This document shows positions 1 to 40,088 of a stretch of DNA of 40,088 bases, piece after piece. The stretch is from Neisseria sp. (GTDB lineage Bacteria; Pseudomonadota; Gammaproteobacteria; Burkholderiales; Neisseriaceae). Below the pieces are notes generated by a model, which worked only from the letters and a program-made list of their open reading frames with translations, ran no database searches and was not told the origin of the DNA. The stretch is from the NCBI RefSeq assembly GCF_030523955.1, contig NZ_JAUNHL010000024.1:1-40088 (forward strand), read 5' to 3'. Positions within the stretch are counted from its first letter, which is position 1. Each line of letters starts with the position of its first letter. Position numbers and translations under genes: made by a program.

Positions 1-51
1 GCCGTTGGCATACGGCAGGGCGGAGGTAACGAGGATTTTGCGTTGGGTCAT
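1..51 (-). CDS. metG: Methionyl-tRNA synthetase, N-terminal fragment
   Basis: Only the first 17 codons lie in the window; the gene runs off the left edge. The translation MTQRKILVTSALPYANG is the start of class I methionyl-tRNA synthetase, the enzyme that charges tRNA-Met with methionine in the cytoplasm. The segment LVTSALPYANG forms the first strand and loop of the Rossmann fold that leads into the HIGH-type signature. The ATG is at 51-49. The gene is divergent from the trehalase gene. Confidence 0.85.
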   Translation of the reverse strand, partial: MTQRKILVTSALPYANG

Positions 52-96
52 GGTTGGTGTTTTGCCTTTTGGTTTGATAATTATCCGAATGGGCGG

Positions 97-102
97 ATTA
101 TA
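97..102 (-). promoter_or_regulatory. -10-like box upstream of metG
   Basis: Read on the minus strand the bases are TATAAT, about 45 bases before the metG ATG. No good -35 box is seen 16-18 bases upstream, so this is a candidate only. Confidence 0.35.
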
Positions 103-130
103 GCGTTTATAAAAGGGTTTATAAACCGAA

Positions 131-161
131 ATGCCTGTCTGAAAACCGTTTCAGACAGGCA
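131..161. terminator. Inverted TG-wadDUS hairpin, distal end displaced by an insertion
   Basis: Two uptake sequences face each other around a short loop (TGCCTGTCTGAA and its complement). In the other copies in this window the distal arm runs straight into a T-rich tract. Here the arm stops at GGCA and the T-rich tract (310 onward) lies after a 143-bp inserted element. Confidence 0.7.
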
Positions 162-304
162 GAGACCTTTGCAAAACCCCTGGATGTGGATGCAGTTCAA
201 GGCGTAGCAGCGCAGCGAGCGCAGACATAACACAGAGTTAGGCAAGCGAGCGAGCAGCACACAACGCAGAAATGCGCCGCAGATGGGGGTTTTGCAAAGG
301 TCTC
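162..304. mobile_element. 143-bp MITE-like element with 19-bp perfect terminal inverted repeats
   Basis: The ends are GAGACCTTTGCAAAACCCC (162-180) and its exact reverse complement (286-304). AGGCA is present on both sides (157-161 and 305-309), which reads as a 5-bp target duplication. The interior has no credible gene. The GAGACCTTTGCAAAA end resembles ends I associate with neisserial IS5-family elements, so it may be a non-autonomous derivative. Removing the element and one AGGCA restores a normal DUS hairpin followed by a T tract. Confidence 0.7.
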
Positions 305-355
305 AGGCATTTTTGTTTATTTTTTCCAAATACATGGCTTTGCCTCAATTTCATT

Positions 356-361
356 TATAAT
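356..361 (+). promoter_or_regulatory. -10-like TATAAT upstream of the trehalase gene
   Basis: TATAAT lies 38 bases before the trehalase ATG in a T-rich stretch. TTGCCT at 340-345 is too close to be a normal -35. The rest of 310-399 holds nothing else I recognise. Confidence 0.35.
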
Positions 362-399
362 CACGCTTTTTCCACGCTTTTCCTATTTGAGAAAACATC

Positions 400-2229
400 A
401 TGCAGATTGACGCGCAACACGTGCTGGCTGCCTTGCTCTCGCAAGAAGACACCGACGGCAGCAAAACCATTACCATAGACGATACCGGCCCGAAAAGCTT
501 TACCGTGCAAGATATTCACGGCAAAAGCGTTACGGTTGAGGGTACTTATTACCTGGCCAATCTGTTGCAGGAAGTGTGGCTGGGACAAGGCCGCCTCGAT
601 ATGGAAAAAGTATCGATGAAGCCTTTGGCGCGCGTTGATTATTTGATGAAAAACTACTATTGGTCCATCCTCACCCGCCGCTTGGATCAAGCGAGCCTGC
701 TTTCGGTGCTGGCCGACGAAAAACGCAGCAGCGACAAAGCCTATCTGTATGTACCCGCCGCCGATGCCGCCGGCCTTGAATACTACCGCCGCATCAGCGC
801 CGCCCATCCGCAAATCGAAATCATCGAGCTGCCCTCACCGCCATTTAGCACTGCGCAACTGGCCGAAATCGATAAAAAACCCGGTCTGCTTGCGTTGAAA
901 TACGATGCCGAACGCGGCGAGGCCGTGCCTTATGTGGTACCCGGCGGGCGCTTCAACGAGATGTATGGCTGGGACAGCTATTTCATCGCGCTGGGCCTGA
1001 TGGCGCACGACCAATTCGAGCTGGCGCGCGGCTTGGTGGAAAACACCGCCTACCAAATCAAATACTATGGAAAAATGCTCAACGCCAACCGCAGCTACTA
1101 CCTCACCCGCTCGCAGCCGCCGTTTTATACCGCCCTGCTCTGCGCTTTCTACCGCCAATACGAATCGCGCCTGAGTACCGAATGGCTGGCCGATCACTTG
1201 GCCATCGCCATCGACGAATACGAAAAAGTGTGGATGAATCCGCAAACCCATCTATTTGCCGAAATCGGCCTCAACCGCTATTTTGACGAAGGCAGTGGTC
1301 GTCCGAAAGAAACCGAACCCGGCCATTTCAAGCTGGAAATCGGCAAATACGCCAAACAGAAAAACCTCTCCGCCGAAGAATACGAGCAACGCTATGATGC
1401 CGGCGAAATCGTCGAACCGGAACTCGACCGCTATTTCGTACACGACCGCGCCATGCGCGAAAGCGGCCACGACACTACCGCCCGGTTAGACGACTTATGC
1501 GCCGACTTGGCCTGCGTAGACCTCAATGCCGTGCTCTACGATGTCGAACTGAAAATCTCCGCGCTCATCGACGACTATTTCCCGCAAGGCTTGCACCATA
1601 ACGGCCGCGAATACAGCGGCAGCGAGTGGTATGAAAAAGCACAGGCGCGTTACGATTTGGTGCAGGAATATTTGTGGAACGAAGAAGCCGGCTGTTTCTA
1701 TGATTACAACGTGCGCCGGGGCCAAGCGCAGATTTTTGACTCTGCCACCAATCTCTATCCTTTGTGGGCCGGCTTGTGCGAACCCGAACAGGCGGAAAAA
1801 CTGGTGCGCGGGCAATTGCCGAAATTGATGTGCGCCGGCGGCATTTCCGCTACCGCCCCGTTGCCGCCGCATATCCAAGGCCCCGAACGCCAGTGGGACT
1901 ATCCCTACGGCTGGGCGCCGCACCAAATCCTGCTTTGGGAAGGATTGCAACGCTACGGTTATCATCAGGAAATGCACGATGCCGCCTACGCTTGGGTGCA
2001 GATGATTATCCGCGCCACGGTGGAATACAACGGCCTGATTCCGGAAAAATTCGACGTGGTCAAAGGCTCGCACAAAACCGATGTGGAATACGGCAATGTC
2101 GGCACCGTATTCGAATATCTGCCCGCCGGCGGCTTCGGCTGGACCAACGCCTCTCTGATTCTGGGTATCGCCAAGCTAACCGAGGTACAAAAAGCCCAAT
2201 TGAACGGCTTGGCGCAAACGGTGGATTAA
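400..2229 (+). CDS. Trehalase, glycoside hydrolase family 37
   Basis: This 609-residue protein hydrolyses trehalose to two glucose molecules. Both family signatures are present: PGGRFNEMYGWDSY (residues 181-194) and QWDYPYGWAP (498-507). The likely catalytic acid is D358 in the RESGHD motif, and the likely base is E549 in PEKFDV, both by comparison with TreA/TreF of enterobacteria. There is no signal peptide, so a cytoplasmic TreF-like role is more likely than a periplasmic one. The first 155 residues are less familiar but lead straight into the barrel. The gene stands alone, without a transporter or phosphorylase beside it. The ATG at 400 has only a weak ribosome binding site. Trehalase is not a universal neisserial gene, so it may be an accessory trait. 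Confidence 0.9.
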   Translation: MQIDAQHVLAALLSQEDTDGSKTITIDDTGPKSFTVQDIHGKSVTVEGTYYLANLLQEVWLGQGRLDMEKVSMKPLARVDYLMKNYYWSILTRRLDQASLLSVLADEKRSSDKAYLYVPAADAAGLEYYRRISAAHPQIEIIELPSPPFSTAQLAEIDKKPGLLALKYDAERGEAVPYVVPGGRFNEMYGWDSYFIALGLMAHDQFELARGLVENTAYQIKYYGKMLNANRSYYLTRSQPPFYTALLCAFYRQYESRLSTEWLADHLAIAIDEYEKVWMNPQTHLFAEIGLNRYFDEGSGRPKETEPGHFKLEIGKYAKQKNLSAEEYEQRYDAGEIVEPELDRYFVHDRAMRESGHDTTARLDDLCADLACVDLNAVLYDVELKISALIDDYFPQGLHHNGREYSGSEWYEKAQARYDLVQEYLWNEEAGCFYDYNVRRGQAQIFDSATNLYPLWAGLCEPEQAEKLVRGQLPKLMCAGGISATAPLPPHIQGPERQWDYPYGWAPHQILLWEGLQRYGYHQEMHDAAYAWVQMIIRATVEYNGLIPEKFDVVKGSHKTDVEYGNVGTVFEYLPAGGFGWTNASLILGIAKLTEVQKAQLNGLAQTVD

Positions 2230-2235
2230 GCGATA

Positions 2236-2383
2236 TAGTGAATCCGCTTAAGAAAAAGTACACACTTCATACTCGGGCTTGACCCGAGTATCTTTTTGGG
2301 TTTCGGAAATTTTTAGGAAAAGGAGATACTCGGGTCAAGCCCGAGTATGACGAAACTGTTACCAAACAAACGGTTTAACTATA
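2236..2383. repeat. Dispersed repeat with ACTCGGG/CCCGAGT hairpin arms
   Basis: The segment starts TATAGTGAATCCGCTTAAG and ends GGTTTAACTATATA. Inside are two copies of an ATACTCGGG..CCCGAGTAT palindrome, at about 2269-2293 and 2324-2349. Related pieces occur at 20311-20583 and 28420-28565, so this is a mobile or amplified family in this genome. No coding potential. Confidence 0.6.
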
Positions 2384-2410
2384 TAACGGCCCAATGCCTG
2401 TCTGAAAAGA

Positions 2411-2461
2411 ATGCCTGTCTGAAAAGTTTCTAGCTTCGCTAAAAACTTTTCAGACAGGCAT
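2411..2461. terminator. DUS hairpin between convergent trehalase and ftsX genes
   Basis: An inverted pair of TG-wadDUS with extended arms (GAAAAGTTT/AAACTTTTC) and a 12-base loop. A further single DUS sits just upstream at 2394-2406. The location between convergent genes fits a bidirectional terminator. Confidence 0.75.
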
Positions 2462-2477
2462 TCTGCAACACATCTTA

Positions 2478-3401
2478 TCAAGATTTCTTCGCCTTAAAGC
2501 TCAGCAAATGCTGCTGCGTCGCCAACGCGGCGCCGGCGATGCCCAGCGCGGTCACCACCAGCAACACCAGCAACACCTCCCAGCCGTAGAAAAAACGCCA
2601 TTCGATGTTGATGCCGTAAGGCTTGAAAATCTGGCCGACCAAGGGCTTGGTGCTGTTCATCAGCCAAGCGCACAGCACCAAGCTCACGGCGGCGGCGGCC
2701 AGGCTCTGCCAAGCAGCCTGATACAGGAAGGGGCGGCGGATAAAGGAAGAAGACGCTCCCAAAAGTTTGGTGATTTCGATTTCTTCCTTGCGGCTCAAAA
2801 TTTGCAGGCGGATGGTGTTATGCGCCACCAAAACAAAAGCCAGGCTCAAAGTAACCGCCAGAAAATAAAAGATTTTTCCAACAAAATCATTCACCTGATA
2901 CAAAGTCTGCATCCATTCGGCATCCAGCTTGGCGCTCTCCACCATCGGCAGTTTGGCCAGATCGGCCTGCAGCGCACGCATGGCATCCGGCGTGCTGTTG
3001 CCGGCCGGGCTCACGATAAACACATCAGGCAGCGGGTTTTCATCCAACATGGCAACCAAATCCTGCTCGCCCATGTTTTTCTGCAATTCTGCCAAGCCCT
3101 GATCCTTGCCGACAAAATCATAGCGCTCGATGCGCTTGTCATCGGCCAACAGCTTGCGCACCGCCGCCTCGTCCTGATCACCGGCTTCCAGCTCCATATA
3201 AAGGGTAATTTGCGGCGCTTCGTTAAGCTTGCCGACTACCGCCTGCGCACTTTGTACGCCAAGATAAAGGGTGAGCGGCAAAGTCATCGCCACCGCCAGC
3301 ATCGCCAATATCAGAAAAGTACCGATGGGTTGTTTGGCCAACTGAGATACCGCGCTTTTGGCGGCTTCCAAGTGCAGCGAAAGATAGTTTTTCGCACTCA
3401 T
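2478..3401 (-). CDS. ftsX: Cell division protein FtsX
   Basis: This 307-residue inner-membrane protein is the permease-like half of the FtsEX complex, which links ATP hydrolysis at the divisome to activation of periplasmic peptidoglycan hydrolases. A short cytoplasmic N-terminus precedes membrane segment 1 (IGTFLILAMLAVAMTLPLTL). A periplasmic domain follows, then three C-terminal membrane segments. The reading frame is open further upstream, but MSAKNYLSLHLEAA at 3401 is the right start. It has GGGAGGT as ribosome binding site, and its ATG shares one base with the ftsE stop (TAATG), so the two genes are translationally coupled. Confidence 0.92.
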   Translation of the reverse strand: MSAKNYLSLHLEAAKSAVSQLAKQPIGTFLILAMLAVAMTLPLTLYLGVQSAQAVVGKLNEAPQITLYMELEAGDQDEAAVRKLLADDKRIERYDFVGKDQGLAELQKNMGEQDLVAMLDENPLPDVFIVSPAGNSTPDAMRALQADLAKLPMVESAKLDAEWMQTLYQVNDFVGKIFYFLAVTLSLAFVLVAHNTIRLQILSRKEEIEITKLLGASSSFIRRPFLYQAAWQSLAAAAVSLVLCAWLMNSTKPLVGQIFKPYGINIEWRFFYGWEVLLVLLVVTALGIAGAALATQQHLLSFKAKKS

Positions 3402-4051
3402 TATGCAAACCTCCCTTGGTTGAGCCGCATAATGCGGTGGCCGTAATCGGCCATCAGCGTTTCGTCGTGGGCGGCCACGATAACGGTGGTGCCGGCTTCG
3501 TGGAAGGTTTTGAACAATTCCATAATATCCAAGGCATAGGCACGGTCGAGGTTGGCGGAAGGTTCGTCGGCAATCAAAAGGCTGGGCTGGTGCACCACCG
3601 CGCGGGCGATACACAAACGCTGCTGCTCGCCGCCCGATAAGGTAATCGGATCGGCGGTTTCTTTGCCGGCTAGGCCGACTTTCTCAATGGCGATGCGCGC
3701 CCGCTTTTCGGCCTGCTCGCGGCCGTAGCCGATAATTCTCAAAGGTAAAAGCACGTTTTGCAGCACGTTGCGATCGTACAGGATTTTATGGTCTTGAAAC
3801 ACAATGCCGATGTGCTGGCGCAGATAACCCAGTTGGTTATCGTTCAATTCGCCGATATTCTGGTTGTTCATCCACACCTTGCCCTCGGTGGGTCGGGTGA
3901 TGCCGGAAATCAGTTTTAAGACGGTCGACTTGCCCGCGCCGGAATGGCCGGCCAGAAAAATCATCTCGCCTTTATGAATGGTGAAGCTCAGATTTTTCAC
4001 CGCCGCAAAACCGCCGGGGTAAATTTTGGACACTTGTTCGAAACGGATCAT
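3401..4051 (-). CDS. ftsE: Cell division ATP-binding protein FtsE
   Basis: This 216-residue ABC ATPase is the cytoplasmic partner of FtsX. Walker A is GHSGAGKST (35-43), the signature LSGGEQQR (137-144), and Walker B LLIADEP with E162 as catalytic glutamate. The length is normal for FtsE. It is the first gene of the ftsE-ftsX operon and divergent from ibaG, with a 147-bp shared upstream region. FtsEX recruits and regulates peptidoglycan hydrolase activators during constriction. Confidence 0.95.
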   Translation of the reverse strand: MIRFEQVSKIYPGGFAAVKNLSFTIHKGEMIFLAGHSGAGKSTVLKLISGITRPTEGKVWMNNQNIGELNDNQLGYLRQHIGIVFQDHKILYDRNVLQNVLLPLRIIGYGREQAEKRARIAIEKVGLAGKETADPITLSGGEQQRLCIARAVVHQPSLLIADEPSANLDRAYALDIMELFKTFHEAGTTVIVAAHDETLMADYGHRIMRLNQGRFA

Positions 4052-4088
4052 GATTGCTTGCCGGAAGGTAAAAAGAAAAAGCAGCCCG

Positions 4089-4167
4089 ATTATACAATAA
4101 GCTTGGCCGCCGCGAGAAAACAGGCGTGAATCGTGCTGTCATGAACAGCGGTTTTTTCAGCTATAAT
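4089..4167. promoter_or_regulatory. Divergent promoter region ftsE / ibaG
   Basis: TATAAT on the minus strand (4094-4089) lies 38 bases before the ftsE start. TATAAT on the plus strand (4162-4167) lies 31 bases before the ibaG start. -35 boxes are weak for both. An inverted repeat GCTGT-N5-ACAGC (4135-4149) lies between them. Confidence 0.4.
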
Positions 4168-4198
4168 AAACCTTTTATGCCTGTCTGAAAGAGAAGCC

Positions 4199-4447
4199 AT
4201 GCTCACCCCCGAACAAGTGAAAGAAATGATCGCCGCCGTTGCCCAATGCCAACACATCGAAGTGGAAGGCGACGGCCACCATTTTTTTGCCAAAATCGTT
4301 TCCGCCGATTTCGAAGGCAAAGCACGGCTGGCGCGCCACCGTTTGATTAAAGACGGCTTGGCCGATAAAATCGCTTCCAACGAATTGCACGCGCTGTCGA
4401 TCAGCGTCGCCGCCACCCCGCAGGAATGGGCGGACAAACATTCCTGA
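4199..4447 (+). CDS. ibaG: BolA family protein, IbaG type
   Basis: This 82-residue protein has the BolA fold: MLTPEQVKEMIAAVAQ helix, then strands with IEVEGDGHHFFAKIVS, then the ARLARHRLIKDGL helix-turn segment typical of BolA/IbaG. Family members partner with monothiol glutaredoxins and handle Fe-S clusters. The position directly before murA is the classical ibaG-murA arrangement of proteobacteria, which separates it from stress-type BolA. A single DUS (4178-4189) ends 9 bases before the ATG and is followed by GAGAAG, which may serve as the ribosome binding site. Confidence 0.88.
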   Translation: MLTPEQVKEMIAAVAQCQHIEVEGDGHHFFAKIVSADFEGKARLARHRLIKDGLADKIASNELHALSISVAATPQEWADKHS

Positions 4448-4482
4448 ACTGCCGCCGGCAAATGCAGTCTCACACCATCATC

Positions 4483-4521
4483 ATGCCTGTCTGAAGAGCT
4501 ATCGTTTGTTCAGACAGGCAT
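4483..4521. terminator. Inverted DUS pair between ibaG and murA
   Basis: TGCCTGTCTGAA and its complement are separated by a 13-base loop. There is no T tract after it (GGCCGGAA follows), so termination may be weak and ibaG-murA read-through is possible. Confidence 0.6.
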
Positions 4522-4581
4522 GGCCGGAAAACACCCAAACATACGCAAGCCCTGATAAAAAACAACGAAAGTGCCCCATTC

Positions 4582-5907
<1,326 letters not shown>

Positions 5908-5924
5908 AAGTCAACAGCCAGCCA

Positions 5925-5992
5925 TATAGCGGATTTAATTTAGTGGCTTAAATTCAGAATAGGACAATACGCCGAGCCGAAGACAGTACAGG
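5925..5992. mobile_element. Truncated Correia-type element
   Basis: Starts TATAGCGGATTTAATTTA and runs through AGGACAATACGCC..GAAGACAGTACAG, matching one arm and part of the core of Correia repeat elements. It stops where a second element begins (5993). Confidence 0.65.
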
Positions 5993-6150
5993 TATAGCGG
6001 ATTAACTTAACTTCCGCTACCTCGTAGCTGCGCCAAAGCTCAAAGAGTAACGATTTTGTAAACCGCTGAAGCGGCAACAGAATCAGTTCCGTACGTGTGT
6101 ACTGTCTGCGGCTTACTGCCTTGTATCGAAAGTTAATTAAATCCGCTATA
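5993..6150. mobile_element. Full-length Correia-type element (158 bp)
   Basis: Bounded by TATAGCGGATTAACTTAA and ATTAAATCCGCTATA inverted ends. The core contains AGCTCAAAGAGTAACGATT, AGCGGCAACAGAATC and TACTGTCTGCGGC, as in neisserial Correia/NEMIS elements, with GCGG in place of the meningococcal GTGG. It matches 28254-28409 closely. It sits beside the partial element at 5925, so the two are nested or tandem. Confidence 0.85.
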
Positions 6151-6377
6151 TCTCTTTTTGATCTCGATATTTAATCTTAATAGCTTTGAATGTTTAACGG
6201 TTAATCAATCCAAATTTAAGAAATTCCCCTTAAATATGTGTTAATAAACCCGATTATTTTAGAATACTATAGCTATTTTCAACATTTCACTCACCAATAA
6301 TTGAATTATGCAAAATAAATTGATAGCATACATTCATCATAAACAATAAAAGAAACGATTATCAAAAGGAATTTGTT
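6151..6377 (+). other. AT-rich leader before the island genes
   Basis: No gene. The base composition drops sharply in GC compared with murA. AGAATACTATAGCTA near 6258-6273 could include a -10, but no convincing -35 is seen. AAAAGGA at 6364-6370 is the ribosome binding site of the next gene. Confidence 0.4.
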
Positions 6378-7532
6378 TTGAATATTGATTTTCAACTGCC
6401 GCAAGATACGTTTTTGAGCGAATACCGCTACCGGAAGCCCTATCTTTTCAAACAAGCTGTCAGCCTGCCCGATAGAGAAACGGTTTGGCGCGGCATTAAC
6501 GAAATGTACCAACGAGCCAATCCGGCAGACGATTTATTCAAGTTCCGCAAAGGCGCACTGATTCCCAAAGAGCATTATGTGGAATCTTTCAATGATGTCG
6601 GCCGCATCCGTTACCGCTTCAAAAAAGCGGCGGTATACGAATACCTGAAAGACGGCGCAACTTTGGTCTACAACCGTATCAACAACGAACCGTTTTCCGA
6701 CAACATTGCGCGGCAAATCGCCCGTTTTACCCAAGCGCATACTATCGTTAGCGGCTATCTTGCCTTTGGAGAGGATGCATCCTACAAAAACCATTGGGAC
6801 ACCCGCGACGTATTCGCCGTACAGCTGATAGGTAAAAAGCATTGGAGCCTTTCCGCCCCCAATTTCGACATGCCGCTTTATATGCAGCAGAGCAAAGATT
6901 TGCCCCATATTCCCGAGCCGGAAACTGCTGATATGGAAGTGGTGTTGGAAGCCGGTGATATCCTTTATATCCCGCGCGGCTGGTGGCACAACCCCGTGCC
7001 CATGGGTTGCGAAACATTCCATCTTGCCGTCGGCACTTTTCCTCCTAACGGTTATAACTATATGGAATGGTTGATGAAAAAAGTCCCTGATATTGCCGGA
7101 TTCCGCCACAGCCTGCAAAGCTGGACGCATGATGAAGGCCGTCTGAAAGCCGCCGCTGAAGAATTTGCCGCACAAATCACCGAGAAAATCAATTATGAAA
7201 CCTTTATGCAGGAATTTCTCGGCGATCAGCGAACCGATAGCGGCTTCAACTTTGAAATCTTAGGTAACCCGTATTCAGAAGGCTTGCCCGAAGATGCATT
7301 ATTGAGACTGAATACGATAGACGATTCAACCTTAGAGAAAGGGTATCTGATTTCAAACGGGATTAAACTGAATTTAGACGAAGAAAACATACACTTGCTG
7401 AAAAAACTCAGGCCAAACCGCTCAGTAACGCTCCAACAACTTTACCAAGAAAAAAGCGGGAAAGAACAACATAAAATCAGAGAGATAATTGAAAGATTAG
7501 CTCAATTCGACGTTTTAGAGATAAATAATTAA
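6378..7532 (+). CDS. JmjC/cupin-fold Fe(II)/2-oxoglutarate oxygenase, candidate peptide hydroxylase
   Basis: This 384-residue protein belongs to the JmjC-type cupin family that includes bacterial RoxA/YcfD and human MINA53/NO66. The metal triad is H139-x-D141 (NHWDTRD) and H204 (PRGWWHNP). KKHW (153-156) and surrounding strands fit the cupin barrel, and the last 150 residues look like the dimerisation and winged-helix parts of ribosomal oxygenases. Known relatives hydroxylate Arg or His of ribosomal proteins. Here the gene is first in a cluster with double-glycine peptides and their exporter, so a peptide substrate is my inference. The start is TTG at 6378, with AAAAGGA 7 bases before it; no in-frame ATG is near. 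An exact AG-DUS (7136-7147) lies in the reading frame. It is 10 bases from the next gene. Confidence 0.82.
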   Translation: MNIDFQLPQDTFLSEYRYRKPYLFKQAVSLPDRETVWRGINEMYQRANPADDLFKFRKGALIPKEHYVESFNDVGRIRYRFKKAAVYEYLKDGATLVYNRINNEPFSDNIARQIARFTQAHTIVSGYLAFGEDASYKNHWDTRDVFAVQLIGKKHWSLSAPNFDMPLYMQQSKDLPHIPEPETADMEVVLEAGDILYIPRGWWHNPVPMGCETFHLAVGTFPPNGYNYMEWLMKKVPDIAGFRHSLQSWTHDEGRLKAAAEEFAAQITEKINYETFMQEFLGDQRTDSGFNFEILGNPYSEGLPEDALLRLNTIDDSTLEKGYLISNGIKLNLDEENIHLLKKLRPNRSVTLQQLYQEKSGKEQHKIREIIERLAQFDVLEINN

Positions 7533-7542
7533 ATATATTTTT

Positions 7543-7746
7543 ATGAAAAACTTATTTAATCTAAAAAATATAATCAAATTTATTCTTTTTATATCAATAA
7601 TGTCGACCTTGGCATTATTTGATAAATATGTTCTTTATAAAATCATTGAAAATAAATATTATAAAGACATTAGCTTTTATTTTTTTATATTTCCAGTTGG
7701 AATTTGGCTTTTTTCAAAAGCTAAAAAGTTCTTTAACTTGGATTAG
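7543..7746 (+). CDS. Small two-helix membrane protein, immunity candidate
   Basis: 67 residues, MKNLFNLKNIIKFILFISIM..., with two hydrophobic helices (about 10-27 and 43-58) and a basic C-terminus (KAKKFFNLD). No family recognised. It begins 10 bases after the oxygenase and ends 19 bases before peptide 1, and the position beside a secreted peptide suggests a self-immunity role. Very AT-rich, and the ribosome binding site is poor. Confidence 0.6.
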   Translation: MKNLFNLKNIIKFILFISIMSTLALFDKYVLYKIIENKYYKDISFYFFIFPVGIWLFSKAKKFFNLD

Positions 7747-7765
7747 TAAATTACAGGAGAAAATT

Positions 7766-8155
7766 ATGTATGAATTGTCTATTTATGATTTAAGAGTTGT
7801 ATCTGGTGGCTCCGGCGGAAAAACAGCTCAGGGAGCAATTACCGGGATGGGTGCTTATGCAGGCGTACAAATAGTTAAGGAGCAAGAAGTTACCGTATCG
7901 GGCTTAGCGGGGTCTGCATTTGCTGGAGCCATTGGTTCCTCTACTACCAATTCAGCGATGTTCGGCGCTATGGGGGGAGCCGCTATAGAACGGGGGGTAG
8001 ATTATATAGGGAATCAGTTAAATTCGAATCCCGTTAATTTAGGCCCAGGTTTCATGGTGCAGCCAGATTCAACTATGCCTCTATTAATGCAGCAGGATGG
8101 AACTAATTATGACAACTTTGCACAGGATAAGTCTGGCAATAGTTATGGAGGTTGA
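7766..8155 (+). CDS. Double-glycine leader peptide 1 (bacteriocin/microcin-like precursor)
   Basis: 129 residues. The leader MYELSIYDLRVVSGG has the class II pattern: E3, L4, L9, V12 and a GG at 14-15 where the C39 protease would cut. SGG follows, so cleavage at 17-18 is also possible. The mature part is rich in Gly/Ala with GxxxG motifs (GAITGMGAYAG, GLAGSAFAGAIG, GAMGGAA), then a polar tail with QQDGTNYDNFAQD and a GNSYGG end. There is no cysteine, so disulfide or lanthionine bridging is excluded. The ATG at 7766 follows CAGGAGA by 5 bases; an upstream in-frame ATG would add a sequence overlapping the preceding gene and is rejected. Likely a secreted membrane-active peptide. Confidence 0.8.
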   Translation: MYELSIYDLRVVSGGSGGKTAQGAITGMGAYAGVQIVKEQEVTVSGLAGSAFAGAIGSSTTNSAMFGAMGGAAIERGVDYIGNQLNSNPVNLGPGFMVQPDSTMPLLMQQDGTNYDNFAQDKSGNSYGG

Positions 8156-8225
8156 GCCTCAATTTCATATTGAGGCTATCGGGATTTGTCTTCCATTATT
8201 CACTCATAAAAAGAAAGGAGGCATT

Positions 8226-8426
8226 TTGGTTACCATATTAAATATTTGCAAATTCATATTTATATCGATAGCGGTGTTAAGTGTTCTTTTATGTTTATAT
8301 GAACTGCTGTTCAACAACTTTGATAAAAGAATTTTTTTACTGTATGCCAAAGGTTTTTTAATTTTCCTGATTCTCAGCATTGGCAGCCATTACGCAATAA
8401 GAAAATATTTTTGGCAGGCTAAATAG
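8226..8426 (+). CDS. Small membrane protein with TTG start, immunity candidate
   Basis: About 66 residues with two hydrophobic helices (NICKFIFISIAVLSVLLCLYELLF and KGFLIFLILSIGSHYAI) and a basic end (RKYFWQAK). The frame is open from 8097, but a perfect AAAGGAGG (8214-8221) lies 4 bases before an in-frame TTG at 8226, so I place the start there. No family recognised. It lies 70 bases after peptide 1 and probably protects against it. Confidence 0.6.
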   Translation: MVTILNICKFIFISIAVLSVLLCLYELLFNNFDKRIFLLYAKGFLIFLILSIGSHYAIRKYFWQAK

Positions 8427-8467
8427 TATCGGATAGGAGAAGATTCAATTGAGATTGTGAGGGAACA

Positions 8468-8884
8468 ATGAGAGATTTATCAAAACATACTATTTCTCTA
8501 ATCAATACTTCGTCAATTTCATTTATTTTATTAAATCTTTATATTATTTATAGCGAATTTAGGTTTGACTTGTCGGATAGCCATATTGCCCGATTATTTG
8601 CCATTCTGGTATCGCCGGCTTTTGCAGCCTCTACGCTGGTATTGATCTATAAAATGATTAGTTTCAAGCCAAATGCTGCCGATTATGCCCAAATCCAATA
8701 TTTAAAAATTTTGCTGTTTTATTTAACTGTTATTTTTTATTGTGTTTTTATCTTTTTTTTAAAAAAAGACAATCTTTATTTTAATTTAAGCATTTATACC
8801 CTTGTTTCGATAATGGCAATATTTTGTTTAAGCCATTTGTTTTTATTAGTCAAATTTCACTTGCGAGGTAATAAAAATGTATGA
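8468..8884 (+). CDS. Four-helix membrane protein, immunity or accessory candidate
   Basis: 138 residues with four predicted membrane helices (about 15-30, 43-62, 82-99, 106-130). No family recognised. AGGGAA lies a few bases before the ATG. The 3' end overlaps the start of peptide 2 by 8 bases (ATGTATGA), so the two are translationally coupled, as is common for peptide/immunity pairs. A T8-A7 tract at 8753-8767 inside the frame is a possible slippage site. Confidence 0.6.
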   Translation: MRDLSKHTISLINTSSISFILLNLYIIYSEFRFDLSDSHIARLFAILVSPAFAASTLVLIYKMISFKPNAADYAQIQYLKILLFYLTVIFYCVFIFFLKKDNLYFNLSIYTLVSIMAIFCLSHLFLLVKFHLRGNKNV

Positions 8885-9191
8885 ATTGAATATTCAAGAT
8901 TTGAAAATTGTTGGCGGCTCGGTAGGTGTTCCCGGAGCAGTGGTAGGAGGAGCTGCCGGTTTGGCTGCATATTCGGGATCTGTTGCAGCAAGTGGCGAAG
9001 AGTTCAGCATTCGAGACGCAACTTATGCAACTGGTCTTGGCGCTATGGCTGGGGCATTGACTGGACCAGTAGGAATCAAGACTGCGGTTGATACGATAGG
9101 GATATCTACCGCTGGCGGAATTGCTCAGGGTGGTCTGGAGCGGATAGATAAGCAGCAGGATGGAAACAATTACGATGGTACTAATTATTGA
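8877..9191 (+). CDS. Double-glycine leader peptide 2 (bacteriocin/microcin-like precursor)
   Basis: 104 residues. The leader MYELNIQDLKIVGG is nearly the same as that of peptide 1, with GG at 13-14. The mature region has repeated small-residue motifs (GAVVGGAAGLAAYSG, GLGAMAGALTG) that form a hydrophobic hairpin-like segment. The tail is IDKQQDGNNYDGTNY, which shares QQDG-x-NYD with peptide 1. No cysteine. GAGG precedes the ATG by 9 bases. The two peptides may act together, as in two-component class IIb bacteriocins; the length is at the long end for that class. Confidence 0.8.
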   Translation: MYELNIQDLKIVGGSVGVPGAVVGGAAGLAAYSGSVAASGEEFSIRDATYATGLGAMAGALTGPVGIKTAVDTIGISTAGGIAQGGLERIDKQQDGNNYDGTNY

Positions 9192-9222
9192 ATCCTAGGG
9201 CGTTAGAGAGCAAGAGGATAAA

Positions 9223-9414
9223 ATGGATATACAAAAAATAGAAATTCTTTTAGGAGCCGTTTTTTTAGGAAGTTTTTTACTACAGGTTATTATCGGAAAG
9301 CTATTGGGATGGGAGTATAAATTTGATAAAGAAAAATACGGATTCGGTATCAGATGGGTATTTTTTCTCATCTCAGGGTTGATAACCGGGCTGGTTAAAT
9401 TATTTGCCGGTTAA
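9223..9414 (+). CDS. Small two-helix membrane protein
   Basis: 63 residues, MDIQKIEILLGAVFLGSFLLQVIIGKLLGW..., with helices at about 7-25 and 45-62 and a charged loop (EYKFDKEKYGFGIRW). AGAGGAT lies 4 bases before the ATG. Follows peptide 2 by 31 bases, so it is the best immunity candidate for that peptide. It resembles the next gene product in the ..KYGF.I.. motif. Confidence 0.6.
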   Translation: MDIQKIEILLGAVFLGSFLLQVIIGKLLGWEYKFDKEKYGFGIRWVFFLISGLITGLVKLFAG

Positions 9415-9450
9415 CCGCGTTTGGGATAAATAAACTCAAAAGGATTTTTT

Positions 9451-9624
9451 ATGTTATCACCCTATATTACGGTTTGTATCAGTCTGTTTTTTGTGTTTTT
9501 CTTCTTGACACGAATATTTCAATTAGGCGCGGTATTTAAAAACAAATATGGCTTCAGCATTCATATTTTGTCGGCGGCGGTTGCCGTTTTCATTACCCTT
9601 GCTCTGTATTGGTATCATTATTAA
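9451..9624 (+). CDS. Very small two-helix membrane protein (57 residues)
   Basis: MLSPYITVCISLFFVFFFLTR... to ...LALYWYHY. AAAAGGA lies 6 bases before the ATG. Two helices (about 5-20 and 38-54) are joined by FQLGAVFKNKYGFSI; the KYGF piece recurs in the preceding protein (KEKYGFGI), so the two may be paralogues. Function unknown; immunity candidate. Confidence 0.55.
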   Translation: MLSPYITVCISLFFVFFFLTRIFQLGAVFKNKYGFSIHILSAAVAVFITLALYWYHY

Positions 9625-9720
9625 TCCGGATTCATATTTAAATTTAACAGACTGATGTAGAAAATTCCAACGTTGCTTACATTTTTCCAACATAAGATTT
9701 TTGATTATCAGGGTGTTACG

Positions 9721-9915
9721 ATGAAAAAGATAATCCGCCCCGCCTTTACCGCTATAGCCATATTTATATTTCTGTTTTTACATAGATTGCTGGCAGGCAA
9801 TGTATGCATGCCTGAGTCGGGTCGGGAATATTGGCTGAGCTATACGTTGTTTGCCGTTGCAGGAGTGGCATTGATTGAGCCGATTATCCGATACCTCACC
9901 AAAAAAAACGGATAA
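9721..9915 (+). CDS. Small membrane protein, last of the small-gene cluster
   Basis: 64 residues from the ATG at 9721 (MKKIIRPAFTAIAIFIFLFLHRLL...), with two hydrophobic helices and a basic end (RYLTKKNG). The frame opens earlier (9673), but MKKIIRP is the more natural start. No family recognised. It ends 115 bases before the HlyD gene. Confidence 0.5.
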   Translation: MKKIIRPAFTAIAIFIFLFLHRLLAGNVCMPESGREYWLSYTLFAVAGVALIEPIIRYLTKKNG

Positions 9916-9966
9916 GCATCCAGTCTCCGCCAAAACGGCAGCAAATATAGATACCGTTGTTTTTCT

Positions 9967-9999
9967 TTCAGGCTGCCTTTCTGCTTTAGGCCGTCTGAA
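9967..9999. other. Non-native uptake sequences upstream of the HlyD gene
   Basis: 9988-9999 is AGGCCGTCTGAA, the AG-DUS dialect. 9967-9978 is the complement of AGGCAGCCTGAA, which I recall as the Kingella-type dialect. The pair forms an imperfect hairpin before the exporter genes and has no TG-wadDUS character. Confidence 0.7.
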
Positions 10000-10030
10000 A
10001 ATTTTGTCTTTATTTTTCAACATTCAAACC

Positions 10031-11302
10031 ATGTCCCAAACCCCTTTCTTCCGTCCTGAAGTATTGGCTGCCCGTGAAAACCGTTGGACGGGCAGGATTA
10101 TTCTCACGCGGCCGTTTTCGTTTGCTTTTTTGACAGGCTGTGCCTGTTTGATTGCGGCAGTGGTGATACTGTTTTTGATTTTCGGCAGCTATACCGAGAA
10201 AACAACGGTGGAAGGCCAGCTTTTGCCGGATTCGGGAGTGGTGCGTGTGTATGCGCCGGATTCCGGCGTGATTACGGAAAAATTCGTGAACGATGGCGAC
10301 AAGGTAAAGGCCGGCGACAAATTGTTCGCGCTCTCAACATCGCGCTTCGGTGCACAGGGCAATATCCAACAGCGGCTGGCTTCGGAAGCGGCCTTGAAAA
10401 AAACGTTGGCGGAACAGGAGTTGGCACGGCTGAAGCTGATTCACCAAAATGAAAAACGCTCGCTGGAAAGCGCGATTACCCGCCTGAAGAGCCAACACCG
10501 CCATATCGTACAACGTATTGCCAGCCAAAAAAGCCGGGTAAGGCTGGCGGAAGAAATGTTGGGAAAATACCGTTATCTGAATGCGAATGATGCGGTGTCG
10601 AAGCAGGAAGTAATGAATATGGAAGCTGAAATGCTGGAGCAAAAATCACAACTGGATGCCTACCGCAGTGAAGAGGCGGGCTTACTGCAAGAAATCCAGG
10701 CACAGAACCTGACGCTTGAGAGCCTGCCGCAACGCCATCAAACGGAACAAAGCCAGCTTGAACGCTCGATTGCAGACATTTCGCAAGAGGTGCTGGATTT
10801 TGAGATGCGTTCTGAACAGATTATCCGCGCCGGTAAATCAGGCTATGCGGCCACGCCGAATGTGGAAACCGGTCAGCAGGTGGATCCTGCGCGGCTTTTG
10901 ATGAGCATTGTGCCGGAACAGACCGAGCTATATGCCAGCCTTTATGTGCCGAGCAAGGCTGCAGGGTTTGTGAGGCCTAAGGAAAAAGTAGTGCTGCGTT
11001 ATCAGGCATATCCGTATCAGAAATTCGGCCATGCGGAGGGGGAAATTGTTTCGGTGGCAAAAACAGCCTTGGGCAAGCAGGAACTTTCAGGTTTGGGGCT
11101 GATTTTTGCCAATCCCGCCTTGGTTAACGAACCGGCCTATTTGGTGAAGGTGAAGTTGAAAAAGCAGTCGGTAACAGCTTACGGCGAGGAAAAGCCGTTA
11201 CAAATCGGCATGATTTTAGAAGCGGATATTCTTCACGGCAGCAAGAAATTGTATGAGTGGGTGCTGGATCCGCTTTACAGTGTTTCAGGAAAATTAAATT
11301 AA
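10031..11302 (+). CDS. HlyD-family periplasmic adaptor of the peptide exporter
   Basis: 423 residues from MSQTPFFRPEVLAAREN. One membrane segment (about 29-52), then a biotinyl-lipoyl half (TVEGQLLPDSGVVRVYAPDSGVI), a long coiled coil (about 110-270), the second lipoyl half and a C-terminal beta domain. This is the membrane fusion protein that couples the inner-membrane ABC exporter to an outer-membrane TolC-type channel. It is shorter and more CvaA-like than HlyD of RTX toxins. No outer-membrane channel gene lies in the window, so a housekeeping TolC must be used. The frame is open upstream to 9875, but the MSQTP start is the natural family start. Confidence 0.88.
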   Translation: MSQTPFFRPEVLAARENRWTGRIILTRPFSFAFLTGCACLIAAVVILFLIFGSYTEKTTVEGQLLPDSGVVRVYAPDSGVITEKFVNDGDKVKAGDKLFALSTSRFGAQGNIQQRLASEAALKKTLAEQELARLKLIHQNEKRSLESAITRLKSQHRHIVQRIASQKSRVRLAEEMLGKYRYLNANDAVSKQEVMNMEAEMLEQKSQLDAYRSEEAGLLQEIQAQNLTLESLPQRHQTEQSQLERSIADISQEVLDFEMRSEQIIRAGKSGYAATPNVETGQQVDPARLLMSIVPEQTELYASLYVPSKAAGFVRPKEKVVLRYQAYPYQKFGHAEGEIVSVAKTALGKQELSGLGLIFANPALVNEPAYLVKVKLKKQSVTAYGEEKPLQIGMILEADILHGSKKLYEWVLDPLYSVSGKLN

Positions 11303-11532
11303 ACTTCAAAAATTTAATACGTTTTCAAAAAGCAAGCCAAGGTTTTGCCACCCCACCCGGATGGGGCGCAACTATCGGTAGTGCTCTTGGTTCAAGACTT
11401 GGTACAGCCGGTAGCCTTGGCGGAGCTGCTCTGGGACACTATATTGAAACCAGAGACTATAACCAAATGGGCGAGGATTATATCAATCAAGTTCACACGG
11501 AAATCAGAAACGGAAACATTCCGGCAGATTAA
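11303..11532 (+). pseudogene. Leaderless remnant of a third glycine-rich peptide gene
   Basis: The frame reads GFATPPGWGATIGSALGSRL, then GTAGSLGGAALGHYIETRDY, then a polar tail ending NIPAD and TAA at 11532. The GxxxG-rich hydrophobic stretch is like the mature parts of the two nearby peptides. No MYEL..GG leader and no good start codon precede it; the frame runs back into the 3' end of the HlyD gene. I read it as a bacteriocin gene that lost its 5' part by deletion. The following small membrane gene would be its former immunity gene. Confidence 0.55.
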
Positions 11533-11545
11533 AGAAAGGAGGGAA

Positions 11546-11743
11546 ATGATGAAGAAACTGAAAATATTCAGGCTCTTGGGTTGCTTATCAGGGGCACTGA
11601 TTTATTATTTATTCATTAGTATTACCGATACCTCCAATATCTATAAACTGGTTGCTTTTTCTATCTGTACCAGTTTGGGGGTATACAGTGCAGAAAAGTT
11701 ATACAAGACTTGTGCCGATAAAAAAAATCGTCTTGATTTTTAA
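11546..11743 (+). CDS. Small two-helix membrane protein, immunity candidate of the remnant peptide
   Basis: 65 residues, MMKKLKIFRLLGCLSGALIY..., with helices at about 9-26 and 34-50 and a basic C-terminus (CADKKNRLDF). AAGGAGGG (11536-11543) is a strong ribosome binding site directly before ATGATG. No family recognised. It may be kept for protection against a peptide this strain no longer makes. Confidence 0.6.
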   Translation: MMKKLKIFRLLGCLSGALIYYLFISITDTSNIYKLVAFSICTSLGVYSAEKLYKTCADKKNRLDF

Positions 11744-11781
11744 TCCATACAAGTTTAGATAACAGAAAAGCAATCTGATAA

Positions 11782-11810
11782 AGGCCGCCTGAAAGCCTTT
11801 CAGACGGCCT
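11782..11810. terminator. AG-DUS hairpin
   Basis: AGGCCGCCTGAAAG and CTTTCAGACGGCCT form a stem with almost no loop. The right arm is an exact AG-DUS complement (11799-11810). Followed by TCCTAATAATTTCT rather than a long T tract, so termination may be partial. Confidence 0.65.
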
Positions 11811-11847
11811 TCCTAATAATTTCTATCTGACTAATCAAACCTGAATA

Positions 11848-13941
11848 ATGGATTATCTAAACCGCCTCTCCTTCGGTTTTACCCGAAAACTCCCCGTGGT
11901 ATTGCAAACCGAAATCGCCGAATGCGGCTTGGCCTGTTTGGCTTCTATATTGCGTTATCACGGTTTTTATACCGATTTGCGTACACTGCGGCAGAAATAT
12001 GCGTTTTCGCTCAAAGGGGCGAATATGGCCGACATCGTGCGCTTCGGCGACGATATGAATTTAACTTCGCGCGCGCTGCGTTTGGAATTGGACGAATTGG
12101 GCAATCTGCGCCTGCCTTGTATCCTGCATTGGGATTTGAATCATTTTGTGGTGTTGAAATCGGTAGCGGCCGAGCATATCGTGGTGATGGATCCGGCAAC
12201 GGGCTTGCGCAAAGTGAAGATGTCGGAGGTATCGCGCAAGTTTACCGGCGTGGCCTTGGAGATGTGGCCGAACACGCAGTTTGAGGAAAAGAAAAACGAA
12301 CAACAGATTAAAATCCTGCCCATGCTGAAGGGCATTACGGGCTTGCGCCGCTCGCTGGTACAACTGTTGCTCTTGGCGGTGGCCATGGAAGTGTTTGCTT
12401 TGGTATCGCCTTTTTTCATACAATGGGTTATCGACCATGTGGTTGTAACCGCCGACCGTAATCTGCTGGTAACACTGGCTTTGGGCTTCGGCTTGTTAAT
12501 GCTGGTGCAGCAGGCGGTGTCTTTGCTTCAGTCTTGGGTAGGAATGTATTTCGCCACAACCTTGAGTATGCAGTGGAAATCGAATATTTTCAAACGCCTG
12601 CTGGATTTGCCGACCGATTATTTTACCAAGCGGCATTTGGGTGATGTGGTGTCTCGTTTCGGTGCGGCAGACAGTATTCAAAATACGCTCACATCAACTT
12701 TTTTCGTGTTGGTTCTCAACAGTTTGATGGCTGTGTTTACGCTTACACTAATGTTGGTATACAGCCCGAAGCTGACGGCGGTGGTGTTGGTTACGCTACT
12801 GATTTATATTTTAATCCGCTGGGCTGCCTATTACCCGCTACGCCGCGCCACGGAAGAAAATATTGTACACGCCGCCAAACAGAGCACTTATTTTATGGAA
12901 ACCATACGGGGCGTACAAACGGTGAAACAGTTCGGCAAAAGCACGCAACGGCACGGCACATGGATGGGCTTGTTTGCCGATACAGTCAACACGGGGCTAA
13001 CTGTACAAAAACTAGGCATTTGGTTTAGCTTTGCCAATACACTGTTGTTTGGTGCCGCCAATATCTTGATTGTGTATTTGGGGGCGCTGGATATTTTGGA
13101 CGGCTTGTTTACCGTAGGCGTATTTATGGCTTTTTTGGCCTATAAAAACCAGTTTGAAAGCCGTATCGGTTCTTTGATTAATCAGTTTGTGCAGGTAAAA
13201 ATGCTGTCGCTGCACGGTGAACGCTTGGCCGATATCGTGTTAACCGAAACAGAAAGCGAACACACACCCGACATCGGTATTCCCAATCTTGAGGGCGGCA
13301 TCGAAATCCGCTTGGAAAACGTGTCGTTCCGCTATGCCGAAAACGAGCCTTATGTGTTGCAAAACGTGAATTTAACTGTCAAGCCGGGAGAGTCGCTGGC
13401 TTTGGTTGGCCGGTCGGGTTGCGGCAAGTCAACGCTTTTGGATATTTTGTGCGGCAACCTCAAGCCCGAATCGGGCAAAGTGCTGGTCAACGGCCACGAT
13501 ATCTACCGCTTGCCGCCGCGCTTTATCCGCAGCTTGAGTGCAGTGGTGCGGCAAAACGATGTTTTGTTTGCCGGTTCGATTGCGGACAACATCGGCTTTT
13601 TTGATGAAACCCCCAACCGGGAAAAAATCGAACGGTGCGCCCGTATGGCGATGATACACGATGAAATTTCTGCCATGCCCATGGGCTATGAAACCTTAAT
13701 CGGCGATATGGGCAGCGCACTTTCAGGCGGCCAGAAGCAGCGTATCGTATTGGCTCGCGCCTTGTATCAAAATCCGAAAATCCTGTTTCTCGACGAAGCC
13801 ACCAGTCATTTGGATATCGCCAATGAAAAAGCGGTCAATGCCTATCTGAAAAATTTACCGCTTACCAAAGTCATGGCGGCACACCGGAAAGAAACCGTTG
13901 AATCGGCTGATAGGGTTTTTGATTTGGCTGCGACCGCTTGA
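11848..13941 (+). CDS. Peptidase-containing ABC transporter (C39, CvaB-like) exporting double-glycine peptides
   Basis: 697 residues in the standard order. Residues 1-130 are a C39 cysteine peptidase with Q20, C26 (AECGLACL), H99 (LNHF) and D115 (DPATG), all catalytic positions intact. Six membrane helices lie at about 165-440. The ATPase has Walker A GRSGCGKST (521-529), signature LSGGQKQR (625-632) and Walker B ILFLDEA with E650. Such proteins cut the leader after GG and export the mature peptide. The presence of the protease matches the two leader peptides upstream. The ATG at 11848 has a weak ribosome binding site. Confidence 0.93.
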   Translation: MDYLNRLSFGFTRKLPVVLQTEIAECGLACLASILRYHGFYTDLRTLRQKYAFSLKGANMADIVRFGDDMNLTSRALRLELDELGNLRLPCILHWDLNHFVVLKSVAAEHIVVMDPATGLRKVKMSEVSRKFTGVALEMWPNTQFEEKKNEQQIKILPMLKGITGLRRSLVQLLLLAVAMEVFALVSPFFIQWVIDHVVVTADRNLLVTLALGFGLLMLVQQAVSLLQSWVGMYFATTLSMQWKSNIFKRLLDLPTDYFTKRHLGDVVSRFGAADSIQNTLTSTFFVLVLNSLMAVFTLTLMLVYSPKLTAVVLVTLLIYILIRWAAYYPLRRATEENIVHAAKQSTYFMETIRGVQTVKQFGKSTQRHGTWMGLFADTVNTGLTVQKLGIWFSFANTLLFGAANILIVYLGALDILDGLFTVGVFMAFLAYKNQFESRIGSLINQFVQVKMLSLHGERLADIVLTETESEHTPDIGIPNLEGGIEIRLENVSFRYAENEPYVLQNVNLTVKPGESLALVGRSGCGKSTLLDILCGNLKPESGKVLVNGHDIYRLPPRFIRSLSAVVRQNDVLFAGSIADNIGFFDETPNREKIERCARMAMIHDEISAMPMGYETLIGDMGSALSGGQKQRIVLARALYQNPKILFLDEATSHLDIANEKAVNAYLKNLPLTKVMAAHRKETVESADRVFDLAATA

Positions 13942-14013
13942 AATGTTTGCTGACATTAAAACTTACCCAAACAGGTTTTATCAGGAAAATCAAAACCATT
14001 TCGAGCAAACCCG

Positions 14014-14025
14014 TTCAGACGGCCT
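14014..14025 (-). other. AG-DUS at the right end of the island
   Basis: TTCAGACGGCCT, the exact complement of AGGCCGTCTGAA, lies just before the second murA tail copy. It is the last non-native DUS before the TG-wadDUS dialect resumes. Confidence 0.8.
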
Positions 14026-14051
14026 TTTAAAAGTGAGAAGACTTATCGGAT

Positions 14052-14209
<158 letters not shown>

Positions 14210-14228
14210 GCACCATCAAACGGTAGGA

Positions 14229-14340
14229 CACCTTTGCAAAAAGCCGTTTTAATCCTGAATAGATTTATTTGGTCATACTCGAGCTTGGCCTGAGCGTGAC
14301 GTATATGTTTAAGGTATTGAAAAGAATTTTGCAAAAGTCC
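14229..14340. repeat. CCTTTGCAAAA-type dispersed repeat
   Basis: Ends are ACCTTTGCAAAA (14230-14241) and TTTTGCAAAAGT (14327-14338), inverted. Its reverse complement aligns with 28442-28520 (TTTGCAAAATTCTTTTC-AATAC.., GCTCAGGC). The ends resemble those of the 162-304 MITE, but the interior differs. Confidence 0.6.
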
Positions 14341-14405
14341 CGGTAGGCAAACACCGTACCTGCGCCTACAATAAGCGCATATTTTTCCATACACTGTTTT
14401 TTGCC

Positions 14406-15065
14406 ATGCGCATCCTCCTTGCCGAAGACGACCAAGCCATCGCCCAAGCCGTATGCAGCCTGCTGGGCGCGCAAGGCTATGCCGCCGATCATGTGGCCGA
14501 CGGCGAAGCGGCGTTAAACGCCTTGTCGCTACAATCCTACGACATCCTGCTGCTCGATTTGGGCCTGCCCTGCCGCGACGGTTTGGCGGTTTTACAAAGC
14601 CTTCGCCGCCGGCAGCAAGACTTGCCGGTACTCATCATTACCGCCCGCGATACAGTGGACGACCGCATCGCGGGCCTTGATGCCGGCGCCGACGACTACA
14701 TCATCAAGCCTTTTGATTTGCAGGAATTGCTGGCGCGCATCCGCGCCGTTTTGCGCCGCCGCAGCGGGCGGGCCGACGCGCTCGTTAGCAATGGCATCCT
14801 CACCCTCAACCCGGCCAAGCGCGAAGCCCTGCGCGACGGCAAAATCCAGCGCTTGCCCGCCCGAGAATACGCCCTGCTCGAAACCCTGATGCTGCGCGCC
14901 GGCACCATTTTTTCCCGCAGCGATCTGGAAGAAAAGCTCTATGGCTGGAACGAAGAAGTCGAGAGCAACGCGGTGGAATTCCTGATCCACCAATTGCGCA
15001 AAAAACTCGGCAGCGATGTGATTAAAAACGTGCGCGGTATCGGCTGGTTTGTTGAAAAAGGTTAA
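14406..15065 (+). CDS. OmpR/PhoB-family response regulator
   Basis: 219 residues. Receiver domain 1-115 with acidic pocket E7/D8, phosphorylation site D51 (LLLDLGLP), T79 and K101 (IIKPFD). The winged-helix DNA-binding domain is 124-218, with LPAREYALLETLMLRAGTIF and the VRGIGWFV end. The pattern is like QseB/BasR/TctD. It forms an operon with the kinase 42 bases downstream. Its target may be the direct repeats before the acid-shock-like gene at 16670. Confidence 0.9.
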   Translation: MRILLAEDDQAIAQAVCSLLGAQGYAADHVADGEAALNALSLQSYDILLLDLGLPCRDGLAVLQSLRRRQQDLPVLIITARDTVDDRIAGLDAGADDYIIKPFDLQELLARIRAVLRRRSGRADALVSNGILTLNPAKREALRDGKIQRLPAREYALLETLMLRAGTIFSRSDLEEKLYGWNEEVESNAVEFLIHQLRKKLGSDVIKNVRGIGWFVEKG

Positions 15066-15082
15066 AGCCGCCCCCGCCGCCA

Positions 15083-15094
15083 TGCCTGTCTGAA
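15083..15094 (+). other. Single TG-wadDUS between regulator and kinase
   Basis: TGCCTGTCTGAA ends 13 bases before the kinase ATG and is followed by AGAAAAC. Not part of a hairpin, so it should not stop transcription. Confidence 0.85.
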
Positions 15095-15107
15095 AGAAAA
15101 CAATTGC

Positions 15108-16511
15108 ATGAAGCTGTTTGACCTCCGATCTTTGCAAGTACGCATCAGTTTGTACATTAGCTTAGGCTTGCTGCTGTTTGCCACCGCCTCCGGCGTTTTG
15201 TCGTTCAACCGCGCCTACCGCGCTGCGCAGGAGCTGCAAGACCGCGAAATGGAAAATCTGGTCAAACTGGTCAACACCGAAGCGGAGGACGTGGTCAGCG
15301 AAGCCGATACACAAGCCGCCTCCGATGCCGCGCCCGACGACTTCTCCGAAGCCTCTTCGCCGCTACTCTCCGACGCCGGCATGCTCTCCGACACCCAAAT
15401 CGCTGAAACCGCCGACGGCCATCTCGACGAATTGTTCGACAACCAACCGATAAGCGGGCAAATCCACCTGCTCGGCGACGGCTTTCACACGTTAAGCGCC
15501 CCGAACAACACGGCGCAATGGCGGATTTACCTGCACTCCATCAGCCGCAACAACCGCCTGCTGATCGTGCAATCCAGCCACTACCGCAACACCGTCGCCA
15601 TACAAAATGCTTGGGAAAGCTTGTGGCCATTGCTGCTGATGATTCCGTTTCTGATACTGGTGTGCAACATCACCGTTTACCGCCTGTTCCGTCCGCTGCA
15701 CAGACTCACCGAACAAGTTTCCCGCCAAGGTTCGCGCGCGCTCGATCGGCATGCCGATAATGTTCCCAGCGAGCTGCAACCCTTTATCGACACCATACGC
15801 AACCAATTCGAAGAACTCGAACAGGCGCACAACCTCAACCGCCGCTTCGTCGCCAACGCCGCCCACCAGATGCGCACCCCGCTCACCGCGCTCACGCTGC
15901 AAGCCGAGCAGTTGCACACCGCCGCCACCGAAGAACAGCGCCAAGAAGTGCTCGCCGCCCTGCGCAGCAGCCTGGAGCGCCACAGCCGCCTGCTCAACAG
16001 CCTGTTGTCGTTCGCACGCAGCGAAGAGCCTGCCGCAGGCCATTATCTGCCGCTGCCGTTGTCGGATACGCTGATGAGGCTGTTACCCGACATCGTGCTA
16101 TTGGCCGAGAGCCGCTGCCAAGAATTTACCGTTACCCGGCTAGAACAGGCCACCGCCTCCCTGCCCGAGCGGGATTGGCGGATACTGTGCCAAAACCTGT
16201 TGGAAAACGCCTTGAAATACACCCCCGAACACGGCCGCATCGAATTGGCCCTTTATCCCGAGAACCGCAAAGCGGTTTTGCAGATAGATGACAGCGGCAG
16301 CGGCATCTCACCGCAGGAATACCAACAGGTATTCACACCGTTTTACCGCAGCAGCGACACCGCAGCAGCGCAAGGCAGCGGACTGGGGCTGGCGATCGTA
16401 CAAAATCTGGTACGCCGTTACCACGGCGATATCACTCTTTCTGAAAGCCCGTTGGGCGGCTTGCGGGTAATATTGCGACTACCCGCCGCCGAACCGGCAA
16501 ACCACCGTTAA
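15108..16511 (+). CDS. Sensor histidine kinase, QseC/BasS type
   Basis: 467 residues. Membrane segments at about 15-35 and 170-190 enclose a periplasmic sensor of roughly 135 residues that is rich in Asp, Glu and Ala (EAEDVVSEADTQAASDAAP..). A HAMP-like linker (FRPLHRLTEQVSRQG) follows, then the H-box with H253 (AAHQMRTPL), N-box NLLENALKYTP, and G boxes DSGSGIS and GSGLGLAIV. It phosphorylates the preceding regulator. The acidic sensor could bind cations or sense pH, as in PhoQ or PmrB; that is inference only. Confidence 0.88.
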   Translation: MKLFDLRSLQVRISLYISLGLLLFATASGVLSFNRAYRAAQELQDREMENLVKLVNTEAEDVVSEADTQAASDAAPDDFSEASSPLLSDAGMLSDTQIAETADGHLDELFDNQPISGQIHLLGDGFHTLSAPNNTAQWRIYLHSISRNNRLLIVQSSHYRNTVAIQNAWESLWPLLLMIPFLILVCNITVYRLFRPLHRLTEQVSRQGSRALDRHADNVPSELQPFIDTIRNQFEELEQAHNLNRRFVANAAHQMRTPLTALTLQAEQLHTAATEEQRQEVLAALRSSLERHSRLLNSLLSFARSEEPAAGHYLPLPLSDTLMRLLPDIVLLAESRCQEFTVTRLEQATASLPERDWRILCQNLLENALKYTPEHGRIELALYPENRKAVLQIDDSGSGISPQEYQQVFTPFYRSSDTAAAQGSGLGLAIVQNLVRRYHGDITLSESPLGGLRVILRLPAAEPANHR

Positions 16512-16521
16512 CAAAATTTGG

Positions 16522-16582
16522 CGCAAATTTGTCGCAAAGCAAACACGCCGCTAAGTAAACGCTAAGTTTCGGCGCTTATGAT
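16522..16582 (+). promoter_or_regulatory. Tandem direct repeats and -10 before the acid-shock-like gene: likely OmpR-family operator
   Basis: CGCTAAG occurs at 16549-16555 and 16560-16566, exactly 11 bases apart. CGCAAA occurs at 16522-16527 and 16533-16538, again 11 apart. TATGAT (16577-16582) begins 10 bases after the last repeat, with no -35. This is the layout of a promoter activated by a dimer of an OmpR-family regulator. The two-component genes next door are the obvious candidates. Confidence 0.6.
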
Positions 16583-16669
16583 GCGAAGCATGGAAACCGA
16601 ATACGGTTTTATCTAAAGCAGCAAGCAAACATTGTTTTAAAAATTCCTTTCCTACCCAACGAGTTAACC

Positions 16670-16930
16670 ATGAAAAAAATCACTTCCGCCATTTTGGCCT
16701 CTAGCTTGGCTCTGTTTGCCGCCGCCAGCTTCTCCGCTCCGGCCGCGCAACCGGCAAAACACGAGCATGCTCATTCAGCTCCGGCCGCTAAGAAAGCCGC
16801 TGAGGCCAAAGCACCGGCTGCCAAAGCCAAGAAAAAAAGCGCCAACAAAAAAGTGGCGGTAAAGAAAAAACAAAAACCGGCTAAAAAAGCCCCGGCCAAA
16901 GCCGCTGTGAAAGCGCCGGCCAAACGCTAA
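16670..16930 (+). CDS. Secreted Lys/Ala-rich protein, acid-shock (Asr)-like
   Basis: 86 residues. A signal peptide (MKKITSAILASSLALFAAAS, cleavage near residue 22) is followed by a low-complexity basic chain of Lys, Ala and Pro (KKAAEAKAPAAKAKKKS, KKAPAKAAVKAPAKR) with one His cluster (HEHAHS). This resembles enterobacterial Asr and histone-H1-like tails, but the signal peptide argues for the periplasm and so for Asr. Asr-like proteins help survival at low pH and are induced by two-component systems. The gene lies right after such a system and has its own repeat-type promoter, so I infer it is a target. It ends in a strong terminator. Confidence 0.7.
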   Translation: MKKITSAILASSLALFAAASFSAPAAQPAKHEHAHSAPAAKKAAEAKAPAAKAKKKSANKKVAVKKKQKPAKKAPAKAAVKAPAKR

Positions 16931-16965
16931 GTTTTACGAAGTTACCTTCTTGCAGCAACCCCCCG

Positions 16966-17006
16966 AACCCCGATTTCGTTAGCAGCCGAAATCGGGGTTT
17001 GGGGTT
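16966..17006 (+). terminator. Intrinsic terminator of the acid-shock-like gene
   Basis: AACCCCGATTTCG and CGAAATCGGGGTT (13-bp perfect stem) around an 8-base loop, followed by TTGGGGTTTT. Not DUS-based, unlike most terminators here. Confidence 0.8.
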
Positions 17007-17077
17007 TTATAACGACACGCCAGCGGGTACACTGTAGCCTTTCTTAAACGGCAAATGCCTGTCTGAAAGTATCCGTC

Positions 17078-18076
17078 ATGACTTTTCCCGTTATCGCCGT
17101 TACCAGCGGCGAACCGGCCGGTATCGGCCCCGATATCTGTCTCTCGCTCGCCGGCCACGGCCTGCCTTGCCGCGCCGTTATTCTCGGCGACCTCGGGCTT
17201 TTGCAAACGCGCGCCGAAATGCTCGGCCTGCCCGTTACCCTGCATCCTTACCAACCCGGGCAAACACCCCCGCCCGGCAGCTTAGAGGTGTTGCACATCC
17301 CGCTCTCCTCCCCCTGCCGGGCAGGCAAACTCAATCCGGCCAATGCCGGCTATGTTTTGCAATTATTGGATACCGCCTACCAAGGCATCCGAGACGGCCG
17401 CTTCGCCGGCATGGTTACCGCGCCAGTGCACAAAGGCGTGATTAACGAAGCCGGCGGCCCGTTTTTCAGTGGCCACACCGAATATCTTGCCGATAAATCC
17501 GACACGCCCCAAGTGGTGATGATGCTGGCCGGCGGCGGCTTGCGGGTTGCCTTGGTGACCACCCACCTGCCGCTGCGCGAAGTAGCCGATGCGCTTACTT
17601 TCGATAAGATTTGCAGCGTCAGCCGCATTCTGCACCACGATTTGCAGCATAAATTCGGCATCGCCGCGCCGCACATTCTGGTGGCCGGCCTCAATCCGCA
17701 CGCCGGCGAAGGCGGCCACCTTGGCCGCGAAGAAATCGATATCATCGAACCGGCACTTGCCCGCTTGCGCAGCGAAGGCATCGACGTACGCGGCCCCTAC
17801 CCGGCCGATACCCTGTTCCAGCCCTTTATGCTCCAAGATGCCGATGCGGTATTGGCGATGTATCACGACCAAGGTCTGCCGGTTTTGAAATTCGCCAGCT
17901 TCGGCAAGGGCGTCAACATCACCCTCGGCCTGCCGTTTATCCGTACCTCGGTCGACCATGGCACCGCGCTCGATCTGGCCGGCAGCGGCCGCGCCGACCC
18001 CGGTAGCCTGAAAGTGGCGTTGGAAACCGCTTTGCAAATGGCGCAGGCCGTATTTCCGGCAAACGCCCAGCAGTAG
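17078..18076 (+). CDS. pdxA: 4-hydroxythreonine-4-phosphate dehydrogenase
   Basis: This 332-residue cytoplasmic enzyme oxidises 4-phosphohydroxy-L-threonine in the DXP-dependent pathway of vitamin B6 synthesis. SGEPAGIGPDI at the N-terminus is typical. Divalent metal ligands H163 (TTHLPLREV), H208 (LNPHAGEGG) and H263 (MYHDQGLPVLK) are all present. Length is normal. A single DUS (17056-17067) ends 10 bases before the ATG. The gene stands alone between two terminators. Confidence 0.95.
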   Translation: MTFPVIAVTSGEPAGIGPDICLSLAGHGLPCRAVILGDLGLLQTRAEMLGLPVTLHPYQPGQTPPPGSLEVLHIPLSSPCRAGKLNPANAGYVLQLLDTAYQGIRDGRFAGMVTAPVHKGVINEAGGPFFSGHTEYLADKSDTPQVVMMLAGGGLRVALVTTHLPLREVADALTFDKICSVSRILHHDLQHKFGIAAPHILVAGLNPHAGEGGHLGREEIDIIEPALARLRSEGIDVRGPYPADTLFQPFMLQDADAVLAMYHDQGLPVLKFASFGKGVNITLGLPFIRTSVDHGTALDLAGSGRADPGSLKVALETALQMAQAVFPANAQQ

Positions 18077-18096
18077 CCAGCTGCACGCTCCGCACA

Positions 18097-18128
18097 ATGC
18101 CTGTCTGAAAGCCTTTTCAGACAGGCAT
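18097..18128. terminator. DUS hairpin after pdxA
   Basis: Inverted TG-wadDUS with extra paired AAAG-C-CTTTT bases, followed by TGTGCTGTTTTT. Confidence 0.8.
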
Positions 18129-18240
18129 TGTGCTGTTTTTATACGCACAAATCTCGTTTTTGCAAATAAAAATAATTTGCATTTATAAAAATACAAGAAG
18201 ATAATGTATTCATATTTATTCAACATCTTCCCTGATTTTT

Positions 18241-19068
18241 ATGTTAATCGCATTTCTCATCATGCTGCGCGAAGGCATCGAAGCCGCGCTGATTGTGGGC
18301 ATTGTAGCGGGCTTTTTGAAACAATCCGGCTACCGCCACCTGATGCCAAAAGTATGGGCCGGCGTAGCGTTGGCCGCCGCCTTGTGCTTCGGAGTCGGCT
18401 TTGCCATCCACCGTACCACCGGCGAAATCCCGCAAAAACAGCAAGAATTTGTGGTGGGTCTGATCGGCTTGGTCGCCGTGGGCATGCTCACCTATATGAT
18501 TTTATGGATGCAAAAAGCCGCGCGTTCCATGAAGCAGCATTTGCAAGACTCGGTACAGGCTGCACTCAACAAGGGCGGCTCAGGCTGGGCACTGGTACTG
18601 ATGGCCTTTTTGGCGGTGATCCGCGAAGGGTTGGAGAGCGTATTTTTCCTGATAGCGGTATTTGAGCAAAGCCCTTCGCCCGGCATGCCGGTAGGTGCCG
18701 TGTTGGGCTTGGCCGCCGCCGCCCTTATCGGTTGGCTGATTTATCAAGGCGGCATGCGCATCAATCTGGCCCGTTTTTTCCGCTGGACCGGCGTGCTGCT
18801 GATTTTTATCGCGGCCGGCCTCTTTTCCGGCGCTTTGCGCGCCCTGCATGAAGCGGGGGTGTGGAATGCCGGCCAAACCCTATTGGCCGACTGGTCGAAA
18901 ATCCTGCATGAAGACAGCCCGCTGGGCGTACTCTTGGGCGGGTTCTTCGGTTATACCGACCATCCCACCGTGAGCGACGTGGTGAGCTACTTGGTTTACC
19001 TGATTCCCGTTGTATTCTGGTTTTTACGCGGCAGCAAACCTGCCGGGCACAAAATAACGACTGCTTAA
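18241..19068 (+). CDS. efeU: Ferrous iron permease EfeU (FTR1 family)
   Basis: 275 residues with seven hydrophobic helices. The two REGxE iron-binding motifs are R10-E14 (REGIE) and R128-E132 (REGLE). The protein imports iron across the inner membrane with EfeO and EfeB, best at low pH and in air. It is followed 14 bases later by efeO. No clear ribosome binding site precedes the ATG, but the N-terminus fits the family (MLIAFLIMLREG). The AT-rich upstream region (18140-18240) holds GATAATGTATTCATATTTA at 18200-18218, a weak Fur-box candidate. Confidence 0.93.
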   Translation: MLIAFLIMLREGIEAALIVGIVAGFLKQSGYRHLMPKVWAGVALAAALCFGVGFAIHRTTGEIPQKQQEFVVGLIGLVAVGMLTYMILWMQKAARSMKQHLQDSVQAALNKGGSGWALVLMAFLAVIREGLESVFFLIAVFEQSPSPGMPVGAVLGLAAAALIGWLIYQGGMRINLARFFRWTGVLLIFIAAGLFSGALRALHEAGVWNAGQTLLADWSKILHEDSPLGVLLGGFFGYTDHPTVSDVVSYLVYLIPVVFWFLRGSKPAGHKITTA

Positions 19069-19082
19069 AGGAGTGATTCTCA

Positions 19083-20246
19083 ATGAACAAACTTTCCGCC
19101 ACCGCCCTTTCCGTATGCCTCGCATTCGGCCTTGCCGCCTGCCAACCTCCGGAAGCCGAAAAACCCGCCGCACCTGCGTCCGGCACCAAAGCCGCCGCCC
19201 AAGACGGTAGCTTCAACGTTGCCGTGAACGACGAAAAATGCGACCCCATGGAAATCAGCGTGCCCAGCGGGCAAACCGTGTTCAATATCCAAAACAACAG
19301 CAGCCGCAAGCTCGAATGGGAAATCCTCAAAGGCGTGATGGTGGTGGACGAGCGTGAAAACATCGCTCCGGGGCTGACCGATAAAATGACGGTAACCCTG
19401 TTGCCCGGCGAATACGAAATGACTTGTGGCCTGTTAACCAACCCGCGTGGCAAACTCACCGTTACCGACAGCGGCTTTAAGGCCACTGCCGACCAAGCCG
19501 ATATGGCCAAACTGGAAAAACCGTTGGCCGAATATAAGGTTTACGTACAAGGCGAAGCCAAAGAATTGGTTGCGAAAACCGAAGCTTTCGTCAAAGCGGT
19601 GAAAGCCGGCGACATCGAAAAAGCCAAATCGCTGTTTGCCTCCACCCGTTATCATTATGAACGCATCGAGCCGATTGCCGAGCTGTTCAACGAGCTTGAC
19701 CCTGCGATTGACGCACGCGAAGACGACTTCAAAGCCGGCCCGAAAGACCCCGAATTCACCGGTTTCCACCGCATCGAATATGCTTTGTGGATAGAAAAAT
19801 CCACCGCAGGCGTACAGCAAACCGCCGATAAACTGGATGCCGATGTCAAAAAACTGGCCGCCGAAATCGATGCACTCTCTTTCCCGCCCAATAAGGTGGT
19901 CGGCGGCGCCGCCGTTTTGGTGGAAGAAGTGGCCGGCAGCAAAATCAGCGGCGAAGAAGACCGTTACAGCCACACCGATTTGAGCGATTTTCAGGCCAAT
20001 ATCGAAGGCGCGCAAAAAATCGTCGACCTGTTTCGCCCGCTGATTGCCGAGAAAAACCAAGCCTTGCTCGACAAAGTCGATGCTAATTTCAAACAGGTCA
20101 ATACCATTTTGGCCAAATATAAAACCGCCGACGGTTTCACCACTTACGACAAATTGAGCAAAGCCGACCGCGATGCGCTGCAAGCACCGATTAATGCGCT
20201 GGCCGAAGATTTGGCGCAACTGCGCGGCACCCTTGGCCTCAATTAA
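19083..20246 (+). CDS. efeO: Iron uptake component EfeO, cupredoxin plus M75 domain, predicted lipoprotein
   Basis: 387 residues. A lipoprotein signal ends in LAAC with C20 as the lipidation site, so the protein is membrane-anchored in the periplasm rather than free. The cupredoxin domain (about 45-128) keeps C53 and C115. The imelysin/M75 domain has the HxxE motif H229-E232 ([10 protein letters not shown]) that binds metal. EfeO is thought to bind Fe(II) or Fe(III) and hand it to EfeU. AAAGGAG lies 8 bases before the ATG. The region to efeB (369 bases) is filled with repeats. Confidence 0.93.
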
Positions 20247-20310
20247 AACCAACGCACAACGGCTACCGGCACATGCCGGCAGCCGTTATTTCGTTATTTA
20301 TTGATTCCAA

Positions 20311-20583
20311 TATAGTTAAATCTCTTAACTCTAGGGGCTGTCGACAATTAACCGGCGAAGCGGTTCTTTGAGGCAAAAACCGCGTATGCAAGGCAAAAAG
20401 CGCAGCAAGATTGAACATCTTGCGAGCATTTTTAACGCCGCAGACGGGGGATTTTGACCAAAAATACCGCCGTTGCGTTAATTGTCGGCAGACCCTAGGG
20501 CTGTTGGCAATCAGCCACGTCATACTTGTAGCAAGCCCAAGTATGACATGCACACTTTTTCTTAAGCTCTGCTTGACTATATT
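20311..20583. repeat. ACTCGGG-family repeat, split by a CTAG-MITE
   Basis: Left part TATAGTTAAATCTCTTAACT (20311-20330); right part from about 20519 (CATACTTG..CAAGCCCAAGTATGAC..CACTTTTTCTTAAGC..) to CTATAT. Joined, these align with the reverse complement of 2236-2383. The MITE at 20331-20498 sits between them, so it inserted into an older repeat. Confidence 0.6.
20331..20498. mobile_element. 168-bp MITE bounded by CTAG, inside the efe operon
   Basis: Ends CTAGGGGCTGTCGACAATTA (20331 on) and TAATTGTCGGCAGACCCTAG (20479-20498) are inverted over 22 bases with two mismatches. CTAG at both ends may be the target duplication. The interior (GAAGCGG..TTTGAGGCAAAA..ATGCAAGGCAAAAAG) recurs at 36656-36736 and 39921-40070. 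No gene inside. Confidence 0.7.
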
Positions 20584-20615
20584 ATTTTTCAGACAGGCAT
20601 TTTCAGGAGCACAAT

Positions 20616-21884
20616 ATGTCTGACCAACCGCAAGATTTAAGCAAACGACATCTGTTCAAAACTACGCTGGCCACCGGTGCCGGCTTGGCCATCGGCGCCG
20701 CCGGCGGATTTGCGCTGGGCAAAAGCCAAGGACGCAGCGAAGAAAAAAACAATGCCGCCCAACACAGCCGCGAGAGTTATGATTGCTACGGCACACACCA
20801 GCAAGGCATCACCACGCCGCACCAGCCGTTTGCCATTATGTGTGCGTTCGACGTATCGGCCGGCAGCACTTCCCAACTGATCAATCTGATGCGCACACTC
20901 ACCGCCCGCATCGAATTTCTGACCCGCGGCGGCAAGCTGGATGACCGCGATCCCAAATTACCGCCCTCCGGCAGCGGCCTGCTCGGCCCCGTCTTCCAAC
21001 CCGACGGGCTGACCATCACCGTTTCCGTGGGCAGCAGTCTGTTTGACGAACGCTTCGGCCTGGCCGGCAAAAAGCCCAAACATTTGGTTGAAATGAAACG
21101 CTTTCCCAACGACAAACTCAACGCCGAATGGTGCGACGGCGACTTGAGCATCCAGATTTGCGCCTTCACCCCCGAAACCTGTCAAAACGCCTTGCGCGAT
21201 ATTCTCAAAAACACCGCCCAATTCGCCATTATCCGCTGGAGCATCGAAGGTTTCCTGCCGAAAACCGAACCCGGCACCGCCGCACGCAACCTGTTCGGTT
21301 TCCGCGACGGCAGCGCCAACCCCGATGTACGAGATGCCAAAATCGCCGATGATGTCTTGTGGACAGGCATAGCTGCCAACAGCTTGGACGAGCCTGCCTG
21401 GACAAAAAACGGCAGCTACCAAGCCGTGCGCCTGATCCGCCATTTCGTCGAATTTTGGGACCGCACCCCGCTGCAAGAGCAGGAAACCATTTTCGGCCGT
21501 GAAAAATACAGCGGCGCGCCCTTGGGCGGCAAAACCGAAATGGAAACGCCCGATTACAGCAAAGACCCCGACGGCAAAGTGATCCCGAAAGACAGCCACA
21601 TGCGGCTGGCCAATCCGCAGGATGCCGAATTCAGGAAAAAACACCTGCTCTACCGCCGCCCGTTCGATTATTCACGCGGACTCTCGCGCGCCGGCCAGCT
21701 GGATGTGGGGCTGGTTTTCATCTGTTACCAAGCCAACCTGTCCGACGGTTTTATCTTCGTACAGAACCTGCTTAACGGCGAACCGCTGGAAGAATACATC
21801 AGCCCTTTCGGCGGCGGTTATTTCTTCACCCTGCCCGGCGTTAAACCGGGCGAATACCTGGGGCAAAGCCTGCTCGGTGCCTGA
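20616..21884 (+). CDS. efeB: Deferrochelatase/DyP-type peroxidase EfeB
   Basis: 422 residues. The N-terminus SKRHLFKTTLATGAGLAIGA is a Tat-type signal with KR instead of RR, so export of the folded haem enzyme is expected but through a less usual signal. The DyP motif GFRDG (228-232, D231 catalytic) and the proximal haem ligand H276 (RLIRHFVEFWD) are intact. EfeB is the haem peroxidase of the EfeUOB iron system. CAGGAG is the ribosome binding site. The stop TGA overlaps the first bases of a DUS (21885-21896). Confidence 0.93.
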   Translation: MSDQPQDLSKRHLFKTTLATGAGLAIGAAGGFALGKSQGRSEEKNNAAQHSRESYDCYGTHQQGITTPHQPFAIMCAFDVSAGSTSQLINLMRTLTARIEFLTRGGKLDDRDPKLPPSGSGLLGPVFQPDGLTITVSVGSSLFDERFGLAGKKPKHLVEMKRFPNDKLNAEWCDGDLSIQICAFTPETCQNALRDILKNTAQFAIIRWSIEGFLPKTEPGTAARNLFGFRDGSANPDVRDAKIADDVLWTGIAANSLDEPAWTKNGSYQAVRLIRHFVEFWDRTPLQEQETIFGREKYSGAPLGGKTEMETPDYSKDPDGKVIPKDSHMRLANPQDAEFRKKHLLYRRPFDYSRGLSRAGQLDVGLVFICYQANLSDGFIFVQNLLNGEPLEEYISPFGGGYFFTLPGVKPGEYLGQSLLGA

Positions 21885-21910
21885 TGCCTGTCTGAAAGCA
21901 TGCCAAACCA

Positions 21911-21942
21911 ATGCCTGTCTGAAAACCCTTTCAGACAGGCAT
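21911..21942. terminator. DUS hairpin after efeB
   Basis: Inverted TG-wadDUS pair with an AACCCTT loop. Together with the single DUS at 21885 there are three copies within 60 bases. Confidence 0.8.
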
Positions 21943-21999
21943 TCTCGATTTTGCTAAAATAAACCCTTATTTCTATTGATTACGCAACACGAGCCCGCC

Positions 22000-24612
22000 A
22001 TGACCAAACCCGCCGTTTCCCCGATGATGCAGCAATATCTCGACATCAAAGCCGGCCATGCCGACAAACTGGTGTTTTACCGCATGGGCGATTTTTACGA
22101 GCTGTTTTTCGACGACGCGGTGGAAGCGGCCAAGCTGTTAGACATCACGCTGACCACCCGCGGCCAGCTCAACGGCGAACCGATTAAAATGGCGGGCGTG
22201 CCGTTTCACGCCGCCGAGCAATATCTGGCGCGGCTGGTGAAAATGGGCAAAAGCGTGGCGGTTTGCGAGCAGGTGGGCGAAGTGGGCGCGACCAAAGGGC
22301 CGGTGGAGCGCAAAGTGGTGCGCATCGTTACCCCCGGCACGCTCACCGATTCGGCCTTTCTCGAAGACAAAGAAACCAACCGCATCGTGGCCGTGTGCGC
22401 CGGCAAGAAACACATCGGGCTGGCGTGGGCCTCGCTGCAAAGCGGCGAGTTCAAAGCCAAGCTCACCACCGCCGACAAACTGCCCGACGAGCTGGCGCGT
22501 TTGCAGGCCGCCGAAATCCTGCTGCCCGACGGCAAAAACGCGCCCGCCGTTCAGGCGGCCAACATCACGCGGCTCAACCACTGGCAGTTTGCCGCCGATG
22601 CCGCCGCCAAACTGTTAACCGACCATTTCGGCTGCCAGGATTTGCGCGGCTTCGGCCTCGATATCGAAGCGCACGCCGAAGCCGTCGGCGCGGCCGGCGC
22701 GCTGCTCAACTATATCCGCCTCACCCAAAACCGCCTGCCGCAGCACCTCGACGGCCTCTCGCTCGAAACCGAAAGCCAATACATCGGCATGGACGCCGCC
22801 ACCCGCCGCAACCTCGAAATCACCCAAACGCTCGCCGGCAAAAAAGCGCCGACGCTGTTTTCGGTGCTCGACGAATGCGCCACCCACATGGGCAGCCGCC
22901 TGCTCGCGCTGTGGCTGCACCACCCGCTGCGCAACAGAAGCCACATTCAGGCGCGCCAGCAGGCGGTTTTGGAACTGCAAAACCACTATGCCGATGTACA
23001 GGCCTGTCTGAAAAGCGTGGCCGACATCGAACGGATCGCCGCCCGCATCGCCGTGGGCAACGCCCGCCCGCGCGACTTGGCCGCCCTGCGCGACAGCCTG
23101 TTGGTGCTGGCCGAAACGCCGGTGCCCGCCGGCGGCAGCGCCTTGCTGCAAACCCTGCAAAACGTGTTCCCCGAAACCCTGCCGACGGCCGAAAAGCTGC
23201 AAGCGGCCATCCTGCCCGAGCCTGCCGTGTGGCTGAAAGACGGCGGCGTCATCAACCACGGCTTCCACCCCGAATTGGACGAGTTGCGCCACATCCAAAA
23301 CCACGGCGACGAATTCCTGCTCGCCCTCGAAGCGCGCGAACGCGAGCGCACCGGCCTATCCACCTTAAAAGTGGAATTCAACCGCGTGCACGGCTTTTAT
23401 ATCGAATTATCCAAAGTGCAGGCCGAGCAGGCGCCCGCCGACTACCAGCGCCGCCAAACCCTGAAAAACGCCGAGCGTTTCATCACCCCCGAATTAAAAA
23501 CCTTTGAAGACAAAGTGCTCAGCGCGCAAGAACGGGCGCTCGCGCTCGAAAAGCAACTTTACGACGCCCTGCTCAAAGAGCTTCAGACGGCCTTGCCGCA
23601 ATTGCAGAAAGCCGCCAAAGCCGCCGCCTCGCTCGACGTACTCTCCACCTTCGCCCGCCATGCCGAAGAGCGCGGCTATGTGTGCCCCGAGTTTGCCGAC
23701 TACCCACTGATTGAAATCAGCAACGGCCGCCATCCCGTGGTCGAGCGGCAGGTGCGCCACTTCACCGCCAACAACACCGGCCTCGACCACAAACACCGCC
23801 TGATGCTGCTCACCGGCCCCAATATGGGCGGTAAATCCACCTATATGCGCCAAGTGGCCTTAATCGTGTTGCTGGCGCACACCGGCGCCTTCGTGCCCGC
23901 CGACGCCGCCAAAATCGGCCCCATCGATCAGATTTTCACCCGCATCGGCGCCAGCGACGATCTGGCCGGCAACCGCTCCACCTTTATGGTGGAAATGAGC
24001 GAAACCGCCTACATCCTGCACCACGCCACCGAACAGTCGCTGGTGCTGATGGACGAAGTCGGCCGCGGCACCTCCACCTTCGACGGCCTCGCGCTGGCGC
24101 AGGCCATTGCCGAACACCTTTTGCAGAAAAACAAATCGTTCAGCCTGTTTGCCACCCACTATTTCGAGCTGACCCGCCTGCCCGAAGCGCACGCCACCGC
24201 CGTCAATATGCACCTTTCGGCGCTGGAGCAGGGGCAGGACATCGTGTTTCTGCACCACATCGAACCCGGCCCCGCCAGCAAAAGCTACGGCATCGCCGTG
24301 GCCAAACTCGCCGGCCTGCCCGCGCGCGCGCTCAAATCCGCCCGCAAACATTTAAACGAACTCGAAGCACAGGCTGCCGCCAACCGCCCGCAGATGGATA
24401 TTTTCAATATGATGCCGTCTGAAAACGACGGCGGTTTCGACGGCGGAGAAAGTTTTTCAGACGGCCACAACCCTGAAAACAACCCGCCCGCCGAACCCAA
24501 TCCCGCGCTGGCCATGCTGGCCGACATCCGCCCCGACGAACTCTCGCCGCGCGAGGCTCTGGATATGCTCTACCGTTTGAAAGGGCTGGCGGAACATAGC
24601 AGATTTAATTAA
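22000..24612 (+). CDS. mutS: DNA mismatch repair protein MutS
   Basis: 870 residues from [17 protein letters not shown] (22000); the frame is open to 21976, but this start matches the neisserial protein. The mismatch-reading motif is GDFYELF near residue 35. Walker A is GPNMGGKST (606-614) and Walker [17 protein letters not shown]. The protein recognises mispairs and recruits MutL. Two things are odd. The 3' third carries an AT-DUS (24412-24423), a near AG-DUS (24456-24467) and an exact AG-DUS (23582-23593), not the local dialect. And the last codons (SRFN, stop) are written by a Correia-type repeat end. The C-terminal linker around the AT-DUS ([20 protein letters not shown]) is low-complexity. 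Confidence 0.96.
24412..24467. other. Inverted non-native DUS pair inside mutS
   Basis: ATGCCGTCTGAA (24412-24423, exact AT-DUS) and TTCAGACGGCCA (24456-24467) face each other within the reading frame, encoding MPSE and SFSDGH in the flexible linker of MutS. Another exact AG-DUS complement is at 23582-23593. Confidence 0.8.
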
Positions 24613-24668
24613 TTTTCGATACAAGGCAGCAAGCCGCAGACAGTACAAGGCGCAAAGCTCAGAGAGTA
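24597..24668. mobile_element. Correia-type element fragment overlapping the mutS end
   Basis: TAGCAGATTTAATTAA, then TTCGATACAAGGCAGCAAG, CCGCAGACAGTACAAG and AGCTCAGAGAGTA match, in reverse order, the end and core of 28254-28409. Only part of the element is present. Confidence 0.65.
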
Positions 24669-24700
24669 TTTTTCAGACAGGCCTGTCTGAAAAATACTCT
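24663..24700. terminator. 38-bp perfect palindrome of two fused DUS-like cores
   Basis: AGAGTATTTTTCAGACAGG is followed directly by its exact reverse complement (19+19 bases, no spacer). The cores are GGCCTGTCTGAA, one base off TG-wadDUS. A very stable hairpin or cruciform after mutS. Confidence 0.75.
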
Positions 24701-24760
24701 TTGTTCGCTTTTAATTTATCCCTTCATAAATCTTTACAAATATTACGATAAACAGGTAAT

Positions 24761-24796
24761 TTGTCACATTCTTGTCACAAAAGTGCTCGATAATAT
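24761..24796 (+). promoter_or_regulatory. Pho-box-like direct repeat and -10 upstream of the phosphate transporter
   Basis: TTGTCAC at 24761-24767 and 24772-24778, 11 bases apart with a 4-base spacer, is close to the PhoB consensus (CTGTCAT-N4-CTGTCAT). TAATAT (24791-24796) starts 12 bases after it, as expected for a PhoB-activated promoter. No PhoB gene is in the window. Confidence 0.5.
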
Positions 24797-24798
24797 TT

Positions 24799-24824
24799 TA
24801 TAGAATCGGGATTCTGATTCTATA
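24799..24824 (+). promoter_or_regulatory. 9-bp inverted repeat in the leader of the phosphate transporter gene
   Basis: TATAGAATC and GATTCTATA with an 8-base spacer, a perfect inverted repeat. It overlaps TATAAT (24821-24826). It could be an operator or an RNA hairpin. Confidence 0.4.
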
Positions 24825-24908
24825 ATTCAGGCCTTTCAAAACTATCATAAAAGTTGCCGGTTGCCGTTTTGCCGGATTTCCATTGAATCACAGAGAATTT
24901 TCATTAAC

Positions 24909-26519
24909 ATGCAATCCCAAAGCTCAACCTCGGCGGGCGGTTCACGCCCCGATTTGGATCAAAAACCCAGTTCTTTGGCCGCTACCGTATTCATCAGCAT
25001 TTTGGTCGGCGCATTAATCTACATGGCATACAGCCTGCATCAGGATATCGGCCCGTTCGCTGCCGGCGAAAGTACTTGGCTGCCCTATATCCTGCTTGGT
25101 GCAGCGCTTTTGATTGCGCTGGGCTTTGAATTTGTCAACGGCTTCCACGACACCGCCAATGCGGTGGCCACCGTGATTTATACCAACTCAATGAAAGCAC
25201 CCACCGCCGTGGTGTGGTCGGGATTCTGGAATTTTCTGGGCGTATTGTTTTCCAGCGGGCTGGTGGCCTTCGGCATCATCGCCCTGTTGCCGGTGGAACT
25301 GATTTTGCAAGTGGGTACCGCCAGCGGCTTTGCCATGGTGTTTGCGCTGCTGCTGGCTGCGATTATCTGGAACCTCGGTACCTGGTTTCTCGGCCTGCCC
25401 GCCTCTTCTTCGCATACTCTCATCGGCTCGATTATCGGCGTGGGCGTGGGCAATGCCTTGATACACGGCCGCTCGGCCACCGCCGGCATCGATTGGGCGC
25501 AAGTTCAGAAAGTCGGCTTATCGCTGTTTATTTCGCCGCTGTTCGGCTTTGTCTTCGCCGCCTTGCTGCTGCTGTTGGCCAAAAAACTGCTGGCCAAGCG
25601 CCCCGAACTGTTTCATGCACCTAAAGACGGCCAACCGCCGCCCTTGTGGGTGCGCTCGCTTTTGATTTTTACCTGTACCGGCGTATCGTTTGCCCACGGC
25701 TCCAACGACGGCCAAAAAGGCATGGGCCTGATCATGCTGATTCTGGTCGGCACGCTGCCGATGGTTTACGGTTTGAACCATGCGATTCCGAGCAAAGACG
25801 TAGCGCAGTTTGCCGCAATCACCCAAGCAACTTCGCAGGAACTGCGCCAAACCGTAGGGAACGCGCCGATACCCGCTAACAGCCGCCTCGTGTTATCCGA
25901 CTATGTGCGCTCCAACAAACTCAACGAGCAAGTGGTACCGGCGCTGGCCGACACCATGAGCCAAATCGCCCGACAGGCGCAGGCCGAGCCGGATCTCCAA
26001 CGCTGGGACGACAAAGTGGTCGGCAATATCCGCAACGATATGTATCTGGCTGCCGAAACCGTGAAAAGACTGGAGAAACAAAATCCCGAATTTGCACCGG
26101 AGCCGCTGAAAGAAAACCTGCAAGACTTCCGCCGCGATGTGGACCGTGCGACCAAATTTATTCCGACTTGGGTAAAAGTGATGGTCGCCATCGCACTGGG
26201 GCTGGGTACCATGGTGGGTTGGAAGCGTATCGTGATTACCGTAGGCGAGAAAATCGGTAAAACCGAGTTGAGTTACGGCCAAGGCGCCACCGCCGAATTG
26301 GTGGCCATGAGCACCATCGCCGCAGCCGACGGCTTGGGCCTGCCGGTATCCACCACCCAAGTATTGTCGTCCGGCGTCGCCGGCACCATGGTGGCCAACA
26401 AATCCGGCTTGCAAAAATCCACCGTACGCAGTTTGGCACTGGCTTGGCTGCTCACCTTGCCTGCTTCTATGCTGCTCTCCGGCTTGCTGTTCTGGTTGTT
26501 CAACAGCCTGTTTGCTTAA
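24909..26519 (+). CDS. pit: Inorganic phosphate transporter, Pit family
   Basis: 536 residues from MQSQSSTSAGG (24909); the frame is open from 24861, but the extra part MPFCRISIESQRIF is unlike the family. About ten membrane helices, with the two inverted family motifs GFEFVNGFHDTANAVAT and FAHGSNDGQKGMGLI and the conserved PASSSHTLIGS. It carries metal-phosphate with protons. A soluble loop of about 130 residues (SKDVAQFAAITQ..) lies between the halves, as in PitA. Upstream signals suggest phosphate control. Confidence 0.92.
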   Translation: MQSQSSTSAGGSRPDLDQKPSSLAATVFISILVGALIYMAYSLHQDIGPFAAGESTWLPYILLGAALLIALGFEFVNGFHDTANAVATVIYTNSMKAPTAVVWSGFWNFLGVLFSSGLVAFGIIALLPVELILQVGTASGFAMVFALLLAAIIWNLGTWFLGLPASSSHTLIGSIIGVGVGNALIHGRSATAGIDWAQVQKVGLSLFISPLFGFVFAALLLLLAKKLLAKRPELFHAPKDGQPPPLWVRSLLIFTCTGVSFAHGSNDGQKGMGLIMLILVGTLPMVYGLNHAIPSKDVAQFAAITQATSQELRQTVGNAPIPANSRLVLSDYVRSNKLNEQVVPALADTMSQIARQAQAEPDLQRWDDKVVGNIRNDMYLAAETVKRLEKQNPEFAPEPLKENLQDFRRDVDRATKFIPTWVKVMVAIALGLGTMVGWKRIVITVGEKIGKTELSYGQGATAELVAMSTIAAADGLGLPVSTTQVLSSGVAGTMVANKSGLQKSTVRSLALAWLLTLPASMLLSGLLFWLFNSLFA

Positions 26520-26539
26520 AAACCTTGCCGCCAAACCAA

Positions 26540-26570
26540 ATGCCTGTCTGAAAACTTTTCAGACAGGCAT
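26540..26570. terminator. DUS hairpin after pit
   Basis: Inverted TG-wadDUS pair with AAAAC/TTTT arms and a TTTTTG tail. Confidence 0.8.
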
Positions 26571-26585
26571 TTTTGCGGCCATCCA

Positions 26586-26632
26586 TTGCTTATCGCCGAG
26601 CACTCCACTATAATTGGTTTAAATTTTTAAAC
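26586..26632 (+). promoter_or_regulatory. Promoter and palindromic operator of the ArsR regulator gene
   Basis: TTGCTT (26586-26591), 17-base spacer, TATAAT (26609-26614): a good sigma-70 promoter. GTTTAAATTTTTAAAC (26617-26632) lies over the expected transcription start. It has 7-base arms and a 2-base centre. The same 16 bases recur at 26982-26997, so this is almost surely the autoregulatory operator. Confidence 0.75.
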
Positions 26633-26653
26633 ATATAAACTTATGGAGCGGCC

Positions 26654-26968
26654 ATGCCACAAGACATTATGGCGTTGATGCGGGAATGTATCCCCGTTTT
26701 TACCGTATTAAGCGATGAAAACCGCCATCAAATCCTGCGCTTATTGCTGGAAAACGGCAAAATGAATGTGAACGAAATTACCGAGCGGCTGCATTTGTCG
26801 CGCCCGGCCGTCTCACATCATTTGAAAATCATGCTGCAAGCGCAAACGGTTGGCGTGGAGCAAATCGGCAAAGAGCGCTTTTACAGCATCGCCATGCACG
26901 ATGCTGCCGAAAAATTGAAATTATTGAGCGATCTAATGGCGCAGCACTGTCCGCTTCGGCAGGCGTAA
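26654..26968 (+). CDS. ArsR/SmtB-family transcriptional repressor
   Basis: 104 residues with the winged-helix fold; the recognition helix is around LSRPAVSHHLKIML (48-61). The usual ArsR metal motif ELCVCDL is absent, so it is not an arsenic or zinc sensor of the classic type. Two cysteines, C12 and C99, lie in the N- and C-terminal helices and could be redox or electrophile sensors. It sits between two copies of the same operator and directly before an Old Yellow Enzyme gene, so it probably represses both until its cysteines are modified. The sensing idea is inference. Confidence 0.88.
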   Translation: MPQDIMALMRECIPVFTVLSDENRHQILRLLLENGKMNVNEITERLHLSRPAVSHHLKIMLQAQTVGVEQIGKERFYSIAMHDAAEKLKLLSDLMAQHCPLRQA

Positions 26969-26981
26969 TTTTCCCCAATCA

Positions 26982-26997
26982 GTTTAAATTTTTAAAC
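26982..26997 (+). promoter_or_regulatory. Second copy of the ArsR operator, before the flavin oxidoreductase gene
   Basis: GTTTAAATTTTTAAAC, identical to 26617-26632 in all 16 bases. It lies 30 bases before the next start codon. CATAAA (26999-27004) may be the -10. Confidence 0.75.
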
Positions 26998-27027
26998 TCA
27001 TAAACCAAAATAAGCAAGGATAAATCT

Positions 27028-28239
27028 ATGATATTCCAAACATTCCGCTTTCCAAACGGCCAAACCGCCAAAAACCGCCTGTTCAAATCCGCTATGGAAG
27101 AGCAACTCGCCCAAAACCACCAGCCGTCGCAAGCGCTGGTGCGTCTCTATGATGCTTGGGCCAAAGGCGGCGCCGGCGTGTTGGTAACCGGCAATGTGAT
27201 GGTGGCGGAAAACGGCAAAGGCTCGGCCAACGATGTGGTGTTAACCGACGAGCGCAGTTTGCCCGTGTTAGAACAATGGGCAAAAGCCGGCACGCAAAAC
27301 GACACTTTGCTGATCATGCAGATCAATCATGCGGGCAAACAGTCGCCCAAGGTTTTGTCGCCCACGCCGGTTGCGCCCAGCGCCGTACCTTTGCAGGGTA
27401 TGGAAGGCTTTATCAATCCGCCGCGCGCCTTGGAAAACGACGAAATCGAGGTTTTAATCCGCCAATTCGCCCGTGCCGCCGAAATCGCCGATAAAACGGG
27501 CTTTTCCGGTGTGCAAATCCACGGCGCACACGGCTATTTGGTGAGCCAGTTTTTATCGCCGCACCATAACCGCCGCACCGATAAATGGGGCGGCAGCCTG
27601 GAAAACCGCATGCGCTTTTTGGTAGAGATTTACCAGGCCATCCGCGCGGCGGTGCGGCCTGAATTTTTGGTCGGGCTGAAACTGAATTCGGCAGACTTCC
27701 AAAAAGGCGGTTTTGACGAGCACGACAGCATTCAAGTGGTGCAAAAAATGAGCGAACTGGGCATAGATTTCATCGAAATCTCCGGCGGAAATTACGAAAG
27801 CCCGGCCATGATGGCGGAAAAAGCCAGCACACAGGCGCGCGAAGCCTTTTTTATCGATTATGCCGAAAAAGCCCGCGCAGTCAGCCAAGTGCCGCTGATT
27901 ATTACCGGCGGCTTCCGTTCCGAACCGGCGATGAACGATGCATTAAACAGCAAACATTTGGACTTTGTCGGCATCGCCCGCCCGCTGGCGCTGATGCCGG
28001 ATTTGCCTAACCTAATCAAACAAGGTACTTATCAAACCATTGTCACCCGACGGGCCAAAACCGGCGTGGCCGCCATAGACAACAAACTCGGCGCGGTACT
28101 TGAGCTGAACTGGTATGCGGCGCAAATGGCGCTGATTGCTGCCGGCAAACAGCCCAACCCGCAATTATCGGCTTGGAAGGTTTTGTTGAAAACTTTGTGG
28201 GAAAACGGCAAGGCCGGCATGAGCACAGGCCGCAGCTGA
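27028..28239 (+). CDS. NADH:flavin oxidoreductase, Old Yellow Enzyme family
   Basis: 403 residues forming an FMN-binding barrel. Typical segments are LFKSAMEEQLA, MQINHAGKQ with Q98 and H101, and QIHGAHGYLVSQFLSPHHN followed by TDKWGGSLENRMRF with H165 and H168. Members reduce activated alkenes, quinones or nitro compounds with NAD(P)H. There is no C-terminal Fe-S or NADH domain as in 2,4-dienoyl-CoA reductase. AAGGAT is the ribosome binding site. The shared operator with the ArsR gene implies induction by a substrate-like electrophile, comparable in logic to nemR-nemA of E. coli although the regulator family differs. Confidence 0.88.
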   Translation: MIFQTFRFPNGQTAKNRLFKSAMEEQLAQNHQPSQALVRLYDAWAKGGAGVLVTGNVMVAENGKGSANDVVLTDERSLPVLEQWAKAGTQNDTLLIMQINHAGKQSPKVLSPTPVAPSAVPLQGMEGFINPPRALENDEIEVLIRQFARAAEIADKTGFSGVQIHGAHGYLVSQFLSPHHNRRTDKWGGSLENRMRFLVEIYQAIRAAVRPEFLVGLKLNSADFQKGGFDEHDSIQVVQKMSELGIDFIEISGGNYESPAMMAEKASTQAREAFFIDYAEKARAVSQVPLIITGGFRSEPAMNDALNSKHLDFVGIARPLALMPDLPNLIKQGTYQTIVTRRAKTGVAAIDNKLGAVLELNWYAAQMALIAAGKQPNPQLSAWKVLLKTLWENGKAGMSTGRS

Positions 28240-28253
28240 CGGCATTGGCGCTT

Positions 28254-28409
28254 TATAGCAGATTAACTTAACTTTCGCGAAGGCTCTGCTGCGCCTTAGC
28301 TCAAAGAGAACGATTTTGTAAGCCGCTGAAGCGGCAACAGAATCGGTTCCGTACTACTTGTACTGTCTGCGGCTTGCTGCCTTGTATCGAAGTAATTAAA
28401 TCTGCTATA
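28254..28409. mobile_element. Full-length Correia-type element (156 bp)
   Basis: TATAGCAGATTAACTTAA to ATTAAATCTGCTATA, with the core AGCTCAAAGAGAACGATT, AAGCGGCAACAGAATCGG and TACTGTCTGCGGCTTGC. Closest relative in the window is 5993-6150. It lies 14 bases after the flavin oxidoreductase stop. Confidence 0.85.
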
Positions 28410-28419
28410 GCGCCGATAC

Positions 28420-28565
28420 AGCCAATCCGCTTTGAGAAAAAGTGAGGCCTTTGCAAAATTCTTTTCGATACGTTCAAACACGTGCATCAAGCTCAGGCTT
28501 GATCCGATCATTTGGTTGTTTTTGAAGAAATAACAGATACTCGGGTCAAGCCCGAGTATGACGGG
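28420..28565. repeat. Composite repeat: ACTCGGG family with a CCTTTGCAAAA piece
   Basis: AATCCGCTTTGAGAAAAAGTG (start of the ACTCGGG family) is followed by GGCCTTTGCAAAATTCTTTT.. (family of 14229-14340), then by AGATACTCGGG..CCCGAGTATGACG. This reads as one repeat inserted in another. No gene. Confidence 0.55.
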
Positions 28566-28588
28566 ATATCAACATCCTGCCAAACCAA

Positions 28589-28620
28589 ATGCCTGTCTGA
28601 AAAAGTTTTCAGACAGGCAT
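28589..28620. terminator. DUS hairpin downstream of the histidine phosphatase gene
   Basis: Inverted TG-wadDUS pair with AAAAG/TTTTC arms, between convergent transcription units. Confidence 0.8.
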
Positions 28621-28633
28621 TTGCTTGGTTTCT

Positions 28634-29311
28634 TTATTCCGCCGCCAGCAAAGAGGTGTCGCCGATGCCTTCGATACGCCAACCGCTCTGATCGTGTACC
28701 AGGCGGGAAACGGAAGCGTTTTCCAGGCTGCGGTATTCGATGATGTTGAAGTCGATGCTTTTGAGCAGCGCGGTAATCGCCATGCCGTGCGACACCACCA
28801 GCACGCGGCCGGCTTGTCGGCTGCGCGCGGCCACTTCGGCCATGCCGTTTTGCAGGCGGCCGACAAACTGGTTTTCGGTTTCCGCCAATTGCAATTCGTC
28901 CAGCGCGGCAACGGTTTCGGCCAAGAGGTGATGATCGGCTTGGCGGTAGGCTTGCAGCCAGGCATCGGTATCGGGCAGGCCCAATGATGCGGTGAGGATT
29001 TGGTGCAAACGGCTGCTCAGTTCACCTTCGAAACCGCCGAAGCAGTATTCGCGCAAATCGGGCAGCTGGGTAAGCGCCAATTCGTTTTGGCGGCTGTGTT
29101 CCAGAATAATGCGCGCGGTTTCGGCGGCACGCGGGGCGGTACTGGAAAAGGCGGCGTCAAAGCGGATGCCGCGCTCGGCCAGCCCGCGCCCGAGCCGCTC
29201 GGCCACACGGCGGCCTTCCGGCGTCAGCGGCGAATCGCTCCAGCCTTGCAGGCGGCCGGTGGTATTGAACACGGTTTTGCCGTGGCGCACGAGGTAAACT
29301 TCCAAAGCCAT
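28634..29311 (-). CDS. Histidine phosphatase (phosphoglycerate mutase-like) family protein
   Basis: 225 residues. The catalytic RHG motif is R9-H10-G11 (YLVRHGKT), with R61 (APRAAET), E88 (DLREYCFGG) and H175 (VVSHGMAI) completing the site. The family includes cofactor-dependent phosphoglycerate mutases and broad phosphatases (GpmB, CobC). The length and EYCFGGFEG motif suit the phosphatase branch; the substrate cannot be told. AAGGAA lies before the ATG. The gene is in the same direction as the transporter remnant and recJ but separated by a DUS hairpin. Confidence 0.85.
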   Translation of the reverse strand: MALEVYLVRHGKTVFNTTGRLQGWSDSPLTPEGRRVAERLGRGLAERGIRFDAAFSSTAPRAAETARIILEHSRQNELALTQLPDLREYCFGGFEGELSSRLHQILTASLGLPDTDAWLQAYRQADHHLLAETVAALDELQLAETENQFVGRLQNGMAEVAARSRQAGRVLVVSHGMAITALLKSIDFNIIEYRSLENASVSRLVHDQSGWRIEGIGDTSLLAAE

Positions 29312-29342
29312 AATTCTTTCCTTGTTTGATTCAATGTTTCAA

Positions 29343-29372
29343 ATGCCTGTCTGAAAGCTTTCAGACAGGCAT
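29343..29372. terminator. DUS hairpin after the transporter remnant
   Basis: Inverted TG-wadDUS pair with an AAGCTT centre. On the minus strand it follows the stop at 29379. Confidence 0.8.
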
Positions 29373-29378
29373 TTCCAA

Positions 29379-29796
29379 TTATTTTTTCACCAAAAAATAC
29401 ATGCCGGATAAAGTCAGCACGATACCGAGGATTTTGTGCCACGAGAACTGTTCCTGAAAAAACAACAGGCTCACCGGTATCAGCAACAAAGCGGCGGCGC
29501 CGTTCACCGCCACGCCCGACCATTGCGCCGAACCGCCGCTCTGGTAGGCCAGCAGAAAGCCCAGCTCGATCATCAGTATGCCCAGCGCCACCAGCCACAC
29601 CCGCCAATTGGCAGCAAGGCCGGCCGCTTCGGCCAAACAGCGGCATCAACACGATGCTGAGCGCAAAGGCGGCGGCATAGTACAGGCTGAGTATCAGCAT
29701 GGGGTTGGCCGGCACGCTGTGCAGCGATTTCTGGCCGATGTGGTACACGCTGCTGCCGACGGCGGCCAACAATAAAAACAGCCACATCGTTTTCAT
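29379..29796 (-). pseudogene. Frameshifted small DMT/EmrE-like transporter
   Basis: The first frame encodes MKTMWLFLLLAAVGSSVYHI.. to ..IVLMPLF (start 29796). The second encodes AEAAGLAANWRVWLVALGIL.. to ..LSGMYFLVKK (stop 29379). Joined, they make about 137 residues with four helices, the size and pattern of a small drug/metabolite transporter. The break is at AAA 29635-29637 (TTT on the coding strand): one extra T, giving LFGRSG instead of LLAEAAG. The run is too short for phase variation, so a point mutation or sequencing error is likely. The start overlaps the recJ stop (TGATG), so it is translationally coupled to recJ. Confidence 0.7.
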
Positions 29797-31487
29797 CAAG
29801 CCGCTTCCCAATAATCGATATAAAGCTGCAACTCGGTTTGGTTGCGCCATTCGTTGGCCACCGGCCGGTAAACAGTGCGGATGCGCTCGGGAATGGTTTC
29901 GGTGCACCGCCAGAACATCGCTTCGAATTCGAAACCGTCTTTGCGCAGCCATACTTTTTTGTGGTTCACCCCCATCGGCTGCTGGCGGACAACGGCAAAT
30001 TCGTCGGTAAAACTCGGCGGCGCAAACCCCTGCCCCCACACCTGCAAAGCCAGGGTTTGCGCGCGCTCCAAGGTAATGTCGGCGGCGGCCAGGCTGCCGT
30101 CGGTAACATAGGTTTGCGACAAATCTTCTTCGCGCACCGATTCGCGCACCGCCTGCTCGAAGGCTGTCTGAAAAGCGGCGATATTCTCTTCGCGTATGCT
30201 CAAGCCGGCCGCCATGGCGTGGCCGCCGAATTTCAAAATCAGATCGGGATGGCGCTTGGACACCAAGTCCAGCGCATCGCGCAAATGCAGCGCGGGAATC
30301 GAACGGCCGGAGCCGCGTACCTCGCCGTTGTCCGCCGGCGCAAAGACGATGGCCGGGCGGTAAAACCGCTCTTTCAGGCGGCTGGCAACAATGCCGACCA
30401 CGCCCTGATGGAAATCGTCGCGGTAGGCCACCACGGTGGTCTGGCCGGCCGGCAACACTTCGGGGAAGCTGTCGAGCGCGTCTTGCAGCATCGATTGCTC
30501 GATTTCGCGCCGCTCGATGTTCAAATCGTTCAACTGGCCGGCCAGCGCTTCGGCGGTTTCGTCGTCTTCCGCCAGCAGGCAGGCAATGCCGAGCGACATA
30601 TCTTCCAAACGCCCCGCCGCATTGATGCGCGGCCCCAGCGCAAAGCCCATATCGAAGGGCTGCGCCTTGCGCCAGTCGCGCCGCGCCACTTTAAACAAGG
30701 CGCGGATACCCGGCCGCATTTTGCCCGAACGCATCCGTTTCAAACCCTGCGACACCAGAATGCGGTTGTTGTAGTCCAGCCCCACCACATCGGCCACCGT
30801 ACCCAGCGCCACCAAATCGAGCAATTCGCCCAGATTCGGTTCAGGCCTGTCTGAAAACGCACCGCGCGCACGCAATTGGGCACGCAGCGCCATCAATACG
30901 TAAAAAACCACCCCTACGCCGGCCAGGCTTTTACTGGCAAAAGTGCAACCGGCTTGGTTGGGGTTCACAATCAAACAGTCGGGTACCTGTTCGGCGGGCA
31001 GGTGGTGGTCGGTAACAATCACTTCCAAGCCCAGCACCTGCGCCCGCGCCACACCGGCTAGGCTGGCGATGCCGTTGTCTACCGTCATCAAAATCTGCGC
31101 ACCTTGCGCCGCCGCCAGTTCCGCCAATTCCGGCGTTAAACCGTAACCGTGCTCGAAGCGGTTGGGTACCAGAAAATCCACCGCCGCTCCCATGCTCCGC
31201 AAGCCTGTTACCGCCACCGCGCAGGCCGTGGCACCGTCGGCGTCGTAATCGGCCACAATCAGGATGTTTTCCCGCCGCGCCACTGCATCGGCCAGGCGGC
31301 AAGCCGCCTCTTCGCAGCCCTTCAATTCGGTAAACGGTATCAGGCCGGATAATTTATCGGCCAACTGATGCGGCTCGGCCACCGCGCGCGCGGCAAACAG
31401 CCGCGCCAAGAGCGGATCGGCACCCGCCGCCATCAACGTGTTGCAGTCATCGGGATTGTAGGATCGGATTTGGATTTTGTTCGACAT
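29796..31487 (-). CDS. recJ: Single-stranded-DNA-specific exonuclease RecJ
   Basis: 563 residues. This 5'-3' exonuclease acts in RecFOR recombination and mismatch repair. The DHH-family motifs are intact: D80/D82/D84 (VADYDADGA), D136 (TVDNG), D160-H161-H162 (TDHHLPAEQ). The DHHA1 part has KFGGHAMAAGLSI, followed by a C-terminal OB-like domain. GGCCTGTCTGAA, one base off the DUS, lies in the frame at about 30845. The gene is coupled to the transporter remnant. Confidence 0.95.
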   Translation of the reverse strand: MSNKIQIRSYNPDDCNTLMAAGADPLLARLFAARAVAEPHQLADKLSGLIPFTELKGCEEAACRLADAVARRENILIVADYDADGATACAVAVTGLRSMGAAVDFLVPNRFEHGYGLTPELAELAAAQGAQILMTVDNGIASLAGVARAQVLGLEVIVTDHHLPAEQVPDCLIVNPNQAGCTFASKSLAGVGVVFYVLMALRAQLRARGAFSDRPEPNLGELLDLVALGTVADVVGLDYNNRILVSQGLKRMRSGKMRPGIRALFKVARRDWRKAQPFDMGFALGPRINAAGRLEDMSLGIACLLAEDDETAEALAGQLNDLNIERREIEQSMLQDALDSFPEVLPAGQTTVVAYRDDFHQGVVGIVASRLKERFYRPAIVFAPADNGEVRGSGRSIPALHLRDALDLVSKRHPDLILKFGGHAMAAGLSIREENIAAFQTAFEQAVRESVREEDLSQTYVTDGSLAAADITLERAQTLALQVWGQGFAPPSFTDEFAVVRQQPMGVNHKKVWLRKDGFEFEAMFWRCTETIPERIRTVYRPVANEWRNQTELQLYIDYWEAA

Positions 31488-31551
31488 TCGGTTTCTGAAA
31501 TTTTAAGAAAATATAGGGATTCGGATAAAGATAAAGAAATCTTGGCAAGGT

Positions 31552-31595
31552 TTCAGACAGGCATTTTCTCTTATTGTTTACTGTGCCTGTCTGAA
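31552..31595. terminator. Inverted DUS pair between the conserved unknown gene and recJ
   Basis: TTCAGACAGGCA (31552-31563) and TGCCTGTCTGAA (31584-31595) around a 20-base AT-rich loop. The loop is longer than in the other pairs, so it may be a weak terminator. Confidence 0.55.
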
Positions 31596-31606
31596 AAATC
31601 TGCTTA

Positions 31607-32590
31607 TCAAGCGCCGAGTTTGCCTTGGAACACGCGCTGCCGCTTCCAAAACGCACGGCCGGCTTTGGCGGACAATTGCAGGATACCGCCGTCGACGCCG
31701 TCGGTAGCCAAAATAAAACGTTTTAAGCGTCCGCTGCGCAACTCTTGCCAAACAGGCATGAAAAAGCGCTCGTCCCACGCTTGCAGCGTTTCCTGATAAG
31801 CCCATACATCGCCGGTATGGGCGGCGGTTAATAAATCGTCGAGAAAAATCACGCCGCCATCGGCTCTCTCATCCGCCGCCATCGCGCACCAGGCGGCATA
31901 ATCGTACGGTGCGTCGGTACGCACGCCCGGATAGGCATCCGCCCATGCGCTGTCGCAGGCCAGCAGTGGCGCATCCGTCAGCGTGCCGGTCAAATCCCGC
32001 CACAGCCAAACGCCGTTAATGGCAGGCTGCCCGGCCGCCGTTCGCGCGGTGTTGAGCTCATGATTGTGCAGCCACATCTGGATTTCGGTTTGCGCCGACA
32101 GCCAACTGCGGCTGCCCGCACCTTCCGCGCGCATAGTGCCGTCTACCTCGCCCAGCACATTCAGCAAGGACTCCGCCTGCCAATCGGCCTCTTGCGGCAA
32201 AACCAGCAGCCACAAATCGGGGCGGTAAGCCAAAAAGCGCCAGCCTATATCGGCATAAAACCGGGTGAGCCCGCCGCACAATTCGGCCGCCTCTTCCGCC
32301 GTAATACCGATTTCGCCACCGCCGAGCATACTCATGCGGTGCATCCCCATCTGCTGCCACACCGGGCTGGCAAATACTGCCGGCTGACCATCAGGCAGCG
32401 CCAACGCCTGTTTGGCCATCGCCAGCAGGCTGCCCTGCCATAAATAAGCGGCGAAAAACCCGGCGGCCGTTTGCGGCGCAGCACTAAAACGGCCGAACCG
32501 CAGCAATTGGTTCAAACCGGGTACGGTCAGTTGCGGCAGGCGGGTTTCGTCGCCCCAATTAAGAGCGGGAACAGCCAAAGTGAGATTCAT
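31607..32590 (-). CDS. Conserved betaproteobacterial protein of unknown function (COG4255-like)
   Basis: 327 residues, soluble, starting MNLTLAVPALNWGDETRLPQ. Recognisable pieces include GEIGITAEEAAEL and a C-terminal GVIFLDDLLTAAHTGDVWAY. I recall similar proteins encoded just before recJ in betaproteobacteria, sometimes labelled phosphoglycerate mutase-like or regulatory, without proof. No catalytic motif or membrane segment is seen. Many Trp and Leu residues. Confidence 0.65.
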   Translation of the reverse strand: MNLTLAVPALNWGDETRLPQLTVPGLNQLLRFGRFSAAPQTAAGFFAAYLWQGSLLAMAKQALALPDGQPAVFASPVWQQMGMHRMSMLGGGEIGITAEEAAELCGGLTRFYADIGWRFLAYRPDLWLLVLPQEADWQAESLLNVLGEVDGTMRAEGAGSRSWLSAQTEIQMWLHNHELNTARTAAGQPAINGVWLWRDLTGTLTDAPLLACDSAWADAYPGVRTDAPYDYAAWCAMAADERADGGVIFLDDLLTAAHTGDVWAYQETLQAWDERFFMPVWQELRSGRLKRFILATDGVDGGILQLSAKAGRAFWKRQRVFQGKLGA

Positions 32591-32985
32591 AACATGCAGA
32601 AAACGGGGATCGGAAAGGCCTTTATTTTACGCCATTTCGCGCCCGTCACCGAAAGTTTTTCCGCCGTTTTCGAGCTAGCTGCCTGTATTTATGGTAAAAT
32701 ACTAAAAAAGGTAAAAAATAGAAAACCCTAGTGTCTTCCACCAGGTTCGCCCCGATAATAACGACTGACACCAAAACTTGATAACAAAAAAACAAACCGT
32801 GTGCAGTATTTTTCCGCCGGATTGATTGCCCGTTCCGCCGATACTGCCAACGGTTTTTAATGAGAATACAGCGTCGTCCGACGGCGTTTTTAAGATAAAT
32901 CCTTCCCCGCCGATTTTGCCGGAAATGTGCGTTAACACCCGTTTGCCGGGCAAACTGCGGGCGCTTGATTTAGGACAACAGAACC
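32591..32985 (+). other. Long leader between the unknown gene and the M23 peptidase gene
   Basis: 395 bases without a credible gene. TAAAAT at 32695-32700 may be a -10, but the -35 is weak. A short stem CGTCG-TC-CGACG followed by GCGTTTTT at about 32872-32893 resembles a weak attenuator. AGGACA (32973-32978) is the ribosome binding site of the next gene. Confidence 0.35.
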
Positions 32986-34272
32986 GTGACGAAACCCACC
33001 TCCAACAAAAAATCGCTGCACCGCCCGGTACGCTGGTCGGTGTTGGGCTTTTTATTGCCCGTATCCGCCGTAATGACCGCCTATGCAGTGAACGAACCGC
33101 TGCCGCAAAGCCCTTATAAAACCGAGCGTGTTGTACAGGAATTGCCGGCGGTATTCGTGAAAAACGAAACCTTCCAAAGCAGCTACTGGACCGAAGAAAC
33201 CGTACAGGCCGGCGATAATTTGGCCGATGTATTGGCCCGCTTGAACATACCCAAAGAAAGCATCAAAAGCGCTGCCGCCAAGAGCACCAAACCTTTGCGC
33301 CCCGGCCAATCGGTAAGCGTGCGCATCGATTCCACCGGTGATGCCACCGATGTCCAATTTTTCGATGACGACGACAACGGCGAATTGAACCTGCAGGCCA
33401 TCCAGAAAATCAACGGCAAATGGCAGGCTTCCACTTCCGAAATCTCCATGCAAACCATGCCTACCCTCCGTTCGGTGATCATCCGCACTTCTGCGCAAGG
33501 TGCCTTGGCGCAAGCCGGGGTCGGCATTGAATTGCGCGAATCATTGCGTGATATTTTCAGTGATAAATTCGACATCGACTCCCTGAAACCGGGCGACCAA
33601 ATCCGCCTGTTGTTCAATACCATGTATTTCCGCGGCCAAGAAATGGCCACCGGCGACATCTTGGCCGCCGAAGTGATTAAAAGCGGCAAGGGCTATAAAG
33701 CCTATCTGTACAGTACAGGCGATGAAGGCGGCAGCTATTACGATGCCGCAGGCAAACCGTTTAAACAAATGAATGCGTTTAACGTACAACCGGTGGAATA
33801 CACCCGTATTTCCTCACCTTACGGCACACGCGTGCATCCGGTATTGGGCTACATCAAAATGCACACCGGTATCGACTATGCGGCTCCCGAAGGTACGCCG
33901 ATTCGCGCACCGGCAGACGGTAACGTTACCTTCCGCGGTTGGAAAGGCGGCTACGGCAACACCGTGATGCTGCAACACACCAACGGCGTGGAAACCCTCT
34001 ACGGCCACATGAGCGCCTATGCACCAATCGGCAGCAGCGTGAAAGCCGGCGACATCATCGGTTATGTCGGCAGCACCGGCCGCTCTACCGGTCCGCACCT
34101 TCACTACGAAGCCCGCATCAACGGCCAGCATGTCAACCCGGCTGCCGTCGCCCTGCCGACCCGCAAAATGGAAAGCATCAATATGGCCAAATTCCGCGGC
34201 CAAATGAATCAGGCCGACAGTTCTCTCGCCGCCATCCGTAATCTGTCGGTAACGGTTGCACAGATTGATTAA
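32986..34272 (+). CDS. mpgA: M23 metallopeptidase, MpgA-like peptidoglycan endopeptidase
   Basis: 428 residues with a GTG start. An uncleaved signal anchor (about 17-36) is followed by an opacity/LysM-like region (QAGDNLADVLARLNIP) and the LytM domain. The zinc motifs are H293-x3-D297 (HTGIDYAAP) and H371-L-H373 (GPHLHYEA). The sequence strongly recalls the meningococcal NMB0315 / gonococcal MpgA protein (TLRSVIIRTSAQGALA, PYGTRVHPVLGY). That enzyme cuts D,D-crosslinks in peptidoglycan and affects piliation. FtsEX, encoded in this same window, controls similar enzymes in other bacteria, but no direct link is shown. AGGACA lies before the GTG. Confidence 0.87.
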   Translation: MTKPTSNKKSLHRPVRWSVLGFLLPVSAVMTAYAVNEPLPQSPYKTERVVQELPAVFVKNETFQSSYWTEETVQAGDNLADVLARLNIPKESIKSAAAKSTKPLRPGQSVSVRIDSTGDATDVQFFDDDDNGELNLQAIQKINGKWQASTSEISMQTMPTLRSVIIRTSAQGALAQAGVGIELRESLRDIFSDKFDIDSLKPGDQIRLLFNTMYFRGQEMATGDILAAEVIKSGKGYKAYLYSTGDEGGSYYDAAGKPFKQMNAFNVQPVEYTRISSPYGTRVHPVLGYIKMHTGIDYAAPEGTPIRAPADGNVTFRGWKGGYGNTVMLQHTNGVETLYGHMSAYAPIGSSVKAGDIIGYVGSTGRSTGPHLHYEARINGQHVNPAAVALPTRKMESINMAKFRGQMNQADSSLAAIRNLSVTVAQID

Positions 34273-34317
34273 GATATTTATCTGAAATTAATGTTTTAAT
34301 TTTATAAACTAAATCCA

Positions 34318-34348
34318 ATGCCTGTCTGAAAAGTTTTCAGACAGGCAT
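34318..34348. terminator. DUS hairpin after the M23 peptidase gene
   Basis: Inverted TG-wadDUS pair with AAAAG/TTTTC arms and a TTTTTGTTG tail. Confidence 0.85.
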
Positions 34349-34375
34349 TTTTGTTGCACCTCCTGGTTATTCATA

Positions 34376-34389
34376 TTGATTAAAGTCAA
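34376..34389 (+). promoter_or_regulatory. FNR box upstream of ccp
   Basis: TTGATTAAAGTCAA matches the FNR consensus TTGAT-N4-ATCAA at 9 of 10 positions. Gonococcal ccp is known to be FNR-dependent. If the box is centred at -41.5, transcription would start near 34424, leaving a leader of about 180 bases. The rest of 34390-34602 is AT-rich and has GAAACAA..TTGTTTC at about 34498-34528, a loose inverted repeat. Confidence 0.7.
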
Positions 34390-34602
34390 TTGGTTTGCGT
34401 TGGCACCTTTTACATGAAAAATAATTTCTATTCTTAAGGAAATTTTAAGAAAACTCACCCAAAATGAATAAAACAAACATTCGTATATTTATACAGAGAA
34501 ACAACAAAGAGCGAGGCAATATTGTTTCGCAAAGGTTTCAATTATAAAAAAATGATTATAAAAATAAGTGATGTTTATCATGATTACTCAGGAGCATATA
34601 CC

Positions 34603-35745
34603 ATGAAATATTATCTGACTTTGATTGCTGCGGCGGTGCTCGGATTAAGCGCGTGTTCGCAAGAGAAAGCGCAAAACGCACCGGCAAACAGCGCTTCTTC
34701 AACCGCCGCTGCGCCGGCCTCGGCAGCAGCCGACCACAGCAATGCCTCCGAAGAAGACAAAGCTTTGCTGAAACAGGCACAAAGCCTGTTTCAGCCCTTG
34801 CCCAGCCCGCAAGAAATGCAAAAAGCCCATCCGTTTACGCCCGAACAAGTCGCCCTCGGTCATCAATTATGGTTTGATTCGCGCCTTTCGCGCGGTAACA
34901 CCGTAAGCTGCAACTCTTGCCACAACCTAGCCAGCGCCGGGGTAGACAATACGCCGACCAGCCAGGGGCACAAAGGCCAAATGGGCGGGCGTAATTCACC
35001 GACCGTACTGAATGCCGCCCTATTAGGCAGCCAATTCTGGGATGGCCGCGCGGCCACAGTGGAAGAACAGGCCGGCGGCCCCCTGCTTAATCCTGTTGAA
35101 ATGGCCAATATCGATAAAGCCTCGGTAGCGAAAAAAATCGCCGACATTCCCGAATATCAGGCTCAATTCAAGAAAGCTTATGCCGATAAAGGCGGAGCGG
35201 TGAACTTTGAAAACATCACCGACGCCATTGCCGCGTTCGAACGCACGCTGCTCACCCCCTCCAAATGGGACGACTATCTGCGCGGCAACGTCAATGCGCT
35301 GACGCCGCAAGAGAAGCAAGGCGTGCGTTCGTTTATCAACAACGGCTGTATCGCCTGCCACCAAGGAGTAAACCTCGGCGGAAACTCTTTCCAGAAATTC
35401 GGTTTGGTAAAAGGGCCGTACTGGCAATTCACCGGCAGTAAAAAGCATGACGAAGGCCGCTTTGAGGTAACCAAAGCAGAAAATGATAAATTCGTATTCC
35501 GCGTACCCGGCCTGCGCAATGTGGCGTTGACTTCTCCCTACTTCCACGACGGCAGCGTATGGGAGCTGGAAAAAGCCGTTGCCATCATGGGCGAAGCGCA
35601 ATTGGGCAAACAGCTTCCGCAGTCAGAAGTCGACAACATTTCCGCTTTCCTGAAAACCTTGTCGGGCAAAGTGCCGGAATCCGCCCGTATGCTACCCGAA
35701 TTACCGCCTTCGGTATCGGCCAACTCACGCCCCGACAATCAATAG
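34603..35745 (+). CDS. ccp: Dihaem cytochrome c peroxidase, lipoprotein
   Basis: 380 residues. The lipobox LSAC makes C18 the lipid anchor, followed by a Ser/Ala linker (about 19-50). Two haem sites, C103-x2-C106-H107 (CNSCH) and C249-x2-C252-H253 (CIACH), mark the bacterial dihaem peroxidase that reduces hydrogen peroxide in the periplasm. CAGGAG precedes the ATG at 34603. The frame opens at 34522, but that extension would put residues before the signal peptide. The first 20 residues are almost those of the next gene product, azurin, a plausible electron donor. Confidence 0.95.
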   Translation: MKYYLTLIAAAVLGLSACSQEKAQNAPANSASSTAAAPASAAADHSNASEEDKALLKQAQSLFQPLPSPQEMQKAHPFTPEQVALGHQLWFDSRLSRGNTVSCNSCHNLASAGVDNTPTSQGHKGQMGGRNSPTVLNAALLGSQFWDGRAATVEEQAGGPLLNPVEMANIDKASVAKKIADIPEYQAQFKKAYADKGGAVNFENITDAIAAFERTLLTPSKWDDYLRGNVNALTPQEKQGVRSFINNGCIACHQGVNLGGNSFQKFGLVKGPYWQFTGSKKHDEGRFEVTKAENDKFVFRVPGLRNVALTSPYFHDGSVWELEKAVAIMGEAQLGKQLPQSEVDNISAFLKTLSGKVPESARMLPELPPSVSANSRPDNQ

Positions 35746-35763
35746 CAAGCAGCAAACCCTTTC

Positions 35764-35803
35764 AGGCTGTCTGAATCCGATCAACCCGACAGCCTGTTTT
35801 TTT
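35764..35803 (+). terminator. Intrinsic terminator between ccp and azurin
   Basis: AGGCTGTC and GACAGCCT stem around a 16-base loop, followed by GTTTTTTTCCC. The left arm extends as AGGCTGTCTGAA, a degenerate DUS. Confidence 0.75.
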
Positions 35804-35860
35804 CCCGGTCTTCACCAACTCGACAGTTTGAAAGCCGCACAGATATAAGGAACCCATGTC

Positions 35861-36430
35861 ATGAAATACTATTTAACCCTGATTGGCGCAGCCATACTCG
35901 GCTTAAGCGCCTGTTCGCAAAAAACCGACCAAACTCCGCCGGCCAGCCAATCCGCTTCACCGGCAGCCAGTGCCGCCACACCTGCCGCAACCGCATCCGC
36001 ACCAGCAGCATCCTCATCCCCTGCCGCATCAAACGCTGCCGCAGGCAACTGCTCCCTAACGGTAGAGGCAAACGACACCATGAAGTACAACACCGGCGAA
36101 ATTGCCATCAGCAAAGCCTGCAAAAGCTTCGACATCACCCTGAAAAATACCGGTACCCTGCCGAAAACCGCCATGGGGCATGATTTGGTGATTGCAAAAG
36201 CCGCCGATGTCGATGCGATCGTGAGCGACGGCGCCTCCGCCGGAGCGAACAATCATTTCTTAAAAGCCGGCGACACACGCGTGCTTGCCCATACTCCGCT
36301 GATTGGGCCCGGAGAAGAGGCCGGTATCCGTATCGACCCGGCCCAACTTTCGGCAGGCGATTACGAATTTTTCTGCAGCTTCCCTGGCCATCTGGCCAAT
36401 ATGCGCGGCAAAATCAAGCTGGTAGATTAG
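35861..36430 (+). CDS. laz: Lipid-modified azurin (H.8 / Laz)
   Basis: 189 residues. Lipobox LSAC with C18, then a 43-residue Ala/Ser/Pro linker (the H.8-type spacer, here without the AAEAP repeats of pathogens), then azurin. Type 1 copper ligands H107 (MGHDLV), C172, H177 and M181 (FCSFPGHLANM) are complete. It is a small periplasmic electron carrier attached to the outer membrane and may feed the peroxidase encoded just before it. AAGGAAC lies before the ATG. It is followed by a strong terminator. Confidence 0.95.
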   Translation: MKYYLTLIGAAILGLSACSQKTDQTPPASQSASPAASAATPAATASAPAASSSPAASNAAAGNCSLTVEANDTMKYNTGEIAISKACKSFDITLKNTGTLPKTAMGHDLVIAKAADVDAIVSDGASAGANNHFLKAGDTRVLAHTPLIGPGEEAGIRIDPAQLSAGDYEFFCSFPGHLANMRGKIKLVD

Positions 36431-36447
36431 CCTCAACCTTAATAAAA

Positions 36448-36494
36448 AACAGCAAGCGCAGGCCACAAAGCCACCGCCGCTTGCTGTTCTTTTC
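36448..36494 (+). terminator. Intrinsic terminator after azurin
   Basis: AACAGCAAGCG and CGCTTGCTGTT, an 11-bp perfect stem with a 19-base loop, followed by CTTTT. Not DUS-based. Confidence 0.8.
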
Positions 36495-36567
36495 AGACGG
36501 GCATATAGTTATTTATCGATACCACATTAAAACAGCCAACCTACATCCGTAATTCGCAACCGATTCC

Positions 36568-36637
36568 TATAGCGGATTAACTTAACTTTCGCTACGGCGT
36601 TCTGTGCCTTGTATCTAAAATGTGTGAATCCGCTATA
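36568..36637. mobile_element. Internally deleted Correia-type element (70 bp)
   Basis: TATAGCGGATTAACTTAA at the left and GAATCCGCTATA at the right, with only GTGCCTTGTATC left of the core. Both ends are kept, so it is a short deletion form. Confidence 0.7.
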
Positions 36638-36655
36638 GCAAGTGTAGTCTGAATG

Positions 36656-36736
36656 CTTGCGAAGCGGTTTTTTGAGGAAAAATCCGCAGATGCAAGGCAA
36701 AAAGCCCAGCAAGATTGAGCATCTTGCGCGCATTTT
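36656..36736. repeat. Fragment of the CTAG-MITE family
   Basis: GCGAAGCGGTTTTTTGAGG.. and ATGCAAGGCAAAAAG..CAGCAAGATTGAGCATCTTGCG match the interior of 20331-20498. The terminal repeats are missing. It touches the Correia element at its left. Confidence 0.6.
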
Positions 36737-36778
36737 ATAGCGGGATCGTATCGAAAAATATATTTATTTTTTATAGAA

Positions 36779-36812
36779 ATGCCTGTCTGAAAACTTTCTT
36801 TCAGACAGGCAT
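36779..36812. terminator. DUS hairpin downstream of mrp
   Basis: Inverted TG-wadDUS pair with AAAACTTTCTTT between, beside the mrp stop (minus strand). Confidence 0.8.
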
Positions 36813-36836
36813 TGTGCTTTCAAAAACGACCCAAGC

Positions 36837-37916
36837 TTATTCAATCACAATCTTCGGAAAACGCCCGCTGAAGTCTTTGCTTTTATCGGCCACCGCCAGT
36901 GCCACGCTGAGGGCGGCTTGTTGGTAGATAGCGGCGATTTGCGGGTGGTTTTGTTGCAGATCCAAAGCGCGGCCGTTGTCCATCGCTTCGCGCACGGGCA
37001 GGGCGAGCGGCAGCTGGCCGAGCAGCGGTACGTTCAGTTTTTCGGCCAGGTTGCGGCCACCGTCGCTGCCGAAGATGGCTTCGCTGTGGCCGCATTGCGG
37101 GCAGATGTGTACCGACATGTTTTCCAGTACGCCGAAAATCGGGATGTTGACTTTGCGGAACATATCTACGGCTTTGCGCGCATCGATGAGGGCGATGTCT
37201 TGCGGGGTGGTGACCACTACCGAGCCGGTAACCGGGATTTTTTGCGACAGGGTGAGTTGGATATCACCGGTGCCGGGCGGCAGGTCGATGAAGAGGTAGT
37301 CGACATTGTCCCATTCGCTTTGAAACAGCAGCTGTTGCAGCGCTTGGCTGAGCATCGGGCCGCGCCAGACCACCGCCTGATCGGGATCGACCAGAAAACC
37401 GATCGACATCACTTGGATGCCGCCGTCGGCGGTTACCGGCACCAGTTTGCCGCTTGCCTGATCGGGTTTGATGCCGGCCACGCCCAGCATGGTGGGCTGG
37501 CTGGGGCCGTATAAGTCGGCATCGAGCACGCCTACGCGCGCACCCATGCGGGCCATTGCCATTGCCAGATTGGCGGTGGTGGTGGATTTGCCGACGCCGC
37601 CTTTGCCCGAAGCGATGGCAATGATGTTTTTCACGCCTTGGATGGTGGAAACGCCCGGTTGCACCTGATGGACGGTGATGTCGGCGCGGATGTCGAGGTG
37701 TACCGGCAAGGTGTTGCCGGCGGCGCTCAACGCGCTTTGGATGTGTTCGGCCAGTGTTTGGTGAAAACTGCCGATGGGGAAGCCGAATACTAGTGAGAGA
37801 TGCAGTGCGCCCTCGGCTTCGCGCAGGGTTTTGACGGCTTTTTCGCTGCCCAGTGTGCGGCCGGTGCCGGGAATTTCGATGCGCTCGAGCGCTTGTTGGT
37901 AAGTGGTGGGGTTCAT
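36837..37916 (-). CDS. apbC: Mrp/ApbC/NBP35-family Fe-S cluster carrier ATPase
   Basis: 359 residues. An N-terminal MIP18-like part (about 1-90) precedes the deviant Walker A GKGGVGKST (104-112). The family CxxC, C272 and C275 (HICPQCGH), bridges the Fe-S cluster at the dimer interface. It carries and transfers Fe-S clusters in the cytoplasm. The motif LPPGTGDIQLTL is typical. Divergent from ruvC across 103 bases. Confidence 0.93.
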   Translation of the reverse strand: MNPTTYQQALERIEIPGTGRTLGSEKAVKTLREAEGALHLSLVFGFPIGSFHQTLAEHIQSALSAAGNTLPVHLDIRADITVHQVQPGVSTIQGVKNIIAIASGKGGVGKSTTTANLAMAMARMGARVGVLDADLYGPSQPTMLGVAGIKPDQASGKLVPVTADGGIQVMSIGFLVDPDQAVVWRGPMLSQALQQLLFQSEWDNVDYLFIDLPPGTGDIQLTLSQKIPVTGSVVVTTPQDIALIDARKAVDMFRKVNIPIFGVLENMSVHICPQCGHSEAIFGSDGGRNLAEKLNVPLLGQLPLALPVREAMDNGRALDLQQNHPQIAAIYQQAALSVALAVADKSKDFSGRFPKIVIE

Positions 37917-37972
37917 GATGTTCTTTCTGATGATGTGCGGCTCCGATTTTATCGGAAAGGGCGGCTTTGGGC

Positions 37973-37978
37973 TATAAT
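37973..37978 (+). promoter_or_regulatory. -10-like TATAAT upstream of ruvC
   Basis: TATAAT lies 41 bases before the ruvC ATG in the short region shared with mrp. The -35 is not clear. Confidence 0.4.
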
Positions 37979-38019
37979 GGCAGGGCTTTTGAATGGTTAT
38001 TTGAATGGTTTGAACACGA

Positions 38020-38565
38020 ATGAATGCTACCCGCCCTTTGCGTATCCTCGGTATCGATCCCGGCAGCCGCGTAACCGGCTTCGGGGTGATCGATGTGGTG
38101 CGGCGCGAGCATGTTTATGTGGCTTCCGGCTGCATCAAAACGCTGCCCAATGATGAATTGGCCGGTCGCATCGGTGTGATTGTCGAGCACATTGCGGAAA
38201 TCATCGAACAGTACCGGCCGGATGTGGCGGCGGTGGAGCAAGTGTTTGTGAACGTGAATCCGGCGGCTACCCTGATGCTGGGGCAAGCGCGCGGCGCGGC
38301 GATGGCGGCGCTGGTGATGCGCGGGTTGCCGGTACACGAATATACCGCTTTGCAGGTCAAACAGGCGGTGGTGGGACAAGGCAAGGCGGCGAAGGAGCAG
38401 GTACAGCATATGGTGGTGACCATGCTGGGTTTGTCGGGTACGCCGCAGGCCGATGCGGCCGACGGGCTGGCGGTGGCGCTTACCCACGCACTGCGCAACC
38501 ACGGCCTGGCCGACCGGATTACCCGCGACGGTTTGTCGGTGAAACGCGGGCGTTTTCATTTTTAA
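38020..38565 (+). CDS. ruvC: Crossover junction endodeoxyribonuclease RuvC
   Basis: 181 residues. RuvC resolves Holliday junctions made during recombination. The four acidic residues are D13 (GIDPGSR), E73 (AVEQVF), D145 and D148 ([13 protein letters not shown]). The length is normal. ruvA and ruvB are not beside it. Terminated by a DUS hairpin. Confidence 0.95.
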
Positions 38566-38584
38566 AAATAAACGCAAAGCGACC

Positions 38585-38628
38585 ATGCCTGTCTGAAAAA
38601 AGATCGGTTCGTTTTTTCAGACAGGCAT
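38585..38628. terminator. DUS hairpin after ruvC
   Basis: ATGCCTGTCTGAAAAAA and TTTTTTCAGACAGGCAT with a short loop (GATCGGTTCG). Confidence 0.85.
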
Positions 38629-38710
38629 AGACTTTTCCGCCGTTTTATTAAATGCAAATCTTGCGCCGGCTTAACCAAGCGGCCTATTGATCAACCGGAT
38701 ACATAAACGA

Positions 38711-39931
38711 ATGATGAATTCTTCCTCTTCCCGCCGACACGCCCGCCCGGTATCGCTGGCACTGCTGCTTTGCGCGGTGATTCTGATGGCTGCCAATCTG
38801 CGCTCGCCGCTGGTTGCGTTGGGGCCGGTGGTGCCCTTTATTCAGAATGATCTCGGTGTTTCCGCTTCCTATATCGGCCTGATTGCCGCCGCGCCGATGG
38901 CGGTGTTCGCCTTGTTTTCGCCGATGGCGGTGTGGGCGGCGAAAAAATGGGGCATGGCGCAGGTGCTGCCGTGGTCGATGGTGCTGATGATGGCGGGTAT
39001 TGCGCTGCGGATTAGCGGCTCTTCGGTGAATTTCCTGCTGCTGGGTACGGTGGTGCTCTCGGCGGCCATTGCGGCGGGCAATGTATTGCTGCCGGCTTTG
39101 GCCAAACGCAACTTACCGAGCCGCATCGGTTTGGTGGTCGGCACGCTGTCGGCCACGATGTCGGTATCGGCGGCCTTGGCTTCGGCCGTTTCGGTGCCGC
39201 TGGCGCAATGGGGCAGCTGGCGGTGGTCGCTCGGTATTTGGTTGCTGACGGCGTTGGCGGCGTTTGTGATTTGGTATGCCTTGCGCAACCGATTGGCGGT
39301 ACCGCCTGCGTCGGTGGAAACGGCCGGCAGCGGTGTGGCGGTCTGGCGCTCGCCGCAGGCTTGGATGATCAGCGTGTTTATGGGGGTGCAATCGCTGGGG
39401 TTTTATTCGCTGGTGAATTTTCTGCCTTCGGTGTTGCAGGCCAAAGGACTCTCGGCGCTGGCGGCGGGCAATTATATGTCGCTGTTTCAGATTTCTTCTT
39501 TATTGGGTGTGTTGGCGGTGTCGGCTTGGTTCGGTAAAAGCGGTAACCGTCCGCTATTCAGCGTTGCCGTATCGGCGCTGATGTGTGCCGGTGTGTTAGG
39601 CATCTGGATTTCGCCGGCAAATTGGGCGTGGTTGTGGGTAGTGCTGACCGGTATCGGCGGTTCGGGTACGTTTTCGATGGTGCTGATGCTGTTTGCGCTG
39701 CGTACTGATAGCAGCAGCGAAGCAGCAGCGCTCTCGGGTATGGCGCAGGCCGTGGGTTATGCCATTGCTATCCTGGGGCCTTTGGGCATGGGAATGCTTT
39801 ACGATTTTACCGCTTCGTGGTCGGTGCCAATGGGGCTGCTTGGCGCATTATTGGCCGCCGAATGCCTGCTGGCTTGGTGGGTGGCGCAACCGAAAACTTT
39901 GTCGGAATATGGTCGTCGACGGGGCTGTTGA
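38711..39931 (+). CDS. MFS permease, CynX/NimT-like
   Basis: About 406 residues with twelve hydrophobic helices. NLRSPLVALGPVVPFIQNDLG after helix 1 is the pattern of the CynX/NimT (cyanate or nitroimidazole) branch of the major facilitator superfamily. The substrate is unknown. The frame is open from a TTG at 38687, but ATGATG at 38711 gives the more normal start; neither has a good ribosome binding site. The last codons and stop (GRRRGC, TGA) lie where a repeat of the CTAG-MITE family begins, so the natural C-terminus may have been replaced. Confidence 0.82.
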   Translation: MMNSSSSRRHARPVSLALLLCAVILMAANLRSPLVALGPVVPFIQNDLGVSASYIGLIAAAPMAVFALFSPMAVWAAKKWGMAQVLPWSMVLMMAGIALRISGSSVNFLLLGTVVLSAAIAAGNVLLPALAKRNLPSRIGLVVGTLSATMSVSAALASAVSVPLAQWGSWRWSLGIWLLTALAAFVIWYALRNRLAVPPASVETAGSGVAVWRSPQAWMISVFMGVQSLGFYSLVNFLPSVLQAKGLSALAAGNYMSLFQISSLLGVLAVSAWFGKSGNRPLFSVAVSALMCAGVLGIWISPANWAWLWVVLTGIGGSGTFSMVLMLFALRTDSSSEAAALSGMAQAVGYAIAILGPLGMGMLYDFTASWSVPMGLLGALLAAECLLAWWVAQPKTLSEYGRRRGC

Positions 39932-40070
39932 CACACGCAACGGTGGTTTTTTGAGCTTGAATTGTCAAACTAAGCGCAATAAGGTTGAACACCTTGTAAG
40001 CATTTTTAACGTTGCAGATGCGGATTTTAACCCCTTGAATTGTCAAACCAAGCGCAACGTTTTTCGAAAC
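39921..40070. repeat. Copy of the CTAG-MITE family, diverged, at the right edge
   Basis: GGGGCTGTTGACA..TTTTTTGAGC..GCGCAATAAGGTTGAACACCTTG..CATTTTTAACG..GCAGATGCGGATTTTAACC follows the order of 20331-20498 with many changes. Internally TTGAATTGTCAAAC-AAGCGCAA occurs twice (39958 and 40036 onward). No gene in 39932-40088. Confidence 0.55.
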
Positions 40071-40088
40071 AGCACCTCATAAGCACAT

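What the first reader, a model, noticed from the sequence alone, without database searches (positions are those of the whole stretch)
6378..13941. Candidate new peptide-secretion system: JmjC oxygenase, two double-glycine peptides, C39 ABC exporter and HlyD adaptor
The sequence shows, in one direction, a JmjC/cupin Fe(II)/2-oxoglutarate oxygenase with an intact HxD..H triad, two precursor peptides with near-identical GG leaders, several small membrane proteins, an HlyD adaptor and an ABC transporter with a complete C39 protease. C39/GG systems are established for class II bacteriocins and microcins. JmjC enzymes are established as ribosomal-protein hydroxylases. The link (an oxygenase that hydroxylates exported antimicrobial peptides) is my inference. 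I do not recall a described system of this exact make-up.
Basis: partly seen in the sequence, partly recalled or inferred. Interest (0 to 1): 0.9.

Follow-up and report, generated by a model that had tools for sequence, protein, structure and literature searches.

The report
Bacteriocin cluster with tag-linked JmjC oxygenase
A bacterium related to oral Neisseria carries a gene island that makes and exports small bacteriocin-like peptides together with an iron-dependent oxygenase, and these peptides carry a short tag that, in the loci compared here, occurs with the oxygenase and not with the same exporter alone, so the tag may be what the enzyme modifies.

Summary
At 6378-13941 a low-GC island encodes a ribosomal-oxygenase-type JmjC enzyme (OX), two double-glycine (GG) peptides, small membrane proteins, HlyD and a C39 exporter. 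The make-up is not new: A. baumannii mcaABCD (PMC10333792) has the same four parts and is a working microcin system. What appears new is a portable tag, D-x-[SAD]-G-[NST]-[ND]-Y, in the peptides: C-terminal in Neisseria, Acinetobacter, Pseudomonas, Vreelandella, Psychrobacter and Lautropia, just after the GG site in Moraxella. It occurs in 25 of 38 GG peptides (16 of 22 loci) beside OX, in 0 of 43 (0 of 7 loci) in Neisseria clusters with the same exporter type but no OX, and in 0 of 8 (0 of 41 loci) elsewhere. OX-bearing clusters sit on distant exporter lineages. Best reading: OX recognises the tag and hydroxylates it before export, giving a modified subclass of class II microcins. The hydroxylation is inferred. 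The main counter-evidence is published: McaB alone protects cells from Mcc17978, so OX may instead, or also, act in immunity. New variant of a known kind.

The parts
5750..5907 (.). left direct repeat: 3' end of murA plus its hairpin terminator (copy inside and after intact murA 4582-5832)
   Evidence: D1 94 nt 98% and D2 53 nt 98% with the right copy; murA ORF
6378..7532 (+). OX: JmjC (ribosomal-oxygenase type) Fe(II)/2OG oxygenase, 384 aa, TTG start
6792..6989 (+). stretch with the Fe-binding triad codons H139, D141 (HWD) and H204 (WWH)
   Evidence: invariant in 17 of 17; HWD and GWWH in 18 of 18 OX
7543..7746 (+). 67-aa hydrophobic protein (one predicted TM stretch), possible immunity protein
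7766..8155 (+). PEP1 precursor, 129 aa; GG leader 7766-7810; glycine-rich body; tag-bearing tail DGTNYDNFAQDKSGNSYGG about 8096-8152
8229..8426 (+). 65-aa two-TM protein (GTG start chosen by me), immunity-like
8468..8884 (+). 138-aa four-TM protein
   Evidence: 96% identical in L034
8877..9191 (+). PEP2 precursor, 104 aa; leader 8877-8918; tail DGNNYDGTNY about 9159-9188
9223..9414 (+). 63-aa two-TM protein, immunity-like
9451..9624 (+). 57-aa two-TM protein, immunity-like
9721..9915 (+). 64-aa two-TM protein
10031..11302 (+). HlyD-type periplasmic adaptor, 423 aa
11345..11532 (+). leaderless remnant of a third GG peptide (...GEDYINQVHTEIRNGNIPAD type)
   Evidence: similar endings in L046, L049, L053 by eye
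11549..11743 (+). 64-aa ORF after the remnant, one predicted TM stretch
11848..13941 (+). C39 peptidase-ABC exporter (PCAT), 697 aa
14052..14209 (.). right direct repeat: murA 3' end and terminator

Best explanation
The island makes class II microcin-type bacteriocins. PEP1 and PEP2 are made with a GG leader, a glycine-rich body and an Asp/Asn/Tyr-rich tag (D-x-[SAD]-G-[NST]-[ND]-Y). In the cytosol OX binds the precursor and hydroxylates residues of the tag with Fe(II), O2 and 2-oxoglutarate. C39 then cuts after GG, and the ABC-HlyD exporter, with a TolC-type channel from elsewhere in the genome (assumed, not searched), releases the peptide. The modified tag most likely serves recognition or uptake at the target cell, while the body disturbs its membrane. 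The small hydrophobic proteins are peptide-specific immunity proteins. Shown here: the genes, intact active-site motifs, the ribosomal-oxygenase fold, and the tag tracking OX across genera. Inferred: that the tag is the substrate, which residue is modified, export, killing, and the role of each small protein.
For: Tag in 25 of 38 GG peptides and 16 of 22 loci with OX; 0 of 43 peptides and 0 of 7 loci in Neisseria clusters with the same exporter type (66-69% identical) and no OX in the stretch; 0 of 8 peptides and 0 of 41 loci in other OX-less C39 loci; 3.9% of shuffled mature peptides by chance. With only the 18 loci whose OX is open: 13 of 18 against 0 of 7, Fisher p 0.0016. Genome G032 holds both kinds: OX cluster L035 has tagged peptides, OX-less cluster L138 has none. 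Peptides with unlike bodies share the tag, and it can sit at either end. On the exporter tree the OX label changes at least three times. One open OX serves up to three tagged peptides (L035). OX is one supported clade, 18 of 18 with HxD...H, with dN/dS 0.13-0.27 in three pairs. Precedents: JmjC/cupin enzymes BipG and PbsQ hydroxylate ornithine in RiPP precursors (passages of PMC12707348, PMC12257519); cupin gene mctC is required for Mcc1229 activity (passages of PMC8853679).
Against: McaB alone protected a cluster-less A. baumannii strain from Mcc17978 (PMC10333792): immunity, not maturation. OX stays open in three Neisseria loci whose exporter or adaptor is broken (L038, L039, L040), as an orphan immunity gene might. 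In four of the 22 loci OX is broken (L031, L047, L049, L053), and in three of these (not L031) tagged peptides are still open. Six of 22 OX loci have no regex match: L031, L038, L039, L040, L044, L045; in L045 OX is open and the peptide tagless. The regex was written after seeing the OX+ peptides, and peptides in one locus are not independent. Solved ribosomal oxygenases of this fold modify Arg or His (titles), which the tag lacks. The exporter tree alone cannot tell gains from losses. No chemistry was measured.
Confidence: 0.56

Rival explanations
1. OX is the immunity factor of the cluster. It modifies a target or receptor in the producer, or captures incoming tagged peptide, so that all peptides with the tag become harmless. 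The tag tracks OX because OX protects against tagged peptides only.
For: McaB alone protected A. baumannii from Mcc17978 (PMC10333792). OX stays open where exporter or adaptor is broken in L038, L039, L040. The fold family modifies ribosomal proteins, i.e. cellular targets.
Against: Small hydrophobic immunity-like proteins stand beside the peptides in the window and in the eight further loci tested (two predicted TM stretches in L033, L145, L052, L055, L056; one in L050, L051, L054). In plasmid L145 (strain KAB08) OX is cut by ISAba10 after about codon 284-289 while peptide and exporter stay open, though the catalytic half remains; in L047 OX is split while the exporter runs open to the contig end. 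OX was not found away from such a locus in 83 Neisseriaceae genomes: 8 of 8 genomes with a hit have it beside HlyD. OX of L038 against L039 gives dN/dS 0.36 on 19 changes, inconclusive. In Mcc1229 the cupin is needed for activity and a separate gene pair gives immunity (PMC8853679).
Confidence: 0.27
2. The tag is a metal- or receptor-binding element that works unmodified; OX acts on something else in the cluster, such as the leader or the peptide body.
For: DKSGNNYGD-like sequence resembles short acidic metal-binding loops (recalled; not tested).
Against: By eye the bodies share little between distant loci, so tag and leader are the common features; the leader consensus is also present in OX-less clusters.
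Confidence: 0.1
3. OX is a stray ribosomal oxygenase or stress enzyme carried along with the island, unrelated to the peptides.
For: Fold and sequence are of the YcfD/NO66 kind.
Against: 13 of 15 loci found by OX alone have the C39 exporter; the OX clade is separate from housekeeping homologues; the tag correlation.
Confidence: 0.04
4. The peptides act on the producer's own population (autolysis or signalling) rather than on competitors, like the gonococcal Nap peptides.
For: Nap peptides of N. gonorrhoeae are GG peptides near a C39 gene, with no detectable antimicrobial activity, promoting autolysis (PMC11798529).
Against: A search of that paper's text for cupin, JmjC, oxygenase, hydroxyl and murA gave no hit, so the nap island as described has no oxygenase; the OX-type relative by gene order, Mcc17978, inhibits other strains (PMC10333792).
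Confidence: 0.1

Closest known systems
mcaABCD, the Mcc17978 microcin locus of A. baumannii ATCC 17978 (PMC10333792)
   Same: Same four parts: peptide, cupin-like protein, HlyD, C39 SunT exporter; the paper reports iron control and uptake by Fiu/PiuA. Acinetobacter plasmid locus L033 has the same gene order and an OX 42% identical to the window's.
   Different: One peptide there; several different peptides here, many small membrane genes, and a flanking murA repeat. The ATCC 17978 sequence was not in the collections searched, so identity of McaB to L033 OX was not checked, nor whether Mcc17978 carries the tag. No Fur-like site upstream of OX in the window beats shuffles.
mcbABCI of M. catarrhalis pLQ510 (PMC2761928)
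   Same: HlyD and C39 exporter, GG bacteriocin, published killing and immunity; the plasmid record carries an OX relative (57% over 86% of OX) upstream of mcbA.
   Different: OX is split into two frames in that record, McbC lacks the tag, and a degenerate tagged remnant (DNQDKSDNNYSD) lies between OX and mcbA. A search of the paper's text for cupin and JmjC gave no hit.
Mcc1229 (mct) of E. coli p0.1229_3 (PMC8853679)
   Same: An ABC transporter next to a cupin; cupin gene mctC required for activity; CirA receptor.
   Different: The cupin of E. coli plasmid L041, taken as an MctC relative from its ABC-cupin-DUF2164 layout, is 297 aa, aligns over 52% of OX at 25% identity and falls outside the OX clade; immunity by mctDE in the paper.
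YcfD/RoxA and NO66/MINA53 ribosomal oxygenases
   Different: Separate clade from 19 housekeeping homologues; sits in peptide clusters; substrate not ribosomal as far as context shows.
BipG / PbsQ of biphenomycin RiPPs (PMC12707348, PMC12257519)
   Same: JmjC or cupin-like enzyme that hydroxylates a residue of a ribosomally made precursor (passages).
   Different: Acts on ornithine in a macrocyclic RiPP with other enzymes; not C39-exported microcins.
Neisseria nap island (PMC11798529)
   Same: GG peptides with a C39 gene in Neisseria.
   Different: No oxygenase found in its text; about 3.4 kb with other genes; peptides promote autolysis.

Membership tests
Class II microcin / GG bacteriocin cluster | small precursor with double-glycine leader | tested here: met
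   two precursors
Class II microcin / GG bacteriocin cluster | C39 peptidase-ABC exporter and HlyD adaptor in the cluster | tested here: met
Class II microcin / GG bacteriocin cluster | immunity gene | tested here: inconclusive
   small hydrophobic ORFs by hydropathy; function not testable
Class II microcin / GG bacteriocin cluster | kills relatives | not testable with these tools
   no assay
JmjC_2 / ribosomal oxygenase (ROX) family | JmjC_2 domain and HxD...H triad | tested here: met
   17 of 17 members match JmjC_2; triad invariant in 17 of 17
JmjC_2 / ribosomal oxygenase (ROX) family | C-terminal winged helix and full-length YcfD fold | tested here: met
JmjC_2 / ribosomal oxygenase (ROX) family | hydroxylates a ribosomal protein | not testable with these tools
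   context argues for another substrate
mca-type microcin system (A. baumannii) | peptide, cupin/JmjC, HlyD and C39 exporter together | tested here: met
mca-type microcin system (A. baumannii) | Fur-type site upstream | tested here: inconclusive
   consensus scan only: window best 12 of 19, 72% of shuffles as good; 2 of 17 scanned upstream regions (L050, L056) beat nearly all shuffles
mca-type microcin system (A. baumannii) | cupin confers immunity | not testable with these tools
   published for McaB only
Neisseria nap island | napR-napABC-napI-napH between napP and napF | not tested
   no nap gene was searched for; the description read has no oxygenase

The most novel reading that the evidence does not exclude
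A ribosomally encoded siderophore mimic: OX turns the Asp/Asn/Tyr tag into hydroxy-Asp/Asn (or a catechol) that binds iron, so the peptide enters prey through catecholate siderophore receptors without the enzyme-made siderophore that class IIb microcins carry. The same enzyme also protects the producer, which would reconcile the McaB immunity result with the tag correlation. Peptide cassettes are swapped by recombination through the OX 3' end, so one enzyme serves a changing arsenal.
Probability: 0.15. Interest if true: 0.88.

Novelty: new variant of a known kind. Interest (0 to 1): 0.66.

Why it matters
Class II microcins are described as having minimal if any post-translational modification (passage of PMC10333792). 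A dedicated ribosomal-oxygenase-type enzyme tied to a portable tag would make a hydroxylated subclass, seen here in Neisseria, Moraxella, Acinetobacter, Psychrobacter, Pseudomonas, Vreelandella and Lautropia. It gives the unexplained cupin genes of Mcc17978 and Mcc1229 a concrete, testable substrate hypothesis, and the tag gives a handle for genome mining.

Tried and rejected
Iron control: a Fur-consensus scan upstream of 17 clusters gave 2 that beat nearly all shuffles (L050, L056) and one borderline (L034, 0.05); the window did not. So an iron link for Neisseria is not supported. Rfam (gathering threshold) and tRNA scans of the window: nothing. Viral contigs: one distant match only, 26% identity. 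Empty insertion site: of 30 loci around relatives of the regulator at 14406, only the window's own has a murA piece, so the empty site was not shown. Phase variation: no long homopolymer at six inspected breaks, four in OX copies and one each in an exporter and an adaptor. dN/dS of OX where the exporter is dead: inconclusive. Stray ribosomal oxygenase: held unlikely on context and tree. A housekeeping homologue in G000: none at E <= 0.001 with OX as query. The first control set (36 OX-less C39 loci) held few real GG peptides (8 strict), so a matched Neisseria set was added; 5 further Neisseriaceae loci held none. Fold searches list no family as excluded. Literature searches for a cupin/JmjC tied to GG peptides; they gave the mca, mct, mcb, nap and biphenomycin papers. 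The tag itself cannot be searched as words, so its absence from print is not shown; supplementary files were not looked at.
Full report
WHAT IS THERE. The window is contig C54 of a 2.81-Mb genome. Its genus is taken as Neisseria because it shares the genus label g1 with G019, whose contig length equals that of the N. gonorrhoeae DSM 9188 record. Its closest relative at this locus is N. dentiae (L034/L042: OX 85%, HlyD 98%, exporter 97%). Between two copies of the murA 3' end with its terminator (5750-5907 and 14052-14209, 98% over 94 and 53 nt) lies an island whose 1-kb bins are 34-51% GC; of the other bins one is 47.6% and the rest 50-63%. It holds, all on the + strand: OX, several small hydrophobic proteins, two GG peptides, HlyD, a leaderless peptide remnant and a C39-ABC exporter.

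THE CLUSTER RECURS. A scan of species genomes with OX alone gave 15 loci in Neisseria, Moraxella, Vreelandella, Pseudomonas, Acinetobacter, Psychrobacter and Lautropia. Thirteen have the C39 exporter within 10 kb (in L044 cut by the contig end, in L053 in split frames). L054 ends 0.6 kb after OX, and L049 holds peptide cassettes only. Plasmid records add M. catarrhalis pLQ510 (L031) and A. baumannii (L033). By gene order the latter matches the published mca system.

THE EXCEPTIONS. OX is an open full-length frame in 18 of the 22 loci and broken in 4: split in L031 and L047, a fragment in L049, frame-shifted in L053. Tagged peptides occur in 13 of the 18 (13 of 18 against 0 of 7, p 0.0016) and in 3 of the 4 broken ones, so the tag can outlive OX. 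Of the six OX loci without a regex match, L040 and L044 have looser forms (GNGY; GVEY, GLDY, GSGY), L038 and L039 have a first peptide that looks truncated (L039 also has a Cys-rich tail), L045 has a tagless peptide, and L031 (pLQ510) has a split OX, a degenerate remnant and the tagless McbC.

IT IS NOT SIMPLY THE EXPORTER. In the exporter tree the Neisseria OX+ (5 rows, 86/74) and OX- (7 rows, 100/100) exporters are neighbours, with the Moraxellaceae OX+ exporters outside them. Those of Pseudomonas and Vreelandella lie far off (44-46% identical to the window's). The OX label needs at least 3 changes, which may be gains or losses. OX and tag therefore behave as a module that is kept, gained or lost together on different exporters.

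HOW IT PROBABLY WORKS. The leaner reading is that OX recognises the tag and hydroxylates it before C39 cleavage and export; everything after recognition is inferred. JmjC or cupin enzymes acting on ribosomally made precursors are known from biphenomycins (BipG, PbsQ; passages of PMC12707348 and PMC12257519). RRE-like (RiPP recognition) folds fused to a PF08007 JmjC domain in fish and algae, with bacterial homologues in RiPP-like contexts, are mentioned in PMC12710340 (passage), which makes the winged helix a candidate leader-binding part. In E. coli Mcc1229 the cupin gene mctC is required for activity and the authors suggest processing (passages of PMC8853679).

WHAT SPEAKS AGAINST IT. In A. 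baumannii, mcaB alone protected a cluster-less strain (PMC10333792: abstract, passages and section 25 read). That is direct evidence for an immunity role of the positional counterpart, and OX stays open in L038, L039 and L040 although exporter or adaptor is broken. Against OX as the only immunity gene: small hydrophobic proteins stand beside the peptides, also in Acinetobacter (two predicted TM stretches in L033, L145, L052, L055, L056; one in L050, L051, L054), and plasmid L145 has OX cut by ISAba10 while peptide and exporter are open, though its catalytic half remains. Either way OX seems to act with or on the tag; which of the two is open. The siderophore-mimic idea rests on the Fiu/PiuA and CirA receptors reported in those papers; a Fur-site scan does not support iron control in the window.

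TURNOVER OF PEPTIDES. N. dentiae and the window share OX up to about 7410 (codon 344) and the exporter, while peptide cassettes between them differ in part. Copies of the OX 3' end lie between peptide cassettes in L035 (two), and similar pieces in L036/L043 and M. catarrhalis L049. This suggests that cassettes are exchanged through the OX 3' end; it is an inference from the repeats.

OTHER PAPERS SEEN. PMC2761928 (mcb): abstract, passages and section 7. PMC11798529 (nap): abstract, passages, sections 5 and 9.

NOVELTY. The system type was already known (mca). No listing or passage or in the papers opened described the cupin as a ribosomal-oxygenase-type enzyme or a tag that tracks it; the library lacks most subscription journals. 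Hence a new variant of a known kind.

Noticed in passing
window 5750-5907 and 14052-14209: murA 3' end and terminator duplicated around the island; in L034 full murA lies downstream, in L035 a murA N-terminal piece lies upstream and full murA downstream. So the island sits by murA in three genomes; no murA was seen in the 20-kb stretches L036-L040.
   Followed up: partly
window 5924-6153: Inverted repeats ATATAGCGGATTTAATT...AATTAAATCCGCTATAT, like a Neisseria Correia-type repeat element (name recalled), between murA and OX.
   Followed up: no
L035 7711-8247 and 9225-9761; L049 11339-11653; L043 11862-12056: Partial copies of the OX 3' end between peptide cassettes, in Neisseria and Moraxella.
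   Followed up: partly
L133 1598-6460: OX-less Neisseria cluster with twelve GG-leader ORFs in a row, some Trp- and Pro-rich.
   Followed up: no
L031 3-1120 (pLQ510): An OX relative, split in two frames, lies upstream of mcbA in the M. catarrhalis bacteriocin plasmid; the words cupin and JmjC do not occur in the 2009 paper's text.
   Followed up: partly
L145 6001-8178: A. baumannii KAB08: OX interrupted by ISAba10 while peptide, HlyD and exporter are open; a natural test case.
   Followed up: partly
L044 8595-9740 and 10001-11137: Moraxella MAG with two OX paralogues 42% and 57% identical to the window's, plus five strict GG peptides.
   Followed up: no
G000:C62 (L117): Second C39-ABC protein (711-aa open frame, 29% identical) in the window's own genome, no strict GG peptide counted beside it.
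   Followed up: no
NZ_CP119142.1 and NZ_CP119140.1: 2.17-Mb N. gonorrhoeae records listed as plasmids, by size evidently chromosomes.
   Followed up: no
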